Below are positions 1 through 64,000 of a stretch of 64,000 nucleotides of DNA, piece by piece. Numbering within the stretch: position 1 is the stretch's first letter; each line of letters starts with the position of its first letter. The translations under genes and the position numbers were made by a program. Source of the DNA: Argopecten irradians (Eukaryota; Mollusca; Bivalvia; Pectinida; Pectinidae); NCBI RefSeq assembly GCF_041381155.1, contig NC_091135.1, positions 54,635,997 through 54,699,996 of the forward strand, in the 5' to 3' direction. The notes beneath the pieces are model-generated. The model was not told the DNA's origin. It worked only from the letters and a program-made list of their open reading frames with translations, and did not search any database.

Positions 1-1440
1 TAACAATTGCAAAACATAAAAAACGGATCAAAACGTAATTTTACAACCTCATAAAAAAAACTAAATACCTCGATAAATTCTTTTGAGTTTCAATATGATG
101 CTGGCATTTCGGTTTTTAATTGTGAACAACGAATCCTGTGCCAGCACCTTATTCGTTATTCAAAGATCAATAAATAAATAACAATTACAAAACATAAAAA
201 GCAGATAAAACATAATTTCACAATCTCAAAAAGTTTTCGTTAAGGTATGATTGTCAATTTTGTTGCTTGCATTGACTGCGAAGCAGTTCATGTAACATTT
301 CCACGAGATTCAGCATTTTTCTGGAGGCTTTAGCCTATAAGTCATCGTTTCATCAAAGTACTGACAATTTCTAACATCACGTTATCAAGCATTTCTCTCT
401 GTGTTTCTAAATATACAACGGTATTTCTATAGACCACACTTTCAAAACTAAAACGGCGGTCAGAGGTCAGCGCGTGACCAAGCATATTCAATGGTAAATG
501 ATGTGATCGGAGCTTACTAGTTTCATTGAGGCGGAGCGAAGTGAAAACGTAAACATAATACCGTAATTTATATTTTAGCATCTTGTTTCTATGAATAGTA
601 AATAATTCAAAGTTAACATCACTTCAAAGGTGATTTCTTTATCACCAAATTGATATCTTTCACAAAAATATCTTTCATAATATGGTCTATGGTTTTAAAT
701 CATAATGTAGACTATACCGTGAATAGTTCATTGCTAGAGTTGAAGTTTATGTCATGTCGAAGATACTTTCGTTTAACAGAATACATTATTGATATACAAC
801 GGAACATTTCATAGTCCATTACATCTTTTTGTTGGGTTTATAGTCGGGTTATACACTGTTATGCACTATCGCTTAAGATGAAAGCAAGGTGACAAATACT
901 ATGACGTATACTTATTATTGTATTTGATTTCGTTCAGGATATTTTAGTCTGTTGTTTTTTCTAGTATCTCGCCAAACTGCACATAATACTGTAACAAGCG
1001 TTATAGTGTACAGAGGTCAGGTGGGGTTGGTAGAAATAGATAGAGAGAAAGAGAGCAAGAATTGAGAGAAACACAGTTAAGACAGAAAATGAATTGTAAA
1101 GCAACCTTTATGTCCATCATTATTAATTATCGACATCTTTAGTTTCATAACTGTTATTTTAGTCATCGAAAGTCTGCAACAAACAAAGTCATTCAGAGTA
1201 AATGGACTATAACGGAAATTCAATCAAATTAAAAAATATATATTTAGTATCGATGCATTTTGGAATTCATTTTAAAACAACGATTGCGATCGTCTGCCCT
1301 AAATCATCAATTTCCATACGACAAGGACAAACATTATGGTCAGTGTTTTTATCACATCGATCACTCTCGCCACGATCCCGAGTGGTCATGGTGTTCTGGA
1401 ACTTACACAGAGAATTTGTAACCCGTGTAACATGAATTGA
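1..1440. other. No gene seen
   Basis: AT-rich non-coding sequence. Two parallel stretches near 1-60 and 180-235 (TAACAATTGCAAAACATAAA / AACAATTACAAAACATAAAA) suggest an old ~180 bp duplication. Nothing else recognised. Confidence 0.5.
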
Positions 1441-1485
1441 AGATAAGCTACATCTTTGATGTAACCGAGTGCTATATAAACATAA

Positions 1486-1560
1486 TCACTGCCTCCGCTA
1501 GAGATCGAACTCGGGACCTCTGGATTACTAATCTGACGCTCAACCGATCGAGCAAAAGAG
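1486..1560 (-). mobile_element. tRNA-derived SINE head (or tRNA pseudogene)
   Basis: The minus strand reads GCTCGATCGGTTGAGCGTCA (A-box region), ATTAGTAATCCAGAGGTCCC, then GAGTTCGATCTC (B box) and TAGCGGAGGC. The order and spacing of A and B boxes are those of a tRNA. The anticodon stem does not pair well and the acceptor stem is absent, so a SINE head or decayed tRNA is more likely than a working tRNA. The 3' limit of the element is not clear. Confidence 0.5.
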
Positions 1561-1799
1561 AAGTTCTCTCAAGCTCCGAGGTATACTTCAATTAATATCA
1601 TTGTCAGGGCCATATCAGCATTAAGGGGTAGTAGCTAGTAATAGCCATTAGTCGATGTTTCCTTTTCCCTTTTCTCAATCCCGTTTCAGACCATCATATA
1701 TATACATATACATTATTTGTTTTGCTACATTCAGGATATCAAAACTTAAATTTCTTAACAAATAAACTCATCATCATTATAAATTGACTACTTATTTAT

Positions 1800-2460
1800 T
1801 ATGGCCTGGTTGATAGGGCACTATTGTCTCATAGTATTGTCGAGGGATGGAATAGTGCCCGAGCCGAAGGGACAATACATTCACATTCAATTTTGCGCCA
1901 CTGCAATAGTGCCCGCTTGCAAGGGCACTTTTGCAAATAGTACCTATGTGTGTAGCCAATCAGAATGCAGTATTCTGTCACGTGATGTAGTAATAAGTAA
2001 ATACCGCAATAACGCAAGTAGCCAATATTTGGGGACTTATTGGGGCCCGCCCATCATAACTCCCCTCCCCCCCCCCCCCCCCCCCCCCCGATATTGCTGT
2101 TTGACTTTATGTGCTGACTTTATGTGCTTAAGAGTTGCTTCGAGTGATTTTAATATATTGAAATGCATGTAGCTATTAACATTAATTTGGAGATAAAACA
2201 ATTATGAAAAGTATAGATATGAAAGGCAAATAAGGTATGTTTTGTAAATAAGTTATTGTTACGATTCATGCTAATTTAAGATGAAAATCGTGAAATCGAT
2301 ACCAATCACAATCCTTATGACATTAACAGATTCCTTCATTTCAAAGTAAAATGCTTCACGAAAATAATTCATTTTAAAATATTCAAACGTACCTTGAATT
2401 ATTATTCGACAAAAAATAGCACAGAATTATTGTTTTAGATTGTTTAGGTTGGTGTTTATA
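1800..2460. other. Probable old non-autonomous element plus AT-rich DNA
   Basis: 1801-2070 contains repeated ATAGTGCCCG / AGGGCACT words (AGGGCACTATTGTC, GGAATAGTGCCCGAG, GCAATAGTGCCCGC, AAGGGCACTTTTGC), suggesting a decayed foldback or MITE. No coding region. Confidence 0.3.
2067..2089 (+). repeat. Poly(C) run
   Basis: An almost uninterrupted run of more than 20 C just after CCCGCCCATCATAACTCC. On the other strand it is a G-run capable of forming quadruplexes. Length is likely unstable between individuals and in sequencing. Confidence 0.9.
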
Positions 2461-2465
2461 TATAT

Positions 2466-4137
2466 TCAAATTCTTTATTTGCATTAGGTATTTTAACTTA
2501 TTTGCTTTTTACAAAGAATAATATCAAAATACAATTAGCATACATACAGGATAAGTGGAGAATGGACAAAGCATTACATTAATGACTTTCTCAAAATAGT
2601 TGCATTATAAATATATTAACTAAGTAGATTTAATTAAAAATTTGGTTAATTAAAATACAGATGGTTTTTCCCAATAATGTCTTTTATAAATTTCTTTCTA
2701 ATATCTTGGTAAATTGGACAAATAAGAATAAAATGATATTCGTCCTCAATATCACGATGAGGGTCACAAAACTTACAAACACGCTCATTTCTATCTAAAT
2801 TTGAAACACGTCCAGATTCGATACACATGTGCCGATAACCTTATTTTTGTCAATACAATGCGATTTTTGTTTGGGATATACTTTGTCAAATATGTTTGTA
2901 AAACAACTTGATTCACCAGGTGACGATATAAATAGCACTTAGAAGAGTTTTCTAATATACTTGAAAAGCTATATCATTAATTCTTTGTTTGATTATTGGT
3001 AAAATATTTAAAGGAACAACTTTATGCTGGTTTACCCAAACATCACCAAAACCATGACTGTGCGATATATCTTTACAAATTCTACCCAATTAAATACATT
3101 GTTCGATTTTGGTAAATTCAATAAAACATTATAGTCAGTTTTTAAAATATAGTTATTAGAATTTATAATTTTCAACCAGTATTTTATCATTCTATACTTT
3201 CTGGTGTAAAAAAGAGGAAAAACGCCCAAGTTTCTTTTAACAGGTAATACCTTTTTACAGAATTCAAGCTGTACCTTTTCAATATCTGGAGCTTTACAGC
3301 CACACCAGACTGCCGATGCATAACTTAATATACTGTTAACATATGTATGAAATAAATTTAAAAGAGAAACAAAATTCATTTGCATAGATTTACATTTTGA
3401 AAACAAAGCAAAAACAGCCTTTCGCCCTTGTTCTGACAACTTTTTTTGTAATGTATTAAACTCATTATTAAATTTAAAAACAACTCCCAAATACGTAAAT
3501 TGGTCTACAACTTCCAGCTGTTTGTCATCATAAAACCAACAATCTTCTTTACGTAACTTGCTACTTTTTCTAAAAAACATTATTTTTGTTTTTTCTACAT
3601 TCATAGTTAGATTCCACGTTTCACAATAATTATGTAGGTTGTCCAGCATGCTTTGTAAATCTCTGGCAAATTCCGCATACAAAACTAAATCATCAGCATA
3701 CATCATGAGAAAAAGGCTTAACTCACCAAATTGGTAATAATTTACTACATGTTCTATAAAATAGTTTTCAAAGTCATTAACATACAACGAAAACATTATC
3801 GGTGACATAATTTCTCCTTGAGCGAGGCCCATATTGTTTACAAAAAAAATGAACATCTTCCATTTATGGTTACACAAGATTTTACTTGGCTGTATGTTGA
3901 TTTAATAGTTTTGAGTAAGTTTCCTCTAATTCCAAGCTGAGATAATTTAAACCACAATTTGCATCTATCTATAGAATCGAAAGCTCTTTTAAAATCCACA
4001 AAACAGCAAAAAAAGCCTTTTATTGTCATTAAGAGATTTAGTAATAATAGAATGGAGCACAAAAATAGCATCAACTGTACTTAATCCAGGGCGAAACCCA
4101 AATTGGGCATTAGTAACAACACTGTTTGATTCCGACT
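2466..4137 (-). mobile_element. 5'-truncated non-LTR retrotransposon (I/Nimb-like clade uncertain), RT and C-terminal part
   Basis: Read from 4137 leftward: NAQFGFRPGLSTVDAIF, FVDFKRAFDSIDR, QGEIMSPIMFSLYVNDFE, the catalytic YADD at 3689-3700, KTKIMFF, FTYLGV, SILSYASAVWCGCKAPDIEK. The carboxyl-terminal zinc-knuckle-like CKFC...EDEYHFILICPIY sits at 2646-2828. The reading frame shifts at least twice (around 3840-3877 and between 2830 and 3030), so it is dead. The 3' end is AATAAAGAATTTGAATATA at about 2466, like that of the fragment at 37,742. The break at about 4137 is a typical 5' truncation. Confidence 0.85.
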
Positions 4138-4594
4138 ATTGTAGTGGCGGTACATGCTCTTGCAAGTCCGGGATCCCATCCTAACTCGGGGGAAAGTTGG
4201 GTTTGAAGCCATGATCAGTGACCACCAAATATTTATAATTAGATCTAGGAATGGACAAGGATATTTATATTTTCAGGTTATTTCTAAAGGACACAAAATT
4301 AAGTTAACTGTTCAAATCCTAAACATGTCCATAATTTGAATATTTTGCAATTTGCTTTAATAAAAAATCCGTCTACATCCGTCCCTGTGTATTAGATCAA
4401 ATATTGCTGACAGATATGGTTCTTAATGGCTGATTAGAATTTAATCCTGATATATTCTAGCCCGGAATACCATTATGTTTTACATTGAATACAGTTACAT
4501 GTATATATATATATATCAAATGCAGTTATATGACAGTTATCAAAACATTTTAATAATGTTGCATTAAGTTATATTTGGAAAGTGAAAAAAATCA

Positions 4595-4984
4595 TAGGGC
4601 CGGACTTATTTTTACACAAATGCAAAATTTGGTATCAATTTCATGTCTTGTTTCATTAAAATCTGTTCTCAAAGATATGTTTTGATCCTAATTTCCGTGT
4701 GGAGTTATAATGTAACCACTTTGCCTTTTTTTTTTTTTTTGAAAATATTTTTCGAACATGACGCACCTATACACTTACATATAACTTTTACTTTTAACTA
4801 TATTTGTTTTATAGGGCCGGTTTTATATTTACACAAAGCAATATTTGGTATCACTTTCATGACAACAAGTTCTCGTTTCTTTAAAAATCTATTCTCAAAA
4901 GTGTTTAAATTTTGTTCCTATTTTCGTGTGGAGTTTTGATGTAATCATTTTGCACTTTTTTGGAAAATATTTTCCGAACATGAC
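4595..4984 (+). repeat. ~215 bp tandem duplication, diverged
   Basis: ATAGGGCCGGACTTATTTTT.. at 4595 and ATAGGGCCGGTTTTATATTT.. at about 4813 run in parallel through TTTGGTATCA, TTCGTGTGGAGTT and GAACATGACGC. No coding content. Confidence 0.8.
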
Positions 4985-5129
4985 GCGGGTATGTACTAAA
5001 TATATATATCTGGATTTTTTAAGTTGCCTCGCACGAATCAAGAGCACATACCGCCCATACAATATAGTCTCTAACACTCAATCCACAGTTAACGAGAAAA
5101 CAGATTCTATAGAATATACCGAAAAATGA

Positions 5130-6400
5130 CATCAGATATTGCAAAAGAGTGAAAATATCAAAATTTAGGAAAAGTTGAAAATTTAAGAAAAATCGGATGA
5201 AAATTCAGGTATGATTCTGACATGTAAAATATTTCATGTGATATTCATATGTATCACACGCATGTTTTTCACAAGTAAATATAAATCATGCGATTCTCAT
5301 GTGTGAAATAAATGACATTAACGCATGAGATTCATGTGAAAATCACATGAAAATTGCCACGCATAATTTGCATGCGTGGCACTTTTGCCTGAGTAGTCCT
5401 AACCTTAGGTATGACTATGGACTCTTATATTGTTAAGTTGCCTGTAAATTGTGACAAAACATGCAAAACATTTCAGTTTAATAAGTCCACAAGGTTTGAT
5501 ACATATTCCTGTCATAAAATCACAATGCCTTTATGTTTACTGGTGCCATTAGCATGTACATGGAGCTCTTGTTTGATCAAATTCGACTTATCTAATCATT
5601 TATTGTCATCGGCTGTCGTCCTTTTGTGGTCATGCTAGTCTACCTTTACAGACAACAATGTTAGCTTTTCAGTCTATCATTACACTAACAGCCATGTTTA
5701 TATTGGTATAATGGTAAAGACAGTGGGTAAAAACTACAGGCTAACCACACCTAGCTTGTTTTCCTCTCTATGCTTGATACCAGACGATACAAACGCTGGG
5801 TTGACAGGATGGTAAGTAAATACCAGTACAACAATGACAAAATAATAGGCAATTACTATAAAGTCTACGGGTGTATACATATTAAAATCTTAATATCGAG
5901 GCGATTCCTAAACACACAATACATCAGTCATTTTCTCCAGTTCATTTCTCTCCGTCGACGTCAGTACCATGGCAGCGGTATTGTGTCTGTCAATACTAAT
6001 CAATAAAGTCGTTAACCAGGAAATTATACATACGGAATACATCTCAATAATTATTTCAGTCATATCAGCAAGAAATGAATAATTTGATAATACGACTGTT
6101 TTCGCATCAATTGGTTTGTAAAAAGCAAGCCACAATCAAAGAATACGATACAAAGACTGTTGGGCTCCTAGACAACTTTGTGATATGCCAAACTAGTGTT
6201 TAATTATTATTCTATAAATAGATGCATCACTAAGATCTATACTTACCGATGTACATGTATCTATTACAAAGCCATTACAAATATTTTTGTTTACAAGTTA
6301 AGATAATAATTTTGTGTACAAACAGTTATAGAGTATTATGAAAAACAAGGTAAATACAAAATGTAGTCTAGTTGATCGACATGTCATGGTATGTCAGTAA
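5130..6400. other. No gene seen; short hairpin
   Basis: AT-rich. A small hairpin GCCACGCATAATTTGCATGC-GTGGC lies near 5357-5381, in a tract with many CATGTGA/TCACATG words. No exon recognised. Confidence 0.45.
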
Positions 6401-6405
6401 ACACC

Positions 6406-6891
6406 AACAACATGGTCATGTGAGTATAGGACAATTGTAAAATAAACATCAACAACAGGGTCATGTAAGCATAGGGCAATTGTAAATAAACATCAACAAC
6501 AGGGTCATGTGAGCATAGGACAATTGTAAAATAAACATCAACAACAGGGTCATGTAAGCATAGGACCATTGTAAAATAAACATCATCAACAGGGTCATGT
6601 GAGTATAGGACAATTGTAAAATAAACATCAACAACAGGGTCATGTGAGTAAAGAATAAACGTCAAATAAACACCAACAACAGGGTCATGTGAGTGTAGGA
6701 CAATTGTATGATAAACAACAACAGGATCATATGAGTATAGGACAATTGTTAAATAAACATCAACAACAGGGTCATGTGAGTATAGGACAATTGTAAAATA
6801 AACATCAACAACAGGGTCATGTGAGTACAGAATAACCGTCAAATAAACATCAACAACAAGCTAAGGTCATGTGTGTATAGGACAAGTGTAT
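6406..6891 (+). repeat. 45 bp minisatellite, about 11 copies
   Basis: Unit AACAACAGGGTCATGTGAGT then ATAGGACAATTGTAAAATAAACATC. Some units are shortened. Because 45 is a multiple of 3, the minus strand stays open for 152 codons (6842-6384) as a repeating ~15-residue block YSHDPVVDVYFTIVL. I judge this an accident of the period. Confidence 0.95.
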
Positions 6892-6899
6892 TGTCGCAT

Positions 6900-9289
6900 A
6901 ACTTGAAACAAGGTGATTGTCACACAGCAATTCTAAATAATAGTTCCTTTATAGTCGACGATAGGGACTGTCTCATTATGAAAGTGGGAGTTGCGTAGAA
7001 ACGTGAGAGTTGAGACTTTATGAGATAATTTGAAAACTATATTGCTGAAAATATCATTATCGGGAACTACAATATAATTATAGATAATGACGCAATCAAA
7101 TATCTATTAACTAATATGCGATATTGTGCTTATGTTCCGGGGAACTGAAATTCACATGCATACATGCATGAAAATATATATAGATACGACGGCTACAGAT
7201 TAAAACTCAGGAAGACATGTCAATGAGGTTGTTGACACCCAGCCAAAATTGTCTAGGTACTAGGACAAGTTTATAAGTAACCAACCTATCCCATTTCCTA
7301 TTTCGATAGATCAATATCAGTTATGATATGAAAAGTAGTTCGGTTTGCAGCCATTATACTGGCGACGCAGTAAATCAGGTTTCTGGTATCAATTTGTCCA
7401 GAGGGAATATGAGAAAATATTAAATATTCATCTTTATTAAACAAATGTGCAAACACAACATAAAGGATGAGCAAACCTGTCAGATTAATAGATTTGATTA
7501 ACAACTGATCCCAACGATAGCATGCTAAACCAATCATGGTCTGACATGCCACTGACGTTAGGTTTACACCATGTGATTGATATCATATTAGATTGTTTTG
7601 AATTTATTAAGTAGAGTGGGATATTATCCCATGAAATGGAAACTTACAGGTAAATGATTAGCTTTGGCATTAGAAGTGTCAATTTCCTGTCGATCACTAC
7701 ACGTGTATTAACAGACAGGTTGACCACCGTTACACTAACTTCAGATTGATCTACGTATTGACAGACAGCTTGACCACCGTTACACTAATTTCAGATTGAA
7801 ATACATAATGATCAGTAAGTGATAATGTAAAAGTGTCGGTATTTCACGAACATTTTTTCTTCTTCTTCATCGTGCTTTTATATGCTTAGTATAATGAACT
7901 TCAAACTCGTCGAACCGGCCGCGAATAATTCAAGTTTGTAAGAGGAAGAAGTGACTAGAAGCTAGCTAGGTCAAGCAGATTGCGCTATCCATCTATATCT
8001 GTATTCAACAACAGCCATTACAATTCTACTAGTGTGGACTCTCGCATTGTACCGTTCGACAGTTTACCTCGGCGTTTTCAAGCTATTCTGGATTGTGTTG
8101 TTCTCTTGGATTAAAGGTCCATTGTAACAATATAAAAATGCAAAACTACATCTTATTTCACCTAAAACTATTCATTGATATCTAACAGAAATAAAACACT
8201 ACTGACGTTTTCATGTAATCACATTTTCTATAAACCTAAAATGAATATTTTCGGCAGATATATTCTAGTATCAAAACAGATGTCGATTATCGCAATAAAC
8301 AGGGGGAAACATCATTAAATATATAAATAGCCAGGATTAATTCCCATCAATAAATAAGTTGTTTAGTAAATGAAATGTCTGATGAGTAAAAAGTCAATTA
8401 CCACTATCAGCGTCCTACCTTCGCGCATAACATCATACAGAATTGATTATTTTAATTATTAAAACCTTCTCAGACTACATGCCTGTATTTGTTTCATAAG
8501 CGTGCATGTAGGTACATATGAGTAAAAATGCATTTCAATCATCTGCTCAATTGTGAAATTTATACATAGAGATCATATTTTTCAAAAACAAAGTTGTGCA
8601 AATAATGGTGCGTGCAACCAGACATTACGAGTGCTTAATTCCCTGGTGTTGACAATATATCAATCCAATTGATTATTTAGGTAATGTTTAAATCTCAAGA
8701 GTACAATTAAAGAAAAGTTTTATTTCTCCATCAAAATTCACGAGAAAATAAAACTGAACATATATAAATGAACTCCAATAAGCAAATACAGTAAAGGCAA
8801 AACGATAGGGTGACACGTCATTATCGATGTAGGGCACTCGCTATCACATTGCAATGACTTCTTTTCCTTCTAACTTACTCAGCGCTTCACATCACTATAG
8901 TGGGAAAATTATAGGATCCCTTGTCGATATAATATGAGAAGATGGGTTTCCCTTCGGAGTCATCGGTTGTATGTTTCAGTGATATCACACTATAGCGTTT
9001 TCCGTATCACAAGGAGACACACCACAGGTATACCCTAGTCTTCCAAAGGGCATCCAACACATCCGTAGGCCGCGTAACACGGATGGTCGTTTTATATAAC
9101 ATCTGTAATGGATAGTATCAAGCATATTTGTAATGGTTTTCTCTTTTCAGAGTAGACAGGTTCCGGGTTATGCAGGTTTTGGGTACTATAGTTTATTAAG
9201 AAATTTGCCGGGACCAAACAAATTAATCGGTATAGACAAGTTTCCGGTTTATACAGGGTTCGGTTCATACAAGTTATACTGTACATTCT
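6900..9289. other. No gene seen
   Basis: AT-rich intergenic sequence apart from the 50 bp duplication at 7708. At 9145-9285 two related ~85 bp units (AGACAGGTTCCGGGTTATGC / AGACAAGTTTCCGGTTTATA) form a diverged duplication next to a MITE. Confidence 0.45.
7708..7806 (+). repeat. 50 bp tandem duplication
   Basis: ATTAACAGACAGGTTGACCA at 7708 and ATTGACAGACAGCTTGACCA at 7758, both followed by CCGTTACACTAA(C/T)TTCAGATTG. Confidence 0.85.
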
Positions 9290-9852
9290 TTAAAGGGACA
9301 ATTCAGTCTAAGAGAACATTATATATTGGAAAAAAACCCAGTTCTAATGGAAATTAGATCAGTCGGTTTTACTGTGATATGCCTGAAAAGCCCATGGTTG
9401 TGACATGTGTGTAGATGTTCAAACTCGCTCGCTGTCCGCCATTACACATTGTGGTCGAACTTTTTGCATGCCGAACCCTGACCCTTGCTCGTCGAGTAAT
9501 GCAATTTTATCTAGAACTGCTCAAAACGGTTTGACAGTAGTGTTTTTACCTTATCAGGTGAATTGTCTTGCTTAAAATCATTTTATACTCTTCTCAGTGG
9601 TTATGTAGTTTATTTGTTTAACGTGCGTGACTTTGGCTCGGGTATGGGTACAGCGTCCATATTGTACCTGCTTAATCGCATTGATCAACGATTTGTTATT
9701 TCAACGATATTAATTAAAATACTTAACAATGTCGTGGAATTTGTCAATGTTTTACGTTATATGTTTCATAAGAAATGTAGAACAATACATTTATGCCATA
9801 TTTTGCTTCTTGGTTATGTAAAGGAATTAGCCTGAGTGAATTGTCCCTTTAA
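9290..9852. mobile_element. MITE with TTAAAGGGACAATTCA inverted ends, 563 bp
   Basis: Left TTAAAGGGACAATTCA at 9290-9305 and its exact reverse complement at 9837-9852 (16 bp). TTAA lies at both edges, so either TTAA is the target duplication (piggyBac-like) or it is part of the termini. An open frame of 90 codons inside has no recognisable domain. Confidence 0.7.
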
Positions 9853-10189
9853 CCGAAACGAGATTTAACTTTAAGATTGTTATTGTAAAACAAGATTGCG
9901 TCCCAAATGTTATTAGCTTACCGATAGCATTTACGATCACCTCCTGAAAAAATATTAATAGACAAATTCAAAAATGTTTATTTTCATAGCACGGGTTGTC
10001 TCATGTTTCCCGTCTTCGCCCTAAAATATCGTTATCACTACGGTACACGGAAAAATAACGAAATGAACCTTCATTGTTAATATACACTGGAAATCATTAA
10101 TTTGGTGTTGTAACAATAGTTATAGATAAACCTTTATTTTTTAGTTTTGAAACTCAGTGGGCCTTTAAACATATGCCTCGCAGAACTTA

Positions 10190-13100
10190 ATCAGATCTAA
10201 ATGCTAGAATCGGAGAGGAAAATGATTTCATTGAGGGCGTCGATCAAATCCCCCAGCGTATATCTATCGACTCAACACAAAACAGTTATGGTGACATGTT
10301 ATTAGACTTTTGTATAGATACGAATTTGTGTGTAATGAACGGTCGTACGGGAACACATGATTTTACATGTGTGTCGTCAAAAGGAAGGTCTGTCGTGGAT
10401 TACATACTTGTTCCCCATGAACAACTGATTTTATACGACGATTTTAAAGTGAACAGAATGTCAAATTTGATTAACGACAACGGTTTAAATACACCATGTT
10501 CAATTCCGGATCACTCTTACTTACAATGTTCTATCGATATTCCGGAAATGGATCATAATCACCGCTTTGAAACATCTATTGAGTCCAAACGCACAGCTCC
10601 GATGTTCAACGCAAATAAAATACCTGGAGATTTTTTAAAATCCGTCGATTATATAGACGCAATTAATAAGACTATAGACCGCATTGAGCAAATCTCTCAT
10701 CGCGTGTGCATTTACGTACACAGAACTCCTACAATAGTTAGTCGTTATATAAACCTTACTGGAACGATATCTTACAGGAGAATTGGGATGCCATTATGCG
10801 TTTGTTTGTTTGTTTGATTAATTAACGTCCTATTAACAGCTATGGTCATGTAAGGACGGCCTCCCATGGACGCAGTGTGTTGCGTGTATGTTGTGCGGGG
10901 GTGCGTGTTCTGGGAGACTGCGGTATGTTCGTGTTGTGTCTTCTTGTATAGTGGAACTGTTGCCCTTTTTATAGTGCTATATCACTGAAGCATGCCGCCG
11001 AAGACACCAAGCAACACACCCCACCCGGTCACATTATACTGATAACGAGCAAACCAGTCGTCCCACTCCCTGTATACTGAGCGCTAAGCAGGGGCAGAAA
11101 CTACCACTTTTATAGACTTTGGTGTGTCTCAGCCAGGGGACAGAACCCAGAGCCTTCCTCACAGGGGCAAACGCTCAACTCAAGGCCAGAAGTGAGGCGG
11201 TGTCAAGGGAGGCATTAGGAAAGATAAAGTCCGTTAGAAAGAAGAGAAAAGATAAGATCCTAAATTTAGTCGCCTTTTACGATCGTGCAATAGGGGCAGC
11301 AGGCACAATCTAACGCCCTACCTGCAGGGACTTGCATTATGCGATAAAGAAAAAACTTGGCTGAAGTATAAAGGTTCACCTATAATACGTCGTCGCTATA
11401 AGGAGGAGTATTGTATCGCTCGGCGACTATTCGACAAACTTCATCGCAGATGTAAACGTAATTATCAATTACAGAAACAACGCGAATTAGAGGAATCACT
11501 TGTTAAACACGATTCTAGGAAATTTTGACATGATATTGGTAAAATTGGAATTGGAGAACAACGCAAGCAAAGAATTACATGGGAAGTAATTGATGGTGAT
11601 GGTCGCATTGTTACCGATACTAAAGCAGTGTTAAATAGATGGAAATTAGACTACAGTGACCTATATTCTACATGCTCTACTAGCGACAATAGCTTTGATG
11701 AGGTTCACATAAAGCGCATTCGAGAGGAAACAAATTCCGTCGCGGGAGATGATTGTGATAGTAGTTCTCTAAACGCCCCGATAACGATGGAGGAAGTAGA
11801 AGTTTCAGTTAAAAAAGCAAAGCTACATAAAGCAGCAGGGATAGACAACATACCGGCGGAAGCGCTAAAAAATGATGCATGTGTCACATTACTTCATTCC
11901 ATTTTTAAAATTCCACAGACCCTCGGAACCCCTTAACATATCGCGGGATAACACTTTTATCGGTAGCATGTAAAGTTTACTGCGATATTATAAATACCAG
12001 ACTTACGAAGTGGTTAGAACGGGAAAATAAACTGGCCGACGCTCAAAATGGATTCCGTAAGTCAAGAGGATGTCAGGAACATATTTATACATTATATAAC
12101 ATTATAAACAATAGAAAATTGAAAGGTCAATCTACATTTTCAAGTTTTATAGACCTACAGAAAGCGTTCGACACAGTAGATAGGGATTGTCTGTGGTTTA
12201 AATTACAATCAGCTGGTATAAAGGGAAAACTCTATAGAGCCATATTTTCGTTATATGAGGATGTAAAATGTTATGTACGGATAAATGGAACATTAACCGA
12301 CAGCTTCAATGTACGGCGGGGCCTAAAACAGGGATGTTTGTTGTCACCGGCAGCCTTTTCTTTGTACATAAATGACTTGATTGAAATCCTTAATTAGTCA
12401 GGATGTGGTGTCAACATAGACACAATGAATTTAAGTGCTCTTTTTTACGCGGACGACATAGCGCTCATCTCGGCGACAGAAAGTGATCTACAAAAGTTAT
12501 TGAATATTGTGGCGGAAGGGTGCTTCAAGTGGAGAATCACAATTAATACGACAAAGTCCAAAATTATTCACTTTCGCCCCAATTCTATATCACGTACGTT
12601 CACATGTGGTACAAATGAGTTGGAGATATGTAATGCCTATAAATATTTAGGGCTATGGTTCGATGAATACCTAGATTTAAAAATGGCGGTAAAGGAACTT
12701 GCAAAATCGGCCAGCCGAGTTTTGGGGATGTTATCATCAAAATTTATAGCTGCCGGAGGAATGAGTTACTCTGTTTATACAAAGCTCTATAATGGTTTAG
12801 TAAAACCAGTTGTATTCTATTGTTCAGCGATATGGGGCCAGACTGAGCACCGCGTCATCAATAACGTGCAGAACAGAGCTATTAGATTGTTCCTGGGAGT
12901 CTCCAAAAATACTTCTAACTGTGGAAAAAGAGGGGACATGGGTTGGATGTCATGTTTAGCTACGCAGCATATTGAAGTGTTTCGTCTACGCTGTAAACTA
13001 AAAACATTGTCAACGAATAGACTGATATATAAAGTGTGTAAATGGTCCGAAAAGTATGGCAGATCATGGGACTCGAAGGCAAACAAACTGGCTTCTAAAT

Positions 13101-13836
13101 ATAATGTAACTAATATTATAAACTGTGCTACATCTATACGTACTGCTATGAAGTCCATTAAGCAGTGTGTTTTTAGGTATGATGAGCAGACCTGGTTCAC
13201 GGAAATATGGAATGATAATAGAAATATAAACGGAAATAAGCTTAGGACATATAGAACTTTTAAGAGAGATTTAAAAAATGAAAGTTATGTTTCCTGCATT
13301 ATGTCTAGAGGTCACCGTAGCGTTCTTGCTAAGTTGCGTTGTGGCAGTTTGCCATTGAATATAGAGACAGGGCGTTATTGTAAGCCTCCAATGCCTTTAA
13401 ACAAAAGAACTTGTCCATTTTGTCAAGATAGCATTGAGTCTGAAGTTCATTTTATTTTTAACTGTAAAGCGTATTGTGATTTAAGGAAAACTTACATATT
13501 TGATAGAGTAACTGTTTTATGTGAACATTTTGAAAGTATGTCTTCTGATAATCAACTTCTCTTTTTAATGAATTGTGATGTTTTACAAGATAGTCTTACT
13601 AAATATATCTTTTTTGCGATGAGGAGAAGGCGATCTCTATTATAATAATCTTAACTTATTATAACTTTAACTGAAAATGGTATTTTATTCACATATATTG
13701 TCCATAATTTTAGTACATTCGTGTCTCGTAAGCCAATTAATGGCTGTGCATTTTTACTAATGATGAATATTTTTTAATTATAAATGTTGTGTAAAAATGT
13801 GTCACACGTTAATAAAATATATTATTATTATTATTA
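10190..13836 (+). mobile_element. 5'-truncated non-LTR retrotransposon with endonuclease remnant, RT and zinc-knuckle tail, carrying a nested insertion
   Basis: Starts inside the APE endonuclease (DLNARIGEENDFIEG at about 10190, later GRSVVDYILVP and PDHSYL). A repeat element occupies 10801-11334. Beyond it the frame continues (DKEKTWLKYKGS) to TGA at 11526. RT motifs: AAGIDNIPAEALK, RGITLLSVACKVYC, FIDLQKAFDTVDRDCLW, RGLKQGCLLSPAAFSLYIND, FYADDIALIS (YADD at 12446-12457), YLGLWFDEYLDLK. Tail motif CPFCQDSIESEVHFIFNC at about 13410-13460. Breaks: the insertion, TGA at 11526, a deletion near 11912 removing part of the RT, and TAG at 12395. The 3' end is a (TTA)n tail at 13821-13836, as in I-type elements. 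Confidence 0.88.
10801..11334 (-). mobile_element. (CAAA)n-tailed SINE-like repeat, full copy, nested in a LINE
   Basis: A 534 bp copy flanked by the 9 bp direct repeat CATTATGCG at 10792-10800 and 11335-11343. On the minus strand it starts CAAGTCCCTGCAGGTAGGGC and ends in GTTAATAGGACGTTAATTAA followed by (CAAA)n. This gives it a simple-repeat 3' tail, as expected for a retroposon moved by LINE machinery. It is about 90 percent identical by eye to 44801-45336. Removing it rejoins the LINE frame. No protein is expected; an open frame on the other strand is shared by both copies but shows no domain. Confidence 0.85.
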
Positions 13837-14614
13837 CAAGCTAACCGATATTTACATAATATATAATTCATTTTTCGCAATTTTCAAACATGTGAAGATG
13901 ACGTACATATACATATCTTTATTTCATTTAGCAAATAGGCTAAAAAGCCTTTGTGCAAAACAAATACAGACATGACAATGGTAAACAGACTTTTCTGGAA
14001 AAAGGATGTACACTATATATATATATATATAAATAAAAAAAAAAATAAAAAAAAAATAAAAATATTTTACATGATGAATAATTTGCGTGCCCTGTGCTAC
14101 GGCTGAGGTGACCAATATTACATTTCACGGTCCCGGAATAGCAGTTGAGATAGGTAGTTTTTACCTTGTACACACGTTCCTTCCACATATTCATAATTCT
14201 AAATATAACTTTCAAAGACAGCTATATCTGGATCAAATTATCGATGAAAAATTACATAATATCTTTTAAGACCGCGATCGAGTGCATTGTGGGTAGCGAT
14301 AGGCCTACAATAGGACGTCTTTGGAGGCGGTAATTGGAATGTTAAATGATTTGTTTTAATGTCAAGGAGACAAGAGTCATCTCGTCTTTCCGTGTCGACA
14401 CCAAAATAAAACTAACAGGCCTATTCAACGATACGTCCTTTGCCTACTGCAAGACACTGACCGTGTATCAGATGTAAATCCTCAGTTATATAATCACATA
14501 TTTTGTAGTAATAGCTACAGGTACATGAAGGCCTCATCAGATTTTGTGAATAGTTTGAATAGGCATGTTTGCATGATATATTAAAAAAAAACGAAAAAAA
14601 TGCCGCCGGTGGTG

Positions 14615-14820
14615 TTTGTTTGTTTGTTTGATTAATTAACTTCCTATTCACTGCTATGGTTATGTAAGGACGGCCTCCCATGTATGCGGTATGTTGCGTG
14701 TATGTTGTGCGAGGTGTGTGTTTTGGGAGATTCATGTTGCGTCTTCTTGTATAGTGGAACCGTTGCCCTTTTCATAGTGCTATATCACTGAAGCATGCCG
14801 CCGAAGACACCAAGCAACAA
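14615..14820 (-). mobile_element. (CAAA)n-tailed repeat, 5'-truncated copy
   Basis: Matches the tail-proximal 205 bases of the full copies (GGTTATGTAAGGACGGCCTC, ATAGTGCTATATCACTGAAG). It lacks the head, as expected from 5' truncation during reverse transcription. More diverged than the full copies. Confidence 0.8.
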
Positions 14821-15589
14821 AACATGCACGTTCACACTAAGACATATTCCTGCTTATTTATATATACAGTGATTTTTTTTAATAAAAAGCAGATAACACT
14901 GTTATTATAATCACCTATCATTAATAATAAATATTTGATGATGTATGATTTAGTATTTCCTAATAGGAAAAAAATTGTAAATGTAATGTGTATGTAGCTG
15001 TTGTTTCAACATGAAGAAAAGTGAAAACAATGATAATAACACATTGATCACAATTTACAAAGTTTTTTGTTGTTGTTCTTTAATATACCTGGTATACGAT
15101 AATCTTTATCTTATTGATTTTTTTGCAGAAATGCTCGAACGTCGGTGAAGACACCCTAGGCCTGAGAGGCATGAGTTAGATTTCGCCGAGACGAAGCACA
15201 GGCTCGTGTTACGTTGATACGGAGAAAACGACAGTTTTCATTTTATAACGTTACCATGCCATGATGAAATATCAAAGTTATATGCAGGGAGATATTGTAC
15301 AATGCTTTCTTTTTTAGATATAACTTTCGATCGAGCCTACTGCGTATGCATCGTAAAATTCTACTAAGTTGCATGCAAAATCACGATAACTGCATGGTCG
15401 ATGTCGGGAACAGGTCCGATTTAATGCATTCAACTCAAGTATAAAAAATGAATGTTATTTCTGAAATTTTTTGGACTAAAGATAGTCCATGTGAATGTTT
15501 AAGTCTTCAAAGATCGCTTCTTTTATAATGAATAAGAAAAAATAACACGAAAAAATCAAAATAACTACTCATGACCCAGTACCGCGGTT

Positions 15590-15915
15590 TCGTCGGTTTT
15601 CGACGGCGAAAAACCAAAATAGATCTAGATTTGTTACACACAATGTCAATCATATTCAATTCAAATCATTAATCATATGTTTCAGGAGCATGTGAATTAT
15701 GTTTATGTGCAATATTTCATTTTTCATTTTTCGATGGCGGAAGACCAAAATAGATTTTTTACACACAATGTCAAACATATTAAATTCAAATAATTAATTA
15801 TATGTTTCAGAAGCATGTTAATGATATTTTTGTGCAATATTTCATGAATTTCATTTACTAAACGAAGCATATTGTATCAGAAACATATATGTTTCTGAAA
15901 CATATATGTTTCTGA
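15590..15915 (+). repeat. ~135 bp tandem duplication and adjoining palindrome
   Basis: ACACACAATGTCAATCATAT at about 15639 and ACACACAATGTCAAACATAT at about 15761 head two parallel units ending in TGTGCAATATTTCAT. At 15881-15913 ATCAGAAACATATATGTTTC and GAAACATATATGTTTCTGAT form a perfect palindrome. Confidence 0.8.
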
Positions 15916-16150
15916 TTGTATCGAAAAACGCAGTACGATAGCCTAGGCCTACTGTTTCTTTTTCAAGTTTATTCTTTTTTTTGTCAAAGTTTAAATGATA
16001 AAATGTTTCAAGATAAACTTACACATCTTTTTTTAAAACTATGTTCTGCTGTATATAAGTGCAAATTGCCACCATTGTACCACAAAAGAATGTTTATTCC
16101 TTCAAAACGCAAGCTTGCAAGGTCGAATAACCCGCGGGCTCATACAGGAC

Positions 16151-16625
16151 TAAAAAGTGACGTCACTGGAATATTCGGGATCAAATCATCAAATTTAAAA
16201 ATGGTGATCAAAATAAAGAAATTAAATATTTATTTACTCGCATCGTAATATTTTCCTATCGCAACTATTACATGAAATTCTTATTATCTGGTAACGAGGT
16301 CTATTTATTTCCATATTAGTGCTGAAAATAACTTGTTTAACTTAATTAATATTGTTCCGCTCCTTTTGCTGAGTTTGAATTCGAAAATTTGAAGGGCTTC
16401 AGAACGCTTGTTTTCAACTGGAATCAACACCGTAGTGATAAAGACCTTCCAAGCGAGTATTTGCATCACATAAAAAGTTGATTTTCTCCAAAAGTAGGTA
16501 AATTAAAAAACATTAATTTTGCTGGACCACCTAAAAATTATTCTGATTTCGGAACAGTTGGAATTATGAAGATACTTCTAACAGTATTCTTATTATGATT
16601 ATTATATATTATGTAAGTTAATTAC
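16151..16625 (+). pseudogene. Decayed paralogue of the signal-peptide exon unit
   Basis: Aligns along its length with 17202-17705, from AAAAGTGACGTCACTGGAAT through GGAATTATGAAGATACTTCT to ATGTAAGTTAATTAC. The small leader intron has lost its acceptor (TTTCGG where the other copy has TTTCAG). The signal-peptide frame reads MKILLTVFLL, then a TGA, then LLYIM. The downstream donor GTAAGT is kept. It is probably a dead duplicate. Confidence 0.5.
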
Positions 16626-17205
16626 AAGCTAACCGATACTTACATTATATATATAATTGGCTTCTTAGGTAAAATATGTGTTTTCGTTTAAATATCACAT
16701 ACAGTGTATATAACAATAATGACAATAAAAAACTAACCTAATTTTATAACATATATGTATAATTCATTTTTCACAAAAAAAAAAAAAAAAAAAAAAAATA
16801 CGGGCAGCCACTTGAAACATCATGATATACATGTGCATATCAAAAGGTATCCAATACTTTTAAATGACATACGTTTCAAATTGCTAGTAAACGTTTCTGC
16901 TACTATCGTTTGTGCGATGAAATGAGGTGAGGAGGTTTTGCCGAGTCATCTCGGTTTTCAGTGTCGACATCAAGATAAAAATTGTATTGTAAGATAGTGA
17001 CCGTGTATTCTGTTTATCCTGCAACTTTTTCATTATACATACAGAAGATGGTATTCAAAACGAAAGTAAATTGCCTGTTATTTGCATTCACTATGAGTGT
17101 GTAATCCTTTTTACTACCGTGGGAAATATGTAAGCGACGTCATTTCGGTGATTGTGACGTCACTGTTTGGCGGGACTGACTGCCGTTTCATTCACTCCTA
17201 CTAAA

Positions 17206-17213
17206 AGTGACGT
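17206..17213. promoter_or_regulatory. CRE palindrome(s) upstream of the signal-peptide exon
   Basis: TGACGTCA inside AAAAGTGACGTCACTGG near 17208. A second copy, GTGACGTCACTG, is about 53 bases upstream near 17155, and a partial one (GCGACGTCAT) lies near 17134. The paralogous unit keeps one near 16158. Clustered full CRE sites at conserved positions suggest a cAMP/bZIP-controlled promoter. Confidence 0.35.
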
Positions 17214-17469
17214 CACTGGAATGTTCGGGATCAAGTCATCAAATTTAGAAATTGAATCAAACGAAAGAAATTAAACATTTATTTACTGACATCGTAATAT
17301 TGTCCTATTGCAACTATTACAGGAAATTCTTATTATCCGGTATCGAGTTTTGTGCCCGACTAATATCGATATTAGAGCCGAAAATGCATTGTTTCTTGAT
17401 ATTGTTCCGCTTCTTTTGTTGACTTTATATTCGTAAAATGAACTTAACCCGCGAAGGGCGTCAGAACGT

Positions 17470-17705
17470 TTGTTTTCAACGGGACATAAACAGCGTAGAG
17501 ATAAAGACCTTCCAAGTATGGCAAAAGTGAATATTTGCATCAGGGAAATAGGGACACAAAAAGTCGAATTTATCCAAAAGTATGTAAGTAACACTACATT
17601 AATTTTGTTGGAACACTTAAAAAATCGTTCTGATTTCAGAACAATTGGAATTATGAAGATACTTCTTACAGTATTTTTATTATTATTATTATATATGATG
17701 TAAGT
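17470..17705 (+). CDS. Candidate 5' exons of a secreted-peptide gene (signal-peptide exon, downstream exons not placed)
   Basis: A leader ending AAAAGTAT is followed by donor GTAAGTAA at 17582. A short AT-rich intron ends in CTGATTTCAG at about 17640, then comes AACAATTGGAATT and ATG at 17653. The open frame MKILLTVFLLLLLYM is a textbook signal-peptide start. It is cut by a consensus donor GTAAGT at 17700 in phase 2. Perfect CRE palindromes lie upstream at about 17155 and 17208. The same layout exists, decayed, at 16151-16625. A possible later exon after TTTTTTTTTTCAG at 18071 (FGTCICDLRANVHCS, stop at 18271) is in the wrong phase to join directly, so the rest of the gene is unresolved. Confidence 0.4.
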
Positions 17706-18071
17706 TAATTACTTAAAAGGACCAATGAGATCATATAGGAACTAACATAAAGATATACTAGCTGTTGTATATTTCTATAAACAATATAAAATTTCAAACT
17801 GACAAGCTCACCATTATTATTTCAAAAATTGTTTTGCTGACTGAGATGGAGGTTGCAATTGGCTTATGATTGTTATTATGTAAGGATCACCCTCGGAAAT
17901 CAGTGTCTAAACTTCTCTAGACTAGAGTAATAGATCGGGACATCGCGACCCTTTAGGTATGTGGATTACAAATGAATTTAGATTGCGGATATCCCTGTCG
18001 AAGGTAAGAGAAATACTTTTCTCTTGGTTAACGAAAACTATATAAGTTTTAAAATGTGTTTTTTTTTTCAG

Positions 18072-18271
18072 TACGATTAGAAAAAAAAATTAATTTTGGT
18101 ACATGTATATGTGATCTACGCGCAAATGTCCACTGCAGTCAATTTGGGCAATGGTCAAAAAATCTCGTTAAAGACAATGTGTCCTGTAGTCTTACTCGGA
18201 CCTACATCAGGATTAGAGCAACTTTTGTAAATAAATACTCGAATTATTCATATTTGCCTTCTTATGTGTAG
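18072..18271 (+). other. Possible cysteine-containing terminal exon
   Basis: A long pyrimidine tract and CAG end at 18071. The open frame that follows includes NFGTCICDLRANVHCSQFGQWS and VSCSLTRTYIRIRATF (given here as two separate pieces) and ends at TAG 18269-18271. Four cysteines and a WS...CS motif vaguely recall a thrombospondin type 1 repeat, but this is weak. Phase does not fit the signal-peptide exon upstream. Confidence 0.2.
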
Positions 18272-18612
18272 AAGTGAATAATTCTTATAATAGACAATAA
18301 TATCCTCCCAGGTGGGTACATTTGTATCTATTTGATTTGTGAACTTTCTGGGAGTGGTATGTATGGCTATACGATTATGAATTTAATTATATGAACCAAA
18401 TTCGTTCACAGTGATTATGTTGAGTGGTTTTTCCTACTAGTATGATCAGTCTAGTCTACTTTTAATGGTAAAAACTTATGGCTTCACTGATTTGATATTT
18501 TACAAAAATACGTTTTTGATAAAGAAGAAAGTCACATAAACATTGTAGATGTTTTGTGTACTGGTTGTGCGGTACATATTAGAAATCAACGGAAACAAAG
18601 TTTAAAACTTGT

Positions 18613-18963
18613 TAAAGGCCCACTACCTTTCCGAAACGAAAATTAAAGTTTCTTAGAAATAATAATAACATAAAAAGATATTTATATCGATTGCCTAAGA
18701 TGAGGTTTCCTGCGTAATATATGTTAACAGTGAATATTCATTTCGCTGTTTTGCCGTCTGGCGCAGTGGTGGTCAACTAACGCGTGGTAATTAGGATGAC
18801 GGCGGGAAACATAAGGCAGCCAGCGTTAATTAAGCAAATTAGCATTAAATTTATTTTAAATAAATTGTTCAGGGGGTGATGGTAAGTGTAGTAGTATCGG
18901 AAAACTAATAACTTTTGTGACTCTACAAATTGAAAGCCGCTACAGAAAGGCGGTGGGCCTTTA
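18613..18963. mobile_element. MITE with TAAAGGCCCAC inverted ends, 351 bp
   Basis: Left TAAAGGCCCACTACCTTTC and right GAAAGGCGGTGGGCCTTTA are inverted with two mismatches in 19. The interior is non-coding. An isolated GTGGGCCTTTAAAC near 10158 may be the end of another copy. Confidence 0.65.
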
Positions 18964-20639
18964 TATATTATTGATTAACAAACCCATTAAATACCAGAGT
19001 TTAGAAAACACAAGATGTAGGTACGTAGGAACTGATCTCCAATACTGGTAATCGATGAGATACAATTTAAATAAGGTTAATGTATTCAAGGCTTCGTAGT
19101 CTACAAACCTTCAAGATGAAATAAGCTAAACACATAACTATAATTAGGTACTGAAGACATCTGCTATGATAATATTACTTTAGTCGGCGTTATACAAGTT
19201 ACTCTAAATCAACTTTATTTCGCGTGTGATTTACTTTAACGAAATTCGCGATCCAGGTCAATTCGCGAATTTTTTCTCCGCGAGTTTACATTTACATCAT
19301 TGATATCAATAGCAAATTTGTTTTTAAATGAAAATAGCGACATTTAATAATCGCGTCAGAGTCTTGATACAAATTTTGATGATAACACATAATTTCTATT
19401 ATTATATATGTTTCCCTAATTGCGATTATTTCTATTGTAAGAATTGGGCCTTGTAGCTTCGATCGAAAACTGACCGATTTACGAGTAAGTGATTAGAATA
19501 ATACCGAATACTACAGAAACCAGATACATTGTACCACCATATGTAAATAAAGTAGAGTTAGATATAAGAAAACATGAAAATATTTGCTTAATTAATAATA
19601 ACATCTACAATAATTCAAATATGACACATTAGAACTACAAATGATGACAAATGAGTTTTGGACAATAAAGTAAATAAAAAACGAGGACAAATTACCATCA
19701 AATATAAAAGATTTCAAAGAGAAAGCATTGGATCAGTGGGCGTCAATGACAGTTACTAGTAAACAGTAACTTTGTTATAGATTATTCAGAGTGTATTTCC
19801 CTAGAGTAAATATAGGGTTTAAAGTATTTGTTTTGAAAGAAAAAATATTAAGGGTTGGCTAAATACTAACCAAGGTTTGACAGCAACCGTTCTTCGTAAA
19901 CCATTGTCAATTTCTCTGCACAATAGTATATACACCGTGGACTCTTATGGATTAATCTTGATTTATTCAGAGAAAAAAACGGAGAAATGAGTACAACATA
20001 ATATATCTGTAAACCAACATGAATACAATTGATGTTTTGTTTTGTGTGTAGGTAGAGATTGCTTTGTTGGGGGCAACTTGTATCTATAAGGGAAACATGT
20101 AATGTAACAAACGGGTACCTGTTTAGTTTTTTGTTAACTGTAAAGCGATATCAACATTATTTAGAGTCCCAATATTCGTATCTGTCTGATATTTTACGTG
20201 CTTCAGAAGAATTTTGATAAACAAAATCATGTTATAATTCATTCAGGGACAGGATTAAATCGAAGTCAAGATGGGTGGTAATGATTTAGAAACTTTCGAT
20301 GAAAAAAAATCAAATATATATTGCACATAGCTAAGTGTGCCCCACTGTTCAAACAAACCGAAATTGGCCGACTTTCTAACGTCGTTGCCGAGAACATCAT
20401 GTGATTGCCGTTACTATACATGACGTCGTGCCGAACTCTCACGATAACGTGTCATAAACTTTCCGACTTCTGTTCGACAATGATCGTTACATCTCAATCT
20501 CTCCAAGGGTTCATTGCGGTTCCTTAAATGAAATGTGGAACTGCAATGCACCCTGGGAGGGATTGCGAAACTTCTATGGCGACCAGCCAACAACTGCTGT
20601 ACCAAAGTTTCAAAAAATATTTCGAAATAGTTTTAGTTT
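18964..20639. other. No gene seen
   Basis: AT-rich. The open frame 20605-20414 on the minus strand has no recognisable domain. The small dispersed repeat at 19206-19300 is listed separately. Confidence 0.45.
19206..19300 (+). repeat. Dispersed AT/CG-motif repeat, copy 1
   Basis: CAACTTTATTTCGCGTGTGA, TTTACTTTAACGAAATTCGCG, TTTTTTCTCCGCGAG. Its reverse complement recurs at about 27280-27370 (CACGCGAAATAAAGTTCG, ATCGTGAAAATAAATTACA), so it is a small interspersed element. Confidence 0.5.
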
Positions 20640-21102
20640 AAACATATTTTATTTGAACAAAGTCAAAAGGAATTAGGCACAAGTTATACAACTTAGAATT
20701 GCCCTCTCCCATACAAATGTATATGATGTTACATAATCAAACATACAATAGCAGCATTAATGATTGTATATCAAATTATATGTAAAAGAAAGAAAGAAAA
20801 AAGAAACAAACAAACATTAATAATTATTGGTGGTCACATTTGATTTGTTTAGCCATACCAGCACCCACGTTTTATAGCTACATGTAAAATTGTTTCAACA
20901 TTTGACATTCATGACGTGACTAATTCCATACAATTGAACATGAATTTTGTAAACAATCTAAAATGATATATAAATGATTTTACAATTAATATCTTACAAA
21001 TACATTTTGGCATTAATGTTCTTTTAGAAAAAATATCATGAAACAAGTTTTGACAATGAAATGCCAGCGATCATCATTTAGCAATCAGTGAATGTTGTTC
21101 GA

Positions 21103-24100
21103 TCAAACAAAGAGATTGGTATTTCTTATATATTCTTGAATTGTCAGGCGTATGCTTTCATTATCTTTCGGACTAAGTGTATCAGAACCATTAAGTATCA
21201 ACTTCAAATTAATATTCGTATTATACAAAGACAATTTTCTCATAAGTATGACATGGTGGTCATTAAATTGGTCACATTGGAAAAAGTAATGAAATGCATT
21301 TTATATAGGAAATAAACAACGACAAGATGGTGATAAAACTAAATTAACTTTGAATAAGTCAGCATTTAACGCACTGCAACCATGACGAAGTCTTGTATGC
21401 ATAATATCAAGTTTTCTGTTTCCAACTGACCGTCTTGCCACAGTCTTTTTTCCGTTTGATTAGGGTTTTAAATTTTGTAACAGTTTCTGAAGATCTTACT
21501 GTCAAATCTAATTAATTCCAAAGCTTCACCGTACTGGGAAGAAACGATTTTTCAAATAGCACTAGGCGACACCTAGGGGATACATAATCATGATTATTTC
21601 TTAAGTTATAAATGGTACTTTCATTAACCCTATCAGGTAAAATATCATGTAAATAAGACGGAGCTATATTATGATGAATTTTATAAAATAATAATAATTT
21701 TTTCTGCTTCCGTCTTTCCGATAATGTGTCCCAACCAGTTTCCATATATAATGAATTTCTACTTGCGAAAGAGGTTAAACCTGTAACTATTCTGGCAGCT
21801 TCTAATTGTATTTTTTCTAGTTTTTCTGAATCTAAATTGGTGCATCCATCCCACACCTCACTCGCGTATTCCAATAAAGGTCTAATAAACACAGTATATA
21901 ATTTAGACAGCGTTTCCCCTTTTGATATAAATTTCAACTTGCGCAAAACCGACAAATGCCGTGAGGCGGAGTTAGCGATATTAGTAATATGCGTTTCCCA
22001 TTTCATATTTTCATTCAAAGTTATACACAAGTGTTTGTGTAAACCACCGTTAGTCAAAATCGTGTTATCAAATTGCAAATTAATATCTAATTTTTCAAGA
22101 GAACCGTTAAATAAAACTACTTCAGTTTTATTAGGATTAAAATTTACTTTCCATTCCCTTGACCAGCGCTCTATAATTGATAAATCATGATTAATGTGTT
22201 GTTCAATATCTTGGATGTTATTTGAAGAATACGCGAGAGAGATGCCGTCAGCAAACATTCTTGATAAGGAAAACAAATGTTCAGATACATCGTTTATGAA
22301 TATCAAAAATAAAAATGGTCCAAGAACCGACCCTTGAGGAACGCCAGCTTTTAAATAACCAGGATTTGAGTAACAATCACCAATAACGACAATTTGATTT
22401 CTATCACTTATATAATCTTTTATCCAATTATAGATATTTCCCCTGATACCATACGAAAAGAGTTTTTTAAGTAATCCACGATGCCATACCCTATCAAATG
22501 CTTTTGAAATATCGAAAAATACCATACATGTTTGTTGTTTATTTTCTAATGATACACATATATTATGATAAATCTCTAAAAGTTGGGACACGGTAGAGTG
22601 TCCCGGAAGAAAACCAGACTGATACTTATATAGAAGATTGTAATCAATGACAAAATTATGCAGATGTTTATAAATAGCCCGCTCAAAAACTTTACTTACA
22701 GTACTTAGAAGTGAAATCGGCCTGTAATTAGAGGTTAGAAAACGTTCACCCTTTTTGAATATTGGCATTACCACAGCAGTTTTCCATTGACTAGGAAATT
22801 TACACTGTCTCAGGGATAGATTAAAAAGTAATTGCAAAGGAAAACACACGGTTTCAGCTGTGTTTTTTAACATTTCGTGACTAATAGTATCTTTACCAGT
22901 AGCTTTATTAAGCTTAAGAGTTGAAACAATATCTTTAACTTCTTGAACAGAAAAACATACAGTTTCAATGGTATTTTGACATCTCGATGGAAATTCGGGT
23001 ATGTTACATGGTTCATCAATAATTTCAGATATGGAGCAAAAAAACGAATTCAGTAAATCAGTTTTTTTCTTGTTATCGTACACTAATATACCATTACCAC
23101 TATCATATAATGGAGGGACAGATTCTGATAAAGCAGATTTTCCAATTAGACGATGCATCAATTTCAAATATGATTTTGAGTCCTGTATAGCAAAATTGTC
23201 TATAATTCCATTAATATTTTCAAAAAAGGATACTTTAGCAAATTTTTTCATATTGTTAACCCGGTTTCGTTGGTGTTCACCTGGACTATTAGAGCTACGT
23301 GCTTTTTTATGCAAACGATTTCTTTTTCTAATTTCAGTGCGTAATTCCGAGTTGAACCATGGTTTGTCATTTTTTCTGATAGTTACTATTTTTCTGGATA
23401 TACACATATTAGCAAAGTTTAAAAAGGAGTCAGTGAAAATTTCACAAGCTTCGTCAACGGAACAATTTTCAAATCTCTCTTGCCATAGAAATTCTCTGAT
23501 TAATTTATTGAACTGATCATAGTCGGCATATTTATACAACCACATGTTACGCTGGTATGTTTTAGTAATATCTTCTGTCAATTTAACAACCGCATGGGTA
23601 GCTGAATGGTCGCTAATTTCATTATTGACAGGAATTACAGAAGATTCAATAACATTTACAGTGTCACTGACAAGTATAGGATCGATAAGTGTACTGGAAT
23701 GAGCAGTGACACGAGTAGGTTCATTAATCACATTAGATAAACTAAAAAGAAGAAGAAGCTCATTGAGTCTATGATTTCGAACTCTAAGTAAGTCAATATT
23801 CATGTCGCCAAATATGAGAACATTAGAACTGATACCATGAGCACTCTCGATGGATGATTGAAAATTGTCCCAAAAAGGCATATTTGATCCTTCAGGACGA
23901 TAGACAGTGCATATAAGATAAGAACAATTAGTGAAATTTAACTCAACCCAGATAATTTCTCCCCCATCAAATTCCAAATCATGTCTACGTTTAAAATGAA
24001 CGTCGTTTGATATGTAAACCATAACACCACCCCCAAAACAGTTTCTATCAAGTCATATGGGCTCTGAATATCCCTCTATCAATATATCAGAATTTAAAAC

Positions 24101-24454
24101 GTTTTCATCTAAGTGTGTTTCAGTTAAAAGTATACATGTGTGCTCATTAGCCAGCTGTTCCATATCTCCGATTTTATTGCGTATACTCCTTGTGTTGAGG
24201 TGGAAAAATGATAATTCATTTTGCTCATTCTCGGGTCCGGGATTAGTTTCAATATCATTGCTTAGGATCAATATCAATAAAAATGTTAAGTAATGATTAT
24301 GGTTTGCTAAAAGAGGCTTATGATACTGAATACTAATGGTCATTCCATATTTCACAAATGATTTAAGACGTTTAAAAACAATACTGAACAAATGAAAAAG
24401 AATAGTTAAAAAAAGATAACATACATTTATAGTGCAGGGATTCAAGAACGCCAT
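21103..24454 (-). pseudogene. ORF2 of the CR1-like LINE (2A-like motif, APE endonuclease, reverse transcriptase)
   Basis: ATG at 24454 opens MAFLNPCTINVCYLF. The 2A-like DIETNPGP is at residues 67-74 (24256-24233). TGA near 24035 replaces an expected Arg codon (SEPI-stop-LDRNCFGGGVMVYI; CGA to TGA is the simplest cause). The frame then runs 836 codons: GDMNIDLLR, ISDHSATHAVV (endonuclease end), NKATGKDTIS, NYRPISLLS, FFDISKAFDRVWHRG, GVPQGSVLGP. The RT catalytic motif reads FADG at 22255-22244 where FADD is expected. After STVKLWN a stop and frame change occur near 21510. C-terminal homology (RLRHGCSALNADLF, HYFFQCDQF, NESIRLTIQEYI) continues to TGA at 21105-21103. Confidence 0.88.
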
Positions 24455-25406
24455 GTGTTTTCAAATAGTGTGTCCCAACCGCCGCTCTATACTGAACTAT
24501 GTCAATACCCATTTACATAATAAAAACGACTAGCATCTATACAGAGCGGAGCGACGAGACACACATTTTGAATAACCAAATGCTGGGTACTGGTATGGAA
24601 CAAAGTATCAAATAAAAACGGAGACAAGGAAATGAAAAACAGAGAACAAAAAAAGCAAGATAAACATAATAAGTAATCCGAAACAGATTCCTTCATTCCT
24701 TCTATCAGATTCCTTCATACCTTCTATAAAGAGGGATTGGCAGCAAAAGAAATAATATGAACGGTATTTGAATATCCTTGCTTTCTATTAATAAACTGAC
24801 AACATATAGACATAGGTCTTTACAATATTAACCATTAATAATTGTATATATTTATCAAAACCTATATACAATACATGTTCAAATCAAAATGATAATAGTG
24901 AAAGTGGGGTTTGAATAGGGGTATGCCAAGTTTAGATTAGAATGGATCATATAAAGATATTTGTGCATGCATGCTATCCGGAAATATTCATACACGCGGC
25001 CGTAAATATGCCAACCGGTTGGGGTCGGGTAGGGGGGGAGTAAAAAGCCAAGCAAACGAATTAAAACAACGCGGTGTTAACCAGTAACTATTCTCCCGAT
25101 AATAAAAAAAACACATTAACTTGCCAGAAGCTTAAGACTGTAATAAACCATAAATGTAATACTCTATGTGGTACATATGTACACTGTCAATTTTGATGGT
25201 GGACCTTATTAATTAATTAGTTAGTTAATTCACACATTGCTATATCTAAATATCTATACATTTCCTACAAATACCTAGATACTATTCAATTTTGGTGCTA
25301 TATGATGAAATACAAAGGGCTAGAATTCTAATATGAGAAATGTATTCAAAAGTGTATTCAATAATGTAATGTTATATTAATAACATTACAGATGATATTT
25401 TATATA

Positions 25407-26289
25407 TCAGTGTCTTGGGTCACGAATGTCTATTTCGTCATGGGTTCGGATAAAAACTTTACGGCTGTCTGGAGTTTCTTTCAGAAATATGCGCCCATCC
25501 ATCGTCCAGAATGCGTAGATACTTTTATCGTTTTTCAGCTGGAGTAGATGTGAAATTAGACCTTGGCGGTATTTCGTTAGGTCTTCCGTTATGAATGTTC
25601 TGTTCGGGTTACGCGCCAGTTTCGCTTTCGCCATGTAGATTTTGTTTTTGATTTTCCAGTTTCTCAATCGACAAATGATTTGAGCTTTCCCAGTAGACGT
25701 GTTGATTTTACCAATAATATGAGATCTGTCGATGTCATTCTCCGATATTACCACGTCGAGTTTTTCACGCGCGAGTTTGACAATCACGGCATCGGTGTTC
25801 TGGATTTCGTCGGGCCTAAGTGGAATGTTGTGGAAACGCAAGGAGTTTCTACGCCCATATTGCTCCAACTCCTCCATGCTACTCTGAACCTCGGACACCT
25901 GATCATAAAGAGACGCGTTTTCTTCTTTTAATTCCTTATTTTGATCCTCAAGAATCGCAATTCTCTCATCTTGGTTTTTTTAAGCGTTCAAGAAGAGGGC
26001 TGACAGCCTTTGTTACAGCGTTTTGAACAGCTGCATCGATGCTAGGTGTTATAGCATCGGTGACCATAACACAAAGTTTCTCCATAAATGTAGAATCATT
26101 GAATTTATTGTTTATAATTTGGTCAAGGTTCACCGTTTTTCCTTTAGATAATTGGAGAATAAGGCCTGAAGTTTTGGGTGTAGAATAAAGATCAGGGCAT
26201 GATAAATCAGGTAGAGAGCTTCTTCGTTTTGAAGCGGAGTCGATAGGACTAGTAGCTTGTTGTTTACGTTTAGTTGGACTGGCTGGCAC
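25407..26289 (-). pseudogene. ORF1 of the CR1-like LINE (coiled coil and RRM-like RNA-binding protein)
   Basis: Starts MPASPTKRKQQATSPIDS with a basic, Ser/Pro-rich head. Then comes a helical region (VTDAITPSIDAAVQNAV) up to LLERLKKPR-stop. Beyond an A-run the next frame continues with a heptad-rich segment (ERIAILEDQNKELKEEN, SMEELEQYGRRN) and the ORF1-type nucleic-acid-binding domain (LRFHNIPL, RSHIIGKI, FITEDLTKYRQGLISHLLQL, FWTMDGRIFLKET). A single-base slip in the A-run near 25980 explains the break. This is the usual architecture of a LINE ORF1 protein that coats the element's RNA. Confidence 0.8.
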
Positions 26290-26320
26290 ACTGGTAGTTG
26301 ATAGTACAAAAGCACGTGCG

Positions 26321-27680
26321 TTAAACAGGTTTACCTGTGCTCACCTGTGTCAGCGTATATATATAATATAGTGCATAGAGTGTCCAAACAAAAGTCGCGT
26401 AGAACAAGTTTCCTTTAAATCGAACACAATTCATGTTATGTTCATCCATAGACTGACACATTAATCAAATGGTGCAACATGTCTAATCATTAGTACCCAC
26501 TTGTAAATGATGGAATAAGCAAGTCTTCTACCGCCGATCCTATGTGCGTCAAGTCAGGTAGTCCGCCATTGAAGAAATAGTTTAATTACAAGTAGTAACG
26601 ATATTGTTCTCGTAAAATGTATAATCTGTCTGCTAGCGATCAAAGTTATACTTATTGACAATCCCTTTGATACCATTCTTTTTATCCAGAATTACTACGT
26701 TTGTTTGATCGTTCTGTTTTTTTGTTTTTTGTTTGTTTTATCGCTGTTTGAGACTGTATTGTTAGTTTTGAAAGAGGTAGAATCGGCTGTATGACGTCTC
26801 TAAATAACTGTTGAGTTCTTGATTTAGAAGTACGATATACAAAATTCAATGCCAAGCTTTTCAGAGCAAAGATATTAAGCGTAGTGACATTTTAAACGTA
26901 GATGTACCTACCGCTCTGACAACTCATTATTATATTTTTTTTCTGACTTCTTAAAAGATCTCAACTTGAATACCATTATGATTATTTCATCATGTTTTAT
27001 AGTTCATATACAAATAGCTTTTATAATCTATGCTAAAGTTAGTGTTAAAGAACTAATCAATATCATATTGTTATTCAGGAAATGCGAATAAACAGCCATA
27101 TGAAAATCCCGTTCTTAAAGTGTTTTTTTTTATCTAACTTACTGAAAACTAACTTTCTTTCACGGCTACTACATTTCGCGATTTCTCTTTCAAAGCAAGT
27201 TAGCGGAAATTAAGTTCCCCAGATTTAAAAGTGAATGTGAATGAAGACACTTTTAAATTGAATTTTGTGCAAGAAATATGGAGAAAAAAAACCCGCAGAG
27301 ATAAGCTTTTAAAATTTAACTTGGTCGTGAAGATCGTGAAAATAAATTACACGCGAAATAAAGTTCGTTTACAGTAGTTCCATGTGAATATAATTGTTTG
27401 TTTTGTATAAATAATGAACACTACAATTGTATTTGCTGTTAAATAATGTATTTTTTCATATTTTGAAAGTCGTTGCAATTCATTAGAATATACATTAGAA
27501 TATACATGTATTTTAAACATGTATAACATATAGACTATTCACAGCCGTATTCAATTGTACGTCTCAGTTATTAAGGTATATCCGAACAGTATTTTTGAAC
27601 ATGAGAATTTCATTTGATAACGTTTCTCACAATCTTGAAAATTCCCGCATAATTGATTTACACCAATGTCAACATAAAAA
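26321..27680. other. No gene seen
   Basis: Sequence between the 5' end of the CR1-like LINE and the 25 bp minisatellite. AT-rich; only the small dispersed repeat at 27280-27370 was recognised. Confidence 0.45.
27280..27370 (-). repeat. Dispersed AT/CG-motif repeat, copy 2
   Basis: Inverse of the copy at 19206-19300: GAACTTTATTTCGCGTGTAA on the minus strand, followed by TTTATTTTCACGATC and TTTTTTTCTCCATA. Confidence 0.5.
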
Positions 27681-28893
27681 ACAATTACTACACAACGTAT
27701 GTGGAACAATTACTACACAACGTGTGTGGAACAATTACTACACAACGTATGTGGAACAATTACTACACAACGTATGTGGAACAATAACTACACAACGTAT
27801 GTGGAACAATTACTACACAACGTATGTGGAACAATTACTACACAACGTGTGTGGAACAATAACTACACAACGTATGTGGAACAATTACTACACAACGTAT
27901 GTGGAACAATTACTACACAACGTATGTGAAACAATTACTACACAACGTATGTGAAACAATTACTACACAACGTATGTGGAACAATTACTACACAACGTAT
28001 GTGGAACAATTACTACACAACGTATGTGGAACAATTACTACACAACGTATGTGGAACAATTACTACACAACGTATGTGGAACAATTACTACACAACGTAT
28101 GTGAAACAATTACTATACAACGTATGTGAAACAATTACTTCACATTCTTCACATCGTATGTGGAACAATTACTACACAACGTATGTGGAACAATTACTAC
28201 ACAACGTATGTGGAACAATTACTACACAACGTATGTGGAACAATTACTACACAACGTATGTGAAACAATTACTATACAACGTATGTGGAACAATTACTTC
28301 ACAACGTATGTGGAACAATTACTACACAACGTATGTGGAACAATTACTACACAACGTATGTGGAACAATTACTACACAACGTATGTGGAACAATTACTAC
28401 ACAACGTATGTGGAACAATTACTACACAACGTATGTGAAACAATTACTACACAACGTATGTGAAACAATTACTACACAACGTATGTGGAACAATTACTAC
28501 ACAACGTATGTGGAACAATTACTACACAACGTATGTGAAACAATTACTACACAACGTATGTGAAACAATTACTACACACAACGTATGTGGAACAATTACT
28601 ACACAACGTATGTGAAACAATTACTATACAACGTATGTGGAACAATTACTTCACAACGTATGTGGAACAATTACTTCACAACGTATGTGGAACAATTATT
28701 ACACAACGTATGTGGAACAATTACTACACAACGTATGTGAAACAATTACTACACAACGTATGTGGAACAATTACTACACAACGTATGTGGAACAATTACT
28801 ACACAACGTATGTGAAACAATTACTACACAACGTATGTGGAACAATTACTTCACAACGTATGTGAAACAATTACTACACAATGTATGTGAAAC
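27681..28893 (+). repeat. 25 bp minisatellite, about 48 copies
   Basis: Unit ACAATTACTACACAACGTAT then GTGGA or GTGAA. The period is not a multiple of 3, so each frame cycles through the unit in 75 bases and reads NNYYTTYVEQLLHNVC.. repeats. The GTGGA form has no stop in any plus frame; the GTGAA form gives TGA in one. One unit at about 28139-28158 is distorted and one near 28577 has two extra bases. Confidence 0.97.
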
Positions 28894-29147
28894 AATGCAA
28901 ACTAATGTAAAATAAATGTGCAATTGTTAAGAATTTTACTAATACTTCAGATGTCAAAAAACACGCAAACTGATCTCAAACAAAAGTACATTACAACTTA
29001 CAAGCTTAAGTTTACTAGCAAGTAATCAAATCGTTTTTCTTCAAGAAATCAACCAATAAATAAATGAAAACAGTCAAATAAATGATAGTAATATAGGGAA
29101 ATACTTACCACCATCATTCAGCATTTGACTTCTGAACTAAAATCTTT

Positions 29148-29430
29148 CTGTTGTCCTTTTGAACTGTTAAACAGACTACTGTCCTTCTGAACTTGTTAAA
29201 CGGTCTGCTGTCCTTCTGAACTTGTTAAACGGTCTGCTGTCCTTCTGAACTTGTTAAACGGTCTGCTGTCCTTCTGAACTTGTTAAACGGTCTGTTGTCC
29301 TTTCGAACTTGTTAAACTGTCTGCTGTCCTTCTGAACTTGTTAAACGGTCTGCTGTCCTTCTGAACTTGTTAAACGGTTTGTTGTGCCTTCGAATTTATG
29401 AAACAGTCTATTGTCTTTCTGAAATTGTCG
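29148..29430 (+). repeat. 29 bp minisatellite, about 9 copies
   Basis: Unit CTGCTGTCCTTCTGAACTTG then TTAAACGGT. Central copies are nearly identical and edge copies diverge (TTTTGAACTG, TTCGAATTTATG), the usual pattern of a growing array. Confidence 0.93.
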
Positions 29431-32400
29431 ATTGTTCATATAGATCATTAAATTAACTGTAATTTTTAATCCAATAATCTCAGGCGTTTTCACTTGTAAT
29501 ATCGATTAAAATGAAAGCATTAGCAAGTCTCTAATCAGTTTAACTTTAAATTTTATAATACCATCCTAATATAGCACGTGCGTTGCTGAGAGCATGACGT
29601 CTGTCAACTTATGCTTCACTTTACTGACAGAGGACAGGTTAAGCTCAGCACTAGATATATCCATGCTATCTATTATGTATGGTCATAGGGATATGATAAT
29701 GGTCGACGTGGCATGTATAACAGCTATTTGATCAAGCTGATATAAACTCAATATCAGCAGCCAATTAATGCTCTCATAAAGTACAGTTTTGCTGGTGGCT
29801 TCCTTTTGTTCGTGATCGCCTGTTAACAGTCTGATTAACACGTGAAGCCAAATAATCATTATATCGCTGATCACATATATTCAATCGATAATCACCTTAT
29901 AAGAGGTAATATACAGAACGGGGCTGCATATCAAAACCGCATCGTCAAATCCGGCGCGAGTAACTTACTTAAACCTGTTACAAGTTTCAGTATATAATAT
30001 CATGGCGTGTTTTAGTTGAATAAACACTCGTATCGGTGTAGGCGTGACGCGGATTTAACTCATGACGGTTATTCGTACAAACATGTCGCTTTTCTTTTAT
30101 CGATTACGTCTTGGTATGTATTTCCGTATTTCGTTTTTTGCAGTGACTACAATTGATGGGTCCGTGCTTGCTTTCTCTACTGTATTCTACATACCATGTC
30201 TATCCCAATACAAACAGTACGTATTTGCTGCCATCTTTTGTACGTAAAGCGTTTTATTTATTTTTTGTTTTTATTCATTCATTTTATTAGTTATTTTTCT
30301 ACAGGATTATAGTCTTCTTCTAATCTTGTGTAGGCACATGGGCTTTGATAATTTAAAACAAGCTGGCAGTTTATATATGAAATAGCCATAGCCTTTTCCA
30401 GAGCACTATTTCTGAAATTTTATTTCACGTTGTTTATATTGCCTTTTCCTGACTATCTTATTACATCCCTTAATACAATCATTTTTAGATCTTCGGCCTA
30501 GGTTGTGAACACAGGGACCTGCCACGTTGGTTAACAATTTTCGTGCCAGGTCTCTGTGGTTGTGAATAAGACAGTGCTTTGCTCCCAGAAAAAAAAATAG
30601 TTGGTAGTCTGAGGTGTTCTAGGTTGTAAGATATAATGAGGAAGCACCGAGCAAAGCGTGGGACAAGTGTTGTATGGAAACTATAAAATTCATGTATGCT
30701 ATCGGCTCTCGTTTCACAGGAATCCATCTTGCATTTTGAACAATATTTTGACCGGGTTTACTTTTCAAGAATGAAAAATTAAATGCAATAATCTTTGCAA
30801 TTGCTGATTAATTTACGCTTAAGAAAAAATGTTACAATAAAAACCTAAGGTGGAGATAAAAGCTACTCTTTTATGGGTTCCAGTCTACTTGGAGATGTTA
30901 TCACTGCCCTGAATAATTCTATTTAAGTAACTGCTAGAGATCAGTACACATAAGTCGACTGGTTCAGTTGATCGATGGTAACGCCTTGGTGGATCAACGG
31001 GAAAAACCTCTTAAGCATTTCATTTACCTTCTGCAATTAACTCCATTGATTAAAGGTAGGTTTCACCCATCGATAAACGGAAGAAGACATGAAAAAACAT
31101 ATCAAAATACCTCAATTTAATTTCTTTATGCGTATGAGATTGAACAAATGTGTCTTGAATACAAAATTGACGGAAATCCTTGATTTATTACGTTGTAAGC
31201 CTGAGAGGATAGTAATGAAATGAAGCTGCGATAGATTGTTTCGTCGAAGTTTTGCACATGCGCATTGTTGCGTACTAAAAGTAAATAAAATAACCTAACG
31301 AAAGCATGCGAGAAAAAAATGTATCTGAATTCGCAACAAAGAGGAGGAAGTTAGAATGGAATTTTAGTCTATATAGAGTAATGTCCTTATACATGTACGT
31401 TGTAGAAATTGAAATGAGCAAAACCCATGCAATTGTGTTATATCCTACTCACAAAATCAAATAGATATGTTCTATTTTATGTGGTTTATGCACACCTGAA
31501 TATCTCATCATTTTTACCTAAAGCTGTTAACCCGTAGCGGCGTACTTATCTTTTATTGACCGATCGCCAGGTGTAATATAGCCACGCTTCGTGCTCACAA
31601 ACTCACGTGTTTCTATTCAATGCAGGAGCAAACATCGTAGCACACACAATACAAAATACAAAGGCACGTGCGGTTTGATTGACAGCTGGCGATCCGTCAA
31701 TTGAGCATAGCAGGGTACTGTCGTTATCAATCATTGTTTTTAAGTCCAGGTTGTGGAAAACATTTCCTTTACATTACTTACAAAAGGAAGGTCACTAGCC
31801 ACCGGTAGTTAAATATGTGCACGATCATTTGAGTGAACCAGGCAAACATGATGAAAGCTGACATTTAAAGTATTAACGGGTGCAATTTATAGTACAAACA
31901 AAAGCATTAACGATTTCCTTTCAGTCGTTGGATAAGGTTTCAATGTACTGGAGGTTCAGAACATGGAATATAAAATTTTGTCGTCAGATCTTTCAGAGCA
32001 GTCATTGGACAAAACGACAAAATAATAGTGTAGTTATTGCAATTTTTAATATTTTTGTGTGGTTATATATTATTTTGGTTCCTGTTGATTTATTTTAAGT
32101 AAATTGATTTCGATTATTTGATCAATTGATACTTATAATATATACTAATACTTATAATGTTCCTCTCTCAATGTTTCCTTTAAACCGCTATATCTATTAT
32201 ATTAAGACAAGGCTTGTTCTGTGACGTTTTATGTGATGAGTTGGGGCAGGGAAGTCGTGAGCCTGGATCCTCACAAGAAACGGGGAATGAGACACTAACA
32301 GGAAAAGTGTTTATTCAAATCCTAGCTTGCTTTATACCTTCTAAACTTTAAATAGTTTGGTCCAAATGCAACCTACAGCAAAGAAGGAATACCAATGTTA

Positions 32401-33899
32401 AATGAAAGATGATTATGACCTCGGAAATTGCACCTCTAGCCGAATAAGTGAACAATGATAATGATCTGTACAAAATAAAAAAGGATTTAATCCGTAATCA
32501 ATTAAGCAAAAGCTTTCTGACCAAAAAAGAACACATGTATAAACGTTTGTCTAAATCAACAGCATATGAAACTCTGATCGGAAAATTGAGACACAGTTGT
32601 TAAAAATAAAGGGATTTAATTCGCTGTAGCCCACCGACTCTGTTCTGTCAACTGTTCGCCATCGTTTCCACTAAAACGATTTCTTCCCAATTACTAACAA
32701 TTGCCTAGAGACCTGCATTGGGCCTAACGTATGCTGGAGTTCAAATTACGGTTTTGCATTCATTCAAGGTCATATGGACCACATAGGCAGAACGATTTGA
32801 ATATATGCTAGAATACCTGATACTGGGTCAAAATCACGCTAAGATCAAAGTCTTGAGTTGTATTCAATGTCAGGTGTTTCAAATAGCTTAATATTTTAAC
32901 GGCTTCTTTCAGTCGGCCTGCTGCCCAAAGACTAAATTGTGGTCTTAATTTGTATAAATGGATAACATTGACTACCATTTAAAGTCACAATGACCAAAAC
33001 GGTTGAAACAACTTCTTATCAATACGTAGTAGGTCTACATTTGCATTTGTAGAGCGGATTTTCTATCTTTTAGTGCTATTAACATAACACCCCAAAAGCT
33101 GACATCATACTGGTGAACCTAATGCCTGCAAGGACGTTAACGAAATAAAACTATTTATCTTTTAAAAGAAGTAAGGCATTACCAAACAGCATGGCGCCAC
33201 AGACTCTTCACAATTCTGTTACAATGTACATGTATGTAAGGAATGTAATGAAAGAATGACAACTAGGAAGATATCTTTAAAAGGGTCGGCCTTGTGCAAC
33301 AGTCGGAGGCAAGTTGTCTATCAAAACTGAAAAATCAAAGTTTGTCCTTGATTAACATAAGAGCCGAAGGTATTTCCGTTTTAATATATTTACTGGCACC
33401 AAACAATGAAAACATTTCTTGTCACGCTGTTATGTTATATCAACGGCAAACACAACGAAATGAGCGTGAATTGATGGGTGTTTCGCACTAATGTATATTG
33501 TTAATGGACTCGGCCCTGGCGATGTAGATAAAGTATTATAATGTGATATAGCTTTAACAAACGGCAGTATGTTTATAAAACAAACTGGTTTTAACTAGGA
33601 CACTAGAAACCACATAGTTGTTCAAACATAAATTAATTGTGATACATTAGCAAGAAAGAAACGATTTTTTGTGTGTGTAAAGGGAAAAAAACCTTTTAAG
33701 CAATATCAGTAAAGCAACATTTGACATGTTTACTTGTGAATTTGGACAAGCTATTGTATAGGCTTGTATCTTACAATTTGTATGTTTCATTCCAATACTT
33801 TTGTTTCTGACAACATATCTAAGATTGTTTGCTTGATAAAACGTCCAGTTTATTGATCCACCACAGAACGCACCAGAAAGCCTACTTCCCGTCAGATAT
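29431..33899. other. No gene seen
   Basis: Long AT-rich intergenic stretch. At 31557-31702 TTGACCGATCGCCAG and CTGGCGATCCGTCAA form 15-base inverted ends with one mismatch, a possible ~145 bp MITE. Nothing coding recognised. Confidence 0.4.
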
Positions 33900-34374
33900 A
33901 GCCCTGCAGCTAGGGCATAGAATTGTACCTGTTGCCGCAATTGCTTGATCGTAAAAGGCGACTAAATTTAGGATATTATCTTTTCTTTTTTTCTATGATA
34001 CTTTCTTCTTCATAACGTCTTTCTTGACACCACCTCACTGTTGGCCTTTGGTTGGGTACTCGCCCTTGTGAGGAAGGCTCTGAGTTCTGTCCCCTGGCCG
34101 AGACACACCATAGTCTTTTAAAGTGGTAGTTTCTACTCCTGCTTAGCGCTCAGCATAAATGGAGAGGGACGACTAGTTTGTCCGTTGACAGTATAAAGTG
34201 ACCGGGTAGGGTGAGTTGCTTTGTGTCTTCGTCGGCATGCTTCAGTGATATAGTACTATAAAAAAGGGCAAGAGTTCTACTATACAAGAAGACACAGCAC
34301 GAACATACAGCAGTCTCCCCAAACACGCACCCGCACTTCATACACGCAACACACTGCATACATGGGAGGCCGTT
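33900..34374 (+). mobile_element. (CAAA)n-tailed repeat, opposite orientation, tail missing
   Basis: Runs from CCCTGCAGCTAGGGCATAGA through GATCGTAAAAGGCGACTAAA and CTGTCCCCTGGCCGAGACAC to CATGGGAGGCCGT, where homology stops just before the usual 3' end. An older, more diverged copy. Confidence 0.8.
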
Positions 34375-35115
34375 CGTGAAAAAAAATTGGCCAAAATCTT
34401 TCACTCGGGTTGAGATATCCCTGTCCACTTCACAGACACATGTAATATTCTATTGATCCAGTATAATGTACGAAGTCCTAGACATCCTATTATTAGCAAA
34501 ATAATTCAAATTTAACAAAAACAGTTGACAAAGATTTCTCACTGACCAGGAAAATTATTTTATGAAATCGTAGAAAGTAACAAAAAAGGATATCCCGTAA
34601 GTTTATGCATATGCCCATATTATCTAAACACACGTTTGTCATAAATACGTGCTGAGTACCGACGAACCTATAATTAAGTATATTTATTTGCCTTCATGCT
34701 TTATACTTTAAATCAATAAAATGCATTAAGTACATATCTCGAGTGTCGACGATCGTCGGGAGTTGGTTCTCAACCTTTCAGCACTCGATTAAGTCTTAGT
34801 AATTGTTGACGATCATCTTGTTCGATAGTTTGTTTCTATTTGCTCTGAACATCAATGAGGTCTTACTTGTTGTATATCTCATTTGTTACCTTATCATTCA
34901 TAGGAATGTTTAAGTGCTATAAACATAAAATCTATAAACCGTATTTAATTCCCTCATAATACAGCATGAGAATTACTACAAAATCCTTTCATGTCATAAG
35001 TGATAATGTCATTCGTTAAAATGAATAAATAAAGAATGATAAATGTATTTAGTATAAAATATTTTCTGCCCTTTTGGGATTTCGAATGCTCATGAACTTT
35101 TGTACAACAGCAGCT

Positions 35116-35362
35116 CAACAATACAGTATGTAATTGTCCGGTCAAATAACAACAGCTCAACAATACTGTATGTAATGGTTCGGTCAAATAATAACATATC
35201 AACAATACTGTATATAATGGTCCGGTCAAATAATAACAGTTCAACAATACTGTGTATAATGGTCCGGTCAAATAGTAACAGTTCAACAATACTGTATATA
35301 ATGGTCCAGTCAAATAATAACAGTTTAACAATACTGTATATAATGGTCCGGTCAAATAATAG
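35116..35362 (+). repeat. 42 bp minisatellite, about 6 copies
   Basis: Unit CAACAATACTGTATATAATG then GTCCGGTCAAATAATAACAGTT. The length is a multiple of 3, so repeated 14-residue open frames appear on both strands; not regarded as genes. Confidence 0.93.
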
Positions 35363-37014
35363 TCTATTTTCGATTAATCTATTTAAAATATCAATTGTGT
35401 GAAAGTTTACAAAACATACGACATTCGAAACGTTCAATAGTGTACAATATGTTTCCGTTGGCCAATGAACCTTTTTTTTAATTCTGTACAGTAATGTTTT
35501 TACACATGAACAACATTCAACTTTTAAAATTGTCACTTGCCAACGAGCGGACTTTTGAAACTTGAGCAGCGCTTGGCATATGACATTCACATTTTGAATG
35601 GCGTGCAGTTCGATATGCAGCATACGCCATTCAGATTTTGAATGCTGTGCAACTCGACTGTCAAATTCAAAACTTGATTAATACCCTTCATTCCAAGTTT
35701 AAATGGCATGCATCTCGACATACGACATTGAATACAAAAAAAAATGTCACCAGGCCACAAAGTTACCATTAAAATGTTGTGCAGATCGACATTCAAGTTC
35801 AAATTATCAACCATAATCAGTAGAGCTTCAGTATATATAAACAGTATAACATTTTCCATTCTTTTTAGCTTTTTACTTATTAACGACTGCAAAACCAATT
35901 TGGAATCAACAGCAGACATTTGTTTTCTTTATTCTGATTTGAACATCACTTATTTTTAAAATGTATTATCGAAATCAATAAGTTTGTCACTCAAAATAGA
36001 AAAATCAGTCCTAAACAGCTAATTTTAAAAGGATATTCCTCTGTAGTCATAAGTACTATTTCTATCACCCTTTAAGGATAGTGGTAACAACAAGTACTCT
36101 CAGGTTCGAGATATGAAGACATCAGGAAAGCTTTCAGCTCAATAAGTTAAGGATATAAGCCGAACACTGCACTATATGTGTGAGAGGGTACAGCAACGAG
36201 GCTCGTTAAGGCCGAGTGCTGTTCCCTCTCACACATATAATACAGTTTGATGCTTATCTCTAGCTTAAATACAGTTCCTTTTGTGTTAATAAAACCCTAC
36301 TATACAAGGCATTCATCACTTATAAACCAGGTGGGTAGCATAAGCTGAAAATAACAACAATGTACATTCATCCATATCATTCTATTCATCACATATCATA
36401 CCAGTAACGGGTAAAGCATGCACATATTCACTCATGTGTTTATAAGTGCAGTCAACCATACCAATGCATTCATCACATATAAACCTAGTGAACCTAAAAG
36501 ACCCATAGTCACCCTTCTACCAGGACAATGTCTTTACTGGTGTTCAAATTGTATATAGAAACTGAAGGTTTTACAGTGTGTGATTTAGTGTTTTCTTGCA
36601 TATCTGAAAAAGCAAAATGGAACAAAATGCTCGGGAAATGGATAGGGTAAAACTTACATCAGCTTTGTTTATTTGAAAGAAACTCGCGAAAATAAAGTAT
36701 TTTAACAAACTGAGTGTTAAAACATGATATATCAGTGTAGTGGGCCATGAATAAGATTTTTGGATACTTTAAATATTGGGGGAAAAAAAGAAAAGAAAAG
36801 TGCAAAAATATTAAGATATTACAAGAAATTCGATACAGAATATATATTTGTGTGTTTGTAAACTAAGCAACATATGAGAGTTGATTAACCCAAACGAAAA
36901 TATGTCCATTGGATTTACAGGAATATACTCAACTATTCTAACAGACTTGGCAGGTAGGAGCTGACAGTTGGATTTTAAATATACGAGGGGAATTAGATAA
37001 ATTAGGATGAACAT
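35363..37014. other. No gene seen apart from a hairpin element
   Basis: At 35560-35790 related words (GACATTCACATTTTGAATGG, GCCATTCAGATTTTGAATGC, GGCATGCATCTCGACATACG) suggest a degenerate repeat of about 55 bases. The palindrome at 36144 is listed separately. Confidence 0.4.
36144..36266. repeat. Palindromic hairpin element, ~123 bp
   Basis: ACTATATGTGTGAGAGGG on the left pairs with CCCTCTCACACATATAAT on the right. Partial pairing runs out to AAGTTAAGGATATAAG / CTTATCTCTAGCTT. Loop around CGAGGCTCGTTAAGGCCGAG. A short non-coding foldback. Confidence 0.7.
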
Positions 37015-37742
37015 ATCTCTGGAATAATACGACAGTAGATGATAAAGTTACTTATAAAATTATTGAGAATAGATTTTACGATGTTTATAGACAAGAACTA
37101 ATTTCAAATGTACAAACGATATCAAAGGGGTTTCTTTAAAGACATATTATAGATAAATTCACTCTTCAATTTTACCTAACAAAATCCATTAATAATTCAC
37201 ATAAGAAGAATATTGCACGTATAAGACTTAGTTCACATAATTTAAATATTGAACAAGGGAGGTATAGGAATCGTCAGAGAATTCAAAGATTGTGTGAGGT
37301 ATGTAATGCTAATGACATTGAAGATGAATTTCACTTTATACTTATATGTAATTGTTACTCTGAATTAAGAAAAATATATATTAAATCATATTATTATAGA
37401 CGTCCTAGTGTGTTTAAGTTGGTACTTTTATTATCAACCCAGAATATAGGGGAATTAAACAGGTTAGGAAAATATATAGATTTGGCTTTAAAGCTACGAG
37501 ATAATTTAATTTCTAATTTAAGTTAATTAATATTCCAAGGTTTTGAAATGTGCATTATAAATCATTGATCTTATGTTTTATAAAATGGTATATATACATA
37601 ATTAATCATACAATGCATCTGTTTTGCTATGAAAAATGTAGTTATATGTTTTTCCAGCACTATCTGCATTGTTATATTGTATATGTTTATGTCAACTCTC
37701 CGATGTTGTAAAAAACAAGGAAATAAAAGAATCTGAATCTGA
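37015..37742 (+). mobile_element. 5'-truncated LINE fragment, C-terminal zinc-knuckle region and 3'UTR
   Basis: Frames from about 37040 give DDKVTYKIIENRFYDVYRQ and, after a stop, RIRLSSHNLNIEQGRYR, CEVCNANDIEDEFHFILICNCY and LNRLGKYIDLALKLRD, ending at TAA near 37526. The CxxC...EDEFHFILIC block matches that of the minus-strand LINE at 2.6 kb, so both belong to one clade. The 3' end is AATAAAAGAATCTGAATCTG at 37722-37742. Confidence 0.8.
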
Positions 37743-38028
37743 GCTTACATAATGTAGAAGTGAATGTGGGAAAAGTGCTTAAATCCAAATGGCCAAAGAT
37801 CACCTAATGTTGTATATATGTACGTGCAATATGCAACGAAAAACAGTGCAGGATGCATTAAAAAAGTTTATTTTCAAAGATGGAATTAATACATTCAGCT
37901 TAAAATTCTGAATATTGTCAAAATTGTATGTTAATGATATGTGTATGTAGTTCAAGATACATATTTCATGTAAAAGTGTTTTAAAACTCTTCTGTGATCG
38001 TTTATGCCTTGACACTTTGAGCTGTGCT

Positions 38029-38156
38029 CAGGATTTACCTATAACTGGTCTGTAAGTGACTGTCCAAAAATGATCACATATAAACCAGGCAGCGGTCCAA
38101 AATCTTTATATAATCTGACTACAGGTCACTTATAGACCAGTTATGGGTACATCCTG
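38029..38156. repeat. Palindromic foldback element, ~128 bp
   Basis: CAGGATTTACCTATAACTGG at the left edge is the near-exact inverse of CCAGTTATGGGTACATCCTG at the right edge. Arms of about 35 bases (..TCTGTAAGTGACTGT / ACAGGTCACTTATAGA..). Confidence 0.7.
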
Positions 38157-41100
38157 TACATTTCATGAAATATAACACAAAAAGAACAGAAGGATGTACG
38201 CTAACTGTGCTTTAAGCCTATGTTACTCAACGGTTAAACATCCATTAGTAGACACGAACATCGTGAATGTACACATCGTTATTAGCATATTGGAGGCCAT
38301 TAAATGTATACAATAGACCTATCTATCTATTATATAAACTGTTTGTCAAAGTGTCTTCTGGAAATAGGCCATTTAAAAATAAACAAAAAGCCTACTTATG
38401 TATATTGTACATCGATATCACGACAGTTATTAAGCTTAATTCTTTTCGTTCCTCTGGACCTATTCTGATCAATTTCCATTCAGAACACCAGAAATTATAT
38501 TCTAATCTTGTATTGATCTACCTCCACTTTCAGTATATGAAAAACACCGAAAACTGTAGATTAGTCAAGATAATGGGACAATTCGAGGTCCGGAGAACCA
38601 TGTTTTAAATAAAGTTTAATCCAAGTTTGAAATTTGTTCTATTTAATTGCTAAATGCCAATATGTTCATACCATTGAAATAAATACTTCTTAGAAACCAA
38701 TAATATCCAAATACATGTATAAATGTAATCACGAATATCTAATATAGGCATTAAAATTAAAATAACTAGTTTGGTCTAGCAATGTTGAGAATTCGTATAT
38801 GGACTTGGGACTGGGAGGAATGTATAGCAAATCGTGCACGGACTGTAGAAAGGTCTAATAATGGTAGCATATATCGACCACTGCGTAATTTTAGGACCCA
38901 AATTAAATAGTATGTCTCTAACTGTGCTTCCTTACTTGTGAGTATACCTACTATCTCATATAACCGATTAATTTGACGACAATATCGAAAAGTTTTATCC
39001 AATACTCTCGATAAGTGAACGCCACATTTTCCGAGATTCGTGACGAGAATCAAAGTGATAGAGAAATGTATGGATATTAAGAGTCATTTTCTAATCGTGA
39101 CTTTCACTTTTAACACTCCCCTGAATGACAGGCGTTTTACTCAGGTGTTTACAATAGTTCCCCATTTAAAACATCTGAAATCGTCGATTATTAATGATAG
39201 TATATATTGGGCTTTCAGAGATGTTTGTATCAAATTATTTTATTTCTAATTGTGAGAAAATTCACAAAACCAATGTCTAACAATGGCAAAAATATCTTAC
39301 ATGAAGTATGCATGTTGTTATATTTAATCGGTTTCTTACTTTTGTCAGGTTAGGTTTCCTTAAACAGTCGATGTGTCCTGTTGGTTTGGTAATAATCGAT
39401 ATTTTTTCTCGTGGTGATAGTTGGAAAGTATTCTTTATTTATAGTGCTACCCCACTGAAGCATACACCCAACAGGTGTGCGTGGTTGTTAAACTCACTCT
39501 CAGGTATCATTACAAATTTGGATGCATTCAATAGATGCTTTGCTCTTTGCTGTAACGAAATTCCTTTATCTTGAATATAATTATCTACTTAATTAGACAG
39601 TTGGGCGATTTAAGCATATGGCCATCAAGTTTTTTAAAAGCTTTGAAATGAGCTTTCCTTTTAATCGATGAGTTATATTTAAAAGTTGTACATGTCAGAC
39701 TCCCCGACTTCTCAGTACAGAAACAAGACAAGCTTCTATTTTTTCTGACATTAAGGAAGATTTCGATGTCTGCTGTTAGGCATTTCAACAACAATGTGTA
39801 AAATGTAGAAACAACAACGAAAGCCGGGACAGTCAACAGCCCGGAAAAACCCGAACAAGACGAGAGTGCTCAACGAACGTCTAGCATATAGCGGTTACCA
39901 CTTACAGCTGAGTAAAGTATCACAGAGAAGATACCCCAGAGAGTTACTCTCACTGTCCTTGTTTCCACCCCTGGGCTAGCTCGTTGTAAAGCGAAGGCAG
40001 TTCAGAAAACACATGTAATTTGGTCCTTTGTTTGTTTGTTGGTCCTTTGATGTTCATCAAAGTCCTTTGATATTCATCAAAGGAATCGAATAACGGTACA
40101 CTGTGGTTGACTGTGTGGGTTTGAAGTTGGGTGTTGCTCTCTCTGTAGTCTTCAAAGGAAGCATTTGCAGGCCTGTGATAAGTCAGGGTTTTTTTTCTCT
40201 CTCTTGAACTGTCTTTCGTTTTACTATGAGATAGTCGAGGGGTGTATATAACTTCAGTGATAGTAACCCCTGGAGTATCGAGGATGCATATATAATAACA
40301 TAATGTAGAATGGGTGCTCTTCCAATTGAGCTACTTCTATAAATATCTGGTCACAATGGTGACCATAACCCCTGGATATTGTGAATGACATGATTGTGAC
40401 AGGTATGATATGTTATATTTTTAAGTGTGTCTTACCCCACCTTTGGTGGCGTCTGAGACTACTAATGACTTCTGGTATAAACTGCAGATGGTTGTACACC
40501 TGAATAAGACAAATTTTACGTGAATATCGATAAGAAACCAAACCTAAATTTATCAACAGCGTGCGTTGAAATGAAATGTTAAACTGGAGTGTACTAGAAA
40601 GAAATACAGAAAAAAAATGCAAAAATATAAGGTTTATACAGTATAAGGGAGATAATTCTTGGAACATTATCTAAGTGTCATCAAAGATGTATATGACATT
40701 TAATTTCAACGCATGTACATTTTATTCCTCTGGCAAATATAAATTCACTCTCGATATTTCAGAGGTTACTATTACAGATGTAATATTCACCCCTTGACAA
40801 TGTCAAAGCAAAATTGAAAGTTCTGTGTGAACAACAGATGAAATGGATAGTTTTGTCCTTTGGTGTACATAAAAAGGCCTTATATATGGCTTTGATGATG
40901 GGCGTCGTACTTTTTCCTTTTGAAATGCTTTCAGTTTTACTATGCCATAGGCTAAGCCAGGATGGATATGACGACAGTGATAGTAACCCCTAGATCGAAT
41001 ATTGAGGATGATTGGCTGAATTTTAGGTAATCTAACGCTAAGATTGATAATTGGTATATGGGGATTATGAGGTACAGTTGTATGTTGAATAACGTGGTAT

Positions 41101-41609
41101 AACTTTCGATAAGATTGGTTGTCTAAGATTGGTGGTAATTAATTGTAGGCCATGATTGAGTAATTGGTTGAAATTTTGATAGTTTTAGATATAAATGAAA
41201 ATTGATATGATACAGTTTTGAAATACATTGTTGTCATTGCAACAATGTTAAGGCCCTGATTGGTCTAAATTAGGATTATTGCTTATGTGATGTTGTAATT
41301 ATATTTCACATTTTCACGATTTCTTTATTCAATCTCAAATATTTCTTATCTACATAAGAGTGGAATCTTATTTTGTATCTTTTAAGATTAAGCTTATTGC
41401 TACCGTAAAGAAAAATATATTTCTTTTAAAAAATATTTTATTTTCTGATATTTGAAAAAAATAATGTAGAATAAATGTTGATTTTTAGTTCTAAAGCTTC
41501 ATGGACTATTGTCAACGATTTAGCCGAAGTACGCTTGAACTATCTTTTTACATGTATATAGCATAGATTTTCACTTCATGCAAGTAAGACGAAAAAGAGG
41601 TGTCGAGGT
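38157..41609. other. No gene seen; decayed repeat pieces
   Basis: TATAGTGCTACCCCACTGAAGC near 39441 (shown whole in the sequence, 22 bases) resembles the middle of the (CAAA)n-tailed repeat. GATAGTAACCCCTGGAGTAT near 40260 and GATAGTAACCCCTAGATCGA near 40979 head two diverged copies of one ~80 bp stretch. No exon recognised. Confidence 0.4.
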
Positions 41610-42084
41610 AACATGCAATCTTTTGTTAATCAGTTTGTTAACTTTACCTTAAGTGTTGCCCGATTTTGTGTTTTTAAAAGAAGGAATATTGTCATGTGCA
41701 ATGAAGGAAATGTGAAGGAAATGTGGATATTATCAATTTTTTTCAAATTCACGTTTAAACGTTTTGTTCGATATATTTTTCATTATTTTATAAGTACGCA
41801 TAAAAGAACTTTTTTCATAAAGTAATTTATCTCTTCAAATGACATTATCGTACTAGATGACTGTGATATTCAAATTATTTTTTTAAACTATTTACGAAGT
41901 TGTGAGTCCTATGATTATGTATTGCCTGTATTTACAGTATTAGTGCAGATGCTTCTATGATTATTTTTATTTGTTTGTTTTGTGAGGAACCTCGGGGGAC
42001 CCAACCCCCGGGGCCCTATTGACGGGAAAAATAAAATTATTTTTATCCTTAAAAAAAAAAAAAAAAAAAAAACATGCAATCTTT
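41610..42084 (+). mobile_element. Poly(A)-tailed retroposed insertion with 14 bp target duplication
   Basis: AACATGCAATCTTT at 41610-41623 is repeated exactly at 42071-42084. The ~447 bp between them ends in about 22 A (42049-42070), preceded by CGGGAAAAATAAAATTATTT. This is the signature of LINE-mediated retroposition of an RNA. The insert shows no recognisable protein; an open 70-codon stretch at its start (MQSFVNQF..) has no known domain. The disrupted target contains GCGGCCGCGGTTCGATACTC, which resembles a tRNA B box. Confidence 0.7.
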
Positions 42085-42630
42085 CTGTGCAAGCGGCCGC
42101 GGTTCGATACTCGCTGCCACTCAAATACTTTTTTGTTTGTTTGTTAATTTATTTATTGTAACGAAACGTTGATTTTTCATATAACTTATACAAATACAAC
42201 TCGTATGTATTTTTTTTTATTAATGTTTAACTTATATCATGTAATAAATAGATTTTTTAGCGAAATATTGTACCTGTTACATTCATTTGATGAACATTCT
42301 TAAACTTTCTTTTCTTTTTTTATTAAACTACCATGGATTAGTTACCAGTTCAATTATCAATAGTTCTATAATTTTAACTGTATATTAAAACAAAATAAAT
42401 CTTTCGTATCATATTCTAAAAAATTCATTAATCTAATATTTTTTTCTTTAAAACAGGACACCTTTTTAATTAAGTAAAGCTATCGTCATGACGTTTTGTT
42501 AACAAAATACTATTAGATATTAAAACTATTCACACACTCTGGTGAGGGCTACATGTACATTTAGCTATTACAACAAAATGTAGAGTTCTATATCTTAGGA
42601 TTTTATTGTTGACCGAAATATCAGTAAATT

Positions 42631-43335
42631 GTTACGGCACCTACTTAGTAGCGACTACGTGGGATGTTCTGGAAAGCATGACAGGACATCGCACGGTCTA
42701 TGCACGTGTTAAACTAGGTGATAAACTTATTAGTAAATTGTTACCGAATAGGTTTGGGTATGGTAGGGACTATGTGTAATGTTCTGGAAGGAATGACAAG
42801 ACATCGCGTAGTCCACACACCTGTTTAACTGTGCAGTATAGTTTGTGCAAAATATGCATACATGTATTACAGGCGGTTCTGTCCAGCCTCAACCAAGTCA
42901 AGTCAGAAAATCAAAACATTTCTATTTTGTTAAGCCTGCATCAGGCGCCGGTAAGGCTGTATTCTGAATTAAAATTAGTAAATTTTGACAGTTTATGATG
43001 AGCTGGGTAACCTTTGGGGCAAGCATTGTCCCAACGGCACGTGTACCAGTCACGTACCCAATCATTATAAATAAAGGGCCGCAATAGGCCACAGTCAGAC
43101 GGAAACTAGACGGACATTAGACGGGAATCAGACGGAGATTAGACTGAAGACTGAGACTGAGGTTTGAGACGGGGTACTTCCGCCTCACATACACCTTACA
43201 TCCACCTACGTCACCGCCTCCTCTAGGGCCACATATTAGAGAGAGAAAGAGAGAACTCTTGTCTACACTTCACATAGAATAAAAGCCGTCAACAAGCTTC
43301 TACCCTACTCCTTGTCGTCATTTCGACCGACACAG
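42631..43335 (+). mobile_element. Possible solo LTR fossil (Ty3/gypsy- or BEL-like, uncertain)
   Basis: Begins TGTTACGGCACC. It has a TATA-like ATTATAAATAAAGG near 43065, GA-rich transcribed-looking sequence, AATAAAAGCC near 43277, and ends near TCATTTCGACCGACACA. This order is typical of an LTR. There is a 109 bp internal tandem duplication (from 42623 and 42732). No internal coding region or second LTR is present, so if it is an LTR it is a solo, broken remnant. Age cannot be judged from one copy. Confidence 0.3.
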
Positions 43336-43344
43336 CCATCTGTG

Positions 43345-43402
43345 ACGACAAGGTCACGTCCTTACATGACCCTGGCTGTTAATAGGACGTAAAACTAAAC
43401 AA
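43345..43402 (+). mobile_element. (CAAA)n-tailed repeat, 3' end fragment
   Basis: GTCCTTACATGACCCTGGCT then GTTAATAGGACGTAAAACTAAACAAACC, the conserved 3' end of the family. It directly joins the LINE fragment at 43403 and the LTR-like sequence to the left. Confidence 0.65.
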
Positions 43403-43712
43403 ACCAAAATCCTGTCTAAAAAGATCTTCTAATTTGAGTTTAAATAGATTAGAATCAGATTTAAGAAACGATTCCAAATCATATATATAGCCCAAACTAC
43501 AATTGTTTAATTCCAATCTCGACTGAAAAATCCAGCTATGATTATTTTCTTCGATTTCTAATTTTCCTGATAATAGATAAAGAAACTCTTCTAAGTTCAA
43601 TATTTACCATAGCATTAGTAGTGTTTTTCTTCTGCTTTGTACCTTTTCAATGTCAGGAGCTTTATGAAATCCCCATATTTCACATCCATAATTCAAAACA
43701 CTACTAAATATA
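43403..43712 (-). mobile_element. Short LINE fragment (RT C-terminal region)
   Basis: Minus-strand reading of 43705-43640 gives SVLNYGCEIWGFHKAPDIEK, matching SYASAVWCGCKAPDIEK of the LINE at 3.3 kb. The open frame 43600-43379 continues the same type of protein out of frame. A 28 bp direct repeat (core AACACTACTAAATATAACG) occurs at about 43697 and 43772. It abuts a (CAAA)n-repeat 3' fragment at 43402. Confidence 0.65.
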
Positions 43713-43789
43713 ACGTAAGAATGTATTTGTCAAAGAAAACTAATAAAGAAACTTGAAACTTGATACTTCCAAAACACTACTAAATATAA

Positions 43790-44788
43790 CGTAAGAATTT
43801 ACTATTTCGATTAATTAGTTATAACAATTAATACTTACATGTATCTCATATATTAGGAAAACATGTACCATTGTCGCTCAAACAGCCTAATTAACAATGA
43901 TAAAACAGCATTGATAGTAATTAATGCAAATAACATCTAATTATATGTACCAGTTCTATAGAAAGACTATCAAGCATTATTATAATTAACAGAAGACACT
44001 ATTTTTAGAATTAAAATTGGAAATCATACATTATGTTTGTTTTCAAACAGCCGTATCTCTGCCATTTTGGATCAGATGAGCTTGAAACTTTTCATTATAT
44101 AAGGGGTTTAGTGGCCAAAGCTGACTGGACGTAATGCGCTACTACTGAGTTATCTGAATCCAATACTTCAGTGGTGACTATCACTGACGTTATATCTTCC
44201 CCTTACAATTGTAAGAAATCTTTGTATTATTATGTAATACACGTATTCTTATTCGTCATATCATTGTTACATAATAGCCCTCCCACTTTTTGGTTTTTAT
44301 TTTTGATATTGTAGAAGTTGTATCAATTTGTTTCATGTCTTGGCACAAAAGGAAAGCAGATAAAAAAACAATAAACAAATATTGATTTACTACTTTCACT
44401 TTTACAAGCATTATATGCGAAGACTATATTTATTTGCATGGTAAAGATGTGCGAAAATTATTGATAACAAACTTATCAAGGTAATATTGATAAAAAAACT
44501 TTGATATGGAGCTAGGCCACCCTGTATGACAAAACATGTCATTATATTACTCAGACCAAATTGTAAAGCTCTTCAACTTATACAATCACAAAGGCTTAAG
44601 GACTGCAGTACTTACAGTACAAATGCATTGCTTTTGAAAAGGTATTTCCCCGTATTTCTATTTAAAAACCGCATGTGCTATGAAATTATTCATTTAGCAT
44701 TATTTTACACCTTCTATAACATGCTAATTATTTGAAGCAATTAAAAAACTTTTAAACTTTTATCCAATCAAACCTTTTATAAATGGGT
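43790..44788. other. No gene seen
   Basis: AT-rich sequence between the LINE fragment and a full (CAAA)n-tailed repeat. No recognisable coding or repeat content. Confidence 0.45.
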
Positions 44789-44800
44789 ATAAAATAAAGA

Positions 44801-45336
44801 TTTTTTTGTTTGTTTGTTTGATTTATTAACGTCCTATTAACAGCTATGGTCATGTAAGGACGGCCTCCCATGTATGCGGTGTGTTGCGTGTATGTTGTGC
44901 GAGGTGAGTGTACTGGGAGACTGCGGTATGTTCGTGTTGTGTCTTCTTGTATAGTGGAACTGTTGCCCTTTTTATAGTGCTATATCACTGAAGCATGCCG
45001 CCGAAGACACCAAGCAACACATCCCACCCGGTCACATTATACTGACAGCGGGCGAACCAGTCGTCCCACTCCCTGTATGCTGAACGCTAAGCAGGAGCAG
45101 AAACTACCACTTTTATAGACTTTGGTGTGTCTCGGCCAGGGGACAGAACCCAGAGCCTTCCTCACATGGGCGAACGCTCAGCTCAAGGCCAAAAGTGAGG
45201 CGGTGCCAAGGGAGGCATCAGGAAAGATAAAGTCAGTTAGGAAGAAGAGAAAAGATAAGATCCTAAATTTAGTCGCCTTTTACGATCATGCAATAGGGGC
45301 AGCAGGTACAATTCTAACGCCCTACCTGCAGGGCCA
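44801..45336 (-). mobile_element. (CAAA)n-tailed SINE-like repeat, full copy
   Basis: A 536 bp copy with direct repeats ATAAAATAAAGA at 44789-44800 and 45337-45348 (12 bp). The target-duplication length differs from the nested copy (9 bp). This favours target-primed retroposition over a cut-and-paste element with fixed duplication length. The minus-strand 3' tail is (CAAA)n followed by A7. Confidence 0.85.
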
Positions 45337-45465
45337 ATAAAATAAAGAATGGTGAATCCTCTTTCGTTAGCATTGATAAAAAATACGTTCAAAACACGTA
45401 GGCTAGACTTTAAAAACAGCAACATTTCAAAGAAATCAGATCGGAGCGTGGGCGCCTGGACCACA

Positions 45466-45919
45466 CAGGTACTTGTAGACATGAGTATGTCTATATCATT
45501 ATTTTTATTTTTGTTAAAGAAAATTTGTTATGTAATAGTAATTTAAATATGTTAGAATTACCATGTTCCTTATGAGAAATGCTAACAACGATAATTACAA
45601 ACATATAATATATAAACGCACGTATCTCGGCCTGATAAATACTTTTATTTATTAGGCCGAGATACGTGTCTTTTTATATATGAAGCATATGTTTGTAATA
45701 TAATATATAAACGCACGTATCTCGGCCTGATAAATACTTTTATTTATTAGGCCGAGATACGTGTCTTTTTATATATGAAGCATATGTTTGTAATTATCGT
45801 TGTTAGCGTTTCACATATGGAACATGGTAATTCTAACATATGTAAATTACTATTTCATCACAAATTTTCTTTAAAAAAAATAATGTAGACACATTAATAT
45901 TCATGTCCACAAGTATCTG
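45466..45919. mobile_element. Foldback element, ~454 bp, long inverted arms with a duplicated inner hairpin
   Basis: The left arm (CAGGTACTTGTAGACATGAG.., GTTAGAATTACCATGTTCC) and right arm (GGAACATGGTAATTCTAAC.., ..CATGTCCACAAGTATCTG) are inverted copies over about 150 bases. The centre holds a perfect-looking hairpin (ACGTATCTCGGCCTGATAAA / TTTATTAGGCCGAGATACGT) present twice in tandem with 95 bp spacing (45616 and 45711). No coding capacity. Target duplication not visible. Confidence 0.8.
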
Positions 45920-46079
45920 TTAACCGTCATGACCCTCACCTTCGTTTTTTGTTGTTGTTTTTTTTTATTATTCCAAATGATTCACTATACATCTGTATAT
46001 ATTGTATATTTATATTCGATATTGAATAATGCCAAAAAAGAATATCGTAGGTTTTCAAGAACTGAATAAATTATTGGGG

Positions 46080-46084
46080 AAAAA
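46080..46084 (-). terminator. Pol III terminator of tRNA-Gly
   Basis: TTTTT on the tRNA strand, 7 bases past the discriminator base; a standard oligo-T Pol III stop. Confidence 0.7.
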
Positions 46085-46090
46085 TAAAGG

Positions 46091-46162
46091 TGCGTCGGCC
46101 GGGAGTCGAACCCGGATCGACTGCTTGGAAGGCAACCATGCTAACCGTTACACCACCGACGC
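46091..46162 (-). tRNA. tRNA-Gly (anticodon TCC)
   Basis: The reverse complement is a 72-base cloverleaf. The acceptor stem GCGTCGG pairs with CCGACGC and the discriminator is A. The anticodon stem-loop TTGCCTTCCAAGCAG places TCC in the anticodon. The T-arm is CCGGGTTCGACTCCCGG with a perfect B box. It is nearly identical to animal tRNA-Gly-TCC as I know it. No intron is seen. A run of five T on the transcribed strand (46084-46080) lies 7 bases past the end and would serve as the Pol III terminator. It is transcribed away from ARL2BP, whose ATG is about 220 bp off. Confidence 0.97.
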
Positions 46163-46380
46163 ATTGATTTCACTCAAGGTAAAAATAAATTATTAACATA
46201 ATTTATCAAAAAAGGTAATCGCAATAAATTTAAATATGTTCATGTTGAATAAAGTCAACCATTGATTTCATTGTATAATAGCTTTTTGCTTGTCTTTACT
46301 AATTTATATTATTTGTGAAACTGCTTGATCTTAATAAATATTTAACGACACCGGTGTCTTCACTTCCGCCGAATTCCAAC

Positions 46381-49300
46381 ATGGCATCCAATTTTGACGA
46401 TGACCAGGCGGGTAAGTTGTTTTTGTGTATTTATTGTTTTCTGAATTCATTTCGGCCATTTATTTTGTATGTCAACGTTACGTTGAGATATACAGAGATG
46501 CTATTTTGCAATTTGAAGATATGGTTATTCATTTGAAAGCTCGAAACATCTATAAGATAAGGTACATGTAACCTTGTTTTGACAAAAATTATCGTATGTG
46601 TCACATGGGTTGTCGTTACTGAATGTTTTTCCATAATAAGAAATTTGGTGATAATTCTATTCAGATGAAAAACTTCTATTAAATCAGATGGATTGATATT
46701 TAGCCTATTGTTAATAGTCTACCGTCTCACTTATTTATCCAACACAATGGTTTCCTTCAACAAAGTCGGGGGTGGTCTCAAAAGCTTATTTGATGTACTC
46801 GCGTGTAAACCTACTAATTAGTGCCATTTCCTGAATGGACTTGTTCTGACACGAGCTTACCTTAACTGGAATCAGTTCAAGTGGGTCTGTCAGTCGTGAA
46901 AACAAACAGTACCGGAGACAGAACTTGTTTACGAAATAATCAGGAGTTAGATTTTGGTAAAAAGACTGACTAGTCATCATGAGTGTCAGTGTTTGCTGTA
47001 AGTATGTCAAAAGAATATTTTAAGGTTTCTTGAATTTTGATTCATAATGAATGACGGCTTATTTTCAAATTAGGTACATGTGTGATTGATATGGTGACTT
47101 GTACATGTAAGTTTTAATTTCTCTGTGTAATCTGATTAAACTACAGATCCTTGTAATTATAAACACTCTGTTGATAATAAGTATGTTTTTTTTGTCTTTT
47201 TAATTAATCTTTCCAAATTTTTCTTTCTTTTATCTACTTATGAATATATATACATGTCATGATGTATATTGTGAAATGGGTTTGTCTAATCTAAATTTGT
47301 AGACTATAAATTAAAAAGATAATAACTGCTATATTAATTATTTGAAGGAATTTTAACTACCTTATAAACAATTTGTTGTAAAGGTTGGTTCTGTCACCCA
47401 GTGATTTTTTAGGTGCTTTTGGGGCTGAATAAAGGCACCTTCCCTTAGAGAAATAATTTTGTTAAAGGTTGGTTCTGTCACCCAGTGATTTTTTAGGTGC
47501 TTTTGGGGCTGAATAAAGGCACCTTCCCTTAGAGAAATAATTTTGTTATATTTTGCCAATTTTATGTAAATATTTTCCTAAATGAATAAAAAAAATCTTT
47601 GAAATGTACACTTTCAAGAACAATGTAATGTAGTATTCTCCCACTTGTAAAGGTACAGGCCCCTGAAATTATTGTAAGAAATCACTGTAAAGTCATCATG
47701 GCTTAGGTGACAGGCCTATAATGATGTTTTTTTTTACATGTTTACAATAAATATATATATATGAGCATAGCCTTTTTAAGGTCATACATTGTCTCCTGCG
47801 TGTGCAGTACATATCTACAGAGATCAGACATAAGTATTCAGACACGCCATATTTTACTATAATAATAATGATATTGTATTAACGCATTTTGACAAATTTT
47901 CAATTTTTATCATGATTTTGTTTTTAACCAGATTTTCTTGAAATTGTTCTTTATTTTCTTCAGATATGTTTGAATATTTCTATTGACTGTTTTTATTTGA
48001 AATAGATGATTACAATTTACAAACAGTGTAACAAAACTTTGACGTCCATTTGGTATTTGATCTTACTTCATAATTCCACTGGCCAGCAAAATTTGAAATG
48101 TAATTTTAAGATCCAACAACCTCTCTTGATAAAAACTATTGAAAATTATACAAAAATTATCTTATTTTTCAACATTAATATGAATTTAAGGAAAATTTTT
48201 GAAAAGCGAACCATGGTCAGTGAAAGTAAAAAAATCATTTTTTTAATGCATGGAATAGGATATAACATTAAAATATAACGTGTCCAAATACTTATGTCCA
48301 GTTTCCAGAAAGTTTAAGAAAACAGATTGTTTTATCAAATTAAATTGTTAAATTAAGCACTACATTATGTAAGATAGATATCGTTTTATCCCTTTCAAGG
48401 AACAGTTTCTAAGAACAATGTTGTACTTTCAGATGGTATAGAACCGATGGATTTTTCTTTCCATGAAGATGAAGATCTTGCTGTTTCTAAGTAAGTTTCA
48501 ATCGGACTATCAGGGCTGAACTATGTAGCTGTTTATCGGCAAATTTCTTGACAGAAATGCAGCTTAAATGCTTTTCCTTCACCTAAAAGCTATATCGATA
48601 AAACTTTAAGGTAATCAAATGCATCCCTCGAGCTCATACCAATTGGTTGTGTCTGAGAGCAATGAAACAAGAATATCAATTGACAAATAATGTAGACTTC
48701 CACGAAAAGAAAGTATGCGAATGGAATATCTAATTAATCATGATCACTTTAATTAACCTCTGACCAGGCATGAAACTCATTTCATTCTGTAAACCTGAAT
48801 ATCACTATATAATGTGTGCACCAAGACTGTGTATTTAAAGTTTGTATACACTCCTATGTGTTAATACAATAATTACAAAGAAGATAAGCATTTGCATTGC
48901 TCCAAATCGTCTGAGTAAAACATGATCCACATTTTGTTGTTTCAGTTCCAATGCTGTTGATACCAAATTTGATGAGACAATCGGACATGTAGAAGATATA
49001 ATTATGGGTAAGTCTGGCTATGGAAGCTGAATGATTTATCATGATAATATTCCATTTATTTTCACTATCACTGTCTGAACTTTTTTACAGCGCCGTTACA
49101 ATAAGCGTATATGTGACGGCCAGTCTAGTTGGTGGTTCCGTTGATTGGTAGCTAGTCAGTTTGCATGGTAGCTAGTCAGTTTGCCAACGACATTCAATAA
49201 GCTGTGTAAGCGCGGCTCTCATTGGCTGTCGCTTCAATGTAGGGGTGGAGCTAAACAGTCGGAAATGTCTGTCGGCGATTACCAAGATCAGAAACATGTA

Positions 49301-51352
49301 CTGACATGTACCAGTAAGCATCGTAAGCTTCATAATGTAAAAAGACTACACAAATACATTTTAATTACCTCATGTATAGACTCTGAATCAGCGCTACTCA
49401 GTGAAGTACGTATGGAAAGAGCTAATGTTGTAGCAGAAAAGTCAGTCGGAAGTTGTACGGAAAAGAATGTTTTTTATTTGTGACATTGGTCATCAAACTT
49501 TTACCTTCGTTGTGAAGACAACTTCTACATGCTTTACTCCTTCGTATTCTTATACTGTCTGGGCCCAGTTTGAATGTTTCCTTTACTTAAGTTCTGTAAT
49601 ACTTTCCAGCGGTGAAGCTCTAAGTTAAGAGATACTCATGACACTAAATCCTGGCCATTACTACTACTACTAGTCTGATGACAGTGTACTCACCATATAG
49701 TCATTGACATATGACATCAGAAATATTTACTGGTTATGTGTAACATAATCCTTTTCATCATGGACTTTTAGTTCAAAATAATGTTGTTGTATCACTATGG
49801 AGGCAAACATTATCTTTACAAACTTTCCTTGTAGATGAGGACTTCCAGAGAATACAGACAGAGTTTATGGAGAAATATTATCAGGAGTTTGATGACACAG
49901 AAGAAAACAAATTTATTTACACAGATATCCATAGAGAATATGTAAGTTATATACAGTGTATACTGAATACGCATGGAGAATATGTTAAGTTATATACAAT
50001 GTATATACATACAGATATCCATAGAGAATATCCTAGTTTAATGTTTACAAATATCCCTAGAGAATATGTAAGTTTTATATATACTGATATCCATAGAGAA
50101 TATCTAAGTTTTATATATACTGATGTCCATAGAGAATATCTAAGTTTTATATATACTGATATCCATAGAGAATATCTAAGTTTTATATGTATTGATATCC
50201 ATAGAGAATATCTAAGTTTTATATATACTGATATCCATAGAGAATATCTAAGTTTTATATGTATTGATATCCATAGAGAAAATATGTATAGAATACGTAA
50301 GTTTTATATACACACATTATCCATAGAAAATACAAACCATTCGTGTGTGTACTGATTTTAATGGATATTAAGCAAGTTTTTTCCCCTTTTTACACAAAGT
50401 ATAGACAATATGTTAGTTACTGATCATGAATAGAATGTATTCAAATGCTTCCTTGTTATGAACAGGTTCAATTAATAGAGAAGCACTTAGATGATGAGCT
50501 CACGAAACGCATGCCAGGATTTTCCATGGGTGAATTTACACATCAAATTATGTAAGTACCAGTTATTGCATGTACTATATATCAAACTATGTACCACATT
50601 ATACCTGATAAAGGGACTAGTATCTCCAGTGGTGATGGAACGTAACTCTCTGTAATCTTTCCTCTGAAATGACATTAGTCTGGTACAATTTATATCATCA
50701 TTTAGCATCATTCCATCACCAATAGAAGCAATAGTCCCACACAAAGTTATCAGGTATCACATGGTACATGAATTAGTCCAATTGGCTTCGTCTCACCAAC
50801 TGAATTCAGTATTCTGTTGGCATATTGACCAATGTAAAATGTAAAGTGTACAATGAAGATGTATTAATCTGTTTGATATCATAAAAATGATTTGTTTTTC
50901 TCCTGACAGGGAAAGAAAAAATGAGCTGGAAGGCGAGATATTTGAGATGTTGCTAACATTTAGTGACTTTATGGCTTTTAAGGAGATGTTTCTTGACTTT
51001 AAAGCAGTAAGTGCATTTTTTTTGACAAGGAAACATTTTGTTGAATTTGAATTTAAATTTTGACAATGAGATAATATGATTAAAAGTAACTTCTGTGTTA
51101 ATATCTCTAGTTTGTGTTCATTTAACATAACTTATGAATAGATATGAAGAATTTACAAAGTTTTTAATTTGTCTTTATTAGGACAAAGAAGGACGAACAG
51201 TAGACCTAAGTGCCGGAATAATGGTGACATCAATGCAGGGTGGTGGTGACGACTGTGGCGACATGGTTGGAGATGAGGGAGGCATCTCATTAGATGACTG
51301 TACTTTTTCTTTAACAGGACATTCCTTTGGGGACGGCCCAGAGCAGAAATAG
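46381..51352 (+). CDS. ARL2BP: ADP-ribosylation factor-like protein 2-binding protein (BART), complete, 7 exons
   Basis: Effector that binds GTP-loaded ARL2 (and ARL3) and is linked in vertebrates to centrosomes, cilia and mitochondria (family knowledge). Coding exons: 46381-46411, 48433-48490, 48946-49007, 49835-49941, 50466-50551, 50910-51006, 51182-51352. All introns are GT-AG with GTAAGT donors, and phases chain exactly to 612 nt, giving 203 aa. The BART domain covers about residues 34-154: EDIIM at 46-50, KYYQEFDDTEENKFIYT at 64-80, LLTFSDFMAFKEMFLDFKA at 129-147, then KEGR. These match the human protein (163 aa) almost block for block. The N-terminus is about 17 residues longer and acidic. 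The C-terminal tail (155-203) is Gly/Asp-rich and not conserved with vertebrates as far as I recall. The start is the first ATG after a short leader (MASNFDDDQA). Intron 4 carries a minisatellite copied from the exon 4 end. A tRNA-Gly lies upstream on the other strand. Confidence 0.96.
46412..48432 (+). other. ARL2BP intron 1
   Basis: GT-AG intron of about 2.0 kb with donor GTAAGT and acceptor ACTTTCAG. Apart from the 84 bp duplication it is AT-rich sequence in which I see no exon, RNA gene or recognisable element. Confidence 0.7.
47381..47548 (+). repeat. 84 bp tandem duplication in ARL2BP intron 1
   Basis: Two essentially identical 84 bp units starting AAGGTTGGTTCTGTCACCCA at 47381 and 47465. 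The near-identity suggests a recent event. The unit length is a multiple of 3, which explains the small open frame across it on the minus strand; no protein is suspected. Confidence 0.9.
49008..49834 (+). other. ARL2BP intron 3
   Basis: GT-AG intron of about 830 bp. An open stretch of 100 codons at 49181-49483 has no recognisable domain and no convincing splice sites. A short direct repeat (GGTAGCTAGTCAGTTTGC) occurs twice near 49147-49184. I see no gene inside it. Confidence 0.6.
49919..50345 (+). repeat. 36 bp minisatellite built from the ARL2BP exon 4 end and its splice donor
   Basis: About ten units of 36 bp (core GATATCCATAGAGAATAT followed by an AAGTTTTATATATACT-like half). The first unit is the real end of exon 4 (codons DIHREY) plus its GTAAGT donor at 49942. 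Later units are copies of that exon-intron junction. Most have CTAAGT in place of GTAAGT. One at about 50068 keeps an intact GTAAGT. The array stays open in the exon 4 reading frame up to about 50352. Confidence 0.92.
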
Positions 51353-51701
51353 TGTCTGTCCTAGTGAATTAGTGCTAACCATGTCTATCATAAGTGAATT
51401 GTTACTGCCTCAATATTGATTGGATCTGTATGATCGGTGGAGTGTCTGACCAGTCTGCCAAAATGTCCACATGTACACATGTAATGGTGAGTGTTGTTGT
51501 GTATACATGGAGTTAAGATATTCTCATGCTGAAAGTTTCTCGCCCTTTTGTGGTTGACTTTCACCATGTGATAGCAATTTCCATATCGAATGATAAATCT
51601 ATTGAATTTGAAAATTTGCCTGTTTTTGTGAAGCTTATTTTCACCCCTGAACGTTTATAATGAACTGTCCCAGCCTTTAATTGGAAGAGATCAAATTTGT
51701 C

Positions 51702-51897
51702 TTCAGGGATGAATGAGTTAATTCCTGTTCTATTGCTGAGTGGTATGCCATTCAGGGATGAATGAGTTAATTCCTGTTCTATTGCTGAGCGGTATGCCAT
51801 TCAGGGATGAATGAGTTAATTCCTGTTCTATTGCTGAGCGGTATGCCATTCAGGGATGAATGAGTTAATTCCTGTTCTATTGCTGAGTGGTATACCA
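51702..51897 (+). repeat. 49 bp tandem repeat, 4 copies, in the probable ARL2BP 3'UTR
   Basis: Units begin TTCAGGGATGAATGAGTTAA at 51702, 51751, 51800 and 51849 and are nearly identical, with single changes (GAGTGG/GAGCGG). They lie 350 bases past the ARL2BP stop, so probably in the 3'UTR. Possible poly(A) signals AATAAA lie near 52,552, 53,346 and 53,785. Confidence 0.85.
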
Positions 51898-54087
51898 TCA
51901 TTATTGTTCATACACTCACAATACAGAAAAGATGTCAAGACTTCTATACAGATTCCAATGACTAGATTTTTGGTGGTTTTATTATTAAAGGTTAATTTTT
52001 TCTAATGAAGTTTGTAATTTTACAGATAAATTTTGGGGTGGGTATACTCAAATTTTAGGGATATTTGACACCAATATTTTGTTACATTAATATTTTATTA
52101 AGCTATAAAAGCTCTCAAAGTAGCTGTAGTTGAGCTGAAATCAGTACTTGAGGCGAAAATTCAAAAGCAGGAAAATATAATCGTAATATCTTGTTGAATC
52201 AAGAAATCGCACGAAAGGGAGATATACATATTACAGATATTTACAGAGTTGGTACACTTGTGATAAGGACTTTGTCTTATTGCACAATTCTTTGTATCTC
52301 GGAATCTTAAAAGCTCTTTAAGAAAATTAATTTTCTACTGCACAGTTGTTTTTCAAACCTCGCTGAGGTATTCATTTATAGAAATAGTGTTTTAAGTTAT
52401 TTATATGTGAATTCAGGTAAAAATCACCTCACAAATCTATTTCATTTTCATGGCTATATGATATATGTAATTGTTGTTTATATAACTCAAGTCAAAATCC
52501 CAGGGGAGGTTATATCAATCAAAAATGGAAATTAGGAACAGTACTTTAGTAAATAAAACAAATATTTATATACTCTGTCTGCACTACTCTCACGGTAGGT
52601 GACAGTTGTTTTATTACTGATAGGTACTCAAATAATTATAGCTATAAACTATTTACCATCTAAACCTCTCTGCTACTCCAATACTCCGTCCATATAGATC
52701 TGGAAGCTATTAGCTGTATACAAATATGTGTGACTAACGTTTACCGCCCTTCAATCTAAAGCTCGCATCAACTCATTATCCATCCCACCTCACCTGAACT
52801 GTTTCAATTATTGCCTGTTAGTAATTAATGACTTTATGTAAGTCCGTCCTTAGAATTTTGTCCTATCACCTGTTGATATGTTAGTTTACTTTTACAAATT
52901 TTTAAGGTTCATTGAGATAATTAGTATGTGTTGTTGAAATTGGGGACTTGGCACAAATTCCAAACCAGTAATACAATTGTATGAATATTGTGTTGGAACT
53001 TGGAGCCAAATCCCAAGTGATTTTGGAGATGACATTCAATATTTAGATAAAGACATTGCAGGAATAAGTAATACTTGGATTGTATACAATTTTATTTTCA
53101 CTTTGTATTGTTGTGTTAATTGTAAACAAAACACAGATTTGAAGGGATATCCTTCATTTTGTGTCTGCACTGTAATATATTATTTTATTGACGGTTGGAT
53201 GGGAATGAATGAACAACGGTGCAAGTTTTAGCTTATGGTTGAATCAGAATTAGAGGGGTGCATGATAAATGTTAAATCACTTTTAGGGTTAATACATGAT
53301 AATTTTGTCGGTCTGATAAATGTAGTGATCTGATGCAGTGGTTATTAATAAAGGGGTCATTCAACCATATTGGTCCATTTCTTGAACTTCCAACTTTCAT
53401 AACTTTGCCATAGTTTCCTGTGGCTCTGAGACCAACCTTTGAAATATAGATGTCTGAATAAAAGTCTTCACCGGACAGCTACTTGTTGTCCATGTCTGGT
53501 GTAAGGTCATAATTAGGAGGAAACTCCGACTAGCTGTCAGCATGTCCATGTCTGGTATAAAATATGGAGGAAACTGACTATACTGGACATCAGTTAACAA
53601 GTCCGGTGTGAGAGTAGACGACTTGTGCTGTTATGGGTATGCTTTCTCATTTATTTGGCCAGAATAATGATTCTTGCACAGTGTTGTATATATACGAGAG
53701 TGAGTTTCTGTGTGTTTGGTTCTGTGTGTCAGTAACGTGACTGAGAGAAAGCTAGTTTTTGTTTATATGTATTATATTTACATCAATAAATTATTATTTG
53801 AATCTAACAACTGCCTCTCTAGTTCATTTAGAAAAGCCTAATAATTTTAGTATTTGAAAATAACAAAGTCAGAGTACAAAATTGGTTACCATAGTTTAAG
53901 GATATCATATGATGAACTCACAAGACATGAGGTGTGAAATAAATCTGCAAATGTTATCTTCACGTTGCTGAAATAGAATGTGAAGAACGAGGGACCCTGT
54001 ACTACGTAAACAAGGATCACATAGGGATACTGGCGTCGACAAAAACTTGTCTCCATTCCTCATGTCTACAAATGTGACAATATGTCG
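51898..54087. other. Convergent intergenic/3'UTR region of ARL2BP and the VWC gene
   Basis: Holds possible plus-strand AATAAA signals (near 52,552, 53,346 and 53,785) for ARL2BP. A minus-strand AATAAA near 53,656 could serve the VWC gene, about 430 bases past its stop. At 53480-53600 CATGTCTGGTGTAAGG and CATGTCTGGTATAAAA head a short diverged duplication. Open frames here show no domain. Confidence 0.45.
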
Positions 54088-57000
54088 CTAACGGCCGATA
54101 AAGATATCACACACTGCTCTCCGACAGCAGTCGTTACTGGGATCAACCTCCAGACGACATCCTGGGGGCGCTGTGGTCAACGTCTCCGAACACGGGGTCC
54201 TGTAATACATTACAAACAAAGGTTATAAATAAGGATATGGGAGTCGCACCGCAATGGAAATAATGGTTTATTGTGTTTATTACTCGATCTACCCAAGATA
54301 CACTTAAAGGGCCTTAATTGCACAAACGTGTGTTGCGAAGATCAATGTTTTGACCTGTCTCACAACAATGACACAAAGAAAATAAATGCTGCTGCCCGCT
54401 GATCTCTCGTACATATGTTCCTGGCAAAAGACACCAATTGGTACACTGGAAAACGTCTTCCTTGAAGAGTTATTAATGTCATTTCCTCCACCTGGGGCCG
54501 GCTTTCCAGTTCTCATTAGGCATAGTTTCTCTTATTTCATCTTGCCCACAATATTTAAAATCATATATTCTCGGAGTAGTAAAGAAGAAACAAAGCCAAG
54601 ACAAGATAATTTTAATCATTGCCGTTTGACCATTTGTAATACAGAGCTGTACACTATCTCAATCTGTATTTAGTTGTTAAAGACAATTTCATGTAGAATA
54701 AACTAAGCTGCAAATGTGCGGTTTTGATGGTCTTTGTATAATAATTCATTTTACTGTAATTCGCTTACAAAACGTAACATGGTGACAACTTAAATTCAGG
54801 GTTACATGTAGGTTTTACATAACAAACCTTTTATTACAGGTGAAAAATCCCGTGAAGGCATTTTCACAGGAACAGGTTAATTCGCATCCCTCTGACCATT
54901 TCTCGCCTTGTTCGTAGATCTGGCCCTTGTACTCACAATGGCCTAAAGCGCAAAAGCAGAAATCATTCATTGTATATCTCAAACTTTAAGTAAAACATTT
55001 TATCTTTATTTCGCAAGTGTTCACTCACAGAAAAATATCTTTGCTACGAAATGATGTAATGTGTAACACGCACGATTCGTTACTAAATAAATATACACAT
55101 GTAAAAAAAAAATCTGAAAATGAGATAAATAGTGGAATGTTTGATAACCCGTACAACCAAGTAAAATGAAGTCTGTGAAAACATACGGAATCTTGTACTT
55201 ATTTCTATTTAATTTCAATCACTACGGATTTGTATAAGTTGTAAGCACTCCTTTGCATATTATTTAAAACCAAAACCTTTTTGAGGAAAATTACATGGCC
55301 TATGCTGGCAAGCCAAGTTGTCATTTATACACTGAGCAATCTAATGTCTATCTAAAATACATCAATAGTATATAACATCTTATGCATACATATCTTTTGA
55401 ACAAAATAGATATTGAGTGTTGATAATTTAAGATATTTTATATCGTTTAAGATATATTATCTGTATCTTTCAGAAGGTAAATATATCTTATATAATCTTG
55501 GATCAACATTGCTCTGTGAATAAATGACAACTTGGTTTGTCGTCGCAAATAATCATCAATATTTAATTATATAAGAAATGCTGCCATTCATTCTGTATAC
55601 TAATTCAGAAAGAGGGCGTTATTAAGTTTTATAACCCAATTTCCGATTTTTTTCATTTGAATGTTTCAGATAAAATATGTTAAAACTTCTAAACGTATCA
55701 GTCTCACATCTAAACACGCCAAATTAACACATAAACATTCACATCTAAACACGCCAAATTAACACATAAACATTCACATCTAAACACGCCAAATTAACAC
55801 ATAGACATTCACATCTAAACACGCCAAATTAACACATAAACATTCACATCTAAACACGCCAAATTAACACATAACATTCACATCTAAACACGCCAAATTA
55901 ACACATAAACATTCACATCTAAACACGCCAAATTAAACACATAAACATTCACATCTAAACACGCCAAATTAACACATAAACATTCACATCTAAACACGCC
56001 AAATTAACACATAAACATTCACATCTAAACACGCCAAATTAACACATAAACATTCACATCTAACACGCCAAATCAACACATAACATTCACATCTAAACAC
56101 GCCAAATTAACACATAAACATTCACATCTAAACACGCCAAATTAACACATAACATTCACATCTAAACACGCTAAATTAAACACATAAACATTCACATCTA
56201 AACACGCCAAATTAACACATAAACATTCACATCTAAACACGCCAAATTAAACACATAAACATTCACATCTAAACACGCCAAATTAACACATAACATTCAC
56301 ATCTAAACACGCCAAATTAACACATAAACATTCACATCTAACACGCCAAATTAACACATAACATTCACATCTAAACACGCCAAATTAACACATAACATTC
56401 ACATCTAAACACGCCAAATTAACACATAACATTCTCATCTAAACTCGCCAAATTAACACATAAACATTCACATCTTAACACACCAAATTAACACATAAAC
56501 ATTCACATCTAAACACGCCAAATTAACACATAAACATTCACATCTAAACACGCCAAATTAACACATAAACATTCACATCTAACACGCCAAATTAACACAT
56601 AACATTCACATCTAAACACGCCAAACTAACACATAAACATTCACATCTAAACACGCCAAATTAACACATAAACATTCACATCTAAACACGAAAATTAACA
56701 CATAAACATTCACATCTAAACACGCCAAATTAACACATAAACATTCACATCTAAACACGCCAAATTAACACATTAACATTCACATCTAAACACGCCAAAC
56801 GCCAAACTAACACATAAACATTCACATCTAAACACGCCAAATTAACACATAAACATTCACATCTAAACACGAAAATTAACACATAAACATTCACATCTAA
56901 ACACGCCAAATTAACACATAAACATTCACATCTAAACACGCCAAATTAACACATTAACATTCACATCTAAACACGCCAAACTAACACATAAACATTCACA

Positions 57001-58374
57001 TCTAAACACGCCAAATTAAAACATAAACATTCACATCTAAACATGCCAAATTAACACATAAACATTCACATCTAAACACGCCAAATTAAACACATAAACA
57101 TTCACATCTAAACACGCCAAATTAACACATAACGTTCACATCTAAACACGCCAAATTAACATTCACATGTGGTAGATTTAGGTAAGGTGCAGGTATTATC
57201 AAATAGAAAACACTATTTATGTTTCATGTTTTTAAAATACATTAAAAAAATAACGACAAAAAGACCGTTTTCGTTTTTACGGTTTGACTGGTTGGGCCGT
57301 TTGTAAAAGTATTTCAACTATAAACCTGACGGACCTTCAGATTTTGACATGGGCCTATAAAGGCTTTGTCAACGTTCGTCTGAAAACATTAAAAAGCGAA
57401 TGACTCTACTAGGTCCAACCAATCAACCTGTATAAACGAAAACGGCCTTAGTCATGAACTGATGGCCTCCCTTGGTCTACGTGACCGGATATGACATGTG
57501 TCTTGACTAAGGTGTAACTGTTATATATAGAGCAGAACTGATACTTGTGGAAATAAGTCTACCCTATAATTCAATACAAATGTAATAATAGGTAAAATTA
57601 TTACATTCCCAAACCTTCTAAAATATAATTAAATCTTTATTCTTTATTAAATCTTCGAAGTATATCTATTTAGTCTTTGCCTGTAAAATGGTATCCCATA
57701 CCGAAAATAAGTATCCTCTGTTTTGTGTTTGATATAAGCTATGTAATTTGGCATTTCCCTCTTAATTTTCGTGGTTTTATATAGGGATTTTTTTCGCAGA
57801 AAATCGTATCCTACCAGCAAGTAAATGATTTATATCAAGATTTGAAATAAAGAGGAACGTGCGTTAGTAAATTTTAATAAAAAATAATGATATTTTAAAA
57901 ATGAACCAGCAGAGAAAATAAGCCAATATGATAAGGTAGGAAGTCATAAAATGTTCCATCTTTATTCAATAGTTGGTTTAATCTTACCTTGTCCAGTGTA
58001 CTCTCTGTTAGCTGGAACTGCATTAGCTGAAATGCAACGATTTGTAAAAGATGTTTAAAACAAATTTACTTTAAAATAAAGACACTTTTTTTAATATGAT
58101 GTGATGACACTCATTTGGTGTTTTTTTTTTCATTGTAAAGCCGCCCTAACACTGTAGTGAGAAAAGTTTTAAAAAAAAAAAAAAAGAAGAAACAAAACCC
58201 CCGCGCAATCTATTCATGGGTTGTTTCCATTTATAAATCTAATCAAATGGCGCCAATATGAAATATCAAAATGAAAGACCAACATCATTTGTTTTTAGTT
58301 CGGAATATATTTGATGACTTACCTGTGTGCCACAGCACAACACAAACCACAAAGCCAGCTAATGTTCGGATCAT
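54088..58374 (-). CDS. Small secreted protein with a single von Willebrand factor C domain, complete, 4 exons
   Basis: Exons in transcription order: 58374-58323, 58026-57988, 54942-54828, 54199-54088. Phases chain exactly (1, 1, 2) to 318 nt, giving 105 aa. Residues 1 to about 20 are a signal peptide (MIRTLAGFVVCVVLWHT). The mature part is one cysteine-rich domain with ten cysteines at 33, 50, 54, 56, 66, 72, 83, 93, 94 and 99, including CELTCSC and a terminal CCRRAVC. This is the ten-cysteine VWC pattern of BMP-binding and matrix proteins, and resembles short single-VWC secreted proteins. Donors of exons 1 and 2 are GTAAGT/GTAAGA; exon 3 uses the weaker GTTTGT. The exon 2-3 intron (about 3 kb) contains a 35 bp minisatellite. 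The gene is convergent to ARL2BP. A TATA box and a CRE lie upstream. Function is not known: a BMP/TGF-beta modulator, a matrix protein or an immune effector are all possible. Confidence 0.88.
55705..57168 (+). repeat. 35 bp minisatellite, about 42 copies, in the VWC gene intron
   Basis: The unit reads CACATCTAAACACGCCAAAT followed by TAACACATAAACATT. Length varies between units by one base in A-runs, with a few internal deletions and one GCCAAAC duplication. It lies wholly between VWC exons 2 and 3. Units are too uniform and lack spacers, so it is not a CRISPR array. Confidence 0.97.
57261..57449. mobile_element. MITE/foldback element, ~190 bp, in the VWC gene intron
   Basis: The left arm AAGACCGTTTTCGTTTTTAC and the reverse complement of the right arm AAGGCCGTTTTCGTTTATAC agree over about 35 bases, including GGTTGACTGGTTGG/GGTTGATTGGTTGG. 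The interior is unrelated. There is no coding capacity, so this is a short non-autonomous DNA element. The target duplication is not clear. Confidence 0.7.
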
Positions 58375-58476
58375 AATCCACAACTAAAACTACACCAATT
58401 CTGGCTGGTTTTGGTAAAGATAGATTACACAAATTTGAGATAAGACAGAGATCTAAAGATAACAACTATGATCTAG

Positions 58477-58483
58477 TTTTATA
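58477..58483 (-). promoter_or_regulatory. TATA box of the VWC gene
   Basis: TATAAAA on the minus strand (context CTTTATAAAAC), about 103 bases upstream of the ATG at 58374. This predicts a start site near 58450 and a leader of about 75 bases. It is the only good TATA in the first 250 bases upstream. Confidence 0.5.
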
Positions 58484-58512
58484 AAGAACTTGCCTGGGAA
58501 TCTCTCTCTTAT

Positions 58513-58520
58513 TGACGTCA
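58513..58520. promoter_or_regulatory. CRE palindrome upstream of the VWC gene
   Basis: Perfect TGACGTCA, 30 bases upstream of the TATA box. It is the full cAMP-response element bound by CREB/ATF-type bZIP factors. The extended string TGACGTCATAGGTG also occurs at about 60629-60642, so it could instead be part of a dispersed repeat. Confidence 0.4.
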
Positions 58521-59039
58521 TAGGTGATGAATAGTTGAGCATTAACATATGCCCATTATTTAATCATCTAAATGCAACAGCTAGAATCAAATTGAGTAAT
58601 CTTATTATTCCCATTCACATTTTAGCATTAATACCTTATTACATAATTGTCAATATTGTAACGTAGACACAAATTTATATACACAAAAAATGTACAGAAT
58701 ACGTAACTTAAACAGGAAGAATTACATAGATTTTCTCTCTACTATGTTCGATGAGTTTTGGAGATACTCTTATATAAAATAATGTTGTGTTTACTGCTAA
58801 TTTGTTTGTAAAATTCTACCATACCGGATTTGTTTGGAGATGGTAAAAATAGGCTGTGCCTGATTCCAAATCCATTTGCTCTTTTTGCAATAAAATTTGT
58901 TAAAACTGAAATGATCTATTTTTGAAAATATTGGCGGATGAAATTTCCTACCAGTAAAATATAGCTTGAAGTGTTGAAAATTAATAATGTTGTACGTTGC
59001 AAGTGAAAATGGACGATATTTTTTAAAATTCAAGTATCA

Positions 59040-59495
59040 AAAGCAGATGTAAAACCTAGTAAAACACCCATTTAATATACCAGTTGTTAGTTCAAGCCAT
59101 TAAAATTAAAGTATAAAAAGCAGATGTAAAACTTAGTAAAAAAAACTTTTGATATACCAGTTGTTAGTTCAAGCCATTAAAATTAAAGTATAAAAACAGA
59201 TGTAAAACTTAGTAAAAAACTTAGTAAAAAACTTTGATATACTAGTTGTTAGTTCAAGCCATTAGAATTAAAGTATAAAAAGCAGATGTAAAACTTCATA
59301 AAAAAAAACACTTTGATATACCAGTTGTTAATTCAAGCCATTAGAATTAAAGTATAAAAAACAGATGTAAAACTTAATAAAAAAAATCTTTGATATACCA
59401 ATTGTTAGTTCAAGCCATTAAAATTAAAGTATAAAAAACAGATGTAAAACTTAGTAAAAAAACTTTGATATACCAGTTGTTATTTCAAGCCATTT
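59040..59495 (+). repeat. ~73-85 bp tandem repeat, about 6 copies
   Basis: Units contain AAAGCAGATGTAAAACTTAG, a variable A-run, TTTGATATACCAGTTGTTAG and TTCAAGCCATTAAAATTAAA. Length differs between units through A-run size and a partial duplication near 59210-59230. Confidence 0.9.
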
Positions 59496-61551
59496 GTTGT
59501 TATCGTGTTATAAATCCGTTGATTTCATTAAATTACAAACACTTAAGAAGACATTGCTTATATAAGCGATGGAATATATCCTTGAATTTATCCTCCACCT
59601 TATGGTGGTTGGTCGGTGAATCTAGCCGTCCTCATCTGTAACTTATGAATTAATATTATGGTTTGATATTATTGCTTTCAACACTTCTACATATCAATAA
59701 AAGCTATTAAATTGACTTCACGTTTATGAATTTTAAAAGTTCTAGAGGGTTAGCCCGGATGCATCAATACGGTAATCGCTTAAATAGTCTACTTGGCACT
59801 GTTCGGGGGCGAAATACTTATGTACTATTATCTATTTAGTTTCTTTTTTACATGTTATTTAAAGTGCTATATCAGTACGCGCAATTAAACGAGTTATGAG
59901 TATGTATATTGTCTACTTTATAGTGCTATCTCAAGGAATCATACTGCCAACGATATCCGGACCAAATCAAACAGTCAGATCTGTTTAGAACTTACAAGTG
60001 TGTTACCATTATCATAAAACGAGTCTTATTTGTAATTATCCTTTGACCCGGACTTGACGTGGATTCTTACGAACGCTTTCTCTTACTTACCATCTGATCC
60101 TACTTCCCTTGTATCCTTTCAGAGTGTCCCTTCAAAAGGATCATAATTTGGCTGCATTGCTTTATGAATGCAAAATAAAATTGCATACTATAAAGTTGTT
60201 TTTAGCATATTCTTTAAAAGGAGAAGGTACGTTAAGACTCGAATATGGACGCAAAATTAATTCTCCAGTAAAGAACAACACATTTTGCCGTATAACAGTT
60301 GAATACATTTGCTAACACATTACATCCCGAAAACATCCCGCATGTGCCAATTATGTTCTAAATGAAGTCAACAACATGCAGTTTCCCGCCATTTTTCACA
60401 AAAATCCTTGAAAAGCATACTTTTTGAATGGTTTTCTCTAAAAATGAATGTGGCCGCCTTCGTGGAGCAGAAAGAGATTTCACACGTTGTGTATCGTGTA
60501 TTTACGCATATCCATGCAAAATATAATAGCTCCAGCGTAGCGGCCAAATCCATTTCAAGCCTTTTCTAACCTAAAGATGATGAATTTCTAGCAAAATTTG
60601 GCGAGAAGAGGAAAATCATCAATTTGATGACGTCATAGGTGGAGCACATCGTGTACATGGTTATAAAAAGTTATGTTTTGATGAATGGCAAGTATAAGAG
60701 TATTTATTAATGTGAAATTGATGTGGATCAGAGTTAATATTTTTCGGCCTGAAAAATTAAGGCCAAATACTGGTCCTATCATATCTATTCCTTTAGCGAT
60801 TTCATTTTTCTTCAAAACTACTTAGAAAGACAACTGTTTGTCACATTGATTTTGATTACATTAAAATAATTGAACTTCAGATAATGACGTTGTGAAGTGG
60901 AATTAACATCTTTGATCACAGGAATCAACATATAGCATATCCAAGTATATTGAATTCCACAACAATATTGAGTTATACCCGATATACTGTGTGCACTACA
61001 CAATATACTAGTATTTGGATTGATCCTGACTCTATGACAAAACAATGAGATTCAATGACTGTATATCGTGACCATGAAAAGGTAGCATTATGTTTTAAAT
61101 GCATGAACACAACAAGTCTGCTCGATATATCACTGTCAGTGAAACATGTCACTGATAGAAAATTAACAAAACTTTATTTTTTCAATTTTTTTAATCAATA
61201 AACATGTACAAAATTGGTAATTGAAATTAACCATTTGAGTTTTTAACACGAACACACAAACAGTTTTTAACACGAATACACAAACATTATGTACAGTTAA
61301 TATACAACTACATTGTATTACATATGACATATTAATTAATATCATTAGAAATTATATTATATGTTCTAAAAGAAATAAATGTGATAACTTTGCTATCTGA
61401 TAGAAATAGAAAATTTAGAAATAGCACCTTGTTAAACAATTTGTTAATTTATAATTATGTAACCCGAACAATAAAGATATTTCCACTGCAATGAAAATCA
61501 AAATATTCAAAATGCTGAAGACAAGCCAAAGAGTCACATAGTAAAAATGTC
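59496..61551. other. No gene seen; decayed repeat pieces
   Basis: 59810-59975 carries two degraded TAGTGCTAT..TCA words like the middle of the (CAAA)n-tailed repeat. 60629-60642 repeats the TGACGTCATAGGTG word found in the VWC promoter. At 61244-61290 TTTTTAACACGAA(C/T)ACACAAAC occurs twice in tandem. Confidence 0.4.
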
Positions 61552-61560
61552 TTAACAATG

Positions 61561-62046
61561 GAGGGCTGAAGTTGGTTGCGAGTTCCTAGTTCCTAGTTCC
61601 CTTTAATAAACGGAACTAGGAACCACACCCAAGTTCCGTTTAACTTAAACGGAACTAGGAACCTGACCCGAGTTGCGTGTAAGCTTATACCGTTTAAGTT
61701 AAACGGAACTGGAGTCTAGGTGTCCGATCCGTTTAAAGAAATTTGTGTTAAGGAGATTAATTCTGTGCTGTATAATTCATGGAAGCTTTAAGTTCGAATC
61801 CTGTATATAATATGTAATTGAACATACAGTTAGAGGTAGGAATCCTAATAAACGGAACTTCGCTCGTTGGCCAGTATGTTTGTTAACCGGAACTCGGGTC
61901 TGGTTCCTAGTTCGGTATAAGTTTACACGGAACTCGGGTCAGGTTCCTAGTTCCGTTTAAGTTAAACGGAACTTGGGTGTGGTTCCTAGTTCCGTTTATT
62001 AAACGGAACTAGGAACTAGGAACTCGCAACCAACTTCAGCACTCCC
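61561..62046. mobile_element. Mutator-like foldback element, 486 bp, with 9 bp target duplication
   Basis: Terminal inverted repeats of about 135 bases (left GAGGGCTGAAGTTGGTTGCG; right end reverse-complemented GGGAGTGCTGAAGTTGGTTG) are flanked by identical TTAACAATG at 61552-61560 and 62047-62055. The arms are built from repeated GGAACTAGGAAC / GTTCCTAGTTCC and AAACGGAACT motifs. The 9 bp duplication and long arms point to the Mutator (MULE) type. No transposase is present, so it is non-autonomous. Arms are nearly identical, so insertion is fairly young. Confidence 0.88.
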
Positions 62047-62224
62047 TTAACAATGCACTTTGTTTTAAAATATGTATTCAAGATGTTTAGATTTACATGT
62101 ATATGGTTTGACTTACTACAGAAAGGTTAAAATCGTTGGGGTTGATATTTGTATTGTTTAGACAGAACAAACATGTCACCCTGGTGATAAACATATAATG
62201 TATCACCATGGTAATAGATTATAA

Positions 62225-62374
62225 GACTCTTTCATATGTGGATATGAAGGATAGGGATATTCTACCCGAGGGTCAAAAAATGTAGTAAAACCCGAGGCTT
62301 GCCGAGGGTTTTGCGACATTTTGTGATTCCGAGGGTAGAATATCCCTATCCTTCATATACACTTAAGAAAGAGT
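62225..62374. repeat. Palindromic hairpin element, ~150 bp, next to a MITE
   Basis: TATGAAGGATAGGGATATTC at 62243 onward pairs with GAATATCCCTATCCTTCATA ending at 62357. Weaker pairing extends outward (GACTCTTTC / GAAAGAGTA). The loop is CCCGAGG-rich. It lies directly against the MITE at 62378, whose first bases resemble its outer arm, so the two may be one composite. Confidence 0.65.
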
Positions 62375-62377
62375 ATT

Positions 62378-62723
62378 TTTCTTTCATACCTCGACGTTTT
62401 ATTGCAATTTTACAATTATAATATCTCGCCATTTTGAAATAAATTCGAACAAATTCGAACGAAGAAATCCACAACTGAAAGTCAATTTTCTATACATGAA
62501 AAATTACGTGATATTTTTAACGCAAATTTCGTTGTTTGCATCTCTTAAAGTAAAACCAGTCAATTTTGTGAAAAAATGTTAAATTTTTACCGAGAAAATA
62601 GAAATTTTGTTGACGCCGTGACGTAACGAGGCTTTTTCATGGGTAGCCATGCAATACAGCCTCAGGCGACATGAGTGTATTGCCCTAGATCAGCCAGTAT
62701 TACACCCGTAGGTATGAAAGAAA
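62378..62723. mobile_element. MITE with TTTCTTTCATACCT inverted ends, ~346 bp
   Basis: TTTCTTTCATACCT at 62378-62391 and its exact reverse complement AGGTATGAAAGAAA at 62710-62723. The interior is non-coding (GTGACGTAACGAGGC, GCGACATGAGTGTATTGCCC). Target duplication possibly a short TA-rich word. Confidence 0.65.
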
Positions 62724-63690
62724 TATATTTCTATCAAGTTCTATAATGGGTATAGCTTCATCTACACTTTTCACATTAGATACTATCAAACATATAGCTG
62801 TTGTTCAAACTTTGAGAAAATTTCAATATAAAACTATTGTCGAGATTAAGTTTGTATCTTACATTTGTAACATTGCTCTATGGCTAGAAAGTATCATTTA
62901 ATTGAGCTAATTTCCGAACAGGTAAAAACAATGGAAATGATAGGAGTTCGTCCACAGAAACTTTATATTCCAAATGTTTATGTACAAAAGGGAAACAAAC
63001 GTATGCAAAACACTTCTGGTTATTGGTTATTCATATCATTTAAAGGGTTTTAAATAACTTTACATTTAGATATTACATGTACATTACATTTAACAGTAAT
63101 AGCACCAAAATATTTTCTTTTTTTTTTCTAAATCATAAAAAGTGACATCAGCTGAAAAGGTTGATTTTGTCAGTAAAGAAACAACGTTGAAGTGCACAGT
63201 ACTATTGGACGTGTAAATATTGATTTTGAAAACATTACTGTGTGGGATTCATGGAAATGAAAATATACGCGATACAAATATTGCGATGACAAGATGAAAA
63301 AAAAAATCAAAATGCTTGATCTGAATTGTAATTGTGAAAAGGTAATTTGAATTTGAATTTTGTTTTGAAATTATACATACAAAATGTACAGGTATTATAG
63401 GAACGCAGTATGACACGTACTGGGAATAATGCATAGTACATGTATTCAAATGAAATAACCTTTTGAAATTACATATTGACTTCAACCATGTATACCGCTT
63501 TAAGATCGACTCTTTGATGTGGTCAATCATAAACAGAGTCTATTTGGTAAAATTTCTGAGTGTTGGTAAAGTACACCACTTTAAAGAAACAAATACTGTT
63601 CTTTGTACTACAGTGTGCATGGTAAGATAAGGCATAGATCATTTATATACACATTGTACATTGACAAGTCACCAATATGTCAATCTGGAA
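62724..63690 (-). other. Probable 3'UTR and downstream DNA of the UNC93-like gene
   Basis: AT-rich sequence on the 3' side of the UNC93-like stop. No second gene is recognised; an open frame at 63530-63249 on the same strand has no domain. Confidence 0.4.
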
Positions 63691-63792
63691 TCTCACATTT
63701 TAGTTTTGATCATATCGTGGCTGAATTTCTTTGACCTTCTTTCTCACAGTTTCGTTTTGATGATGTCGTGACTGGATTTCTTTGACCTCCTG
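63691..63792 (+). repeat. 51 bp duplication spanning the UNC93-like stop codon
   Basis: TCTCACATTTTAGTTTTGAT at 63691 and TCTCACAGTTTCGTTTTGAT at 63742, both followed by CAT/GATATCGTG..TTTCTTTGACCT. The right copy is the coding end and stop of the UNC93-like exon; the left copy lies in its 3'UTR. Confidence 0.85.
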
Positions 63793-63979
63793 TCTATGAC
63801 CTCCAGGATGCTGTACAGAGTCATTCCAAGCACCAGCCACCCCAAAGCTATGTACATTTTAATTTTTGTTTGCAGGTAAGCACTGTACCCAAAGGCCATA
63901 ATAAACCCGAAAGACTCCCACAGTCGGTAGTTAGCAAAGGCAGCCTCGGTATTGTTCGTGAATAGGTATCCATACAGCG
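63744..63979 (-). CDS. UNC93-like protein, last coding exon (gene continues past the window edge)
   Basis: The acceptor TTGTTTCAG precedes 63979. The exon enters with two bases of a split codon and runs 77 codons to TGA at 63746-63744. The peptide contains LYGYLFTNNTEAAFANYRLWESFGF, here split as LYGYLF, then NNTEAAFANYRLWESFGF. This is the signature near the last transmembrane pair of UNC93A-type proteins of the major facilitator superfamily. Two hydrophobic helices follow (FGFIMAFGYSAYL and MYIALGWLVLGMTLYSIL), then a basic cytoplasmic tail ending IIKTKL. C. elegans UNC-93 is a regulatory subunit of a two-pore potassium channel; the role of UNC93A paralogues, which are numerous in molluscs, is unclear. 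Upstream exons lie beyond base 64,000. The last ~50 bp of the exon are duplicated into the 3'UTR. Confidence 0.9.
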
Positions 63980-64000
63980 CTGAAACAATAACGATTCAGA

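Follow-up and report, generated by a model that had tools for sequence, protein, structure and literature searches.

The ARL2BP locus and the array in its fourth intron

The stretch of DNA examined in this work, referred to below as the window, consists of 64,000 nucleotides from the genome of Argopecten irradians (C2:54635997-54699996; genome 845.8 Mb, 1508 contigs) and it contains a gene for ARL2BP. With a human query sequence, pieces of this protein were located in order and all on the + strand at 48929-49006, 49816-49956, 50460-50540, 50908-51006, and 51182-51235. Exon 4 of this gene shows similarity to the BART domain (Pfam PF11527, E value 7.9e-10, over the cut-off) and to the ARL2BP chains 2k9a and 3doe in the PDB (E value ~1e-8), and both the BART domain and the exon order of ARL2BP are present at the locus. 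The sequence FIYTDIHREY at the end of this exon aligns with LIYTPIFNEY in the ARL2BP structures 2k9a and 3doe, LSYTPIFNEY in 2k0s, and LTYTEIHQEY in CFAP36. A protein search of the genome gave two matches, both within the present locus, and it revealed no second copy of the ARL2BP gene. The features of the exon 4 to exon 5 region are as follows.

49835-49941, + strand: ARL2BP exon 4 (107 nt), from which the repeat unit derives; C-terminal end ...FIYTDIHREY; matches to PF11527 BART and to 2k9a/3doe
49942-50465, + strand: ARL2BP intron 4, beginning with GTAAGT
49942-49947, + strand: native donor GTAAGT of intron 4, 9-mer TATGTAAGT
49959-50001, + strand: degraded first copy, donor position GTTAAG; alignment score 25, reached by 0 of 2000 shuffles
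50002-50289, + strand: eight in-register 36-nt copies, 30 exon-derived nt and 6 donor-derived nt in each
50068-50073, + strand: intact distal donor GTAAGT with the native 9-mer; predicted to add 126 nt in frame
50290-50332, + strand: tail copy, out of register; score of the tested piece 50303-50345 reached by 0 of 2000 shuffles
50297-50302, + strand: second intact GTAAGT, TACGTAAGT; predicted to add 355 nt with a frameshift and an early stop in exon 5
50389-50419, + strand: possible older junction copy (weak); score 18, reached by 4 of 2000 shuffles and, elsewhere in the window, by 6 of 1053 pieces
50466-50551, + strand: ARL2BP exon 5, VQLIEKHLDDELTKRMPGFSMGEFTHQI

The array overlaps the 5' splice site of a coding exon, its unit being composed of 30 nt from ARL2BP exon 4 and the first 6 nt of the intron (GTAAGT). 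It was detected by TRF at 50004-50280 (period 36, 7.7 copies, 90% matches), and a repeat search grouped the exon copy (49912-49953) into a single family with eight intronic copies, spaced 36 nt apart from 50002 to 50254. Together with the degraded first copy and the tail copy, the intronic copies number ten, in accordance with the estimate of about ten made in an earlier sequence-only reading of this DNA. The 36 nt of the exon copy are matched at 32 positions in three of the five middle copies and at 31 and 30 in the other two; elsewhere in the window, ungapped alignment gives 23 of 36 at best, and the longest exact identity between the exon and the intron is 21 nt. Six occurrences of the 18-mer GATATCCATAGAGAATAT were found in the 845.8 Mb genome, all at the ARL2BP array, and none of the reversed word. 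The amplification of the junction itself, which was the central claim of that reading, is hence supported by TRF, by the repeat family and by the unique 18-mer, and its identification of the exon as the source of the unit is upheld by the conserved FIYTDIHREY alignment to the ARL2BP and CFAP36 structures. As judged from these alignments, the exon side of the unit is conserved protein and its exonic part encodes BART-family residues. An origin from a dispersed repeat was also considered and was rejected, as the 18-mer is found at this locus alone.

The degraded first copy matches not only the exon end but also about 18 nt of the intron past the donor, and because of this an early duplication probably extended further than the unit does now. 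The triplet ACA is common to the exon and the two most proximal in-register copies, the later copies having ACT or ATT at this position.

The 64-kb window as a whole gave 35 TRF rows, which in part overlap. These include minisatellites with a 25-bp unit (27680-28896, 48 copies) and a 35-bp unit (55704-57161, 42 copies), and two tandem duplications with two perfect copies each, of 84 and 95 bp (47379-47548 and 45603-45794), which are apparently very recent or an effect of assembly. The unit of a 45-bp array at 6398-6890 includes the near-donor word CATGTGAGT (8 of 9 positions of the consensus), and no upstream exon was obvious there by reading.

Donor sites, reading frames and coding constraint

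At the position of the donor, the eight in-register copies read CCTAGT, GTAAGT (at 50068), CTAAGT in five cases, and ATGTAT, and GT is therefore absent from seven of the eight. Among the five CTAAGT copies, three share the whole 36-nt sequence; that at 50110 differs by one base and that at 50182 by two. Because of this identity, a single G>C change that was spread by the array would most simply account for these copies, rather than repeated loss. The earlier statement that most copies read CTAAGT thus holds for five of the eight in-register copies, but the loss of GT that it described appears to be a single event. Intact GTAAGT is present in more than one unit, viz. at 49942, at 50068 and, in the tail copy, at 50297, the last of which had been missed when 50068 was named as the one donor retained. 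The 9-mer at 50068 is identical to the native TATGTAAGT, that at 50297 is one base off, and all three match CAGGTAAGT at 7 of 9 positions.

Use of the donor at 50068 is predicted to add 126 nt, corresponding to 42 open codons in frame, as had been proposed, and use of that at 50297 to add 355 nt, leading to a frameshift and a stop in exon 5. In a straight read-through the frame of exon 4 is open until a TGA at 50353. The open frame that had been reported through the array is confirmed to this extent, but within the units it is built in, because 36 nt equal 12 codons and the source unit is without a stop. In the reading favoured here, the distal donors at 50068 and 50297 are by-products that may be used at a low level.

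In comparison with the array consensus, the in-register copies show 18 nonsynonymous and 4 synonymous changes (18% synonymous), the expectation from the 90 possible single changes in the ten exonic codons being 15 synonymous changes (17%). The copies thus behave as would be expected where protein constraint is absent, and they give no sign of coding constraint; owing to this ratio, a coding role for the array is not the reading that we favour. All three differences between the exon and the array consensus in the exonic part are synonymous, which would follow from constraint on the exon, although the changes are few.

The junction lies near position 50 of the 116-position BART profile (PF11527), and not at the end of the BART helix bundle where the sequence-only reading had placed it. 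It aligns with residue 70 of 2k9a, 71 of 3doe, and 63 of 2k0s, and with residues 57 and 59 of two CFAP36 chains. In CFAP36, Lys58, Val61, Leu65, and Leu69 of helix alpha3 are reported to help in forming the groove for the N-terminal helix of ARL3 (PMC4635315). From these alignments, an insert of 42 residues would interrupt the BART domain at, or immediately ahead of, the residues of alpha3 that line the ARL groove, and it would probably harm ARL binding.

Donor words in tandem arrays across the genome

The occurrence of donor words in tandem arrays was examined by counting the places where three copies of a word are present at gaps of 12-42 nt. These counts are of overlapping units and not of arrays, and large arrays weigh more in them. 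The word AGGTAAGT was found in 6785 such places genome-wide, versus 896 for its reversed control (7.6x), and with narrower gaps in 1156 versus 384. Its single occurrences number 52563 versus 45462, and 12.9% versus 2.0% of them are in triples, giving a per-occurrence excess of 6.5x. These unit counts are heavy-tailed, the matches listed for AGGTAAGT coming from two arrays. For AGGTGAGT, 3651 places were found versus 867 for the reversed control (4.2x, units); single words number 27765 versus 16647 (1.67x), and 13.1% versus 5.2% of them are in triples, a per-occurrence excess of 2.5x. The word AGGTATGT gave 8585 places versus 3008 for its reversed control TGTATGGA (2.9x in units, without normalisation for singles). 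In contrast to these words, the anagram word GATGAGTA gave 436 versus 691 for its reverse, and the one acceptor word that was searched, TTTTCAGG, showed no excess genome-wide (295 versus 848 reversed, 0.35x).

When distinct arrays are considered, 11 were present for AGGTGAGT among the matches listed, which cover the first 41.3 Mb of C1, and as two of these are near inverted duplicates, ten are independent. Among the matches listed for the other words, there were 14 distinct arrays of TGAGTGGA in about 297 Mb (three of them within the 41.3 Mb AGGTGAGT stretch), 14 of GATGAGTA in 242 Mb, and 18 of TTTTCAGG in 369 Mb. With the ten independent arrays, the rate for AGGTGAGT exceeds that for TGAGTGGA by a ratio of 5.1 (P 0.0003), or 3.3 (P 0.046) when both are counted over that 41.3 Mb stretch, and the corresponding ratios are 4.2 versus GATGAGTA and 5.0 versus TTTTCAGG. 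Donor words in tandem arrays thus exceed their reversed controls genome-wide, the size of this bias being rough, and a bias toward transcribed regions may contribute to the excess.

Arrays that begin at exon donors

The donor-side flanks were read for 14 AGGTRAGT arrays, consisting of ten of the 11 AGGTGAGT arrays and four AGGTAAGT arrays among the matches listed. The AGGTGAGT array at C1:30.36 Mb, a near inverted duplicate of that at 30.13 Mb, was left out, and L092 is not counted among the 13 resolved arrays, since its sequence stretch stops short of the start of the array. Based upon exon calls made by eye, 11 of these 13 arrays (L020, L047-L055, and L091) begin where an acceptor-bounded open exon ends, and in these 11 the unit carries the exon end with its donor. 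In the other two, L017 and L056, reading of the flank placed the array start elsewhere than at an exon donor. The exonic share of the unit ranges from about 5 to 44 nt across the AGGTRAGT arrays; the row for L051 in this comparison starts from an unrelated upstream AGGTRAGT. The array that includes L020-L046 (C1:2890660-2897056 and beyond) has a 41-bp unit and extends over more than 6 kb, with dozens of AGGTAAGT copies that constitute near-identical donors. L017 (C1:1.10 Mb) is a 48-bp array of palindrome-like CCTAACTAATACACTGTATTAGGT units in which AGGTAAGT and AGGTTAGT variants are mixed, and no adjoining exon was seen there by reading.

Among the exons called in this manner, that at L091 is of the SNF2 family (PF00176, E value 9.8e-7, over the cut-off), with matches to SMARCA-type and other SNF2 chains, and its 29-nt unit, made up of the donor and about 24 nt of exon, bears a close likeness to the ARL2BP array. 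The L051 exon matches UreF over the Pfam cut-off (E value 5.3e-5). Weak Pfam matches were observed to laminin G for L048 and Oscp1 for L055, a weak match to a glucose transporter for L049 (E value 0.1), and a match to DUF885 alone for L050 (E value 0.18). The exons of L047, L052, L053, and L054 had no match in Pfam, and the apparent exon end at L020, GLLLSYMLMKELTKQKGRINWFMFYFYRFWR, had none in Pfam and PDB searches. Family support is weak or absent for seven of the 11 exon calls.

The word AGGTATGT was chosen before its flanks were seen, and six of the seven arrays listed for it were examined, that at C1:27.27 Mb, with a unit resembling that at 27.24 Mb, being left out. Two of the six begin at an exon (L095, Ig, and L097, Mind bomb, both over the Pfam cut-off), and flank reading found no exon at the start of L093, L094, L096, and L098. 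By means of an exon score, which was designed after the arrays had been seen, array flanks were also set against those of 14 control arrays and of 20 isolated occurrences of AGGTAAGT. A score of at least 0.84 was obtained for 11 of 13 arrays (a set that includes ARL2BP but not L091), for 8 of the 20 isolated words and for 2 of the 14 controls, and the scores of 12 arrays were above those of the isolated words (P 0.0025) and of the control arrays (P 0.0004). This score gives false positives, as L093 and L094 pass although judged non-exonic, and it departs from the reading by eye for L056, which passes, and L052, which fails; we therefore give it no weight by itself.

Origin of the array and alternative explanations

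Taken together, we consider it probable that the ARL2BP junction was tandemly duplicated to give a tolerated intronic minisatellite and that this array is a member of a recurrent, donor-seeded class. In the proposed course of events, a short segment across the exon 4/intron 4 junction would have been tandemly duplicated and then expanded within the intron. The first junction would still end exon 4, so that splicing at 49942 would yield a normal mRNA and the extra copies would leave with the intron; we infer this native splicing, the neutrality of the array and the order of these events from the arrangement described above. An array of this kind would be tolerated because the first junction keeps the exon end and the copies are removed with the intron. 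When an acceptor is duplicated, the first AG that is met would tend to be the wrong one, and this fits the absence of an excess for the acceptor word. The similar arrays at other genes suggest that donor copying is recurrent in this genome, and the ARL2BP array would belong to a class of minisatellites that are seeded on 5' splice sites and grow into the intron. Tolerance alone is insufficient to explain an excess over ordinary intronic words, for which exon-end mutation hotspots, array-rich transcribed regions and favoured extra donors are the options; the last is disfavoured for ARL2BP because GT has been lost in most copies. We propose tentatively, with somewhat less than even confidence, that 5' but not 3' splice sites are hotspots of minisatellite birth here, and that perhaps hundreds or more genes carry ladders of near-identical donors.

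At the ARL2BP locus itself, regular use of the donor at 50068 would produce an isoform with 42 additional residues. The identity of its 9-mer with the native donor and the open frame of the 126 nt speak for such a functional exon, and downstream donors can compete, the canonical product of human DOK7 being reported to come from the intron-proximal of two 5' splice sites (PMC5585400). However, the copies are without a sign of coding constraint, the insert would lie within the BART domain, at the alpha3 groove residues or immediately ahead of them, and the intact donor at 50297 would cause a frameshift, and we regard such an isoform as unlikely. We favour instead the tolerated intronic minisatellite, because the ratio of 18 nonsynonymous to 4 synonymous changes fits an absence of protein constraint. 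The suggestion that the array supplies a decoy and an alternative exon length in one step is retained for the decoy, which has the native 9-mer, but this ratio, the frameshift and the position near alpha3 all argue against a useful longer exon. The reverse order, in which an AT-rich minisatellite arose first and the exon end and donor were drawn from it, could be suggested by a 36-bp array on C7 that has ATAGAATATCTAAGTT, within two bases, in common with the ARL2BP array. However, conserved BART-family residues are encoded in the exonic part, no other locus of the genome has the 18-mer, and the C7 matches (68-69%) are between two arrays of equal period, which inflates their scores, making this order very improbable. 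The AT-rich core and the period that the C7 array has in common with the ARL2BP array were treated as chance or remote.

With regard to the genome-wide excess, it is distinctly possible, if on the doubtful side, that no hotspot is involved and that transcribed regions are array-rich or a few large arrays dominate. The heavy-tailed unit counts, with the listed AGGTAAGT matches coming from two arrays, are consistent with this, as are the AGGTATGT arrays (two of six at exons), the high count for the reversed control TGTATGGA itself, and the greater abundance of AGGTGAGT as a single word. Against it, the distinct-array rates for AGGTGAGT are 3.3-5.1x those of TGAGTGGA, GATGAGTA, and TTTTCAGG among the matches listed, and acceptors are also transcribed, yet the one acceptor word TTTTCAGG is without an excess. 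Selection could also keep donor arrays, e.g., if extra U1-binding sites aid transcription or shield the intron. Many of the listed arrays retain AGGTRAGT in many copies, although the search criterion itself demanded AGGTRAGT, but at ARL2BP the GT has been lost from seven of eight in-register copies and we consider selection quite improbable.

Relationship to known systems and significance

The minisatellite of the human IFI6 gene has a unit of about 12 bp. Turri, Cuin, and Porter reportedly described in 1995 that this minisatellite provides multiple splice donors. Two downstream repeat units of this minisatellite (6-16, G1P3) have been reported to act as donors, giving rise to three mRNA species (PMC4526556). 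Both IFI6 and ARL2BP have a minisatellite at the 5' splice site of an exon and units with donor sequences; however, the extra donors of IFI6 are reported to be used, whereas those of ARL2BP are predicted from the sequence and most of its units are without GT. Variable internal tandem repeats at exon-intron boundaries are also described in human segmental duplications (PMC2812944), where minisatellite units of about 30 bp at the boundaries have changed gene structure. As reported there, these occur in association with genes of recent duplication and with new introns that transcripts support, in contrast to ARL2BP, which is a single locus in the protein search with its array in an existing intron. 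In a potato RdRp gene, an intron was reportedly gained by tandem duplication across an intron-exon (acceptor) boundary (PMC4974935). This case resembles ARL2BP in that the tandem duplication crosses an exon/intron boundary and that splice signals lie in the duplicated segment or close to it, but it concerns an acceptor and a new intron, whereas in ARL2BP it is a donor that is present in many copies, without sign of a new intron. Taken by itself, the ARL2BP array is thus a new case of a known kind, represented by IFI6 and the human boundary repeats. A literature search of open-licence PMC papers, mostly at the level of titles and abstracts, found no report of a genome-wide excess of minisatellites at donors, and the putative donor-biased recurrent class looks new.

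Competition among 5' splice sites, and the choice that results, has been investigated in constructed duplications. In native arrays of near-identical donors, the length, number and frame of the units vary by gene, and the rules of position could be read from ordinary RNA-seq. If they are as proposed here, such donor ladders would amount to natural experiments on the selection of one site by the spliceosome where several are identical. A donor-sided bias would point either to a mutation process at exon ends or to tolerance by splicing, and donor-sided birth of arrays would add a route for intron growth and for shifts of exon ends. Lastly, a 36-bp array of about 33 copies (C7:4753000-4760000, ~3190-4329) was observed beside an apparent exon acceptor, TTTGTTAACAG; its unit contains TTTGTTAACAC, and it is possibly an acceptor-side counterpart of the arrays described above.
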